The translations under genes and the position numbers were made by a program. A stretch of DNA of 64,000 nucleotides from Bolinopsis microptera (Eukaryota; Ctenophora; Tentaculata; Lobata; Bolinopsidae). The notes beneath the pieces are model-generated. The model was not told the origin of the DNA. It saw only the letters and a list, made by a program, of their open reading frames with translations, and ran no database searches. Shown here piece after piece: positions 1-64,000 of the stretch (positions are counted from its first letter, which is position 1; each line of letters begins with the position of its first letter). The stretch covers positions 6,248,084 through 6,312,083 of the forward strand of contig NC_087072.1 in the NCBI RefSeq assembly GCF_026151205.1, in the 5' to 3' direction.

Positions 1-276
1 ACTGATAACCTGCTCTTGCTTCTCAATTAACTGACCCTGAAGTCTGGTCAACACATTCTTATACGCTTCAACGGTCTCCATAAGATAGTTCGTATACTCA
101 AAAGATCGACCACACACATCGACAATCTCCGGCTTATTCAGTCTGTTGAAGTTCTTAGCGTCCGCAATGTCCTTTAACTTTCCGTAAGGCTTGCCAAATT
201 TCTTCAGAGTCTCTTTGCTCCAGGTGAACACCTCATTCCACATGTAATTGATACTTTCCAAGTCCAAATCTGCCAT
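1..276 (-). CDS. LINE ORF1-like protein, N-terminal part (cut by window edge)
   Basis: Open from an ATG at 276 down to base 1, so only about 92 N-terminal residues are visible. The protein is charged and probably helical, and ends in RLQGQL followed by EKQEQ. The ORF1 at 41880-42791 has the closely similar RLQGQLLVQKDKE just before its RNA-binding part, which is the main reason for calling this a LINE ORF1 start. The ATG lies 8 nt beyond the stop of the nuclease-like ORF at 285-932 on the same strand, so the two could share one transcript. It could instead be a host coiled-coil protein; the RRM part that would settle this is outside the window. Confidence 0.5.
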   Translation of the reverse strand, partial: MADLDLESINYMWNEVFTWSKETLKKFGKPYGKLKDIADAKNFNRLNKPEIVDVCGRSFEYTNYLMETVEAYKNVLTRLQGQLIEKQEQVIS

Positions 277-284
277 TGTAAAGA

Positions 285-932
285 TCAGCACAAGTTATCC
301 AGATCTTCACTGAACAATATTGTTTCATCACATAGATAATTTAATTCCTCCACCTCTTCCATGGAAATGTTCGGAAATGCTGAGAACTCGTATACCATCA
401 CTGAGGGTTCTATTGATTTAATTAAATCACTCATCCTATTCCTTTGTTTCTGTGCATTTTTACAACAACCCTTTAACTTTATGCTTCCATCTACTGTGTC
501 CTGCAACGATAATCCTTTAACTTCTAGCACCGCAACAAACAGATCTCCTACAACTAAAAAATCACATTCTCCTTCAATTTCCCTCATCTGCTGTTTCGTC
601 TTTTTACACTGATGGTTTGGAACGAAAGCAGAATATTGTTCATGCGTATATTCTAGCTGATGAATAACTACATATGCACAGTGTCCATCAATCTCCTCAA
701 GACATCGGTAGAGTTTAACTTCGGCTTCATATGCGTTCTGGTGTTCCTTTTCCTGGACATTGGCACCTTTTAACTCAATATCTTCAGGAAGCTTATCGAT
801 AAACTTTGAGTCCGGTATCGGGGGCATCATGATTGGTCCTGAAGTTAAATCTCTTTTCCTACAATAATTGTCCAAAATCTTTCTGCCAATTTCATTTTCA
901 ATCCTATCACGAAGCCAAGACTTTGAACACAT
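285..932 (-). CDS. PD-(D/E)XK nuclease-like / NERD-like protein, 215 aa
   Basis: Uninterrupted 215-aa ORF with ATG at 932 and an in-frame stop further upstream. Around residues 120-140 it has GECDFLVVGD then VLEVKG: an acidic residue (D124) in a beta strand followed by E137-x-K139. This is the core pattern of PD-(D/E)XK nuclease folds and of NERD domains. A conserved-looking glutamate (about E71, in AYEAEVKLYRCLE) precedes it at the expected distance. No membrane segment or signal peptide is seen. It may be a host gene or an extra ORF carried by a LINE, because an ORF1-like frame starts 8 nt after its stop. Nuclease activity is inferred from the motif only; no sequence search was possible. 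Confidence 0.5.
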   Translation of the reverse strand: MCSKSWLRDRIENEIGRKILDNYCRKRDLTSGPIMMPPIPDSKFIDKLPEDIELKGANVQEKEHQNAYEAEVKLYRCLEEIDGHCAYVVIHQLEYTHEQYSAFVPNHQCKKTKQQMREIEGECDFLVVGDLFVAVLEVKGLSLQDTVDGSIKLKGCCKNAQKQRNRMSDLIKSIEPSVMVYEFSAFPNISMEEVEELNYLCDETILFSEDLDNLC

Positions 933-1355
933 TATCTGATGAATATTTGTGGAAAGTTTTCAAGAAACAAAAACGTCGAATACAGGCTGGATAAGAAGTA
1001 TCAATTGATCAGATCTAAATGATTTCTAGGAATTATTGTAACTTAAATGTCTCTTATGGAATTATAAGAAATGCATTTAGTACATGTACTAAATCGATTG
1101 ACGGAATATAATGTTGTAGCATAAAAAGAGTCGATAAACTGTGCAGATTTAGAGACTGCACGGTAACAATTCTCTTTCTAAAACAAAACTAAGCACAACG
1201 ATGAGCGACATCACAAAAACAAAGCACTCCTAAGAAACCCTTCTTAATATACAGTATGTAATGTACGACAGTAACACAACTCACCAGCTCTCACAACAAG
1301 ACCACTGCATATACTCAATACATTATTACCGTGTCTCTACGGTATGTGTGTAAGA
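933..1355. other. No gene recognised
   Basis: AT-rich sequence between the nuclease-like ORF and the G-run MITE. I looked for further 5' ferlin exons on the plus strand and saw none, nor any long frame on either strand. Confidence 0.5.
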
Positions 1356-1848
1356 GGTCGTTCACATATTACGTAATCAGCCGGGGGGGGGGGGGGTGGG
1401 GTTTCCAAATGATTACGGTTGATTACGGGGGGGGGGGGGGGGGGGGGGAGGGGGGTTGGTACCTCTAGAATAATACAAATTTGACAATTATTAATTCAAA
1501 TTCCACTCAATTTCATCATCGTAGTGATAAAATTTAGAAATTGATCGGATGTCCGACTATAGTAAGTAGTTTGAAAGGTGCTTGGCCGGATATCATGACA
1601 TGAAACGTAAAGAAAAATGACTTCCAGGGAAAAAAGTCAAAGGGGGGGGGGGGGGGGGGGGGGGAGGAGTCAGGCCATGATTACGTAATATTGCTGTCAG
1701 GGGGGGGGGGTTGTTGGGTCTTGATTACTGTTGATTACGGGGGGGGGGGGGGGGGGGGGGGGGGGGAGGGGGTAAAAATTGCTAAAATATTTTATTTTAG
1801 CAATTAAATAAAAATTGCTAAAAATGATAACGTAATATGTGAACAACC
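1356..1848. mobile_element. MITE with inverted termini and internal poly-G runs
   Basis: The ends are inverted copies: GTCGTTCACATATTACGTAA at 1357 and its near-perfect complement ending at 1847. Inside are five long G runs (about 1383-1400, 1427-1455, 1643-1664, 1700-1710, 1738-1772), each next to copies of GATTACG. A partial copy with the same end and G run is at about 56923-56985. No coding capacity, so non-autonomous. G-run lengths in such sequence are often misassembled. Confidence 0.65.
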
Positions 1849-1961
1849 CTTATCATCTCTGTCGATAGATTTTGAATGATAGGCGAAATATAAATTTGTT
1901 TTTATTTTTCACAGCTGTAAGGCTTCATCTTTAAAAAGTATTTGACAAGACACATCTCCAG

Positions 1962-5238
<3,277 letters not shown>

Positions 5239-5880
5239 ACCTCTTAGAAATAAAAAGTAATATAAATCAGCTGAAATGGAGTGATCAAGGGCAAGTGCTG
5301 CATTCACAGAAACTTGAAGACGAACCGAGATTGCCATCCAACATTATAACAGTGTTTTGAAGTTAAAGAAAGTTTTAGTGGGACTAATTTTGCCGTGATG
5401 CTGTTGAATCTTATGAAATTTTTGAAAATTGACCCATATAAATATGTAGACTAACTTATTTGTGAGTTCACGAACAACTATTTGTAAATTATGGTGAAAA
5501 TGAATTTCATAAAAAATTATAGTCTCGGATTATTGATTGTTGAATATTTGGTATTATTTGAATTTCACAAAATAGTGTATTTACATAGTATCATACAAAA
5601 CCTAAAGCTATTGTGAAGCCTAATTAATATATAAATAATCACTAAATAGAACACTAAATCTGTGTCGTTCTGTTCAGTTAAAACGAACAGGGGCGGCAAT
5701 ATCTAATAGTTTAATCGTCCAATAAACGATATCAAGAATTTGTGGAAATATAAACTTTATAAAGTGAAAGCCACGAAAAACTACCGAGTATTTCAATAAA
5801 AAACAATTAAATATTCTGGTCTCCATTTGAGGAGTTCATCGTGCAATGTGTATAATTCAGCTAGCGTCCGAGTTATTGTC
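5239..5880. other. Intergenic gap between convergent ferlin and CEP76 ends
   Basis: Contains both 3' untranslated regions. An AATAAA for the ferlin lies at 5249-5254, just after its stop. No other gene is seen. Confidence 0.6.
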
Positions 5881-8800
5881 TCATAATATGCACCTGTACT
5901 GACAGGCGAACATGACCCAGCAAGCCACTACATTCTCAGGATATGGGTAGATTCGTATCTTGATCGCCAGCTCCAGTTCGTCGCCGTGACTGGTTATCAA
6001 GTCTGAACAAACTTCCGACCTGCGAGGTTTCGGCAGTCAAATCGATGTTTTGAATACATTGAAAATTAATTGGGCAATAAAACGCGTCGTGCGCGGCTCA
6101 ATCCATGATATTAAACTGTGCGCCGTACAAAACAGTCATAATCTGTAACCGACATTTTCGAATGAGAATAGAGTTCAAATGTAGCAAATTCGACACGATT
6201 TGTAAAAACCAAGGTGCTTGCTATACAGATATTACATACCTCATGCATTCCCTGAATATCTGCCTAATATTGAGGTGGTTAAACTGAGCTGGATATCCCT
6301 TGAAAGTGAAGCCTGTGGGAACAGCGTATCTCACTGCATGTTGGAATTCTTCATTACTGACTGTGACACCTGCAAAATGGTGAATATTTGGAATACATTT
6401 GATGGTAAGTAAAGAATGTATAATCGATGATTAGAAAAGTCATCAATAATTACCTGCAGCACGCTCAATCTCATAGGCGCTGATAGCAGGCAGAAGTAAA
6501 TGGCACAAATTATCATTCCAATGTGTGCTCAGATCATGCTGTTCACGCTCGTCTCTTATCAATCTGAGATCATGTATAATCTGAGATTATTTATAAGAGT
6601 TAATTAGACACCCCGTCTATTTAGGGGTTAATCTAGATTTAATTAAGATTAGTAGTACATTATTATTCAGAAGCAGAAACTGTACTTCTAAGAGCTTGAC
6701 GCAGTGTAGGTAATATTATATTACAGAGTATCTAATGCGGAAAAGCCGGAAGTGGTTACAAAATAAAGATAGCACAGAGTCAAGGGTGCTCACGTGACAT
6801 GAATATAAGAAGCTAACCCCTCTTACCTCCTAAGTTGATGTTCTAGATTAGCAGCAGTGTGGTAAGGATCAATTAGGTTGGGATTTAATACGATCTGCAT
6901 GTTACTGGTATCCTTGCTGGCCCTCATGGATTGGATGGCATCCTCACTCACTGCTTTCCAGAGTACTGGCTCTCCTAACTGAAACCTAGGGACAAGGTTC
7001 TGGATAAATAATTGGAAATTTGCTGTCTGTCCGGTCTCTCCTGTTCATATTACAGTCAACTTCGACCAAAAATTGCAAAGTAACATTTTGACCTAATACA
7101 ATTTACTCAGTAATACAAAACCACTGATAAAGTGGTAATATTGACGGAAGTTTAATCTTGTTAGGATATAATCTAGTTTTCATTAGTTTCCCATCAGTGG
7201 CATCCATTGTATCAGACTTTGTAATTTCGGGTTCAATATACAAGTTCAAAACAAAATAATTACTTGATTTTAGAGATTGAGTTGGAAGGCTGAGTGTTAG
7301 CGTAGAATGACTTGTCATTGAACACACAGTCAATAGTCTTGTAGGGAAGTGTATCTCCGGTAACGTATCTGAAACATTACAAATTCTACTACACATACTT
7401 CAGGATGTAATGTTGATAGAAAGTACGTTTCGCAACGAAATGGTAACTTGATAAAGAAGTCCAATTAGAAAAATGGCCCCACTGAATAACAGGATGGCCT
7501 CACTAAAAACAGGTTGAGATATTTGATACCAAATAATTACAAATGTCTAAAACCTGTACCTCTGACCGGTGATAGCGTCCCAGAATGTAGGAACCCCAGT
7601 CTCGCCCAGCGTCATGACCCAGACATGTGAGGTACCTTTAATTCTGCTGCCTATACACACGTAACTATCAAGTGAGAAGCCTAGGAGGAGGGAGCAGAGG
7701 AGGAGACAGTGAGATTCCACGTCCTGTAGGGAGGCGACCAGTGGTTAGTATTGAGGCGACCAGTGGTTAGTAGGGAGGCGACCAGTGGTTAGTATTGAGG
7801 CGACCAGTGGTTAGTATTGAGGCGACCAGTGGTTAGTATTGAGGCGACCAGTGGTTAGTATTGAGGCGACCAGTGGTTAGTAGGGAGGCGACCAGTGGTT
7901 AGTTGGGAGGCGACCAGTGGTTAGTATTGAGGCGACCAGTGGTTAGTATTGAGGCGGGATGTTATTTCCATTTCAGTGACATTATTTCCATCCTACTTCT
8001 GGATGTTCGGTTTGTGATCTATCATGATATAATTATGTAATTTGTGGTATGTACGACGAATTTTGATGAACCCACTAATACCTACAGTTTCAATATTTTT
8101 TCCCCATATTTAGATAGTCTATACTCTTCTCAGATCATACTTCTGTAAAACAGTAGCGTGCTTTACCGAATTATCTCAATATAATAAACGAAAAGCTTCT
8201 ATTGTCGGAAAACAATGTTTTCCGATGACGTTGAGAGGCAGGCAATTACCATGGAGCAAATCAAAATTCGTGAGTGAGTCATGGCCATATAATTTCAATC
8301 CTTTGTCATTATTGTAGAAGAGAAATCACGAACATGATTCGTCGATTAATTCTTCCATGTCGATTTTACTTTCGTTAAGACACGGTTTTAGGACAAAAAA
8401 TAAACTTTTTGAGATAAAATTAATTATTGTAAAATCAGGCATATTATAGAGTAAAAACGTAAGTTCAAAGAATTAAAAGCAAAAAAACTTTAAAGTGTAA
8501 CTGTTGTATTTTCAATAACTGCAAAGTTATCGTACGTTATGATTGATGTACATTGTACACACTGCAGATATAAATGTTTATCTACAAAGCAATCGCCCAT
8601 CTTAACGCTGTCACATCCTGGACACGAAAAATTCGAAAAAGTGGGAGTACAGATTCCAAAGTGTGTGAAAATTACGAATGAAAGAAACAACAAGGCAGGC
8701 CAAAATAGTGACAATTTGAAGAAGGGATATTTGATAATGTCTCTAAATGTCTCCTCAATAATACGTACATATGACAATATGATATGTGCCAGGTTAGTGC

Positions 8801-11800
8801 AGCACGTGTGTGGCACGTGTGTGTACCACGTGTACCACTCTCTCTTTCCAACAACACATTATTTTAAATAACTCATCTCCTGGGTTTTCTCATGGTACGA
8901 GTCTCTCCACCCTCTGTATCCTCATTATTCCCGTCAATCATTATCATCGTACAACTATTGTCACTCTCGCTAAACTCAATTCCCTTTCGTCGACACAGAA
9001 ACTGAGCGAAATGGTTATCGTTTGTTCTCCCAGTGTCAATTTTCTTGAGTTGTCTTTTCTTGCATGGTTTGGTGATGAGGTTGAAGACAATGTAAGGAAT
9101 GCAGAATGGAAACAAGAAAGGCATGCCATGACCCTCAACATTAGTCACAGCATTGTACTCCATGATGGACTCAAACTGAGCGAATCTCCAGTCAGCAAAC
9201 TTCCCCTTGTTGACCTTGGAATACGCATCACACATGATTGCAATGAGCAAGTTCATGCACATGATACAGAGGAGGATTTCGTAAAGCACCAGGAGGAAGC
9301 CCATGAAGAGTGTCATGGCTCCGTCCAGAGAGTTGTAGAGGCTCGTCTTATGGCCATAAGCCATACCGTCAAACAAGGCCCATATCAGGGATAGTACTGT
9401 TTTGCTGACTGAGTCAAATGAATGAAAATCATTTGCGTCATCATCTCCATCAATACTATAAACTTGCCTGTAACAGGAAGCCAGGCTTAGCATGGGTACT
9501 ATGAACCCTACTAAAAAGAAACCAAACAGAAAGATGACCCTTGATATCTCTGAAAACATGTGTCTAATGGCTCGGATCATGGGGCCTAGTCCCGGGACAT
9601 GTATAGTGCAGACTTCAAGTAGATGAACCATAGCCATTACGGCAGCAGTACTGTAAAAGTAGATAGTGAATACCAACCTGCGTGCCACCATGGTGTTGTC
9701 ATGGATACTATGATAAACACCATACACTCTGGAGTCAATGTAGACATGTAGTTTGCAAATCATCCCAGTTATCAGCACTAACAACAAAACAACATCATTC
9801 AGATTAGAGAAACTGTTGAGGTATTTCTTAAACTTGACTATCATATTTGATCCCTTTTTGTGGAATACTTGGAACCACTCTGTCAGGACCCTGGCAAGGA
9901 TGCAAACCCACAAGCACCACTCGAAGAAGGGTATAGTCGGGGCAGGGAGCCTCACTAAGATAACGCCATCATCTCCAACTTTAAAATGAGGATTGTTGTC
10001 TGCTGTGATCATACCCACCTGAAGCTGTTGGATCATAAGATTTACTGGCCTCGGATCAGGAGCAGTAGTCAAGGTTACAGCCAGCAAGAGAGCGACCAGG
10101 ACACTGTAGTTCAACAAATCCGCTAGATAGTAGGTGAAGGGAGAGAAGAAGTCAATGTCTACCCTCCATTTTTGGCGCTTCACCCTGTTGGAGTATCGTG
10201 ATAGGAGTGCCAAAGGCAGGTAGAAGAAGTTCCAGAAAAAGAAGTTGATCATTCTTTTTAGAGCGTAAATTATTTTGCCTTTGCCTGTGCTTTCTTCTGT
10301 TGATGCTTTTCCCCAGAAATTCTGCCAAACGACCTTCTGGTACATTTTAGCAGCAACAAGTTGTTTGTTTCCTGACTTCAGCTTATCGAGAAACATAGTT
10401 TCATCGTCCAGTCTCATGAGCTTAGTTACCTCGAGCGGTGTAATGCATCCTCTTATCAGAGTCATAGCAAAGTCTCTGGGAATTTGTTCCAGTTCCTCGA
10501 TCATCCTATCATAGAGAGAGTTTCTGCCATTTTCTTTCTTCGCATACTTCTGAAGATGATGCTGCAGTTTCAGGGCAGTTCTCATGGGGTCACGACGCTC
10601 TTTCAGGGCTTTCACAGAGATTAATTTAGCGAGTACAAGTATAGGCGAGTAGATCTCATGCCTGTCTTCTCCGTAAGGGGCGCTATTGACGATTATCTCG
10701 AGCAAGCCTACAAGGTACCCAATGTAGTGATCATCTTCAGCGAAGGTTTGTGTGTGTAGAGTGCATTTACTCATCCAACCTATTGGATCTAGTAAAAATT
10801 CTAATCTCGTTCCTTCCTCGTCGTGGAAGGTCATTGACTTGCACTGGGAACTCGTTAGAAGTGCCTTAAGAGTAAAATGATCAGCTTCAGCTTTTTCGGC
10901 AAATTTAATTACCGCATTACTGAAAAGATGGTCGTCTTCCTCGAACTCCGCTAATTTGTGAGATTTTAGCTGAATACTGGATTTCTTTTTTAATATGTGA
11001 TTGTTAGAAATCATCCCTCACAGATCGTTCACGTGACTTTCTGTCTAAGTCAAGGATTGAAGGATAGGATTATATCGCACTGACGTTCACATCTACCTGA
11101 TATGTAGCGAGAAATTATATGATGTCGAACAAAATGCTGTACTTTTCCAATACTATCATAATTTATATTCGAGTACCTATTTAAGCTATATATTATGTTC
11201 GATGCAGTCTCTATCGAATGCCGAAAGGCTCTCCATCTAACATACCTACAGTAAACAAATTGAACTCCATTTAACATTAAACAAAAGGAATGCAGAAGAA
11301 TACTTCGGGAAAAGGCCACTCAACTATGAAAAATCTAGATACAATCAAAAGCGGTATTATATATATAATATATATAATATATCTTTTGTCTTCAAGAATT
11401 ATGATCTAGTAAGAGTTGAGACTAATAATTATATATGATAAAGCCCAGAAGTAACTACCCACACGCAACCCTTTAATAACTCACGTAATTCGCATCAGAA
11501 TTGTTAAAAATTTCAGAGAATATAGATATGGGTTAAACTTAGATTTCCTGAAAATTTCGTAAAATTTCATCTATTACAGAGGGCAGCAGTGTCACGCCAC
11601 TCCCTCTTTTTCGCTATTGTCACCATAAAATGAGAACTTTTTGAGTTTTAAACTCCAAAATTTTGAGTTAGAAACAATCAAAAGCAGTATATAGAAATAA
11701 TTTCCATCTTTTGTCTTCAAGAATTATGGTCTAGTTTAAGAGTCGAGACTAATAATTATATATGATAAAGCTCGAGAGTTCAAAGACCACCCGCCAACGT

Positions 11801-14800
11801 TGGCCTAGTTCAGACAAAAAGGGTGTTAGCTTAAGCAAATTGTCAGCTTACGGCTCTATTAATCTAACAATAGCAGTTAATTGAGTGAGATACTTTTTTC
11901 AAACTACCTGTTGTCTTCTGATCAAACTCGATTAAGGATAATGGAGCTGGAGTAGAATAGAAACACAGCAACACATAATTGAAACCTAATAAGCTAATAT
12001 ATAATAATAATGATCCACTTATGCTGTGCAGGATAAAAGAAACCTAAATTGATTATGTTAACACTTCTACGGCCTAAACTATTGATTCTATAACTTGTAG
12101 ACCTACCAATTTGAACTCGGGTGGTCATCCAGACAAAAAAAGAGAAACCTTCGAATTATATTATATGGCTATTGTAGAGATACAGAGGTGAAACAGTCCT
12201 CGTGGTCAGGCAGGAGCCTTCTATTTTTACGCGAGACATAATATGTGTAATTATGTTGATACATGTAGTGCAGGGACTGTCGCAGGGTCGATGTCATATG
12301 CATGAACATCCCATTGAAAACTTTTCATTGTTCGAAATCTGACTGAGAGGCCCGTAAAGCTAATTTAACAGTAATATGATCTCAGCACTATATTATAGCT
12401 CCAGAACCTTGCGCCAATTAAAATAAAATTAGCCTTACTATACTGGAGTAAGACGCAACGATGAATGAATTTTAAACCCCAATCCTTATCGTACTGAAAG
12501 GTGCAGTGTATTCTTAAATTGAGACTCAAGTTTTTCAGCTTAAATATCCGACACTACAATATTATAATAAACGTATGAAGCAGATCCATATATACTCAAG
12601 CGCTTGCTTGCACGAGATATTCATAAAAACCTGTTTTGTCAGGGACCAGCAGAATGTTCTTTCAAAAATCAAAATTTTTTGTAATTGACTGAGATTTTCG
12701 TTTAAGCTCTTGGATAGAACTTTTTAGCTTAAGAATTGAGCGCAAACATCACTTGCTATACATCGAAAGAGCAATCATAAGACTAAATGCGACAAGTCGA
12801 CAAGATGACAAACACAATCGACAGATCACAAGTCGAAGATCAAAGATCAAATGACAACGACATGTCTGTACAGTCGACAAGTATGTGCCAAGATTAAAAT
12901 GTGCTTTCGCAGGAAGATCGGGGTTTCTCTCAATAAGTTATTGGTATCAATCGGATAGCATCCCGGTTCAGTGGCTTGATAGGGTCTTAAATAAGAAAAT
13001 TCAGGCGAACAGTGAAATTTGTTGAATTTGGTCATCTCAAAATATCTTGCCTCATTGCACTTTGCATTGTCGTGCTAACGCTCAGTATTTCTATATAATT
13101 TCTATCCCCTTACTTTTTTAGATCATGGATTTCTCCAATTGTCTAGTACATCGGGCTGATGATAATTATATAAGATTTGCAATGTGGCTTTACAGTTTGA
13201 AGTTAGTCAAGGTTCATTTAGACAGATTGAGGTTATTTTTGTTGTGAACATATATATTAGTTATAATTTTTGGTTATTAGGAAGATACAACACGTTCTAC
13301 AAACAGATTGTAAGTTAGCTATATTATTCTTACATATTACCACACTTTATTATCACAAACGCTAGTAATTGCGAGTATTTAATATTTGCTCTAACTCGCA
13401 AAATAGTCGGAATAATCTATTTTGTGTTACATTCCGATTAAACAGTAATTCAAACAACAAGTAAACTGGCTCCAAAGTTTCTCGTTCTCGATACGGCCCG
13501 AGTTCGAAATTTTAGCAAAATACGAATTGATTAGACGTTACAGTAGGTAATACCATGGACCAGATTGATAATCTATCTTACTATATAAAGCGAGACGGAT
13601 ATATATTAATATATTTATCTGTGCCATTTTACTGACACCACGGCATCAACTTTAACGCGAATTTCTGCAAAAACCGTCAAAGATATACAACTGAAACTTT
13701 TTTGACTGGGTCAAATGCTTTAATGGCCTCCAAATCAGCATGAAAAAATAAAAAATTGGCCAAAAAATAGGAGTTTTAGAGCCCAAAATTTGGTACCCAA
13801 GTGGTGTCAAAAACGCGAATTAAATAGGTAATAATTGTTTTAGTCTCTGAGTCTTGACACCATTTTAGGGTTAGACGGGTTCCTGCTAGTTCAGATAAAG
13901 CGAAGAAGGTGCATCTGAAATAAAGAGAACTTTGCTGATCAAGAGAAAAGAATATTAAGAGATATCAGCAGCTGACAGAAGAGATTGCAAGCTCCAGACA
14001 GTAGCAGTTCGAGTTCGAGTTCGAGTTCGAGTTCGAGTTCGAGTTCGAGTTCGAGTTCGAGTTCGAGTTCGAGGCATTTACAACTGCAGCCTCCAAACCT
14101 TTATGAACCACCTGAACGTAAACACTAAAGAGAAAAAGGCCTGCATGAAGATCGCGGAATTTAGCATGAGGGCATCATACACCATCTATCTGTCCAGAAA
14201 CACCATTATATGGACAGATGATTGGGAGTTAGTCCAGAGGCTAGTAATTGCATAGTAGGAGCGTATAATGTTTGTAGAATGTAATTATTTTTACAAACTA
14301 CCGTTCAAAACTTATAGATCAAGTGATAACCTACCCACAATTATATTACAACGTCGTGGGGTCAGTCGATATTGTTGCTAAAAATCAGGAGCAAGCGTCT
14401 TGAGACAGGATACCATGAATCTGTATAAGTTTTAAGTAGTTTCATTCTACGTTTAATATTATTATTGGGTCGTTTACGTTAAAGTTATATTTGGCCATTT
14501 TATAGCCTCCCCTCAAAAAGCCCACAATTACTCAATATGTAAAAGACCCAAAAGAAGAATATCCTACAATCTCTGTTTTATTAGTGAACTTGAATATCTT
14601 GCAACTTGTTAAGACCACATTAAAATGCTTTGATATAGACTATACATCATGCCGGATGTACCTTCAAGAACTTATAGCAATCATGTATCTAAAAGAGAAT
14701 GATGTAGAGGGGGATGATTAGTAGTTAGAAATCGGATCGATGTAGCAGAAAAAAGCAAACCCTAGCAAAGAGTGCAAGTGTTTTTATAACCAAATTCAGA

Positions 14801-17800
14801 CAATTGTCTCGCCCATCGCCTGACATTTTAGGGTTTTTAACCCCTATCACCCATGAACCGGGTGCTTCCGGATTTATACCGAAACCCATATTGGAAGAAA
14901 ACACCCGATCTACAACATCAAAGCACATTTTAATAACTTGAGCACAAAACTGGTCAAAAAAAGACCAAAGTTGTTGCCCAATTTGGTATTTTTCCTCACG
15001 CGTGTAGTCAAAATGACCGATTTTTGTCAATATCTTAACAAATAAGCATTAAAGGGCTTATATTGCTCTATAAGTTGTATATAAATGTGATGTTTGCGCT
15101 CATTTTAAGCTAAAATTCAAGTCTCTACGATCTTCCTAGTTCAAGTTACAAAAATTCAGTCCCATTTTTGGTTCGCTGAGCCAAAAAACAGTTTTTTGTC
15201 AATATCTATAAAACAAAGCACTGGAGACCTTATGTTGCTTCATAAGTTGTATATAAATATGGCTATTGCGGTAATTTTAAGCTAAAATTGAAGTCTCTAT
15301 GACCTTCAGGAGCCGAAATACGAAAATCTCGTATACGCGACTGAGGGTAATTTAGAAAATTTGCCCTGTAGGGTTGTCTCTAGCGAAAGAAATTGTGCAC
15401 CCACACGATTTTGGTTAAGAATGACCTAACAAACAACCCTGTGTTGTCAGAAATAGTACACATCGAAGTGCACACTCAACTATTCCCTGCTACTAGAGTA
15501 AGAAGGGATTGATTGCTACTTGAGTACTGTATAAGTAGGAAGAAACTTGAAAGTTATCATCGTTAACATGTAATTGCAATTAACCTCGACCAAAATCCCG
15601 GGATATACAAATTAGTAATTGCAGCAGTATCTGCTACATAATCGACATACCGTGACTAATAATTCATACCGGCTACTAATTAAGACCACTAAGTTTTTAC
15701 AGCTAAATGAGTCACGTTACACGTACAATATTATAAATATAACGCTTGCATGAGTCATGATCCACTTTATAAATCAGAGCAGCATGCTGCCACGACGAAA
15801 TTTCAGTAAAAACCGCTAAATTTCGGTCAAGGGGACGGCAGAAATGTTTCTTTTCAAAACTATTCCAAAATCTCTTTTTATATTCTGATGATTTTCCGTT
15901 CATCAAAGCTTTCTTTGGGAATAGAACTTTGAGTTATTGATTAGAGGACTTCGCCGCTTCGACGCGCCGCGCAAACTAGCATTCTTGCTTCGCATCGACA
16001 AGATCGACAAGATCGACAAGATCGACAAGATCGACAAGATCGACAAGATCGACAAGATCGACAAGATCGACAAGATCGACAAGATCGACAAGATCGACAA
16101 GATCGACAAGATCGACAAGATCGACAAGATCGACAAGATCGACAAGATCGACAAGATCGACAAGATCGACAAGATCGACAAGATCGACAAGATCGACAAG
16201 ATCGTTGCTCTGCTTCGCAGAGCAACGATCTGGAAGGGTTGACATCGTCAATCAAAGTTATTGAGTACCTCAATCGTGTCTTGTGCCATCCTCATTCCTC
16301 AGTGTCCTTGTAAGATGGTCATTGAAGCATGAAGAAAAATTCAGTCGAAACAGTGAAATTTGGGTTTAAATTTGTCACTGCTCAAGAATATCTTGTGCCC
16401 ATTGCACTAATTGTCGTGAGACTACCTCAGGTAATTTGCTAGTAGTAGAACTGTTGGCTAGAGTAGGCCCCTTACTTTTATAGTTCTATGGAGCTCTCTG
16501 GCCAATTGCTCAGTCAGTGACTGATGCATATTATATTAAATTTGCAGAATGGTGCATTTTCAGTGATTTTGAATTTTAGTTGTAGTGAACGGTGGATTTT
16601 GACGTATTGAACGCACGTTCCACTCATTTTGTAGTGGAACGAAAATAAATTTATTTTCATGAATTTTTGTTTTTGATAATCACTGACGTTCACTACATCT
16701 AGATTGTAGAGTACGCTATATTAATATCTACCACATACCACACTTTATATTATCACAAACGACTAGTAACTGCGAGTACCGGTTTAAAGATTTGGCTGCT
16801 GAATCGAAAATAGTCGGATATCAATCTATTTTCCTGTTAGCTATACCAGAACTGAGTGGAAAACAGGAGAATTAAAACTATACTGAAAGTGAAAGGTTCT
16901 GGAATAATTCGAAAGTTTCTCTTTGTTTGTCTGGATGACCGCCCGAGTTCAAATTGGATGGAAAATACGAAGTTGATTAGTAACGGTACAGTAGCGCGCA
17001 ATTGCATTTTGATCAGTTTTATTGTCATATTATGTCGCCAGTGTCTCCGTTTTCCAAACAAATGGAAGTTGTTTCAATTTAAATTACTGTTACTGTACCC
17101 AAACCCAAATGATACCGAGAATGAAGTCGGTCGCTTGATTTTCCCATTCATTCACAATTATTTTATTTCAAAATTCAAATAAACTTTACATCAATGTATT
17201 ACAGTTATATTTAGAAAATACCACAATATCTCGTGTGAGGCAAAAAAATATGAAAAATGAGAGCTAGAAAAAAATTCCTGAGACTCAACACTACCAGACT
17301 GCAGCTTGAGTGAGAAACATTATGTAAACATCGCATCATAGTAAAATGTATTTCGGCTGAACCAAAACACGGTGGTAAAACCATTATTACATTGGTGCCG
17401 ATTGATTGATAGGGATAGGGAATAGGGATAGATATTGATGATAGGAGGCAGTACGCGGTATAAACGGTGCGTTACACTGTATTAACGGTGCGTTACACTG
17501 TTGTTACAGTCACGAAAATAACTGAGCTCGTTACAATTTGCAGGTCGTGAATGTCTACCTTTTATAACTGAGACTGTTTATGTTATTTAACATCTCCAAA
17601 CCAAATTACGACCTTTCTATGGTCAAACTTAATATGCAATCTGTCATGTAGTCAAGGAATGAAAGTCAAGTGAACAAATCTGTTAGATCTAGAAACACTA
17701 TTATATACTATATAAACGGTGCATTCAATGAAATGATAAATAAATAAATAGATTCTAACATTTATTACACGCTTCGACATCAAAATATACCCAACAAAGA

Positions 17801-20800
17801 TGTACAATGTACATTTAAGTCATTCAAGCGAGTCATTCAAGCAATGAATCCAAATTGCTTTAAGTTTTATCTGTGGGGAAAAGAAAATGCAGCTGAAGAG
17901 GGTTAAATTTGATAGTATTACTCATAAGACTCACACAAACTGTCACTATCATTACAACGGTCTTTCCGGAGAAGAGTAAAATAAGCCCGGCAAGTTTAGG
18001 CTGTGGGGATCAATGTCGGATTTAAAATTGGTCTCATTTAAGCACATTATGTCGAGACAATGTCGAGACATGATTCAGACAGGCACTACTAATAACTATT
18101 ATATCAAATTAACTCTTAGGATAAAAGAAAAGGATAGAAGAAAAAGTGAATGCCTTCACTGGTCCTTGGCAGTTGGCAGTGTGTATATAAATGCGCCCGT
18201 TCTTGTGCTGATATTGTATGGTGATTGGTGTCAGCGAGTTCTACTGTCAGTTGTCCAAAGGAAGAGATGGGAGTATTATCGCATGGGCATTGATAAGTCT
18301 AGTGCGTTTGACACGATCAAACGCACTACGATTCTTGAACTCCTGAAACTGTGTGGATGTAGTTGTACTGAGGATGAGCTGAGGATTGTCCGGTTGTTGT
18401 TGTCCAACACAAGGCTACGGGTGAAGGTCAATGGAGTTCTTTCAGCTGAGTTTTTAAGTCTCCTTGGAGCTTTCCAAGGTGACTATTTATCCGGCTGTCT
18501 GTTCACCCTTGTCTTAGCTGGTGTTTTGAATAAACTTAGGTGGACTATAACAATCAGTTTAGATAGGCCGATTCTCCCGATTACTATTGCTGGCCTTCCA
18601 CTTGACACTGAATATGCTGATGATGTCGACTTCAATGATGAAGAGGAAAACAACTTGAGAGCTATATTGCCCCAGACAACAGCAGCAGTACTCGAGAAAT
18701 GGAAACTCTTTGTCAATGAAGACAAAACGGACTTCACTCATGTTTATTAAGTTAGTACGGGTGAAGTTGACAGTGATGGAAAATTATTGTCGGGGAATGA
18801 AGCATGGAGGAAAAGTATCACTCTAGGGTCCGTCTTGTGTAGCAAAGCTTATATTCAGCGTCGCATAAACCTGCTGGGCCATCCCCAAAATATTCCTTGA
18901 AAAACTAGATGTTGTTCACCGCAAACATCTTCGCACTATTTTGAATATAAAGTACCCATGAGTCATCTCCAACAAAAACTTGTATAAACGCTGCAATGCT
19001 GAACCATTGTCAGAAAAAGTGGCTCGTAATCGGTGGAGAATGTTAGGACATGTTTTGCGGGGTCCTGTTGATGGACCAGCGTTTTCTTCCCTCATTTTTG
19101 CCATCAATACACTGGAGTTACCAGGGACTAGGGAGGCAGGGAAAAGAGGAAGAGCCCAAAGCAATCTATTCTCGCTGATTGTGCATGATTTATGTAAAAG
19201 AAATCTTTATATGAATAATATTTTTGATCCGTATTATCTCTGTAATTTAGCTTATGACAAGAGATATTGGCAGAAATTACAATGAAGTTTTTGATATTTA
19301 GCTATTTGTTTTAGGGAAAGATTAGACTTGGGTGTTGTTTTTTAACTATCCCTTGTTTAGAACTTTGATTTAATATAATATAATAATAACTATCAAATTA
19401 GAAGACTTTGCGTACTCACTACAGAGAATGTACTCACTACAGAGAATGTACACAATCATATATTGATTCTGATTTACTAATTTGAAATAAAAATGTCGGT
19501 GCGGAGGTGGTGATACAAGTAATATAAAATATGGTTTAATAAGATTTAACTTGTCTCTAATTAGCGCGATGTAGTTTAGAGATGTAGTTTGTTTTATTAT
19601 GAAATTATAAAGTTATAAATGGTCATAATCTGGACTAAACTACTCCCACGTCCAAATTGTCTCAAATGCCATAAAATAATTTTATTCTCCAAAATCCATG
19701 CCGATCTGCCGCCTTTCTGGCTGTGGGAAGATTTGTGAAATGAAACTCACCCCATTATTAGCCACCAGGAATCCGTGTAGACTGGTCCACTGTTCGCTGG
19801 TAGAATTACCGCCAGGTGCGTGGCTCTGTGAGCAGGGGATCTGGGAGACAAAGCGAGCTGCGTGCCGCGCAGACTCAATCAGGGGGGTTTGGAGAGGAGC
19901 CAACATCATACACACCAACTGAGTACTTCCTAACTCATCCTGCAAGATGGGATTACTTTTACAGTTTACACCAGTTAAATTAATTATCATGGTTAAGAGG
20001 GGATTTTATGGGAATTTTTGGAAATCAGGACAGTTTCTGAGAGATGAATGGTAAAAACAGCTATAAAGCCTGATCTATGAGAGGAGTGTAATACCAACTG
20101 TTTTTAGCCCTGCTAGATACGCATAAGTTGTAACAACGTGACCCCTTACCTCAGTGAATATCTTGACAAGTCTGTCTGTGTGAGCTGGGCGAAGAGCCAG
20201 GTATTCATTCCACCACTGTTTAGTATACATGAGGAACAGACGCTCTCTTTCTATCTTCCGGTCCTTTTCCATCATCAGCTGACTTTTTAACACTTCACTT
20301 GATATTCTCTTCTGCAGAGCTGGCAGCATTTTAATCCTGGAAAAAGGTAGTTTCAATTTGTACAGATATATCAAGAAATGCTTATAATCTCACACTTATG
20401 TTACTTCGGAGTATTCCAACACATTGTTACACAAGTCAAACGGGAGTGAAACCAGCCAATTGCAGGAAGCCGAAGGAAAAAAACCTCAATATTAAGCCGG
20501 AAATTTCTCGAATATTACGGTAAATACGGCAACTAATGATCCTTAACTTGAACTTTAAAGGCAAAGTACTGATTTAAACCTGACATTAAACATTACATAA
20601 TATCATTAAACATTGCATATTATATGTATATCTGTAACGTTCTGAAGATCTCACCTAAGAGTAAGCAGGCCCACAGAGACCCCACAGTCTGATTTAGTTC
20701 CAGTAACCTCCAGGTTTAGCAGCGTACCTTCTGTCTTATCAAGACACTGTCTCCAGTCAACCTCACAGCTACCTGATTGGTTAGTTTGTGTCACGTGGTG

Positions 20801-23800
20801 TAAATACTGTGTTATAATTGGTCCCAATTGGTTGGTTTGTGTCGCGTGGTGTAAATACTGTGTTCTAATTAGTTGGTTTGTGTTACAGACACTTGCACTG
20901 CCTCCAGTCAACCTCACAGCTACCTGAACCCGGACAGAGCCGTTTACTATTTACATAATATAAGGTCTTACTTAAGCTTAAGTTACAAGTCTTGCTTAAG
21001 CTAAGTTATAAGTTACAACTTAGCTTAAGCAAGTAGGGAATATATCACTGATATCCTGGCGGTTATCTTGCACAGATTTCTGCTAATGCAGTTCTGCTAA
21101 TGCAGTTCCTAACCTGATTGGTTAGTTTGTGTCACGTGGTGTAAATACTGTGTTATAATTGGTCCCAATTGGTTGGTTTGTGTCGCGTGGTGTAAATACT
21201 GTGTTCTAATTGGTTGGTTTGTGTTACAGACACTTGCACTGCCTCCAGTCAACCTCACAGCTACCTACCTGAACCCGGACAGAGCCGTTTACTATTTACA
21301 TAATATAAGGTCTTACTTAAGCTTAAGTTACAAGTCTTGCTTAAGCTAAGTTATAAGTTACAACTTAGCTTAAGCAAGTAGGGAATATATCACTGATATC
21401 CTGGCGGTTATCTTGCACAGATTTCTTCTAATGCAGTTATTGACAGAAATATTAGAATTTAGAATGTTTGACGTAATTTTCTATATATGAGCTATTATTT
21501 ATCACAACAGACTTTTGCTTTTACATTGAATACCAGCAACTTAAGAACGAGCTCATACAGGGGGGGGGGGTGTCACGTCCGTCTATGTCCGCCTATGTCC
21601 TGTCCTTTTTGGATTCTATGAGACAACGGACGTGTTTTTTGGGACATTGGCAGACACGGACGGACATTGGCGGACTCGGACGGACATTGGCGGACTCGTA
21701 CTCTGTTTTATAGATCTGGTACATTGTTGGCTCGGAATATTTGTTCAATATAACACATACGGGGGGTGATGAAGTGATCACTGTGGATTAGTCTACCCAG
21801 CGGTCTCCAGTACTCTGTCTCTATCGGGTCCTTCAACGTTAAGCTGTTAAGCTGATGTTGTCGTTCTATTGTTTATATTATCTCTATAATAGACGAAATA
21901 ACGTACGCTCATTGGTCAGATATTTAATTGATAAACCAATGGACGCGGCGATCTGAACAGCGAGTCTCTTAACTTTAGGGGGGGGGGGGGGGGGGGTGTC
22001 ACGTCCGTCTATGTCCGCCTATGTCCTGTCCTTTTTGGATTCTATTATTTTTCGCAACTTCTATGTATTATAATTTTGTACAAAACAAACGACTTATTTA
22101 TCACACTAAAGCTATTAATAGCTTTAACTTATATCAAATTATATAGGGATCCAGGAAAAGGCCCCAGGAGGAGGAGGAGGAGGAGGACTGGGGAGGAGGA
22201 GGACTGTTGAGGACTGATGAGGAGGACTGAGGACGAGGAAGAGGAGTAGGAGGAGGACTGAGGAGGGGAGGAGGAAGAGGACTGGGGAGGATCAGGAAGA
22301 CCCAGGAGGAGGACCCAGGAGGAGGACCCAGGAGGAGGACCTAGGAGGAGGAGGAGAACTGAGGAGGATGACTGAGGAGGAGAAGGACTCAGGAGGAGGA
22401 CTCAGGAGGACTGAGAAGGAGGAGGACTGAGGAGGATGGCTGAGGAGGATGGCTGAGGAGGATGACTGGTAGGGAGGAGGAGGAGGAAGAGGAGGAAGAG
22501 GACTGAGGAGGAGGAGGGGAAGGACCCAGGAGGAGAAGGAGGACCCAGGAGGAGAAGGAGGACCCAGGAGGAGGACCCAGGAAAAGGCCCCAGGAGGAGG
22601 AGGAGGACTGGGGAGGAGGAGGACTGTTGAGGACTGATGAGGAGGATTGAGGACGAGGAGGAGGAGTAGGAGGAGGACTGAGGAGGGGAGGAGGAAGAGG
22701 ACTGGGGAGGATCAGGAAGACCCAGGAGGAGGACCCAGTAGGAGGAGGAGGAGGAGGACCCAGGAGGAGGAGGAGGACTGAGGAGGACTGAGGAGGAGGA
22801 CTGACGATGACTGAGAAGGAGGAGGACTGAGGAGTACTGAGGAGGATGGCTGAGGAGGATGGCTGAGGAGGATGACTCAGGAGGATGACTCAGGAGGAAG
22901 AGGAGGAGGAGGACTCAGGAGGAGGACTCAGGAGGAAGAGGAGGAGGAGGACTCAGGAGGAGGACTTAGGAGAAATGAGAAGGAGGACTGAGGAGAACTG
23001 AGGCGGAGGAGGAGAAGGACTGAATAGGAGGAGAAGGAGGGGGACTGGGAGAGGACTGAGGAGGAGGAGGACTGATGAGAAGGATGAGGAGGAGGACTGA
23101 GGAGGAGGACTGAGGACCGAGGAGGAAGAGGAGGATGAAGAGGAGGAGGAGGACCCAGGAGGAGGAGGACTGAGGAGGACTGAGGAGGATGGCTGAGGAG
23201 GATGACTGAGAGGGAAGAGGAGGAGGACTGAGGAGGAGGAGGAAGACTGAATAGGAGGAGGAGGGGGACTAGGGGAGGACTGAGGAGGAGGATGGAGGAC
23301 TGAGGAGAAGGATGAGGAGGAGGACTGAGGTGGACTGAGGAGGACTGAGAAGGAGGAGGACTGAGGAGGAGGAGGACTGAATAGGAGGACTGAGGAGGAG
23401 GAGGACTGAATAGGAGGACGAGGGGGACTGGGGGAGGACTGAGGAGGAGGATGGAGGACTGAGGAGAAGGATGAGGAGGAGGACTGAGGACTGAGGAGGA
23501 CTGAGGAGGACTGAGGAGGACTGAGGAGGAAGAGGAGGAGGATGAAGAGGAGGAGGAGGACCCAGGAGGAGGACCCAGGAGAACTAAAGAGGAGGAGGAG
23601 GACTGGGGAGGAGGAGGACTGTTGAGGACTGATGAGGAGGACTGAGGACGAGGAGGAGGAGTGGGAGGACTGAGGAAGATCAGGAAGACCCAGGAGGAGG
23701 AGGTGGAAGAGTAGGATGAAGCATCTAAATGTTATTTCCATTTTTGTCCGTTTTTGTCCATTTTTGTCAGTTTTTGTCCGCTCTATTTTTTGTCCGTTTT

Positions 23801-26800
23801 GAAAATATAGGGTACCGATAGGGCCTGTCGTGATATCATGGATCGCTTAGGTTCCACCAGGATCTGGTAGTCCTCATAATTCTGCGGCCTCTATGTATCG
23901 TTAACTCGCACAACTCCGTAAGACCCTTGTGAGTTTGGCATGTGAAAATTTGCAGCCTTCCAGACATTGATTGGGTTAACGAGGTGTCGTACGTCACCTC
24001 AAGATCGGGTGACAGGGGGCTGACCAGGCCAGAACCCAATTGATTGGGTCTGAGGTCACGTGATTATGAGCCTGAGCCCTGAGGGCACGTGACTGTGACG
24101 TCACCAGAGCTTGTTCTTCGTTTCCCGCTAATTGGACCAGATGTGTTCCTGATCATCATAAGCATGAATCAACTATCAAGAGAAAGGAGTGGCAAGGTCA
24201 AAAGGAAATCGCGGCACGTGCAGAATCGCGATTTATCCCATTCCCTGCGACAAATCGCGATTCTCCTTTAAATCCGAGGGCAAAATATCACGTTCTTTAT
24301 ATTTATATTGAACTTATCACATCCACAGCCTTTCGAATGTAGCTGTACGGACCGAAAAAGTATTTTCGGCTCATAATGCTCAGGGAAGCATGAAACATAA
24401 ACAAAAGTAGTTTCCAGAAAAATTTTGAAAATAATTTCGATTTAGAAAATTTTCGGTCCGAGTCATTCTCCATTCTCGATAGGTACACGAAAAGTGCCTC
24501 AATATGTAAGTTACACTCCTTGTTTCTATATAATTATAAACATAACTTTTATAATAATTCTTACGTAATAATTATAATAATTTTCTATTATCACTAGAAG
24601 CCGCACAGACCTACTATCTACACACAAACCAACTAGTAATTTTCATTACCCTAATCCTATGAACCAGTTCACCCCTAATTCATAATTCGTGTAACAACAT
24701 CATGAAGAAGAGTCTGTTTAGATCTTAACACTTAAGATTATTAATGTAGATGCTATTGTTTTGCCTAACGAGCCTGTCGCTCCCTAATCTATCTATACTC
24801 ACAAGCTAGTTAACGAATTAATGACATCTAACTTAGCTATATATTATTAGGAATGGTCATCAAAATAAGTTTATAACAATGTCGATATTTTGGTAAATTT
24901 CTAGCTTCTGTCAGAAAATAAATTTACGGTTTCTATAATAGGGAGTAATTAGATATAAACTACAGTACAGCTGTACTTACACCCACATTCACAAGCATGC
25001 AAGCTCACCTGCCAGGTACCCGGTACCGAACGGACGAAACTACATGATCCCCCTATAACAGCAAAAATTGAACATTTTATTTAGCAATTTAGGTGTCCAT
25101 TAATGTCCGCTAATGTCCGTATATGTCCGTCAATGTCCGTCTATGTCCGCCTATGTCCGCCTATGTCCGTCTATGTCCGCATATGTCCGCCTATGTCCTG
25201 TCCTTTTTGGATTCTATGAGACAAGCGGACATAGACGGACGCGACACCCCCCCCCCCCTCCCCATACAGTATACTGTAGTACAAAACTTAATAATTAACC
25301 ACTTGTTGAATTAACTGAAATTTATCTGTTGTCCTTTATCTTACTCGATTACGCCTTATTTGGGAAAATAAGATAAGAGAAGTTTATCACTTTATTTTAT
25401 TCGGTTTTTTCATTTAGATAACTATACCAGACTAAACCAGACTAAACCAGACTAAACCTGACTTACCAGACTAAACCAGACTTACCAGACTAAACCAGAC
25501 TTACCAGACTAAACCTGACTAACCAGACTAAACCAGACTTACCAGACTAAACCTGACTAACCAGACTAAACCTGACTAACCAGACTAAACCTGACTAACC
25601 CAGACTAAACCTGACTATCCCAGACTAAACCAGACTAACCCAGACTAAACCTGACTATCCCAGACTAAACCAGACTTACCAGACTAAACCTGACTTACCA
25701 GACTAAACCAGACTTACCAGACTAAACCAGACTTACCAGACTAAACCTGACTAACCAGACTAAACCTGACTAACCAGACTAAACCTGACTAACCCAGACT
25801 AAACCTGACTATCCCAGACTAAACCAGACTTACCAGACTAAACCTGACTTACCAGACTAAACCAGACTATCCCAGACTAAACCTGACTTACCAGACTAAA
25901 CCTGACTTACCAGACTAAACCTGACTTACCTAATAAGTGTTTGTGTCCAGCGTGACTGGTTCTTACTATTGTAAGTAGCAACCTACTCTGACATGTTATT
26001 AAACTTCCTGGCAAGCAAATGTTGGTGTTAAAATGATAAAGTAATATAGTATATTATATACATTTCCAAGCTCTTGATATTTATCATATTAATACTTAAT
26101 TTATCATTAAAACTCCAATTAAAATTTAAAGACAGTAGTTTCTCACCACGTTTCTGTATCTGATCTATACAAAAGTAGAAGGTCTCATCGAAAGGTGGTT
26201 CACACATAGCTGGCACCGGTTTACTGGACATTCTCTTTCCTGCACAGTGGAAACTTAACTTATTTACACTAAATAACTTAACTTAATGCCACTAAACAGT
26301 TTTAAAACAAGCTTGTTAATGTAAGTAATGTGGGTGTATCGTGTGATGAGCTCAAACAAATGGGGGCAGTGTTTTTGAGCACTATAATGTTTCAGAGCAT
26401 GGAAAAGAGTCAGTGATAATATTACAGTACTTGTTTAAAACTTGAGGAGTTGTACAAACTAATTAAAACAACTCTACCAAACAACTGGTCACTAAGTCTG
26501 AACAACTGGTGACTAAAGTCTAAACAACTGGTCACTGTAGAACTGGTAACCAACCCAATTGTTTTCCTACGGCCTACCTAAACAAAGAGCGTGCAGTTGA
26601 AATGTAGCTGCCTCGTTGTTCTCCAGATCGTCTATAAAAGCTCTGCCTTGTGTTAAACTAACTTGGAGAAACCGCTTTCCTCGCGTCTCCAGCTCTGGAA
26701 CACATTTCAGATCAGTTAACCTGGCTATTTAATCTACAACAACTAATATCCGTAATAAAGACTTTTTGGCCAACTTTATAAAACAATAAAGTTAGGTTGA

Positions 26801-27250
26801 AGTACATTTTACCTGGAGGTATGGGAATTTCAGGTTTTGTTTCTGGCTGTTCCAACACGCTTTCGTTTAGAGAACTGTTTTTAAGCTCTGTTATTACCTT
26901 GTCAATCACGTTCTCCCTGCGCAGTTACATGTGCAGTTACATGTTAACAAGATAGACAATATGAATAAGCATTAAGCATTAGTATCCCATGATATTACTG
27001 ACATTTACATTGTAAAATAAGTAAAACATAATATAAGTATTCACAGTTGACTCTACATACCACTAGAAATGTAACCTAACTCTCTACTGCTAACTACTCG
27101 CTCCTATTACCTGGATATATCCTGGATAACATTGTCCTTGTCCCTCTCCCTCAGTGCTCTATCAATCCTATCAGTGATCCCAGTAGAGGTGAGGTGCTGT
27201 TCTATCAGGAGTTTTAGCGCTCGCACCCTTTCTTCAGGAGCTCCTGACAT
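5881..27250 (-). CDS. CEP76: Centrosomal protein CEP76, complete, 14 exons, 610 aa
   Basis: Fourteen GT-AG exons in transcript order: 27250-27111, 26916-26813, 26694-26578, 26239-26147, 26007-25930, 20772-20655, 20336-20150, 19939-19751, 7723-7560, 7368-7264, 6985-6827, 6563-6454, 6369-6240, 6019-5881. They sum to 1833 nt and every phase matches. Recognisable CEP76 segments are [99 protein letters not shown] and the C-terminal [14 protein letters not shown]. The family has C2-like and transglutaminase-like domains and limits centriole reduplication. Human CEP76 is 659 aa, so this is near full length. The start gives MSGAPEE, like other members. Introns 5 (5.2 kb) and 8 (12 kb) hold satellites, mobile elements and a nested TRP gene. 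Exon 5 is the least conserved; its phases and position support it. Confidence 0.94.
7729..7960 (-). repeat. 22-bp minisatellite carrying branch-point motifs at the end of CEP76 intron 8
   Basis: Ten units of about 22 bp containing CGACCAGTGGTTAGTA on the plus strand. On the CEP76 (minus) strand nine of the ten contain TACTAAC and one AACTAAC. The array stops at the exon 9 acceptor (AG at 7725-7724). The nearest TACTAAC places its branch adenosine at 7745, about 21 nt from the splice site, and the acceptor CCCTACAG itself looks like a changed unit. Confidence 0.9.
7961..8872. other. CEP76 intron 8 sequence downstream of the TRP gene
   Basis: Follows the TRP stop on the minus strand and probably holds its 3' untranslated region. 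A 108-codon minus-strand frame (8490-8816) is not recognisable and is not supported as a gene. Confidence 0.4.
8873..11014 (-). CDS. TRP-family cation channel, single exon, 713 aa, nested in CEP76 intron 8
   Basis: Uninterrupted 713-aa frame with an in-frame TGA two codons before the ATG. Residues 1-255 are a soluble, mostly helical region without clear ankyrin repeats. Hydrophobic segments follow at about 292-316 (S1), 362-384 (S2), 406-426 (S3), 443-467 (S4), 491-514 (S5), a pore stretch at 534-554 ([22 protein letters not shown] region) and a long S6 at 565-597 ending [12 protein letters not shown]. Next comes [17 protein letters not shown] (605-621), in the place and style of a TRP box (compare EWKFAR in TRPC). 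The subfamily is unclear. The product should be a plasma-membrane tetrameric cation channel. It lies wholly within an intron of CEP76, on the same strand, with no introns of its own. It could be a retrocopy, or further 5' exons may have been missed. Confidence 0.8.
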   Translation of the reverse strand: MISNNHILKKKSSIQLKSHKLAEFEEDDHLFSNAVIKFAEKAEADHFTLKALLTSSQCKSMTFHDEEGTRLEFLLDPIGWMSKCTLHTQTFAEDDHYIGYLVGLLEIIVNSAPYGEDRHEIYSPILVLAKLISVKALKERRDPMRTALKLQHHLQKYAKKENGRNSLYDRMIEELEQIPRDFAMTLIRGCITPLEVTKLMRLDDETMFLDKLKSGNKQLVAAKMYQKVVWQNFWGKASTEESTGKGKIIYALKRMINFFFWNFFYLPLALLSRYSNRVKRQKWRVDIDFFSPFTYYLADLLNYSVLVALLLAVTLTTAPDPRPVNLMIQQLQVGMITADNNPHFKVGDDGVILVRLPAPTIPFFEWCLWVCILARVLTEWFQVFHKKGSNMIVKFKKYLNSFSNLNDVVLLLVLITGMICKLHVYIDSRVYGVYHSIHDNTMVARRLVFTIYFYSTAAVMAMVHLLEVCTIHVPGLGPMIRAIRHMFSEISRVIFLFGFFLVGFIVPMLSLASCYRQVYSIDGDDDANDFHSFDSVSKTVLSLIWALFDGMAYGHKTSLYNSLDGAMTLFMGFLLVLYEILLCIMCMNLLIAIMCDAYSKVNKGKFADWRFAQFESIMEYNAVTNVEGHGMPFLFPFCIPYIVFNLITKPCKKRQLKKIDTGRTNDNHFAQFLCRRKGIEFSESDNSCTMIMIDGNNEDTEGGETRTMRKPRR
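11334..11780. repeat. Diverged direct duplication, about 330-bp period
   Basis: The stretch at 11337-11452 (CAATCAAAAGC, then TTTTGTCTTCAAGAATTATG) recurs at about 11668-11775 with substitutions. Intronic to CEP76; no coding potential. Confidence 0.7.
11781..12769. other. CEP76 intron 8, no feature recognised
   Basis: AT-rich single-copy-looking intron sequence; no frame or repeat of note. Confidence 0.4.
12770..13560. repeat. Diverged dispersed repeat, copy 1
   Basis: Matches 16240-16990 in order and orientation with many differences. Shared landmarks are the ATTCAG...ACAGTGAAATTTG segment, CCACACTTTAT-ATTATCACAAACG, and CCCGAGTTC followed by AATACGAA. The foldback arm and the 9-bp array lie between the copies. 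Confidence 0.6.
13891..15501. mobile_element. Single-arm copy of the 2.9-kb foldback element
   Basis: Almost identical, in reverse orientation, to 34512-36070, and its right part is nearly identical to 36412-37367. It starts at TCAGATAAAGCGAAGAAGG and ends at CTGCTACTAGAGTAA. A 101-codon frame at 14725-15030 also occurs in the other arms, but conservation covers the whole arm, so it is not evidence of a gene. It lies in CEP76 intron 8. Confidence 0.8.
14006..14073. repeat. Hexamer microsatellite (GAGTTC)n
   Basis: About eleven copies inside the foldback-arm copy. The matching place in the 35.9-kb copy has only two, so the array expanded after the copies separated. Confidence 0.9.
15943..16256. 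repeat. GC-rich repeat with an expanded 9-bp array (GACAAGATC)n
   Basis: Flanks (GACTTCGCC-CTTCGACGCGC to the left, TGACATCGTCAATCAAAG to the right) match the short copy at 43727-43802, which lacks the array. The array, about 15994-16203, has roughly 23 units. It is followed by a hairpin, GATCGTTGCTCTGC then GCAGAGCAACGATC. Because the unit is a multiple of three, several frames stay open; they are not genes. Confidence 0.85.
16240..16990. repeat. Diverged dispersed repeat, copy 2
   Basis: Partner of 12770-13560 in the same orientation. It starts directly after the 9-bp array element. Confidence 0.6.
16991..18160. other. CEP76 intron 8, no gene recognised
   Basis: AT-rich. A small duplicated stretch, GGTGCGTTACACTGT, occurs twice at 17466-17501. 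Nothing else is supported. Confidence 0.4.
18160..19285 (+). pseudogene. LINE reverse transcriptase, frameshifted remnant
   Basis: The plus-strand frame to 18750 has the RT order [13 protein letters not shown], then [19 protein letters not shown], then the catalytic YADD in TEYADDVDF. After a stop, the protein continues in other frames: [20 protein letters not shown], and from 18980 [14 protein letters not shown], a typical C-terminal motif of RTE-like LINE ORF2s. Several stops and shifts make it inactive. No endonuclease domain is visible upstream, so the copy is 5'-truncated. It lies in CEP76 intron 8, opposite to the gene. Confidence 0.88.
20774..21430. repeat. 341-bp tandem duplication including the CEP76 exon 6 acceptor
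   Basis: The block beginning TGATTGGTTAGTTTGTG recurs with a 341-bp offset (20774 and 21115). Each unit ends with CTCCAGTCAACCTCACAG-CTACC, the complement of the first 25-odd bases of exon 6 with its splice acceptor. That piece therefore exists in the exon, at about 20900-20925 and at about 21241-21270. Each unit also holds a hairpin, CTTGCTTAAGCTAAGTT against its complement. Confidence 0.88.
21560..22060. mobile_element. Two copies of a G-run element with GTCCG repeats
   Basis: A G run followed by GTGTCACGTCCGTCTATGTCC and CCTTTTTGGATTCTAT occurs at 21560-21625 and at 21980-22045. The first copy continues into the complementary CGGACATTGGCGGAC repeats to about 21690. Related sequence, reversed, is at 25090-25262. 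Confidence 0.6.
22155..23715. repeat. Purine-only satellite (AGGAGGACTGAGG type), 1.56 kb
   Basis: Irregular tandem repeats of GGAGGA, GACTGAGGA and GACCCAGGA with larger duplicated blocks (22150-22320 recurs near 22570-22740). Almost all purine on the plus strand. On the CEP76 strand it reads as pyrimidine tract with many CTCAG. The long frames here are by-products of the repeat. Confidence 0.92.
23935..24190. mobile_element. Dispersed repeat, inverted copy of 61555-61760
   Basis: Shares, in reverse, GAGGTGTCGTACGTCACCTC-AAGATCGGGTGACAGGGGGCTG and GATTATGAGCC with the 61.6-kb copy. A second piece of the same element (CAGTACAGCTGTACTT ... GCATGCAAGCTCACCTG) lies at 24959-25014. No coding capacity. 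Confidence 0.65.
24191..25088. other. CEP76 intron 5, no gene recognised
   Basis: AT-rich. Apart from the repeat piece at 24959-25014, nothing is identified. Confidence 0.4.
25090..25262. mobile_element. GTCCG-repeat hairpin element ending in a C run
   Basis: About a dozen ATGTCCG units are followed by TGTCCTTTTTGGATTCTATG, then the complementary CGGACATAGACGGACG and a run of C. It folds on itself and is the reverse of the elements at 21560 and 21980. Confidence 0.65.
25424..25930 (-). repeat. Satellite made of repeated CEP76 exon 5 donor sites
   Basis: Plus-strand units alternate CCAGACTAAACC with TGACTTACC, TGACTAACC or TGACTATCC. On the CEP76 strand the TTACC form is GGTAAGTC, a consensus 5' splice site. 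I count 13, the last being the true exon 5 donor (exon ends 25930, GT at 25929). The array thus starts at the splice site and runs about 0.5 kb into intron 5. Confidence 0.9.
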
Positions 27251-27257
27251 CCTGAGA

Positions 27258-28005
27258 CACACATCACGTGTTATTTTGTACTGAGTCACGCGTTATTTTG
27301 TACTGAATCACGTGTTATTTTGTACTGAATCACGTGTTATTTTGTACTGAGTCACGTGTTATTTTTTACTGAGTCACGCGTTATTTTGTACTGAGTCGCG
27401 TGTTATTTTGTACTGAATCACGTGTTATTTTGTACTGAGTCACGCGTTATTTTGTACTGAATCACGTGTTATTTTGTACTGAGTCACGCGTTATTTTGTA
27501 CTGGGTCACGTGTTATTTTGTACTGGGTCACGCGTTATTTTGTACTGAATCACGTGTTATTTTGTACTGAATCACGTGTTATTTTGTACTGAGTCACGTG
27601 TTATTTTTTACTGAGTCACGCGTTATTTTGTACTGAGTCGCGTGTTATTTTGTACTGAATCACGTGTTATTTTGTACTGAGTCACGCGTTATTTTGTACT
27701 GAATCACGTGTTATTTTGTACTGAGTCACGCGTTATTTTGTACTGGGTCACGTGTTATTTTGTACTGGGTCACGTGTTATTTTGTACTGAGTCACGCGTT
27801 ATTTTGTACTGAGTCACGCGTTATTTTGTACTGGGTCACGTGTTATTTTGTACTGAGTCACGCGTTATTTTGTACTGAGTCACGCGTTATTTTATCCTGA
27901 ATCACGTGTTATTTTGTACTGAGTCTCGCGTTATTTTTTACTGAATCACGTGTTATTTTGTACTGAGTCACGCGTTATTTTGTACTGAGTCACGTGTTAT
28001 TTTTT
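27258..28005. repeat. 22-bp minisatellite directly upstream of the CEP76 start codon
   Basis: About 33 units of 22 bp, built as GAGTCACGCG or GAATCACGTG followed by TTATTTTGTACT. The array begins 8 bp beyond the CEP76 ATG (27250) and covers its proximal 5' flank. Many units carry TGAGTCA (AP-1 type) or CACGTG (E-box); others carry ACGCGT. Larger blocks of units are themselves duplicated (27270-27530 against 27540-27780). Confidence 0.93.
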
Positions 28006-30170
28006 AAGAATTAGTTCAAGTAGAAGAGCCACCCAGAACAGTGTTATTTTTGATTTATTAATAATTCACGATAGTGATGGTTCTTGGTACGGTACAGAAT
28101 AATTTCAATTCGATGATTGTTCACAATAATGACAGTTCATGAACTATACAATTTACAATTAGTTTTTTCTGAAGTCTTGATGTAATGTGTGGTCTATTTT
28201 TGTAAGCTTCTAAAATTCTCAACGTATCTATTTCTTCAATGTGATTAATAAATTTCATGTTCAGATGATAGCGTTACCAGCAGTGTACAGTTAAAAATTA
28301 TCACATCTCTCTCTCTTTCTTGGCACGTGAATATTGGAAGAGAATAACAATGTACGATGTACACAATACAATGGAGACTATACAGTATACATTTAATAAC
28401 TACAAACAGGACGCGTGTTTAGAAAAGCAGCAAGACACGCATCTAAACTAGCCGGTCTCATTGTTACATAATCCAATGAGGGGGAGAGTAATGAGTATGG
28501 TTTCTTAGCTAAGTTCTTTATTTCGAGGTTCTTAGTTCGATGAGCACAATGTGATTATTCTACACTGTGTACTCAATGTAATCTACTCTATAGAGGCGGT
28601 CAGCAGTGTTATTATGAAGATTAGCCGTACCTTTCAGAGGTATTATACCACATTGGGCAAAGAGGAACAATCTAATAATTTTATTCTCGATACTCTGCAC
28701 AGTTTACACATCACTATTCAACTATTATAGTTCGGTAACTAAAATATTATCACGGTTATATATTTAGAGAAGCAGATTATAAATCACCGATATAAAGACT
28801 GTTGTATAATAATGGATGATAAGATGATACTATAGAAAGGGCTGTAATCTATAATCCATTATACCTTAATAGTACGAGGTGTACTCTACACAGAGAACTT
28901 TTCTGATTATCTGATTATCTAGTGAAATTATTTAAGAAAATAAAGAAGCGGGATTGGTTGGATAATGTTACCACCTAGATGAAGTATCTTGTTGTAAAGT
29001 AAAGTGTTCTTTTGTGGCATTAATCGAGGGTTTTTATGCTGCATTACAATTGACTCTTCGAATTTACAACTTTCGTGCAGCAAGAAAAGGTTGTATTGGT
29101 TTATAAATTATTTGCTAGTTCTTCTACAGACTTTTATCATCACGTGCTTTCTGGCATTGTAGGTAATTAAAAATGTTTGGTTTAAATTATTATCTGAACT
29201 CATATTTAGAGTCAAACATTATGGTTTCAGATCTAAAGATTTGAGTAACAACGATAGATTTCAACATGTTCACACTATTTCATAAATACCATCATATTAC
29301 ACATCAACATTTTAGCAGCAAAATATAACACACTATTCATTTAATTCTCCAATAATTTATTTAAAACAATTTGTCAAACGTCGTGAATGGCCATTGTCCA
29401 ATACCTGCTATAATGACCAAAAAAAACATATAAATTATAAGGTACTAGACAAGGCACAAACACACATAACTTCATCTGAATGAAAATAGATTTATCATTA
29501 ATTCAAATATCAAGCGCTGCAAAATCTGCAAAATCATCATTTCATGTTAAAATATCCTTCAAAATTATTTGTCACATTTGTGCACTAATTATAGAGACGG
29601 TGGACAATCATTATGTAATATGGTCCAGAATCATTGAATCTGATAAATATATATTGAACCTACTGATCAGTATTAATTAACATATATTATTCCCAATATT
29701 TTTGAAAAACTCTTACCAAAAGTTAAAGTACCATACGAGATTAAATAATAATTCTAACAAGGTAGCTATTACCACAAATAACTAACATGAAAACTACATG
29801 TTTATCTAAAAGACCAGAACAAGTAAAGTTGTACTAAAAACCAAGAAAACCTCTGCACTGAGAGTCTGAGTGACGTCTCCTTCAAAAGAACATATTCTAT
29901 TTATAGCAAACATTGCGCAAGACTACCAGATAATCTACCACCTTTTTAGCTTTTTCCGCTTACGAGAACACACGATATTGTGAACAGATAAATAATTAAT
30001 AACGATTAAATTCAATACGAATAAAACCAGAATATTGGAATCGTTCCAAAATAATCCTTGTGAGGGTCACGTAAGGAAAATATTTAAAGATGAGGGTCAT
30101 CCAAAATAATAAAGAGTTAACACCGTCGTCATTGCAACGATGTCAGTATCATGCAGCCATGGTGCGGAGA
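28006..30170. other. Intergenic, no gene recognised
   Basis: AT-rich, without recognisable exons on either strand. Confidence 0.4.
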
Positions 30171-30174
30171 TGGT

Positions 30175-30188
30175 GTTGCCATGGTAAC
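30175..30188. promoter_or_regulatory. Candidate RFX X-box
   Basis: GTTGCCATGGTAAC is a perfect inverted pair GTTGCC/GGTAAC with a 2-base spacer, fitting the X-box bound by RFX factors that control ciliary and centriolar genes. It lies 2.9 kb upstream of the CEP76 ATG, in a short less AT-rich patch (30120-30260). Promoter role is inferred. Confidence 0.4.
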
Positions 30189-30599
30189 AGACTCAGAGAA
30201 GAGATTATTGTATTGATTCCTCGTTTTGGCTGTGTGTTTCTGGCAGGGTCTCGTACTCGTCCTGACAGAGTGTGAATTGTTAGGGGAGACAGTTTGGAGT
30301 TAGAATCTATGAAGTTCAATGATTTTGTTATGTAAGTATGTTTCAATAAGTCAAACATAATATGAAGACAAACTTCCGAAGTCTGAACTAACGAGCGGAT
30401 ATGTCGTAGTTGCAGGTTTAAATCAGCTGATTAAAGATTAAAGGAATTCAGAAACGATCAAAATGCAACAGCTTTACATTAATTAGAATTAATATATCAG
30501 TAGTATTAGACATATTAGATTTGTATTAATGATGATTTGGTTTTGAATTCTGAATCAGAATAAAAACGCAGGGATAAGATAGGTTAACAAATAATTAGT

Positions 30600-31085
30600 T
30601 TAAATCAGGGCTATTAAAGCACGATTTCATACATGTAGAGGAGAGTAATGGACGTCGAGCACCCAAATCCTAAAAATTAAGTCATTTAAATTGCTTGTTT
30701 AAGAATGACAGGCTTTTCTGCAGTTCCCGATTTCTATCGGTATAAATAATAAAACAGTGACCTTTATAATACAATTACCATAGGTCGTATTTTTGTAACG
30801 CCTTAGTATGCTTCTACGAACTACACTTTTTAAGTAATCACTGTCAAATCCTGAATCAGATAAAAACACAGTTATGCCTGGGATTAAATAATCAAATTAG
30901 TACAAATATTAATTTTATTAATAATAATAAAAATCAGAGCTATTACAGTACGATTTCCATACATGTTTAGAGAAGTATTGGACGTCGATCTCCTGGAGCC
31001 TAAAAATTAACTTATTTAAATTCCTTGTTTAAGAGTCACTGTTTATCTGCAGTTCCCAAAATGGTAGTTATAAATGGTAAAACAT
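30600..31085. repeat. Diverged direct duplication
   Basis: TACATGTAGAGGAGAG-TAATGGACGTCGA... at about 30631-30775 recurs at about 30961-31095 with many changes (both contain GGACGTCGA, CCTAAAAATTAA and CTGCAGTTCCC). No gene is seen. Confidence 0.6.
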
Positions 31086-31454
31086 CCACCTCTATTTCCC
31101 AACACCAGCTTACAGCTTATTATAGTCAAGACTCATAATTCACAATGGTGTTTAATACTTTGTCTTTTGGAGTCAATTTATCTTTCGTGTATGTGTTGCA
31201 TCGAGTAAGTCCAATAAGTCCATGATAATAGTAGTTAAATATTTTGCCAAAAGCAGCAACTCAAGATTTTAAAAACACTGTTGGGAGAGCACAAAAACAT
31301 GTGATCTCAACTTACTATTTCTACTTTTCATTTCAAAAGATTTTCATCTTAATGGATATAATGTTTGTCGTAAATATTGTTCTTGCTAGATTAATCAAAT
31401 TAATGTTTGTAATCAATATCATGCAAAATTAGGGTCAGATCAGCTCATGACCAC

Positions 31455-31715
31455 CTACTCCGTCTCCTTAAGAACAATAATTAATCGTTTATAATTATAA
31501 AACTTCAAGAGTTCATTCAAGAGTTCTGTAGATAGTTGAGTCTGTGCACAGGGCTGTCCGCCATCAGGCTTCAGATAGATCTGATAAGCCGGGACTTCTT
31601 CCATTATCTGATGTTCTGATTTCCTTGCCCTGGCTTTCCTTGCTTTGTAGTTGGCTAGCCTGTCTGATATGATCAGGTCAGGGTTTATCCAGAACACGAT
31701 GTTGCTCCCATCCCA
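31455..31715 (-). CDS. Possible exon of an unrecognised gene
   Basis: Open minus-strand stretch without an ATG, ending in a stop at 31455-31457. It encodes a compositionally normal polypeptide (NIVFWINPDLIISDRLANY, basic KARKARARK, then PDGGQPCAQTQLSTELLNE). The composition is better than random AT-rich frames here. It could be a last exon, but I found no clear acceptor or partner exons and do not recognise the protein. Confidence 0.25.
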   Translation of the reverse strand, partial: WDGSNIVFWINPDLIISDRLANYKARKARARKSEHQIMEEVPAYQIYLKPDGGQPCAQTQLSTELLNELLKFYNYKRLIIVLKETE

Positions 31716-32233
31716 ATCACGTATGGGTCAACCCTTACCATGGTCATGTTGTTTCTTAGTCAGTTCGGGTGATGGTAATACAACTATAAGAGGCCGGGGT
31801 TTATCCTTACTTCTAGGTAAGTGCTGCATCGAGTGAGTACAATATAAATAAGCTCATGAAAGTGCTATATAGTATTATACCAACGAAAAGTTTGTGGCTG
31901 CTTAAAAAATGCTTTTAGGCAATTTTTTACCTGGTAAAGGACAAAGGTCATATACTTTAGACTAGAGTCGTTTTAGCTATACTTGGGCTAGAAATGGTTT
32001 TTATCATTATATATATATCTAAGCGACATCACAATATGCTCTATTTAGAGCATATTATTATATGTATTGTGAAATTAGAGAATGTAAGATAAATTGAGGT
32101 TAGCAAATGCAAATTTTAAGTTTAGAATAGCAAGTTTTGCACATTGAAACAGTCAAAATAATTTGTAAGTGTCTATCATCATGCAGTTAGTCAGTCTATT
32201 TAGTACGTCCACTGTCTTATGAAGTTAACACAG

Positions 32234-33497
32234 TCACATGCAGCCAGGAGGGTAGTACTTGTCAAAGAGATCCTCTTGTAAAGGTACTATTTTAGAGTAC
32301 TGTACAGCAGTTTTACCCACCTCTGGAGTTCGCTTCTCTACCGCAACAAGGATGTAGATCACTGTGAAGGCCCACATAAGGATGGTCACAGCAGTGAAGT
32401 TGAATGTGTAGGCGTTAGCAGAGAATTTGTCTGGGTTACTGCAAATTTGAAAATTGTTGTCATCAATAAGGAGTTTTATATCGTATGGAAACATGGAAAT
32501 TTCTGTACAGTATGGTACTTTCATGATCGAGATTGTGATCATGAATTTTATGACTACTCACGCAAAGCTATATTTCTCTTGCAGTCCGGTGCAGATTGTA
32601 GCAGCAGCTAATGTTACCATGGCTGTACCTATGGAAATAAAACTTTTTGAACAGGACAACGCTATTTTTGTTTAATCTTTTGACGTTGATTAATTTGAAG
32701 AACAATCATATTTGCATTAACAAAAATTAAAAAGCGATAGAAAGATATAAGGTTGTATTAATATGTATATAGTAAGTTTCTTACCAGCAACAACATGCCA
32801 TGGTTTGTAAGCAGCTCTGATCTCATCACTTGCTCCCTTCACTAGGTCTTGGAAAATTGTCAGCCCACCGAGTGCCTATCAAATTTAAAAATCAAACTTG
32901 TGGGTTCCTATTTGAAGAAACATTTAATAAGTCATCAAAACATGTAATGAAGTAATGAACATATACAGAACGGTACTTTTAAAATTGAATTACCTGCAAG
33001 AATAAGAGGGACAGAGTAATCAATCCCAGCCAGGAGTGTAAGCTGTAAAAGTTGGGGTATCCCTGCTCATTGTGAAAGTCGATTACAGCTACTAATCCAG
33101 CAATAGCAAATGCCACAGCAGCCAAGTTGAGAATTGCATGAATGTATTTCTTCAAGCGATGTGCCAGGGGTAAAATTCGAAACGCTATGATAGCTGAAAA
33201 GGAATCAGATCAATGGAAAAAAAACCTCTTCTAAAACCTTATTATTCAACAAGTAAGTAAGTTGTCTTAAAAGGAAAATGAAGTTGAGAATGAAGTTGAT
33301 TTCGACTTACAATGCCCCATCACAAAAACGAAAGCAATTATCATGAAGACTGGATGATAGTTGAATTTGAGTTTGCTTTTGACTTCCCAAGAGAAACCGC
33401 CACCGTATTTTTGTGCCCAGTAGATTATCAAAATAATTGGCAGGATTGCCACTGCCTCGAATACAAGGAGTGACAACATGTGTTTGATCGATGCCAT
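32234..33497 (-). CDS. Cytochrome b561, complete, 5 exons, 249 aa
   Basis: Exons 33497-33311, 33193-32994, 32875-32785, 32628-32562 and 32438-32234 join in frame (750 nt) with GT-AG introns. Six membrane helices are visible. The four heme-ligand histidines of the family are present: H48 in FNYHPVFM, H81 in KKYIHAILNL, H115 in YSLHSWLGL and H156 in YKPWHVVAG. The family moves electrons across vesicle or endosomal membranes from cytosolic ascorbate to luminal acceptors, including ferric iron and monodehydroascorbate. Human CYB561 is 251 aa and shares the pattern AWES-QFN-HP near the start. The ATG at 33497 gives MASIKHM and lies just after a splice-acceptor-like TATATAG, so a non-coding 5' exon is possible. 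CYB561-type, paralogue not assigned. Confidence 0.95.
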
Positions 33498-33599
33498 CCT
33501 ATATAATGTAATATGGAAATCAATTTCAATGTATGAATAAGAACTGCCGGTTGAACCAACCAATCCCAGTACACTAAAATGTAACTTGGAGTTATTTTA

Positions 33600-34511
33600 T
33601 TATTAAAATCTAAAATAGCTAATAATTAAACAAATCATTAACCATCCCTTTCAAGTGTGCAATAACATCTTAATTTTATGAAGGAGTAAGTTGTCAGTGG
33701 ATGCGAATTCGTATATTCATTTATTGCTTGTTTAATTTGTTTTGTTGTGTTTAATTTACGATTATTTGTATTTGAGATTCTGCGATTAAATTTATTTTGT
33801 TGATTGTAATGTTTTGATATTGCATAATTTATTGTAAATGTAATATATGTTTCAGAATTACCTTACGAGACATATTTATATGGTACGAAATTTGGGGATT
33901 TTTGGAAAAAATCCCCATATTTTCGTACTACCAAAATTGTGGCCGCCATTTCAAAATCCCACACATTAATTTTTATGTAATTGGCTTAAATAGGGCTAAT
34001 TTGAGGTGAATTTGTCAAATAAATTGTTTTACGTGTTTTGTGAGACACGGATACGCATTTCTCAGGTAAATAGAAAGTTACTTAGTATACAAATTACTGA
34101 ATAGGAAATACTGGTTTTTCAGTGTTACGTGAAAAACGTGCGTCAGATTCAAAATTAGGGTTAGAAGTCAAACTAAGTCTCACATTCAAGAGTATGGGAG
34201 ACTTAATTGACAAGCTCAAACTCCTGTTGAGGGAGACATACACCTCACACCTGGGACTACACCGGTGAGCAGACTCAAAGTGAAAGAGACGACGATGAAG
34301 ACGATTTAAACGAAGAGAATGATTTTTAATTAATTTAGTTTTTCACGATTTTTAAAAATTCCATCAAAAACTGATTTTGATTTCTCTGAAATAATTTAGC
34401 GTGAAAATGCGACAATTCAATTTGGGGTACGAAATTTGGGGATTTCTGAAAAAAATCCCCATATTTTCGTTCCCCCATAATTCCGATCCCCAGAATTATG
34501 ATCCACATAAA
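33600..34511. repeat. Insertion flanking the foldback element, with paired direct repeats
   Basis: GGTACGAAATTTGGGGATTT followed by AAAAAATCCCCATATTTTCGT occurs at 33881-33928 and at 34425-34471, each a small hairpin. ACCTTACGAGACATATTTA at about 33861 matches, inverted, the right flank of the foldback at 37368-37385. The DNA from 33880 to 34511 therefore appears inserted within a longer inverted repeat. Confidence 0.5.
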
Positions 34512-37367
34512 TTACTCTAGTAGCAGGGAATAGTTGAGTGTGCACTTCGATGTGTACTATTTCTGACAACACAGGGTTGTTTGTTAGGTCATTCTTAACC
34601 AAAATCGTGTGGGTGCACAATTTGTTTCGCTAGAGACAACCCTACAGGGCAAATTTTCTAAATTACCCTCAGTCGCGTATACGAGATTTTCGTATTTCGG
34701 CTCCTGAAGGTCATAGAGACTTCAATTTTAGCTTAAAATTACCGCAATAGCCATATTTATATACAACTTATGAAGCAACATAAGGTCTCCAGTGCTTTGT
34801 TTTATAGATATTGACAAAAAACTGTTTTTTGGCTCAGCGAACCAAAAATGGGACTGAATTTTGGTAACTTGAACTAGGAAGATCGTAGAGACTTGAATTT
34901 TAGCTTAAAATGAGCGCAAACATCACATTTATATACAACTTATAGAGCAATATAAGCCCTTTAATGCTTATTTGTTAAGATATTGACAAAAATCGGTCAT
35001 TTTGACTACACGCGTGAGGAAAAATACCAAATTGGGCAACAACTTTGGTCTTTTTTTACCAGTTTTGTGCTCAAGTTATTAAAATGTGCTTTGATGTTGT
35101 AGATCGGGTGTTTTCTTCCAATATGGGTTTCGGTATAAATCCGGAAGCACCCGGTTCATGGGTGATAGGGGTTAAAAACCCTAAAATGTCAGGCGATGGG
35201 CGAGACAATTGTCTGAATTTGGTTATAAAAACACTTGCACTCTTTGCTAGGGTTTGCTTTTTTCTGCTACATCGATCCGATTTCTAACTACTAATCATCC
35301 CCCTCTACATCATTCTCTTTTAGATACATGATTTTTATAAGTTCTTGAAGGTACATCCGGCATGATGTAAAGTCTATATCAAAGCATTTTAATGTGGTCT
35401 TAACAAGTTGCAAGATATTCAAGTTCACTAATAAAACAGAGATTGTAGGATATTCTTCTTTTACATATTGAGTAATTGCGGGCTTTTTGAGGGGAGGCTA
35501 TAAAATGGCCAAATATAACTTAAACGTAAACGACCCAATAATAATATTAAACGTAGATTGTAGAATGAAACTACTTAAAACTAATACAGATTCATGGTAT
35601 CCTGTTTTAAGACGCTTGCTCCTGATTTTTAGCAACAATATCGACTGACCCCACGACGTTGTAATATAATTGAGGGTAGGCTATCACTTGATCTATAAGT
35701 TTTGAACGGTAGTTTGTAAAAATAATTACATTCTACAAACATTATACGCTCCTACTATGCAATTACTAGCCTCTGGACTAACTCCCAATCATCTGTCCAT
35801 ATAATGGTGTTTCTGGATAGATAGATGGTGTATGATGCCCTCATGCTAAATTCAGCGATCTTCATGCAGGCCTTTTTCTCTTTAGTGTTTACGTTCAGGT
35901 GGTTCATAAAGGTTTGGAGGCTGCAGTTGTAAATGCCTCGAACTCGAACTGCTACTGTCTGGAGCTTGCAATCTCTTCTGTCAGCTGCTGATATCTCTTA
36001 ATATTCTTTTCTCTTGATCAGCAAAGTTCTCTTTATTTCAGATGCACCTTCTTCGCTTTATCTGAATAGATTACTACATCTGGTCTCAGTGGTATTACAC
36101 TAATGTAATGTCTAACAATAACGTTTATAAGTGCTAAAATTTCGAACTAGCGGACCATATTCGGAGGAGAAATTTGGGGCAGTTTTTTGCTTGGAAATAC
36201 TGATTTAATCTAATTTTAACCACAAAATGACTCCCAATAATATTCTTATGGAGAGTGTGGATAAATATTAAATATTTAAAATAATACAGGTTTGACTATA
36301 AAGTTGCGTCAATAATCATGTAAAGAATAATAGATAACCTACAATCTTCGTTTGGTAAACCAATTTGGTATCTTTCCTCACATGTGTAACCAAAATTACT
36401 CAATAATCAATATGTAAAAGAAGAATATCCTACAATCTCTGTTTTATTAGTGAACTTGAATATCTTGCAACTTGTTAAGACCACATTAAAATGCTTTGAT
36501 ATAGACTTTACATCATGCCGGATGTACCTTCAAGAACTTATAAAAATCATGTATCTAAAAGAGAATGATGTAGAGGGGGATGATTAGTAGTTAGAAATCG
36601 GATCGATGTAGCAGAAAAAAGCAAACCCTAGCAAAGAGTGCAAGTGTTTTTATAACCAAATTCAGACAATTGTCTCGCCCATCGCCTGACATTTTAGGGT
36701 TTTTAACCCCTATCACCCATGAACCGGGTGCTTCCGGATTTATACCGAAACCCATATTGGAAGAAAACACCCGATCTACAACATCAAAGCACATTTTAAT
36801 AACTTGAGCACAAAACTGGTAAAAAAAAGACCAAAGTTGTTGCCCAATTTGGTATTTTTCCTCACGCGTGTAGTCAAAATGACCGATTTTTGTCAATATC
36901 TTAACAAATAAGCATTAAAGGGCTTATATTGCTCTATAAGTTGTATATAAATGTGATGTTTGCGCTCATTTTAAGCTAAAATTCAAGTCTCTACGATCTT
37001 CCTAGTTCAAGTTACCAAAATTCAGTCCCATTTTTGGTTCGCTGAGCCAAAAAACAGTTTTTTGTCAATATCTATAAAACAAAGCACTGGAGACCTTATG
37101 TTGCTTCATAAGTTGTATATAAATATGGCTATTGCGGTAATTTTAAGCTAAAATTGAAGTCTCTATGACCTTCAGGAGCCGAAATACGAAAATCTCGTAT
37201 ACGCGACTGAGGGTAATTTAGAAAATTTGCCCTGTAGGGTTGTCTCTAGCGAAACAAATTGTGCACCCACACGATTTTGGTGAAGAATGACCTAACAAAC
37301 AACCCTGTGTTGTCAGAAATAGTACACATCGAAGTGCACACTCAACTATTCCCTGCTACTAGAGTAA
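34512..37367. mobile_element. 2.9-kb foldback element with about 960-bp inverted arms
   Basis: The left arm, 34512 to about 35475, is the near-exact complement of 36412-37367; about 0.9 kb of spacer lies between. The ends are TTACTCTAGTAGCAGGG and its complement. The spacer is present at 13.9-14.5 kb, where only one arm remains. No transposase is visible, so it is non-autonomous. Confidence 0.85.
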
Positions 37368-37422
37368 ATATGTCTTGTAAGGTATGTAATGTAACGCGAT
37401 GGAAGTATTTTAAGCGGGCATA

Positions 37423-37952
37423 AACACAAGGATATAACTTGTGAACTCGGCTAGTATATATGAAACATTTGTCATGGAGTTGTAGAGGGAGTTATGTGCC
37501 TCGCCGGGCTAAAGTGGTGGATGACCTTGCTGTACGGCAAGTTAAACAAGGATCTGAAACTACTAGGTTCCGTACAGACTCAACTCTGCACCCGTGTCAA
37601 TATGTTCATTATATGCAAGCCTCTTGATTTATAATCACCGAGTCTAGTAATTGTTTAAGAGAGTTCTCTGGCAGTTGCGAAACTCGAGAGACTGTGGGAT
37701 ACTGAAGGGAAAAGGAAGCAGTTCTAACGAGCTCTTCTCAAACACAAGGATATAACTTGTGAACTTGGCTAGTATATATGAAACATTTGTCATGGAGTTG
37801 TAGAGGGAGTTATGTGCCTCGCCGGGCTAAAGTGGTGGATGACCTTGCTGTACGGCAAGTTAAACAAGGATCTGAAACTACTAGGTTCCGTACAGACTCA
37901 ACTCTGCACCCGTGTCAATATGTTCATTATATGCAAGCCTCTTGATTTATAT
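37423..37952 (+). repeat. Tandem duplication of a 212-bp unit with an identical 55-aa ORF
   Basis: Units start at 37423 and 37741 (period 318) and differ at about one base. Each contains an ATG frame of 55 codons (37460-37627 and 37778-37945) with identical predicted peptide, starting MKHLSWSCRGSYVPRRAK. The peptide is not recognised. The 106-bp separator is not duplicated. Confidence 0.8.
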
Positions 37953-38094
37953 CCTGTCCAAACCCAGGATACATGACATAAAGAATTTGGTTTAACTTGT
38001 TTGTATGAAAAAAGCATCAATACTCTTAATAAAATTGATATTGCGTATATTATTGAGTAATTATTGAGTAATCAAAATAAAAACTCTTGTTTAA

Positions 38095-39609
38095 GGCCAG
38101 AGGGGGGGGTAAATGGCACTTTTGTAGTTTTTACATATTTGATAATAGCTACTGGAGACGAACAAAAAGAAAAAAATCGGATCAAAATCTGACCTTGCGC
38201 TTCTGAGATATCGCGCGCTCAATTTTGAGGTTTACCTGTAATTACATGTTAAACTGGAACTTTAAACGGCTGTAACTTTTTTGACCTTTCGATTTCTTAG
38301 TTGAGAAAACCGGCCAATCCCTGATCTTGAGGTTTGGTACAGTGGTTCCTTGGACAATTATCCTCACATCTGGTGCAGCGATTTTTTTTATTTGACTCTG
38401 TTCTCGAATTATGAGGTTAACCAGGTCAAAAATTCGAAAAATTTAATTGGTTAACCTCATAATTCGAGAACTGAGTCAAATAAAAAAAATCGCTGCACCA
38501 GATATCTAGATAGTTGTCCAAGGAACCACTGTACCAAATCTCAATATCAGGGAGTGGCCGGTTTTCTCAACTAAGGAATCGAAAGGTCAAAAAATGTGTT
38601 TTGAGATAGATGAAATTTAGTGTTTTCTAAATTTTGAATATTCACTGGAATGTATCACAGTTCGTTAGTTAGGACTTTTTATACACTTAATAACGTTTGC
38701 TTGATCAGACCTGGCCGTCCCCTAAATGATTTTAGCCACTTTCAGTAGTTAATGTCCTTGTATTGTAAAAAATGAGGTTAACCAAGACTTCCTGTAAACA
38801 CTAACTGCTTAAAATTTGGTTGTTAACCTCGCTTTAGACCATATAACAGTGGGATTGGTTTATCAATACGTTATTATATATGTAGTAAAACATTTGCACA
38901 GTATAACGATTAAGTTTTTGAGGTTAACATGTAATTGACTGGTCAGATATTCAAAAAATGAGAGGTTAACCTCATTTTTTAGCCATTTACGGGTAAAATC
39001 TTCTACTAAAATATGGTCAGTTCAAATCACCTTTGTCACGTGATTATAGTTGTAGGCATTGTGATACCAATAGATACCTCACTTCGATATTGTGGTACAT
39101 TACATAAGTAAGAATCGTATGTATATTCCCTACGGTACCAAAATGTGATGGTTAACCTCATTTTTTTCATTTTCTCAAGATAAAAGAAAGTCAATCAACA
39201 CGTCATCTATTAAGAAATTTGTATACCGTAAACTTACGATGAAAATAATAACTCTATCATTTGATCTATTCTCGCTATATCTAAAAGAAGAGGTTAACCT
39301 CATTTAATCACGTTTGGATATTACTTTTTCTGATAATTATGAACCTAAAATTTAGAGTTTACATTTGCTGACCGAAATAACAAAAAATTATGGCGTGTAA
39401 TAAAATATGAACCTCAATTTTATTAACCTCAATGTTGTATAGTCAATTTTGTGAAAATCGGTTAACCTCAATTATAAAATAAAGTTAATCAGCTACAAAT
39501 ATGTGAATAGCAGCAATGTTTTTGTCATCAAAAATTAAATCGATTTAGAAAATAATATTTTGGTAGAATTTTTTGACCCCTTACCCCCCCCCCCCCCCCC
39601 CCTCTGGCC
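38095..39609. mobile_element. TTAA-flanked foldback element, 1.5 kb
   Basis: Flanked by TTAA at 38091-38094 and 39610-39613. Termini are GGCCAGAGGGGGGGG and the complement CCCCCCCTCTGGCC. An internal perfect-looking hairpin has arms of about 110 bp (38280-38400 and 38480-38592, sharing TGTCCAAGGAACCACTGTAC). The remainder repeats AGGTTAACCTCAT many times. No coding frame. Confidence 0.8.
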
Positions 39610-39814
39610 TTAACTTCCTATTCCAATAATTAGACCTGAAAAATAATATCTAATTGAATTTACTTATTAGATAGTTGAGTTGAAATACTTTTCCACACTC
39701 CACATGGCTGCATCTTAAATTAGAATATTGATTTGTCACATGATATTAGTATTACATAGTGAAAAGGGAAAAAATACCGTTCTCGAATACCTCCAACTTC
39801 ATATTATTACATTT

Positions 39815-39867
39815 ACATGTCTACATTTACATGTCTACATTTACATGTCTACATTTACATGTCTACC
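39815..39867. repeat. 14-bp tandem repeat
   Basis: About four copies of CATTTACATGTCTA. Confidence 0.9.
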
Positions 39868-40019
39868 ACTCAGAGTCCAGAGATATGATATTATATATAA
39901 GAATTGATAAAGCGTTATTTTCTTAAAATCACGTTGTTTCACAGGCATAACAGACACAAGGTCTGAAGAAGAGTTATTTTACAGCATATTCTATATCGGC
40001 ATACATTTTATTAAATTTA

Positions 40020-40496
40020 AAAATTGACTTCCGTAGTAATTACTGAGACATTGGTCAGCAATTTCACTAAACGATATAACATGGCCTATTGCGGACGAAA
40101 TTCATGTTCTAACTGACTGTTTACTCTACTCCTCAGTTAGAGAAAAATTTAACTTCCATCCCAAAAATATTACTGACCTAGCCGGTTTGCTATCCGATAA
40201 AACACTAGACCCTACAAAATTTACTGCCACAGCAAGAGCAATCCATTCAATTCTCTCTGTGAACGAAAATTTTACAGCCTACTATAAGAGCCCAGATTTC
40301 CACTCAAATACTGGCCAATGCATAATGCTATAGTACCTCAAAAATAGTATTATAAAACATTTCTATTTTATCCCTACACATTTGTAAATAACTAGAATTG
40401 TGTAACCTTAAATTATTTCAGAATTATAACTATTGTGAATTCAATAAAATAATTATCACTTTTGTATCCTTGTATCCTTGTATCCTTGTATCCATG
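40020..40496 (+). mobile_element. 5'-truncated LINE, ORF2 C-terminus and 3' tail
   Basis: A plus-strand frame reads DEIHVLTDCLLYSSVREKFNF and then LAGLLSD to a stop near 40334, the usual C-terminal pattern of CR1/L2-like LINE ORF2s. A short 3' UTR follows, then a simple tail of TTGTATCC repeats (40458-40493) instead of poly-A. Confidence 0.75.
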
Positions 40497-40512
40497 GATC
40501 CAATAAGCAGAG

Positions 40513-40787
40513 CAGTGGCGTAACGAAGGGCCCTGCTGACTCTGCTGTGCAGGGGGGCGCCGTCTTAGGGGGGCGCCAAATCGTTGTTTGAATGTGGGAC
40601 AATTTCGAAAACTTAACTAAAGTACTAGCAAAACTGCGCGTTTTGCTCTAGATACACACTTTTTAAGAGATTTTATCTGCGTATCCTCTAAAATCACCTA
40701 ATTTGTTCAATTTTAGGGAGGGGCACCAAAAGGGGAGGGGGCGCCTTTTCGGCAGGGGGGGCGCCAACAGGCAACGTTACGCCACTG
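40513..40787. mobile_element. hAT-type MITE with 8-bp target duplication
   Basis: 275 bp, with termini CAGTGGCGTAACG and CGTTACGCCACTG in inverted orientation. It is flanked on both sides by AAGCAGAG (40505-40512 and 40788-40795). The terminal CAGTGGCG and 8-bp duplication are typical of hAT elements. The interior is rich in GGCGCC, with no ORF. Confidence 0.92.
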
Positions 40788-41738
40788 AAGCAGAGCCTAT
40801 ATATTTAGTTTTGCTTTAGTGATTCTAATTACTGCATGACATGACATAAGTATCAATATCAAAAACTACCTCAGACTCTTAGAATCGATATTAAAACGAA
40901 ATTCGATTAATATAGGACTTATAAATAGAAATCAAGTTCTTATTGCTAGATAAGGCACACAATTCTTAAATGTATATGAGATTAGCTCGTTTGACTTGAA
41001 TAAATATACATTTGTATGCTTGACCGTTTAGTTATCCAAATTTCTTTTCCTTTCTAGCTACAAGATTTTCATTTGTTATTCGCTCCATCTTGTAATCTCA
41101 AAAACAAGTTTTTTGCTCGGCGAATTTACAGATGGAAGAATATTTCAATGTAATCGTATTTCACATGAGTACGCCGCGCTGCATTATATAATCCACTTAG
41201 CCATACTTGTGCCTATAAGATGTGAACTAGTATACTAGTTTAAAGCTTCTTCATGGATATTTTGCAGGCTGTATAATCAATAGTCCTAGCAATGCTATTG
41301 TTTAATTTTTAGAGGCTCTTGCTATATTCATATAAAACATTCTACTTTTTGCTGACGACACCAACATTTTTATTAATGGCAAAACTGTAGAAGAAGCTTA
41401 TGAGAAAGGCGACAAATTGCTAAGCTATATAAAAAAGTATATGATCCTTAACAAACTTCACATCAACATGTCAAAGTGCTGTTATATACATTTTAAACCA
41501 AAGGCTAGTAAACCAGTAGAATTGGCAGATTCGCTTCAACTCCTTATTGATGGCTTTCCAATTAAAAAAACCAAAGCAACAAAGTTTCTTGGAGTTGTTA
41601 TTGATGAACAGCTTTCCTGGGGGCCCCATATAACAGCACTTAACGAAAGTTAAACTATGCCTCTGCCACCTTAAATAGAATTAGGGACTCTGTACCGAAG
41701 GAACTCCATAAAGACCTCTACCACACTCTATTTGAATC

Positions 41739-43163
41739 CCCAGAATGTGTGTAGTCAGTGTAGCTTACGTTGCAATTATCGAGCTCTGTTATCTTTTGTA
41801 AATTGCGATAAGTTCAGTTTGCTGCTACTGCGTAGTTAGCCTTTGCGTGTGTACTTGTACATTCCTATACAAGTACACTATGGAGGATGATCGTAAGGTG
41901 ACCCAATCTCTGGACCAAATTCAAGGATTCGAGTATGATGAACAGACAAAATTGAAGGACAGTTGTACTAAGTGGTTCATTGCGCTGGGAAAAGAACTGA
42001 AAATAGACGACAGAGATATTGGTGGAGATATGGACAGAGAAATATTTATGGCTCCAACTGTCTATAAAAAGCATCTGGCACTTCGGCTTGTGGAAGCAAT
42101 AGACCTCGTTCAACGGCATGAATGCCAGATGGCTAAAATGGAGGAGATCATATATTTCTTGAAGACGGAAGCGTTAGAAGACAAGGATAAGTTGATCAGG
42201 CTGCAGGGCCAGCTGCTTGTGCAGAAGGACAAAGAACTAGAGTTGTTTAAGACATCGGTTAAGAAGACAGTGCAAACAACGGTGGAGTCAGGGATTAAGA
42301 GCTACAGTGCAGCTGTACAACAGAAAGGTGAAAGTGGTACGGTCTGCGACAGTAACATACTGAAGAAGGTGATGAAGAGTGTGGCTGCAGAGGAGGACAG
42401 GAGCAAGAACCTGATTGTGTTTGGGTTGAAAGAAGAAGAGGGAGAACAGCTTCCAGCGCTAGTAACCGCAGTTCTGGAGGAGATTGGGGAGAAACCTCAC
42501 TTCGAAGCGACTAGAGTCGGCAGGAAGATGCCAGGTAGTACGACTATCCGACCAGTAAAGATCAATGTCCCAAGCTCAACAGCGGTTCAACAGATTCTGA
42601 TGAAAACAGGAAGACTGAGGCTAGTTGAGACCCACAAAAATGTATGGATCTGTCCAGATAGATCTAGCGAAGAACGAGCAACGAGGAAACATCTGGTTAC
42701 CGACCTGAAGAAGAAAAGGGCTGAACAGACTCATCTCGACCACTATATCCGGTACGGGAAAGTCTGTAGCCGTGATAAGAAACCACCATGAAGCAACTCA
42801 TGTCTCTCGGACACTGATCAGTATTTGAATGAGTATTGTGTATCTTAATAGTTTTCGGACGTTATCTGTATTTGAGAGACAATTTTATAATTTATATACG
42901 AGCTATTTCTTGATTGTTTCACACTTCATATTTCATAATTTGTTTCACACTTCATATTTCATAATTTTATTACTAGGTGGAGGTGACGTTATTGAGACTT
43001 TGGGCGGCCATAAACCTCGTGTTTTAAAAGTTGTCCTCTGTACTTGTTTCACTGACCCACGCTTTATAGCATTTATACATTTCGGCCCATTTTATATGTT
43101 TGTTCGATTTGCTGTACATTTGTATATTTGCTATTTTGTAAAAGTTTCAAATCAAATCAAATC
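41739..43163 (+). mobile_element. ORF1-only LINE derivative (HAL1-like) inserted in an older LINE
   Basis: The ends are defined by the interrupted host reading frame, and AATC is found on both sides. Contents are about 140 bp of 5' UTR, an intact ORF1 (41880-42791), about 370 bp of 3' sequence and a tail of CAAAT/AATCA repeats (43147-43163). No endonuclease or reverse transcriptase is present between ORF1 and the tail. Confidence 0.8.
41880..42791 (+). CDS. LINE ORF1 protein, 303 aa, intact
   Basis: Begins MEDDRKVTQSLDQIQ; a few more codons are open upstream but have no ATG. The middle, about residues 75-130, is a charged coiled coil (KMEEIIYFLK, RLQGQLLVQKDKELELF). It is followed by a basic linker and an RRM-like part beginning KNLIVFGLKEEEGEQ, with later VRVGRK-like and VKINVPSS strands, and a basic C-terminus (VTDLKKKRAEQ). 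This is the layout of L1/CR1-like ORF1 proteins, RNA-binding trimers that package LINE RNA. No frameshift or stop, so the insertion is young or the ORF is under constraint. Confidence 0.88.
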   Translation: MEDDRKVTQSLDQIQGFEYDEQTKLKDSCTKWFIALGKELKIDDRDIGGDMDREIFMAPTVYKKHLALRLVEAIDLVQRHECQMAKMEEIIYFLKTEALEDKDKLIRLQGQLLVQKDKELELFKTSVKKTVQTTVESGIKSYSAAVQQKGESGTVCDSNILKKVMKSVAAEEDRSKNLIVFGLKEEEGEQLPALVTAVLEEIGEKPHFEATRVGRKMPGSTTIRPVKINVPSSTAVQQILMKTGRLRLVETHKNVWICPDRSSEERATRKHLVTDLKKKRAEQTHLDHYIRYGKVCSRDKKPP

Positions 43164-43726
43164 ATATTGTATCTCAGTTTGGGGCGATGCAGCACTCTCT
43201 AGGACAGCAAGTATCTGGCTATCTCAGAAGCACTGCGTACGGGTCCTCTTTGGTGATAAAGAGGCATACCTAAACAAGTTCCTAACATGTGCAAGAACAA
43301 GAGAGTTTGACAACCAGGCACTTGACCATACATTCTTCCAACTAGAGCACTGTAATATACACATAAACCACTTAACAAAACATCCTGGCTTTCAAAAATT
43401 TATATACATATCACACATTTATGGAAGTTTTTAAAATACTAAAACTAAGGTGCCTAACATCACTGCAACAGCATTATCAGCTATCTTCTAGTAAGATGTA
43501 AGAAAACACTCTCATTTCACAACTCCCATCTAATGACTTTATATCAAGATCCACCAAAATTTTGGAGCACAATTGCACCTAAACTTAAGCTCTACTACTC
43601 CTACAAGATTAGCCTTGCTAAAAGTCGCCTGAAAAAGGCACTTCTAAAGCTACAACATGCTTATAATTTAATGATTCATCATGGACCTCAAGCAATTATG
43701 ACATAATGCAGCTGTCATTTGGAGGA

Positions 43727-43802
43727 CTTCGCCACTTCGACGCGCCGCGCAAACTAGCATTCAGAGCAACGATCTCGACGGATTTACATCGTCAATCAAA
43801 GC
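43727..43802. repeat. Short copy of the 15.9-kb GC-rich repeat, without the 9-bp array
   Basis: Contains GAGGACTTCGCCACTTCGAC, CGCGCAAACTAGCATTC, GAGCAACGATCT and ACATCGTCAATCAAAG, in the order seen at 15943-16256. Confidence 0.8.
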
Positions 43803-44200
43803 TGTCATTTGTAAACAATCCCCTTCAACAAATTTAATTCAGTGTTCTCGGCCCACAGGTTCCTTTTATTACAAAATTTGATTTTTGAAGGACCTTGAAC
43901 CTGCTAGTTTATAGTTTTTTATTTGTTACTTCTTAGTCGAGGATTTTGGTTCTAATATAATATATATACAAGTTTATTATCGGATGTTCACTTATATTTA
44001 TTGGGCCGCGCTCAGCCTGTCATTCCGCCAAATCTTTATTGTTAATGAACATAATAGCCTGGGGTCCTTAGGTAAACTTATATTTATTATGATATTAATA
44101 TGTTGTAATGGCAATCAAATTTAAATTGTTTTCCGTTATAAATTTTGATTACCTTAGCTTAATGGCCCCTTAATAAACTAGCAAACTAGGTAAAACTCTA
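43803..44200. other. No gene recognised
   Basis: AT-rich spacer. The stretch at about 44005-44060 (GCGCTCAGCCTGTCATTCCGCC ... CCTGGGGTCCT) recurs inverted at 60370-60445. Confidence 0.45.
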
Positions 44201-44204
44201 TTTT

Positions 44205-46050
44205 TTACTTTGTAGCGCGATGCGTTACTGGGTCGCGCCGCGCATCCAATAATGAGCTTCCTGTTGACCATTGTTAAATATGATCTGGCCCGGCGCGCGC
44301 TACTTCGTAGCACTTGCCATCATCAACATTTCGAGAAGAAAGCGGCGCGCGCTACTTCGAAGAAATTTAGACGAGTAACATCCGTCAAGGTTTCAGCATA
44401 TGCTTTTATTAGGGATTAGTTTGATTCACGATGTCAATCCTTCGCATCTCGCCGATCTGCGAGAAGATGCGCGGCGCGGCCCAGCAACGCAGTAGTGCAT
44501 AGCGTTGTAGCGCGATGCACTACTGGGTCGCGCGCGCGCATCCAATAATGCTTCTCGCAACCACATGTAGATCGGCGAGATGCGAAGGATTGACATCGTG
44601 AATCAATGCATAGCGCTACAAGGGATTAGGTTGTCATTGATACATGTCAGTGATACATGTTACGGCTTCGCGCGCGAAAAGTGGCATGCAACGTATGTTG
44701 TCAAGGTTGTCATACGTTGTATGACCCGCCGCGCACGAGTGCGCGGCTCCCCCTGTATCGTCGAAACTCGATAGTGAAGCGACAGTGGGGGTCACCACGT
44801 GATACAAGGATTAGGTTGCTCTAACCAGAGCCCTCTCGCTAACTCACTTGTGAAACAAGCGCGTCACGCAGTACGCGTATACACATGGCTATGTGAACTG
44901 CAGTGGAGGGATTAGGTAAGGGTTAGGGTTGGGATAAGATTCAATTACTATAGTGTTAAGCTGTTTCGAATAGTCGTTCAGGCCCAGGGCCAGCTCTAGA
45001 GAACCAATTGAAAAAGTCACGTGACAGTCAAGTGTAAAGTTAACGGGTGATACTCGTAAAATATTTGTTCCATATATTAGGACCGTCGGGCGTCGACGAG
45101 TCCAACTCGGCGCGTGTCCTGGTAGGTTATAAACCTACAAGTGTAAAGTGATTAATCATCATCCTTAGATCGGCGGAATGTGCTACTGTGAATCGCCGAG
45201 CTCTAGCTGTAGGAGGTGCACCATAAAAATAAACTTGCTCGGATTTTAAAAATTTTTGTACCATTGTTTTCTAGAGACTGTGAGAATTTTCACAATACCA
45301 AATTTTTCATACCTTTTTGGAAAGATCAGTGAGTTTCGCCTAGGTGCCATATTTGATGGTGCGCGGCTTTTGGAGCAAAATTAGCTGTAAAAGTCGCGTA
45401 ATTTGACCAAATTTGACCAAATTCGTTGATTTTTGTCGTATTATTTGGATATATCTTCAGTTCCTTGAATGAGATCATTCTAAAAATTGGCGACGACCTT
45501 CCAATAGGGCTTTCACAACTGTCCGAAAAATTTGGTGGATATCGGAGTTGATTTAGTGATCAAAATGGTGCAAAATACGCTGCTTTTAGCTGTAACATAA
45601 TGTCTGATGGTTGGATATGCTTTAAACTTTTCGGACACCTTCCTTGTAAATCTATGAGTAAGCTTACCAATTTTTGTTGCAATCGGAGGTCGGGAAGGAT
45701 ACTTAATATTTATTTGTTTGAAGAAAATTGTGCTGGCCGAAATTAGCGCTAAAAAACCATCCTACAGTCGGCACGCGCGGCTCACTGTCGATGGCGCACT
45801 ACCTACTAGCTGCGAAGAATTGACATCGTCAATTACCTTTTTACTTGTCATACGTTGTATAAGTATGATCCGCCGCTTAACGGGTGATACTCGTAAAATA
45901 TTTGTTCCATATATTAGGACCGTCGGGCGTCGGGCGGCGCGTGCTACTTCGTAGCACTTGCCGTCGTCGGGCAAGAAAGAGAAGAAAGCGGCGCGCGCTA
46001 ATTCGAAGAAATTTAGACGAGTAACATGTCCGTCAATATTTCTAAAAGTA
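44205..46050. repeat. Cluster of GC-rich hairpin modules
   Basis: Several repeated modules lie in AT-rich surroundings. One is GCGCGCGCTACTTCGTAGCAC ... CGAAGAAATTTAGACGAGTA (44283-44393, about 45935-46030, also at 60210-60310 and, partly, 62580-62635). Another is GCGCGATGC-TTACTGGGTCGCGC ... CCAATAATG (44214 and 44508). A third is GCCGCGCACGAGTGCGCGGC (a perfect hairpin, 44728-44747) followed by a CCCCC...GGGGG stem to 44793. A fourth is CGAGTCCAACTCG plus GTAGGTTATAAACCTAC (about 45097-45138). A block GTGATACTCGTAAAATATTT occurs at 45048 and 45885. Confidence 0.75.
44421..44606. mobile_element. 186-bp MITE with perfect 36-bp inverted repeats
   Basis: 44421-44456 and 44571-44606 are exact complements (TTGATTCACGATGTCAATCC onward). 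The interior is GC-rich (GCGCGGC, CGCGCGCGCG). The end resembles the TGACATCGTCAATCAAAG ends at 16256 and 43802. Confidence 0.88.
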
Positions 46051-46089
46051 AATGCGACTAGTTGCGATATTTGTCGACTCAAAAAATAA

Positions 46090-47281
46090 CAGAATCTGTT
46101 AAACAGATAGATTTGAAATTAAACAATTCTTAGTGTCCAGTGTCACAGTAAAAATGTTCATGTTTGTGGACACTATTAGAACGCTGAACGCCCCCGAAAA
46201 GTCCTAAAGTGAATATTAATCCCGAGCTGTGGTTGACCGTTTTAAAATGGAAAAAACATCAATGCATTGTCATTACAAAAACCGAACCTAAAGATTATCT
46301 TCGACAATAACAACTTAGTTTTTGTGGTTGAATGTTGAATAATGTGACTGTCTTCTACTTCTAGTGCGCCCCTCCTTATATAATAATACGGAATTATTCC
46401 TTCATAAATAACAACTCTGTACTACTGGTTGAGCGACCATTCGCACAAAGGCGCGTTAAAAAAAACTTGAAATTATTATTTAGATGTATATTCAGTAATA
46501 AAGATGACAATATATTATTAATATTATTCAGCTATTTCTGGTCTAGTGTATGCTATTGGGAAATTTATGTTTCCCGCCCCTGACGAAGGAGAATCAATCA
46601 ATCTAGCAGGTATCGGCAAAGGCAGCACGGTCTGAGCAGGAGTGTTCGTGTCTCTCTACCTGGGAACGGAAACGTAATTTTGTACAAAGTATATAATTTT
46701 GAGAGCACGGAACTACGATTACCAACTATATTCTTAAACCTACTTATGTAAAAACTAATGGAAAAGGATTTTACCTCGAGAACAACTTCAATCCGTATAA
46801 TGGTCCTAAGGTCCTTCAAGTGAGAGGGAGATCGGAATCTTATCGTCGTTAGCTTACTTCTACCCGGAAACCTTGGAATTTGGATAGAAAATAATCAAAG
46901 AATCGTGCAAATTACTCTTAAGAGGATTTAAGATGGCAGAACGATAGGCAATTATGAAGGATAATTTATCTAAGATAAATGGAATGGAATTGTTCATCAA
47001 GATCGAGATTGCTCCTCATTGTTTAACCTCCACTGCTAATCATTTCTCGTCACGCTTCGTCTTGTGATATGCTGGTCTGGTGTTCCTCAATCCTCATTAA
47101 CCCCTCCATAAGTCCGTGGTAACTCATCAAGTGTGTCGAATTATTTGTTAGTTTTCTCACAGAAAGTGTCCTTTTGTTAATTAAACGTCAACGTATATTC
47201 CATTTCTGGTATACTTCTATCGTTAACAAATTTACTATCTATCTTCTATGCAAATGGTTATTAACTATAAACCTAAGTCAT
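46090..47281. other. Intergenic, no gene recognised
   Basis: No convincing exon or repeat. A 73-codon minus-strand frame at 46598-46819 has no recognisable content. Confidence 0.4.
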
Positions 47282-47285
47282 TTAA

Positions 47286-48661
47286 GGGGGCATACACCAA
47301 ATCTGTCCAGACCAAATGACCTCATAGGCAGTTCAGTGACCTTCTAGCGCACCGTTTCCACACCAAAAAAAAATATTTTGAGAATACCCATTTTTGTAAT
47401 CGAGCATTTCCTGGTTAGAGTGGAATTTTCGGAAAAACACAATTTGTTTCGTGGAGAGGTTATAAGTTAATCATTTCTTGCGGTATCGGGTTGAAATTTT
47501 GCTCGCCGTCTATTCACATCTATTTCAAGGTGTGTGTAAAATCTTGATATCGTATCTAAAAAGGCTGGTGTGTTATAAATTTTTAAAGTTAAAAAAAGTC
47601 AACAAGTTGAAATTGTCCTTTTCAGACTTATTTTAACCAAAAAGTCAGTCAGGGAAGATCGGATTGATTTGATGGTTGACATGAACTTGTTCTCTGAATT
47701 CTGGCGCAGTTTTTGATGCCCTCAAAAATGTTTTTACTCATTTGTCTTCAGATCTATTGGACTTCAAAGCCAAACAACAAATTTAGGCACATTTTTCGTT
47801 TTTCATATTTACTGATTTTTCTAAAATTTTGATAGGAATGTGCTAGTGACTTTTTGAAGGGTGCAAAATAACTGCAATTAGCACATTTATATATGAGTTA
47901 TGAACAACAAAACACCCTAAAATGCTTCACTTTGAAGTTATTGGAGAAAATGTGATTTTTTATCTGCAAAGCCAAAAAATCACATTTTCTCCCATAACTT
48001 TAAAGGGAAGCATTTTAGGTTGTTTTGTTGTTCACAACTCATATATAAATGTACTAGTTGCGGTTATTTTGCGTCCTTCAAAAAGTCACTAGCACATTCC
48101 TATCAAAATTTTAGAAAAATCAGTAAATATGAAAAACGAAAAATGTGCCTAAATTTGTTGTTTGGCTTTGAAGTCCAATAGATCTGAAGACAAATGAGTA
48201 AAAACATTTTTGAGGGCATCAAAAACTGCGCCAGAATTCAGAGAACAAGTTCATGTCAACCATCAAATCAATCCGATCTTCCCTGACTGACTTTTTGGTT
48301 AAAATAAGTCTGAAAAGGACAATTTCAACTTGTTGACTTTTTTTAACTTAAAAAATTTATAACACACCAGCCTTTTTAGATACGATATCAAGATTTTACA
48401 CACACCTTGAAATAGATGTGAATAGACGGCGAGCAAAATTTCAACCCGATACCGCAAGAAATGATTAACTTATAACCTCTCCACGAAACAAATTGTGTTT
48501 TTCCGAAAATTCCACTCTAACCAGGAAATGCTCGATTACAAAAATGGATATTCTCAAAATAATTTTTTTTGGTGTGGAAACGGTGCGCTAGAAGGTCACT
48601 AAACTGCCTATGAGGTCATTTGGTCTGGACGGCACAAACCACTGTTTTGGTGTATGCCCCC
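47286..48661. mobile_element. TTAA-flanked near-perfect palindrome, 1.38 kb
   Basis: Flanked by TTAA at 47282-47285 and 48662-48665. Termini are GGGGGCATACACCAAA and its complement. The two halves are complementary along almost the whole length (centre near 47970), apart from a few substitutions and a short unmatched piece near the right end. No coding frame. Confidence 0.92.
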
Positions 48662-48666
48662 TTAAC

Positions 48667-49747
48667 TATCTTTAAAGGAAGATTGAAATTAATATAGAAT
48701 TTAGAGGTTCCTTACAATCGTCAATTAATTAATAACCATTAAACCTAAAGGGGTAAGTCATAGGGTCGCGCCAGAAATTTTCGAACTGTTCATGTTTTAG
48801 GGAACTTCAATTAGAATTGAAACTCTTTGGAATAAGAGAAATAGAGTATTTACGAGAAAGGAATCCGAATAGTATACTCGATAACTTAAAAGAGAAGGAT
48901 TAAAAATGAACTGCCAGGTGATTCTTAACTTTCCTATATAGCTATATAAATGTAAAGGCACGTGACAAATAAATTACAAACATGAGGTATGAAGCTTATT
49001 AAATGATTGGATGTTTTGCAGTTGTGATGTGGCACGTGAAAGGACTAATTAAAAGTGCAGTGCAATCTAGGTGACAATGATTATGCTTGTGAGGTGAAAA
49101 TATGCTGAAAGTAGATTATTAATGCGTGTTAGAAAATATTATAGTCACTAAAATACATGATTATTGATTATGACATGTGAACACGTAAGGAAAATGGCTA
49201 CAAAAGATGATATGATATAGATAATAACTAAAATAACACGATCTACCCAGGCCCAAGCACAAATCATGCTGAAAACAAAGCTTTGGGTGAAATACCTGTA
49301 ATTGTAGCTTCTGGTGTCGCACTAATGTCTTATTTAATTGTAAAAAAATAGCTGGGCAATAAACATGAACAGAAACGCTATAAGTATAATTAATTCATAT
49401 ATACTGTAGTAGTATATGCCCAATACCCATATATACTGTAGAATACAAATGTACCAAATATTAAGCCACAATAAGATGTGGTATGGATCTTAAAAATATT
49501 TAAAATAAAATGTTTTTCGTTTAAAATTATTGATATTTTAAATTCCATAAATTTTCCAATACGGTTTTATTAGGAAACTGAAAGCTACACATTTAATGTT
49601 TAAATCTAGAGCTCTAGTATGGCTATGATTATATAATGATAGATTGGATCATGCATGCATGCATATTGGCCATATCCGTCCATATTCATCCATATTCGTC
49701 TTTATTTGTTTTATAATTACGGTGTTCAAACATTTTCAACGTGACTT
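48667..49747. other. Intergenic, no gene recognised
   Basis: AT-rich sequence downstream (minus strand) of the GPI-anchored protein gene. It contains its 3' UTR, and a short GCAT repeat at about 49650-49665. Confidence 0.45.
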
Positions 49748-52700
49748 TTAGTAAATCATGTTTATTGCACATAGCAAAGTACCAAATAGAATTGTACTGA
49801 TCGTCATGCTATATCCAGCATCTGACAAGTTGTGATTATCTTCATTATTGGTCTTCGTATCGTCATCCTCTGAAGGAGATTACCGTCATTCTAGAAAAAC
49901 AACTAAATTCATAAACATCTTTCAGGCAACTTAATGGGGGGTGGGTGGGGGTGGTTGGTGCCAAATTGTCGTTTGAATTGTTTCCGCTGTTATAAACTTA
50001 TTTATTCGATAGTATTAACCGACTGCATGCATGGTGCAATTGGTTACAAATGCGCCGTCTACACTTTACAGTCTACATTATCGAACCTTATTTGGACGGA
50101 CATTAAATGAACGCTGGAGCCCCTAACGTTCATCTTAATGTCCGTTTAAATAAAGTCCGTTCATTTAAGGTCCGTCCAAGTTAAAGTCCGTTGATTTTTT
50201 TCAAACATTTTTGCACTTCCAACTTTTTGTCCAGAATATGACTACCTTACAAGACTTTTTTGTGGCGGACCAATTTGCGACGACCGAAATTTTGGCGGTC
50301 CGAAAATATGGCGAAATTGAACAAAAACCGTCAAATTTCGGACGTCACAGAAAATAAGGGTATTTTTCATCATTTTTTGTGACAGTAAGCAGTAAGGAAA
50401 TTTCTGAAATTCGGTAAAATCATGTTCAAACTTAGTCTGTATTAAGACTGTAAGACTTTCATGTTAGCACATACATGTATTTTAATGCAAATTTAAACTG
50501 TATTGCTTAACATTCAATTCGTCATTGGTGTGGTGATAATTTGTCCCAAGATGCCAGAATTTATTTATTTATTTTACTTTTTAGAAACAAAATAAAGCAG
50601 TGAAGGCACAGTCATTGAAATAAGCTAAAAGATAATGCGACGGATTCTATTACGACGACCGAAATTTTGGCGGTCCGAAAATATGGCGAAATTTTCGGAA
50701 AACCGCCACATTTCGTACGTTATAAATATGTCTTGTAATGTATGAGGAAGGGTTCTCCTTGGTCTGCCGGAGGCACAGAAAAATTTACTAGTACTATATG
50801 ATGTTTTCAAGGGTCACTTGGCGGAAAAAGTCAACAAAATTATTATTTAATGGCACTCAACAGCATACGTTATCGGACCTTATTTGGACGGACATTACTT
50901 GAACGCTGGAGGCCCTACCGTTCATCTTAATGTCCGTTCAAATAAAGTCCGTTCAATTAATGTCCGTCCAAGTTAAAGTCCGTTAAAATTTTTTAGAAAA
51001 TTTTTCCATTTCGAACTTTTGTCCAGAATATGACAACTTTGAGAACTTTATTGTGCCGTAAGTTAACGATGGAAAGGTTCTCCTTGGTCTGCTGGAGGCA
51101 CAGAAAATTCTACTAGTTTATGATGTTTTCAAGGGTCACTTGGCGGAAAAAAGTCAACGAAATTATGGCACTCAAGCAGCATAAGATTCGAAGTACCCTT
51201 TTAGGGATGGTTCGCTTTTATTTGAATATTGGATAAGTGTCAAAGTGTGTGCGGGTGGTGTTCACATACAATAGTTGCATTTCATTCACAGGAATTCCTT
51301 TCGAGAATCTGTGATGGGACCTCATAAACGTATAGTAATACCAATTATTGTACAAATACTAAACTTTGCTTGTTGACGTCAGTATTTCAGTCTAATATGT
51401 TTATTCGCACACATTATTGCATTTCTAAGATTAACATAAATTTCAGGATGAACCCCTTCGGTCCCTCCAATTTTTAGGAAACAACAACTTACTCCATGTG
51501 CAGGCACTTTGTGATGTTCCTGATCCAGCGGCTACCCCTTTGCCAGCTGGACATGCCGTGCAGGTAGAAGCTGCGTTTGCTGCTAAACTCCATTCATCTG
51601 CCGGACAGGGTTGACAGCCAGTTGACTGATCCAGAGACTGGCCCGCAACACAATCTTCTGCAAGTATAGTCGAGTTTAGTCAAGTATTTATAGTTGCAAG
51701 TTTCAGCCGCTGGCAAGCAGCTTAAGATTCGAAGTACCCTTTTAGGGATGGTTCGCTTTTTATATTTGAATATTGGATAAGTGTCAAAGTGTGTGCGGGT
51801 GGTGTTCACATACAATAGTTGCATTTCATTCACAGGAATTCCTTTCGAGCATCTGTGATGGGACCTCATAAACGTATAGTAATACCAATTATTGTACAAA
51901 TACTAAACTTTGCTTGTTGACGTCAGTATTTCAGTCTATTAATGTTTATTCGCACACATTATTGCATTTCTATTTTCTAAGATTAACATAAATTTCAGGA
52001 TGAACCCCTTCGGTCTCTCCAATTTTTAGGAAACAACAACTTACTCCATGTGCAGGCACTTTGTGATGTTCCTGATCCAGCGGCTACCCCTTTGCCAGCT
52101 GGACATGCCGTGCAGGTAGAAGCTGCGTTTGCTGCTAAACTCCATTCATCTGCCGGACAGGGTTGACAGCCAGTTGACTGATCCAGAGACTGGCCCGCAA
52201 CACAATCTTCTGCAAGTATAGTCGAGTTTAGTCAAGTATTTATACTTTTATAGTTGCAAGTTTCAGCCGCTGGCAAGCAGCTTAAGATTCGAAGTACCCT
52301 TTTAGGGATGGTTCGCTTTTATTTGAATATTGGATAAGTGTCAAAGTGTGTGCGGGTGGTGTTCACATACAATAGTTGCATTTCATTCTGGAGGTCCTAG
52401 CGTTCACCTTAATGTCCGCTCAAACAAAGTCCGTTCAATTAATGTCCGTCCAAGTTAAAGTCCGTTGAATGTTTTTCAAAAATTTTTCCATTTCGAACTT
52501 TTTGTCCAGAATATGACAACTTTTAATTTCAGTCAATTTAATAGCATGATCACTATCTTGATCTAAATTTGTTTGCCCATAATTAAATCTACGAGGGAAA
52601 AACAAAGCAATCACTTTTTTATTCCTAAATATACATTTCCGAAAGACTTTGAGCTTTTGAGGTTATTTTTAACGAGAATAATTGGGTAAATGAATATACG

Positions 52701-55696
52701 ACAATAATTGTTTTATCGAGAACATCATAGTGTCGTATGTTAACGACGAAAAGGTTCTCCTTGGTCTGCCGGAGGCACAGAAAACTTTTCTAGTATATGA
52801 TGTTTTCAAGGGTCACTTGACGGAAAAAGTCAACGAAATTATAGAACTCAACAACATAGTTTATGAGCTAGTTCCCGCCAACAAGACTAACTTGTTTCAC
52901 ATTTCAACCTCTAAATATTACGGTAAATCGTGTTGCCAAGGACATTGTCCGACGTTGTTATAGTTCATATTACTCAGGGGAGGTAATGAAACAAATAAGT
53001 GCTGGGAAAGCTCCACGTGATGTTAAGGTTAACCTTAAGTTGTCTAATATAAAACTAATTCACGCTGAATGGGTGGTAAAAGTTTACACTGAAATGCAGG
53101 ACCGAGGTAGTTTGATAAAAAAAATGTTTCCAAAAAGCGGGTATTACTGATGCTTTAACTTTAAGCATGGAATATTTAATGCCCGAAAACCCATTTGATG
53201 AAGATGATATGTGATATAAGACAATAATCATGTACACATATTTTAACATGTTTACTGATTAAAGACTGCTTTTCTTGCTTACTGTATGAAAAATGGATTT
53301 AAAAATCATTTGCTAAAATTTAAAAAACGTAAAAAAAGATGAAAAAATTCAGATTTTTGATGGTTTTGATTGCCTTCTAGCGTTCATATTAATGTCCGTT
53401 CACACTTATGTCCGTTCAAGTAATGTCCGTCCAAATAAGGTCCGATAAGGTAGTTCATGAGCTAGTCCCCGCCAACATGACAAACTTGTTCCAGCCTCTA
53501 GATATTACGGTAAATCGTGTTGACAATTGACATGGAAATTGTCCGACGTTGTTATATATGTAGTTCATATTACTCAGGGGAGGTAATGAAACAGTGATAT
53601 GAAAGCTCCTTGTGATGTTAAGGTTAACCTCAAATTTCTAGGATAAAACCACTTCACACCGAATGGCTTGTAAAAGTTAACACTGAAAATTTAAATGCAG
53701 GACCGGGGTAGTTTGATAAAAAAAGGTTTCCATAAAGCTAAAAATCACTGATGCTTTAAGCATGGACTATTTCATGCACGAAACCCCATTTAATGAAGAT
53801 GATATGTGATATAAGACATTGATCATGTACACATATTTTAACGTTTTTGCTGCTTAACGACTTTTTTTTCTTACTTACTGTATAAAAATGGATTTAAAAT
53901 CATTTGCTGAAATAAAAAACTTTTAATAAAATGAAAAAAATGAGGATTTTTGATGGTTATGTTTTGAATGCCTTCTAGCGTTCATATTAATGTCCGTTCA
54001 TGATTATGTCTGTTCATTTAATGTCCGTCCAAATAAGGTCCGATAAGGTATAGTAATTCATATCATATATACATGATATAGTTTAAGTTAGACTTACCAT
54101 CTTTTGAGAAAGCCCTGTAACCGTCCAGTACTATATCCTTGGAATCTCTTGATTCAATATCTATGGATACTGTGCCTATTTTCCAATTATTTGTCCACCA
54201 CCGTGCTGTACATTCTGACATCAAAAAGTTGTAAAGAATGACCCCATTGACATCTATTGTTAGCCTTAGTTCGTCGTTAAAGGAAACGGTCCAGATCTTT
54301 TCATTTTCACTCGGTACGGCTGCGGACAATTTTGCTGTGCCTGAAGCCAGGCAGCCGTTTGGATGTATGACCATCGCATCTTTAAATTGAATATAGAACA
54401 TTCCGGTTTCTTGATCATCCTTGTTCAGAAAAAAAACATTTATGTGATCATCTTCGCCTAAAACGCTATCAGTTTTAAATTGTATTCCCGCACTATCTAC
54501 ATTTCCAGTTTGATTATAATAATCACTAGTTCCGTAATTGTTGGTGATTGTGTCTGCAGCTATCCAGTCTTCGTCATCCCAGCCGCTCACCTTGGGATCT
54601 GATGGGGAGTTGTTTTCATAAATAAATTGATAATTGGTCCATTTAAATTTAACTTATACGTAGTGTTTGAATTTATTTTAGTGATACAAAATTTAGTTAA
54701 ATATAACCGTGAAGTTTAATTCTGTCAAAAACTATTAAAGTGGAAAAAAGTCACACTTTATACGGTACACCCTGTAGGGAAAACAAGAAATGGGAAGACG
54801 GGAAGACGGGAAGACAAGAAATGGGAAGACGGTAAGACGGGAAGACGGGAAGACGGGAAGACGGGAAGACGGGAAGACGGGAAGACGGGAAGACGGGAAG
54901 ACGGGAAGACGGGAAGACGGGAAGACGGGAAGACGGGAAGACGGGAAGACGGGAAGACGGGAAGACGGGAAGACGGGAAGACGGGAAGACGGGAAGACGG
55001 GAAGACGGGAAGACGGGAAGACGGGAAGACGGGAAGACGGGAAGACGGGAAGACGGGAAGACGGGAAGACGGGAAGACGGGAAGACGGGAAGACGGGAAG
55101 ACGGGAAGACGGGAAGACGGGAAGACGGAAGACGGGAAGACGGGAAGACGGGAAGACGGGAAGACGGGAAGACGGGAAGACGGGAAGACGGGAAGACGGG
55201 AAGACGGGAAGACGGGAAGACGGGAAGACGGGAAGACGGGAAGACGGGAAGACGGGAAGACGGGAAGACGGGAAGACGGGAAGACGGGAAGACGGGAAGA
55301 CGGGAAGACGGGAAGACGGGAAGACGGGAAGACGGGAAGACGGGAAGACGGGAAGACGGGAAGACGGGAAGACGGGAAAACGGGAAGACGGGAAGACGGG
55401 AAGACGGGAAGACGGGAAGACGGGAAGACGGGAAGACGTGAAGACGGGAAGACGGGAAGACGGGAAGACGGGAAGACGGGAAGACGGGAAGACGGGAAGA
55501 CGAGACCCTGAACAGTGAAATTTTGGAGCACTGCTCCTTAGAACTACATTTTTGAATTTATAAGAAACAGAAATATGAACTTTAATTGATTTTATTTAAG
55601 ATAGGCCCATAAGCTGACTAAATAAATAAATTCGTTACCTGATTTTGCTTGGTCCAAGGATGCAAGAATTAGCATCACTGCCACTAAATGAATCAT
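49748..55696 (-). CDS. Secreted, probably GPI-anchored cysteine-rich surface protein, 5 exons, 354 aa
   Basis: Exons 55696-55639, 54652-54098, 52209-52045, 51657-51493 and 49869-49748 join in frame (1065 nt), all in phase 1 with GT-AG ends. Exon 1 encodes a signal peptide (MIHLVAVMLILASLDQ). Exon 2 gives about 185 residues of beta-rich sequence with two possible N-glycosylation sites, motif DDHINVFFLNKDDQETGMFY, and no family I can name. Exons 3 and 4 are identical 165-bp exons, each encoding a 55-aa module with CQPCPADEWSLAANAASTC-TACPAG, like GCC2/GCC3 or TNFR-type cysteine repeats. The last exon gives an acidic stretch, a small-residue site (SDAGYS) and a terminal hydrophobic tail (STILFGTLLCAINMIY) without cytoplasmic residues, as in GPI signals. 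The exon 2 acceptor (ATAAG) has a weak pyrimidine tract. Function is unknown; surface recognition is a guess. Confidence 0.78.
50085..50870 (+). pseudogene. pogo-like DNA transposon remnant
   Basis: Starts with the GTCCG-rich terminus (ACCTTATTTGGACGGACATT, 50092) and ends with a degraded transposase piece at 50745-50850 encoding VLLGLPEAQK-like and FKGHLAEKVN. It lies in intron 4 of the GPI-anchored protein gene. Confidence 0.65.
50871..51178 (+). pseudogene. Second pogo-like transposon remnant
   Basis: Repeats the order of the previous copy: ACCTTATTTGGACGGACATT at about 50878, four ATGTCCG/AAGTCCG units, then a short transposase piece (about 51060-51165, DVFKGHLAEK). Confidence 0.65.
51178..52388. 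repeat. Tandem duplication (about 550 bp) carrying exons 3/4 of the GPI-protein gene
   Basis: GATTCGAAGTACCCTTTTAG starts units at about 51186, 51726 and 52287. Units one and two each contain an identical 165-bp cysteine-rich exon. Unit three is cut off after about 100 bp by a pogo-like terminus. The small indels (TATTTTC, TACTTTTA) show the intron parts are not quite identical. Confidence 0.9.
52389..53455 (+). pseudogene. pogo/Tigger-like DDE transposase, C-terminal half, inactive
   Basis: Bounded by GTCCG-rich termini at 52394-52465 and 53382-53452. The frame 52730-52963 reads VLLGLPEAQKTFLVYDVFKG, with the second catalytic Asp in DVF, then NIVYELVPANKTNLF. After a shift at about 52905 it continues FQPLNITVNRVAKDIVRR and IHAEWVVKVYTEMQD to a stop at about 53213. 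The expected third acidic residue of the PLD motif is Asn here. The DNA-binding half is missing. It lies in intron 2 of the GPI-anchored protein gene, opposite strand. Confidence 0.85.
53456..54056 (+). pseudogene. Further pogo-like transposase remnant
   Basis: A diverged second copy of the transposase end (FQPLDITVNRV keeps the Asp here) with a stop soon after and a GTCCG-rich terminus at 53978-54048. It directly abuts the previous copy, in the same orientation. Confidence 0.8.
54788..55503. repeat. 8-bp satellite (GGGAAGAC)n
   Basis: About 89 near-perfect copies in intron 1 of the GPI-protein gene. Frames in both directions stay open through it; they are by-products. On the gene's strand it is a pyrimidine-rich GTCTTCCC array ending about 135 nt before the exon 2 acceptor. 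Confidence 0.97.
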
Positions 55697-56920
55697 TTCC
55701 ACTTTTTCTTAGAGGGGGTTTTCTTTTTTTGTTTGTCTCCTATCTAAAAGTAGAACAGTGAGCATACTTAAAGTAAGTAAAGATACAGTAACACAAATTG
55801 GATCATAATAAAAGGATGATGGCACTGCTGAAGAAAAATCAGGTCAAGATGACACTATAGCTTCAACATATTTGTCACTCAGCTGATAAGTGAGCCTGTT
55901 CCAGGTGCCTGGACATCCATGGATGCTCAATTACAGTCATTCTGGCCTCAATAATAAAGTTTCCCACAGGACAATTCATGTTTATTTACTGCACGGTAAC
56001 AATCATATTTGAAAATTTTAAAAAGACAATACCTATTAGCGACATATAATAGAAATACATAAATGAAATAATGAAAGTGATGTAATTCACTATTTCACTA
56101 TTTGTTCATTTCAAGATATATGTTGCGTATGATAAACCTTATTTGATACAGCATTATAAAAGGAGCAGTTAGTAAAAATAAAACAGCACTACAATAAAAA
56201 TGGGCGACCTTTCCGTCCTCAGCGATCAAGTCAAAGACACGTCACCCCTCTGTCTCTAACTTGTTTGCAAGTTTTTTAGACTCAGTGACATCCACTGATC
56301 CAGTTAAATTGCCAACCTAGACATCTGAATAAAATTACAATTATATCTTTATATATCTTTCCGGGAACCGACACTGATAAACCCTTTGTTCAGGAAGCTA
56401 GGGATTTATTGATTCAATTTCACCCTCCATTTACTGCGCTCTGATCTGATCTACCCCTATACTCTTATACTTCTAGATTCCTCGCATTTTTTGATAACAT
56501 CTACTCCTAGATTCCTCGCATTTTTTGATATCATTTACTTCTAGATTGGATGACAATAGACCATGCTGACCCACCAGAAGAATTACTTCTAGATTCTTCG
56601 CATTTTTTATTTACATGATAAATATTTGTCTCTACTAGTACTACTACTGGTAAAAAATCAAGTCTTTCAGAAGCTTAATATTAGGGTAACATACGTTCCA
56701 TATAACAGGAACCTGATCAGGCATGATGACAAAACAGTAGAAAATAATATTAATTTATCTTGCCTTAATCCTTATTAATAATAAAATTGGGGTCTTAAAG
56801 AACTATTTTACAGTCAAATTTCTGTTTTCTAAAACCGTTCTTAAGGCAACCGGCAAAGGAAATGAATTGATTTGAAACTTCCATCAAATAATACAGAATT
56901 ATGCAGCAATGAACTTAGGG
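55697..56920. other. 5' flank of the GPI-protein gene, no further gene recognised
   Basis: AT-rich. TACTTCTAGATTC-type repeats (TTCTAGATTCCTCGCATTTTTT, three imperfect copies, 56470-56610) are the only structure noted. Confidence 0.45.
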
Positions 56921-56922
56921 AT

Positions 56923-56995
56923 CGTTCACATATTACGTAATCAGCCGGGGCCCGAGGGGGAGGGGGGTTTCCAAATGATTACGCTAATGTAATTT
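56923..56995. mobile_element. Partial copy of the G-run MITE
   Basis: ATCGTTCACATATTACGTAA followed by TCAGCCGGGG and a G run with TTTCCAAATGATTACG, as at 1356-1420. Confidence 0.6.
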
Positions 56996-57434
56996 TGGCA
57001 CAATAACTACCTTATGATCGGACCTTATTTGGACGGACATTAAATGAACGGACATTAATATGAACGGACATTAATATGAACGCTAAAAGGCATTCAAAAT
57101 CATCAAAAATCCGAATTTTTTTCATTTTTTGTAACGTTTTTTATTTCAGCAAATGATTTATAAATCCATTTTTTATACAGTAAGTAAGAAAAGCAGTCGT
57201 TAAGCAGTAAAAATATTAAAATATGTGTACATGATCAGTGCAAGTGTCTAATATCACATATCATCTTCATCAAATGGGTTTTCGTACATCAAATAGTCCA
57301 TGCTTAAACATTTATAGCTTTATGGAAATCTTTTTTTTAATCAAACTACCCCGGTCCTGCATTTCAGTGTTAAAATTTGCAAGCCATTCGGCGTAAAGTG
57401 GTTTTTATCTTAGAAAACTTTAGGTTAACCTTAA

Positions 57435-58782
57435 GGGGGGGGGGGGGGGTTCACCCTGATTTTTTTGTGAAACTTGGTTTCGAGATAGCAGCTGACCAAC
57501 AAACTAAGACCGGTGACCAAACTTTTGAGGGGGTCCCCGACCCCAACCGCCAAACGGTGCCCGCGGGGCAGCCACGCCCATATTTGGTTCAAATTAGGCC
57601 CAATTTAGCCAAATACCCTGAACATGCCAAAAACCCAGATTTTAGGTGCTCTACTTGTAGCTAGTGGTCCCCTGAACAAGTATATGAATTTTCATCAAGA
57701 TTGGGCAAAAAATGACTGAGTTATGAGCCAAAAACCATATGACCATATTTGGGCATACGCACCAAATTTGATCGATTTTGGCCCATAAATTGGTCAAATA
57801 TCAATATTTTTGAATGAAACCAACTTTATATGAAAGGTAAGCTTATACTACACATTCTCTATGATTATCAGCTCAGTATCTACCTAACTGTGGATTCTGT
57901 GTTCAAATAATCACAAAAAATGAACTAAATCGTCCATATCTCAGTTCGCGATATTTGCAAAACTGATTTCGCTCAAAACAATAGAACTCATTAGGGTTTC
58001 AATATTTTTACATGAAATTTTCAGAATCAACGTAGAATCTCATTTCAACCTTATCTTTTGTATTGAAATTTTGAGTTAGGCCTTTAAAAAAATTTGGCGG
58101 CCAAATTCCAAAATTTGCCAGGCATTTTTCAGAATTTGGCCGCCAAATTTTTTTAAAGGCCTAACTCAAAATTTCAATACAAGAGATAAGGTCGAAATGC
58201 GATTCTACGTTGATTCTGAAAATTTCATGTAAAAATATTGAAACCCTATTGAGTTCTATTGTTTTGAGCGAAATCAGTTTTGCAAATATCGCGAACTGAG
58301 ATATGGACGATTTAGTTCATTTTTTGTGATTATTTGAACACAGAATCCACAGTTAGGTAGATACTGAGCTGATAATCATAGAGAATGTGTAGTATAAGCT
58401 TACCTTTCATATAAAGTTGGTTTCATTCAAAAATATTGATATTTGACCAATTTATGGGCCAAAATCGATCAAATTTGGTGCGTATGCCCAAATATGGTCA
58501 TATGGTTTTTGGCTCATAACTCAGTCATTTTTTGCCCAATCTTGATGAAAATTCATATACTTGTTCAGGGGACCACTAGCTACAAGTAGAGCACCTAAAA
58601 TCTGGGTTTTTGGCATGTTCAGGGTATTTGGCTAAATTGGGCCTAATTTGAACCAAATATGGGCGTGGCTGCCCCGCGGGCACCGTTTGGCGGTTGGGGT
58701 CGGGGACCCCCTCAAAAGTTTGGTCACCGATCCTAGTTTGTTGGTCAACTGCTATCTCGAAACCAAGTTTTACAAAAAAAAA
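57435..58782. mobile_element. TTAA-flanked palindrome, 1.35 kb, inside the pogo-like copy
   Basis: Flanked by TTAA at 57431-57434 and 58783-58786. The halves are complementary from about 57460 to 58775 with centre near 58110. The left terminus begins with a G run and TTCACCCTGA that is missing on the right. The uninterrupted target, GGTTAACC-TTAA-CATC in this orientation, can be read from the related copy at 53020-53040. Confidence 0.92.
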
Positions 58783-58860
58783 TTAACATCCCGTGGAGCT
58801 TTCCTAGCACTGTTCCATTACATATTACCTCCCCTGAGTAATATGAACTATAAAAACTAG

Positions 58861-59221
58861 GAACAAATCTTCAGAAAATGAGGCCTGAGTAAATGAAAAT
58901 CGTAAATTCTAATTGGAGAATGCAAATTGCTGTTGTGTTACCAAATTTAAGTGAGTACTTGATTCTTTTCAGTCCCAATTTATTGCTGTCCAACAAATTT
59001 ATTTAATGCCGAATGTCGTCTAAAACACCCATTTCTCAAAATTTATCTGGGGGGCTGCACCCCCTAACCCCAGCAAAGGCCAAGGGGCTCCGCCTCTGGA
59101 CCCCACCATGGGGGCTGCACCACTAAACCCCTGCCGCAGCTGGGTTGGACGCGTCGGCTCGCTTCGCTCGCCGAGGCCCCCCAGGCCCAAGCAAATATCC
59201 TCGCTACGTGCCTGATATTCT
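58861..59221. mobile_element. Insertion with a GC-rich end
   Basis: Separates two collinear parts of the pogo-like copy. Its right part contains GGGGCTGCACCCCCTAACCCC and CTCGCTTCGCTCGCCGAGG hairpins in otherwise AT-rich DNA. Family unknown. Confidence 0.5.
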
Positions 59222-59283
59222 GATAACAACGTCGGACAGTGTCCTTGGCAAAACTGGTGTAGTTAAGAAGATTATGGTGGACC

Positions 59284-61275
59284 ATGAGTATCACTCATTT
59301 TTCTAGGGGGTGGGACATATTGACCCATGCCCCATCAGTATCAATGATATTTTTAGGGGTGGGACATACCTGTCCCATGCCCCATCAGTATCAAAATATT
59401 TTTTTCAGAGGGTGGGCCGCCCCATCAGTATCAAGAAGAAAACATTGGTGGGATTTCGTGTACCATGCCCCATGAGTATCAATAAAAATTTTATGGGGTG
59501 GGAAATACCTGTCCCATGCCCCATCAGTATCAAAATATTTTTTTCAGAGGGTGGGCCGCCCCATCAGTATCAAGAAGAAAACATTGGTGGGATTTCGTGT
59601 ACCATGCCCCATGAGTATCAATAAAAATTTTATAGGGTGGGAAATACCTGTCCCATGCCCCATCAGTATCACTATCAAAATATTTTTTTCAGAGGGTGGG
59701 CCGCCCCCTCAGTATCAAGAAGAAAACATTGGTGGGATTTCGTGTACCATGCCCCATGAGTATCAATCAAATTTTTGTGGAGTGGGACATAGCTGTCCCA
59801 TGCCCCATGAGTATCAAAAACATTTTCAGAGGGTGGGCCGCCCCATGAGTATCAAAATTTCTTTTCAACGGGTGGGCCGCCCCATGAGTATCAAAATTTC
59901 TTTTTAACGGTTGGGATATACCTGGCCCATGCCCCATCAGTATCAAAATTTCTTTTTAACGGGTGGGCCGCCCCATGAGTATCAAAATTTCTTTTTAACG
60001 GGTGGGACATACCTGACCCATGCCCCATCAGTATCAAAATTTCTTTTTAACGGGTGGGCCGCCCCATGAGTATCAAAATTTCTTTTTAACGGGTGGGCCG
60101 CCCCATGAGTATCAAAATTTCTTTTTAACGGGTGGGCCGCCCCATGAGTATCAAAATTTCTTTTTAAGGGGTGGGACATACCTGACCCATGCCTTGACCA
60201 TTGTTAATGATCTGGCCCGGCGCGCGCTACTTCGTAGCACTTGCCATCGGGCCATTTCGAGAAGAAAGCGGCGCGCGCTACTTCGAAGAAATTTAGACGA
60301 GTAACATCCGTCAAACCCATGCCCCATCAGTATCAAAAACATTTTCAGAGGGTGGGCCGCCCCTTACCTGAGGACCCCAGGCTATATATTATGTTCATTA
60401 ACATAAAGATATAAAGATTTGGCGGAATGACAGGCTGAGCGCGGCCCAGTAAGGCCGCCCCATGAGTATCAAAATTTCTTTTTAACGGGTGGGACATACC
60501 TGACCCATGCCCCATCAGTATCAAAAACATTTTCAGAGGGTGGGCCGCCCCATGAGTATCAAAATTTCTTTTTAACGGATGGGCCGCCCCATGCATGAGT
60601 ATCAAAATTTCTTTTTAACGGGTGGGCCGCCCCATGAGTATCAAAATTTCTTTTTAAAATTAACGGGTGGGACATACCTGACCCATGCCCCATCAGTATC
60701 AAAATTTTTTTTAACGGGTGGGACATACCTGACCCATGCCCCATCAGTATCAAAAACATTTTCAGAGGGTGGGCCGCCCCATGAGTATCAAAATTTCTTT
60801 TTAACGGGTGGGACATACCTGACTCATGCCCCATCAGTATCAAAAACATTTTCAGAGGGTGGGCCGCCCAATGAGTATCAAAATTTCTTTTTAACGGGTG
60901 GGCCGCCCCATGAGTATCAAAATTTCTTTTTAACGGGTGGGACATACCTGACCCATGCCCCATCAGTATCAAAATTTCTTTTTAACGGGTGGGCCGCCCC
61001 ATGAGTATCAAAATTTATTTTTAACGGGTGGGACATACCTGACCCATGCCCCATCAGTATCAAATTTTTTTTAACGGGTGGGACATACCTGACCCATGCC
61101 CCATCAGTATCAAAAACATTTTCAGAGGGTGGGCCGCCCCATTAGTATCAAAATTTCTTTTTAACGGGTGGGCCGCCCCATGAGTATCAAAATTTCTTTT
61201 TAACGGGTGGGACATACCTGACTCATGCCCCATCAGTATCAAAAACATTTTCAGAGGGTGGGCCGCCCAATGAGT
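59284..61275. repeat. 39/51-bp satellite, main block
   Basis: Two alternating unit types share ATGAGTATCAAAA or ATCAGTATCAAAA. The short type (39 bp) runs GGGTGGGCCGCCCCATGAG ... TTTCTTTTTAAC. The long type (about 51 bp) contains GGGACATACCTGACCCATGC and CATTTTCAGA. The left part, 59300-59760, has a more diverged long unit. Two GC-rich modules interrupt it (60195-60315 and about 60365-60455). Confidence 0.93.
60195..60315. repeat. GC-rich module inserted in the satellite
   Basis: TTGACCATTGTTAATGATCTGGCCC... CGAAGAAATTTAGACGAGTA, nearly identical to 44268-44393; it begins and ends abruptly within the satellite. Confidence 0.85.
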
Positions 61276-61905
61276 TCACCTAACCATGTGCTTTCGCGCC
61301 ACTTCTGGCGCGCTTGTTTCACAAGTCAAGAAAAGCACCTATCCACGAACCCCGATGGGAAGGTTCGTGCGCGTGTGCGCAGTGCTGACAACAGCGTCTA
61401 TGTAGCGCAGGTAGTCTTGGCACTTCTCCCTCCAGTATGCAGTAACCACTTTTCAGGTTTCTATAGTGCATATTGACAGTGTATAGGGGTTAACTAGTTA
61501 TAAACTACAGTACAGCTGTACTTACACCTACATTCACAAGCATGCAAGCTCACCTGGTATGGTCCAATGAGCGGGAAACATAGGACAAGGTCTGTTGACG
61601 TCATAGTCACGTGACCTCATAGGCTCATAATCACGTGACCTCAGACCCAATCAATGATCAATTAAAATTAGGTTCGGGCATGGTCAGCCCCCTGTCACCC
61701 GATCTTGAGGTGACGTACGACACCTCGTTTACGCAATCAATGTCTGAAAGGCTACACACGTCGCATATGAGGACAAAAGCGCGGGTAATTTTGGCACCAC
61801 TGTAGAGTGGTGCCAAAATCGTTGGGTGGGTTCATGGCTAGATCGAGCCCTTTTTACCGCCGTGAGGCGGGCGCGCGCTACTGCAAGCGCAAGGGCTCTG
61901 GATAG
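61276..61905. mobile_element. Composite insertion in the satellite
   Basis: Replaces satellite between units. 61503-61765 matches, in pieces, 24959-25014 and (inverted) 23935-24190, so it is a fuller copy of that dispersed element. The flanks carry GC-rich sequence (CTTCTGGCGCGCTTGTTTCAC, GGGCGCGCGCTACTGC). No coding frame recognised. Confidence 0.6.
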
Positions 61906-62356
61906 AGCAACCCAATGAGTATCAAAATTTCTTTTTAACGGGTGGGCCGCCCCATGAGTATCAAATTTTTTTTAACGGGTGGGACATACCTGACCCATGC
62001 CCCATCAGTATCAAAATTTCTTTTTAACGGGTGGGCCGCCCCATGAGTATCAAAATTTCTTTTTAACGGGTGGGACATACCTGACCCATACCCCATCAGT
62101 ATCAAAAACATTTTCAGAGGGTGTGCCGCCCCATGAATATCAAAAGTTCTTTTTAACTGGTGGGCCGCCCCATGAGTATCAAAATTTCTTTTTAACGGGT
62201 GGGACATACCTGACCCATGCCCCATCAGTATCAAAAACATTTTCAGAGGGTGGGCCGCCCCATGAGTATCAAAATTTCTTTTTAACGGGTGGGCCGCCCC
62301 ATGAGTATCAAAGTTTCTTTTTAAGGGGTGGGACATACCTGACCCATGCCCCATCA
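61906..62356. repeat. 39/51-bp satellite, second block
   Basis: Same two unit types as 59284-61275, resuming after the composite insertion. Confidence 0.93.
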
Positions 62357-62364
62357 GAGTTACC

Positions 62365-62520
62365 GGGGACCATAGGCGGCGCCGTCGACGAGTCCAACTC
62401 GGCGCGCGTCCTGGTAGGTTGTAAACCTACAACCCGCCGCGCACGGGTGCGCGGCTCCCCCTGTATCGTTGAAACTCTACTATAGTGAAGCGACAGTGGG
62501 GGTCACCACGTGATACAAAT
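62365..62520. repeat. Four-hairpin GC-rich module
   Basis: In series: CGAGTCCAACTCG, GTAGGTTGTAAACCTAC, GCCGCGCACGGGTGCGCGGC, and a CCCCCTGT...ACAGTGGGGG stem. The same four hairpins occur as two pairs at 44.7 and 45.1 kb, with compensating changes in the first base pairs of the third hairpin loop. Confidence 0.8.
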
Positions 62521-62639
62521 TTTTACTAGGACTAGGCTAGGATCATTTGAGCATTGTTAATGGGCAACATTTCGAGAAGAAAGCGGCGCGCGCTACTTCG
62601 AAGAAATTTAGACGATGGACGAGTAACATTCGTTAACAG

Positions 62640-64000
62640 TCAATAGGATCACCAACCTCATGCGCGGCACTCTTTTCGAGCTGCTTCTGCTTCTTTGTGT
62701 ATAATGTATGTGTGACAGGAACCGTGCAAGGGACTCGTTGGGAATGGCAATACAAGCAAGGGGGGGGGGGGCCGGGGGTCTGAAAACTCTGAGATTTTTG
62801 CGGACGTCCTAAGTAGACGGGGCCTTATTTTGTATTCGTTAGATATTGTGCATTGTTCATCACGCTTTTGCTTAGTAGAATGTAGAAATAAAAGACGTTT
62901 ATCACGTAAAAATAATAAACAAAAACTGGTAAAATTTCTTTGTGGGACAAGGAATGTAACCACAGAACCTGTTATAATTGAACATATCCGGTTTATAAGT
63001 CAAATTCATATATCAATTTAACAATTATCGATCAGAATATCACATTCTGATGTATAAGCATCAATACGTTTAAAACAACAGAAGTTTTATCGAACATATC
63101 GATACGTAATACGTATATTACGTATTTTATTAATAAAACTTAACAACAGTCATTTGTTCTACTAAACAATAAAAGTTTACTTGTTTTCCCAAAAGAAAAT
63201 CACCTTTAAAACTTCGCTGGAGTAAGTAGTAGTTAGGTTAATTATTCGGTCAACAAAATCAAATGAGACTCTAAAACTCGACTAAATCAGGTTGTTCACT
63301 CAGCGAAGTTGCTGTCTGATATTGGATATATAACCATTATGTCGTCTAAATAACGACAGAAGCCTAGCTAATTCTTACAGTCCGTACGTAATTGAGCGGT
63401 ATTATCATACAGTCAATAGTTGATCAAATATCTTTGCAGCTCATCTCTGAAGAATTACAATGGTCAGTCCTAAGAGTTTTACTCTTTAATGGCTAAATCA
63501 AGTTCGTTTGACTAGTAACTGTCTCAATCTCTAATCTAGATTTCTCAGTACCCTTTCTGACAATCTGACTCTATAGAATCTGTTTCTATTTTCACGATCA
63601 CTCATGATTCAAGCCGCTCTTGTCTACCACAGCTTGATAGCGTCTGATCATCTATTTCAATGTCTACTGGATATTTACTGGAATCTGTTTCCATTTTCAC
63701 AATCGCTGCTGGAATTGAACCCGCTTTTCTTAACTCTGCTTCAGTCTAAGTCTCATTTCTCAATCTCTGTACGAATCTGTGTCTCTCCTCTCAATTTGAA
63801 CTGGAACCTGAATGCCTTATCTCGACTCTGCTGGAGTCTGACTCCCTGAGAACCTGTACTCACTCTCTACTGGAATCAGAGTCTCTCCTATCCATCCTAT
63901 AATGTCGGTAATCTAATCTCTTATTGCAGGTTCTTTCTATCTTACTCTCCCTCTTATTGTAATCCTTCCTCACGTCCTGCTCGTCGTACGGAAATATTTT
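62640..64000. other. No gene recognised
   Basis: Includes a G run at 62760-62780. From about 63500 the sequence is enriched in loosely repeated TCTG-GGAATCTG and TCTC motifs, without exact periodicity. Confidence 0.4.

Follow-up and report, generated by a model that had tools for sequence, protein, structure and literature searches.

The closest precedent in kind for the array analysed here is IFI6, in which, according to a citing source (PMC4526556), splice donors are arrayed in a minisatellite (Turri et al. 1995). Tandem UACUAAC sequences are found in Gomafu, also known as MIAT or RNCR2, where they form a high-affinity SF1 ligand and have been proposed to act as a competitor of introns (PMC3116199). 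The presence of more than one branch point per acceptor is common, several having been found in 68% of human 3′-proximal introns (PMC9636908), and a branch-point ensemble has been described for the NI exon (PMC2715136). In the ctenophore Hormiphora, 13% of the genome is represented by Tandem Repeats Finder (TRF) repeats, and thousands of genes are nested (PMC8527503). A limited search of full texts turned up no published branch-point minisatellite at an acceptor.

The DNA analysed is a 64-kb stretch from the ctenophore Bolinopsis microptera, referred to below as the window. Within it, the final 233 nt of an intron of CEP76 consist of a 22-bp minisatellite whose units contain TACTAAC. The relevant features, all of which lie on the minus strand, are listed below.

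19751..19939, minus strand: CEP76 exon 8, with donor GGG/GTGAGT at 19750
7724..19750, minus strand: CEP76 intron between exons 8 and 9, 12,027 nt
8876..11017, minus strand (same as host): TRP-like ion channel ORF of 714 codons in a single exon, nested in the intron (Pfam Ion_trans, E 7.9e-10)
7724..7992, minus strand: AG-free run of 267 nt, up to the acceptor AG
7731..7956, minus strand: 22-bp minisatellite of about 10 units (TRF and unit table; period 22, 10.3 copies, 95% match)
Within 7788..7948, minus strand: seven copies of TACTAAC (starts 7794, 7816, 7838, 7860, 7882, 7926 and 7948)
7904-7898, minus strand: AACTAAC; the adenosines of the 7788..7948 group lie 65-219 nt from the intron end
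7766..7772, minus strand: second TACTAAC, candidate alternative branch point from its sequence, A at 7767 (43 nt)
7744..7750, minus strand: TACTAAC nearest the acceptor, presumed to be the main branch point in vivo, A at 7745 (21 nt)
7724..7741, minus strand: acceptor, a truncated unit ending CCCTACAG, with AG at 7725-7724
7560..7723, minus strand: CEP76 exon 9, 164 nt; skipping it shifts the frame

Structure of the array and its host intron

The join of CEP76 exon 8 to exon 9 is in frame, and the joined product matches the Pfam CEP76 peptidase-like domain with an E value of 7.8e-21. Additional CEP76 exons were placed across positions 27252 to 5884 in a guide search with human CEP76, which served for exon placement only. 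Exons 8 and 9 are numbered as in the original prediction, and the numbering does not represent a complete exon count. Two features of the 3′ end of the intron are those expected of a spliceosomal one: its AG adjoins a coding exon that is conserved, and the A of the nearest branch-point motif, at 21 nt, lies within the expected range of about 18-40 nt and is separated from the acceptor by an AG-free interval.

On the gene strand, the repeat unit is CACTGGTCGCCT followed by CAA or CCC and then by TACTAAC. The array contains nine copies of TACTAAC and one of AACTAAC, the latter in unit 3 as counted from the 5′ side of the intron. The putative branch adenosines are situated 21, 43, 65, 87, 109, 131, 153, 175 (that of AACTAAC), 197 and 219 nt from the last base of the intron. 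The spacer CACTGGTCGCCTC is identical in every copy of the array, while TACTAAC is mutated in one of ten. The acceptor itself, CACTGGTCGCCTCCCTAC/AG/GACGTG, is a truncated array unit, with 18 nt of identity to the CCC-type unit CACTGGTCGCCTCCCTACTAAC, extending through CCCTAC.

It is apparent from these data that the original prediction was sound in its anatomy: TRF, the unit table and the in-frame Pfam join agree on a 22-bp array that ends at the exon 9 acceptor, the nearest adenosine lies at the distance proposed, the acceptor is indeed a modified unit, and the 12-kb intron does hold a nested gene. The count of ten units, nine of them with TACTAAC, stands for the heptamers and is amended for the units, to ten plus the truncated acceptor unit.

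Eleven copies of TACTAAC were found on the minus strand of the window and none on the plus strand; nine of them are in the array and two outside it. Heptamers with the base composition of TACTAAC occur a median of 11 times in the same 64 kb. A genome search with the 19-base core of the CEP76 unit revealed no other match at fewer than two mismatches, and no allelic or second-haplotype copy of the array was found in the single assembly searched.

Strength of the exon 9 acceptor

The exon 9 acceptor was compared with 30 introns that had been predicted with a simple score for codons and splice sites and chosen by eye. Positions −23 to −4 of the CEP76 acceptor contain T at only four of 20 bases, and this T content of 0.20 is the lowest observed, the comparison introns having a median of 0.45 and a minimum of 0.25. 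Its pyrimidine content, 65%, equals the comparison median. The 267-nt AG-free run exceeds the longest in the 30 introns (95 nt), a difference that arises because a single AG-free unit has been repeated. The RNA structure of the array was no more stable than that of shuffled sequences (z −0.12).

TACTAAC is absent from the final 60 nt of all 30 comparison introns; a perfect heptamer would therefore have placed the ancestral intron in a minority. A poor U-tract paired with a strong branch point would be consistent with compensation, in what is a single case, and the array may offset the U-poor tract.

A probable origin by slippage

We consider it probable that the minisatellite arose as slippage copies of the branch-point-to-acceptor segment of CEP76, and that these copies are tolerated and supply spare branch points, their number not necessarily having been selected. 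The ancestral intron would have ended in TACTAAC-CACTGGTCGCCTCCCTAC-AG. Slippage, probably at the TAC common to TACTAAC and CCCTACAG (CTACAG), would have copied the piece from TAAC to CCCTAC, i.e. the branch point and the spacer, leaving out the AG. Such slippage would account for the 22-bp period, the exact end of the array at the exon, the presence of one motif per unit and the lack of AG. The genome is rich in minisatellites, TRF arrays occupying 13.4% of the window, so that slippage would have been ample. An invariant spacer beside one mutated TACTAAC points to recent homogenisation, with no sign of selection on the motif.

With respect to splicing, the TACTAAC at 21 nt would be the expected site for SF1 and U2, perhaps together with that at 43 nt, and the strong motif probably aids the U-poor tract. 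For any copy chosen as the branch point, the next downstream AG would be the true acceptor, and the outer copies may be viewed as tolerated spares. The original prediction of redundant branch points thus appears to hold in part. The units near the exon are plausible branch points because of their motif, their distance, the AG-free run and the reality of the CEP76 acceptor, and the remaining units could, from their sequence, serve as spares; selection for such redundancy was not supported, as discussed below.

Repeats at other CEP76 acceptors

Repeated sequences adjoin other acceptors of CEP76. A second 22-bp array (27264-28003, minus strand; 33.6 copies), with a gene-strand unit of approximately TACAAAATAACACGTGACTCAG, reaches the first coding exon. 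Most of its units hold ATAAC and end in CTCAG, TTCAG or CCCAG, and the acceptor AG is at or near 27253-27252. In sequence, this array would resemble a tandem series of whole acceptors, and its site might be that of a 5′-UTR intron or of a spliced-leader acceptor. At the exon 2 acceptor (26917-26945, minus strand), two copies of ACATGTAACTGC, a 12-bp duplication in which each copy contains TAAC, directly precede the AG. Lastly, a 345-bp tandem repeat (20771-21438, minus strand) ends in the CEP76 exon at 20770; the acceptor and first exon bases, AGCTGTGAGGTTGACTGGAG, are present three times, at 21262, 20921 and 20770, two of these being upstream decoys.

In a wider sample, tandem repeats were found at three of 31 acceptors, every one of them in CEP76, at one of 31 donors and in 12% of random pieces, and they were thus not enriched at acceptors. 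In another comparison, with the CEP76 exon 1 acceptor included, they were present at two of 31 acceptors vs 14.7% of random pieces, which is not a significant depletion.

CEP76 has related duplications at several acceptors, and it could be suggested that this animal repeatedly builds and keeps perfect branch-point arrays at U-poor acceptors, and in this evolvable way strengthens 3′ splice sites by copy number. We regard this as quite improbable.

Recurrence of TACTAAC arrays in the genome

Pairs of TACTAAC 3-33 nt apart number 7312 genome-wide, vs 1051 for the reversed pattern, and most of these pairs are ordinary minisatellites. Elsewhere in the window, positions 54792-55502 hold approximately 89 copies of GGGAAGAC with a 97% match.

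Arrays that adjoin exons, built of other units, recur at acceptors of other genes. The exon joins were confirmed by homology for UQCRX/QCR9 (L041; 1.6e-16), Piwi (L025; 1.8e-15) and a spectrin repeat (L032; 5.2e-5). For an acyl-CoA desaturase (L074; 6.1e-9) and an LDL-receptor class B repeat (L083; 1.1e-9), homology was obtained for the downstream exon only. For L014, L042, L048, L076, L078, L080 and L084, only the codon score and an open frame indicate coding sequence; L042 is Lunapark-like by eye, with no database match. In Piwi, the spectrin-like gene, the Lunapark-like L042 and L014, the arrays or duplications are located in introns of about 115-260 nt, and the exons are real or likely. 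Since similar arrays are present in such short introns, intron length is not the reason for the array, and the original proposal that it serves a long intron was not borne out.

Several other arrays had features of their own. At L083 (G000:C4:1751351), an array of CACTAACACCT precedes the LDL-receptor class B exon, and a second copy of the acceptor and of the beginning of the exon flanks this array; the CACTGAC of this exon may have been the seed for its CTAAC units. At G000:C1:493946-495343, there are more than 30 near-identical 40-bp units of TACTAAC followed by GCGTTTCAG, and no coding sequence was found beyond the AG at this locus. At L019 and L021 (G000:C1:834736 and C1:1806232), two direct copies of approximately 50 bp, which span an acceptor-like site and the bases following it, enclose a dispersed minisatellite with a 20-bp unit, TACTAACTAGTTACCATGGT, an arrangement reminiscent of an insertion accompanied by a long target duplication.

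A strong association of arrays with acceptors (325, vs 61 in a reversed control) was dropped. That contrast was misleading, because the reversed control also lacks arrays. A side-swapped control, in which the hexamer was sought at the opposite end of the array, yielded 16 vs 7 distinct places for TTTCAG and approximately 8 vs 8 for TTGCAG, as counted once a dispersed repeat family had been removed. In two-sided sign tests, the values were about 0.09 for TTTCAG and 0.2 for the two combined. The genome-wide preference of TACTAAC arrays for acceptors is therefore weak and non-significant. AG avoidance was likewise rejected as a general trait of TACTAAC arrays near acceptors, the AG density of their spacers being 0.052 vs 0.048 for all TACTAAC pairs.

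Alternative explanations

The array might instead represent selected redundancy, in which many strong branch points have been kept so that the weak, U-poor acceptor of a long intron is better recognised. The heptamer is perfect here and absent from the comparison introns, none of those introns has a lower T content or a longer AG-free run at its acceptor, SF1 prefers UACUAAC to degenerate sites (PMC3116199), and skipping of exon 9 would shift the reading frame, all of which are consistent with this explanation. We nevertheless consider it unlikely, as the motif is less conserved than the spacer, short introns also hold tandem TACTAAC, copies more than about 60 nt upstream fall outside the usual branch window, and the positional control (16 vs 7 and approximately 8 vs 8) is weak. 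The invariant spacer and the weak genome-wide association with acceptors together leave selection of the array unsupported.

It could also be argued that the minisatellite is a bystander that grew by chance beside the acceptor, with TACTAAC being incidental and a degenerate site being used in splicing. Minisatellites are, after all, abundant (11-13% of the window), and TACTAAC arrays are frequent away from exons, as the genome-wide number of close pairs indicates. At CEP76, however, the array extends into the acceptor itself, its nearest heptamer is well spaced at 21 nt, AG is absent for 267 nt, and TACTAAC would be expected in only about 0.2% of random 22-mers, as estimated from base composition; chance growth is accordingly an improbable account of this locus. 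Sequestration of SF1 by the tandem UACUAAC of the intron RNA, as proposed for Gomafu/MIAT, is highly improbable, even though SF1 binds to such repeats and splicing is slowed by them in vitro (PMC3116199). The array ends an intron of a coding gene, whereas a decoy would belong in a stable RNA; once spliced out, the intron is presumably broken down, and one locus would be swamped by the dispersed TACTAAC minisatellites.

Significance and comparison with known systems

The CEP76 array constitutes a natural dose series for a core signal of splicing, with nine perfect branch-point motifs and one variant before a single AG in an endogenous gene, and other genes carry smaller versions of it. It could be used to test the effect of branch-point number or distance on splicing. 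The origin by slippage favoured here shows how a motif common to branch point and acceptor could yield spare signals without a competing AG; if neutral, the array would still be a clean example of minisatellites shaping intron ends.

The nested genes of Hormiphora (PMC8527503) are similar to the CEP76 locus in that one gene lies within the intron of another, parallel orientation included, but they bear on the contents of introns and not on a branch-point array. Gomafu shares with CEP76 the identical heptamer in tandem, of which the CEP76 array has nine copies. The Gomafu repeats, however, are in an exon of a non-coding RNA, whereas those of CEP76 end an intron of a coding gene and, because they do so rather than form part of a stable RNA, are not placed among decoys of the Gomafu type. 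Introns with multiple branch points resemble that of CEP76 in having more than one candidate branch adenosine per acceptor, and the mode of working would be similar; they have a few clustered, degenerate sites, while CEP76 has homogeneous, perfect heptamers out to 219 nt upstream.

CEP76 resembles IFI6, as the latter is described in the citing source, in that the units of a minisatellite bordering an exon contain a splicing signal, which is hence present in many copies. In IFI6, each unit provides a 5′ splice site, and the mRNA makes use of alternative donors. In the CEP76 array, by comparison, the unit is a presumed branch point and there is a single acceptor AG, so that the mRNA would remain unchanged.
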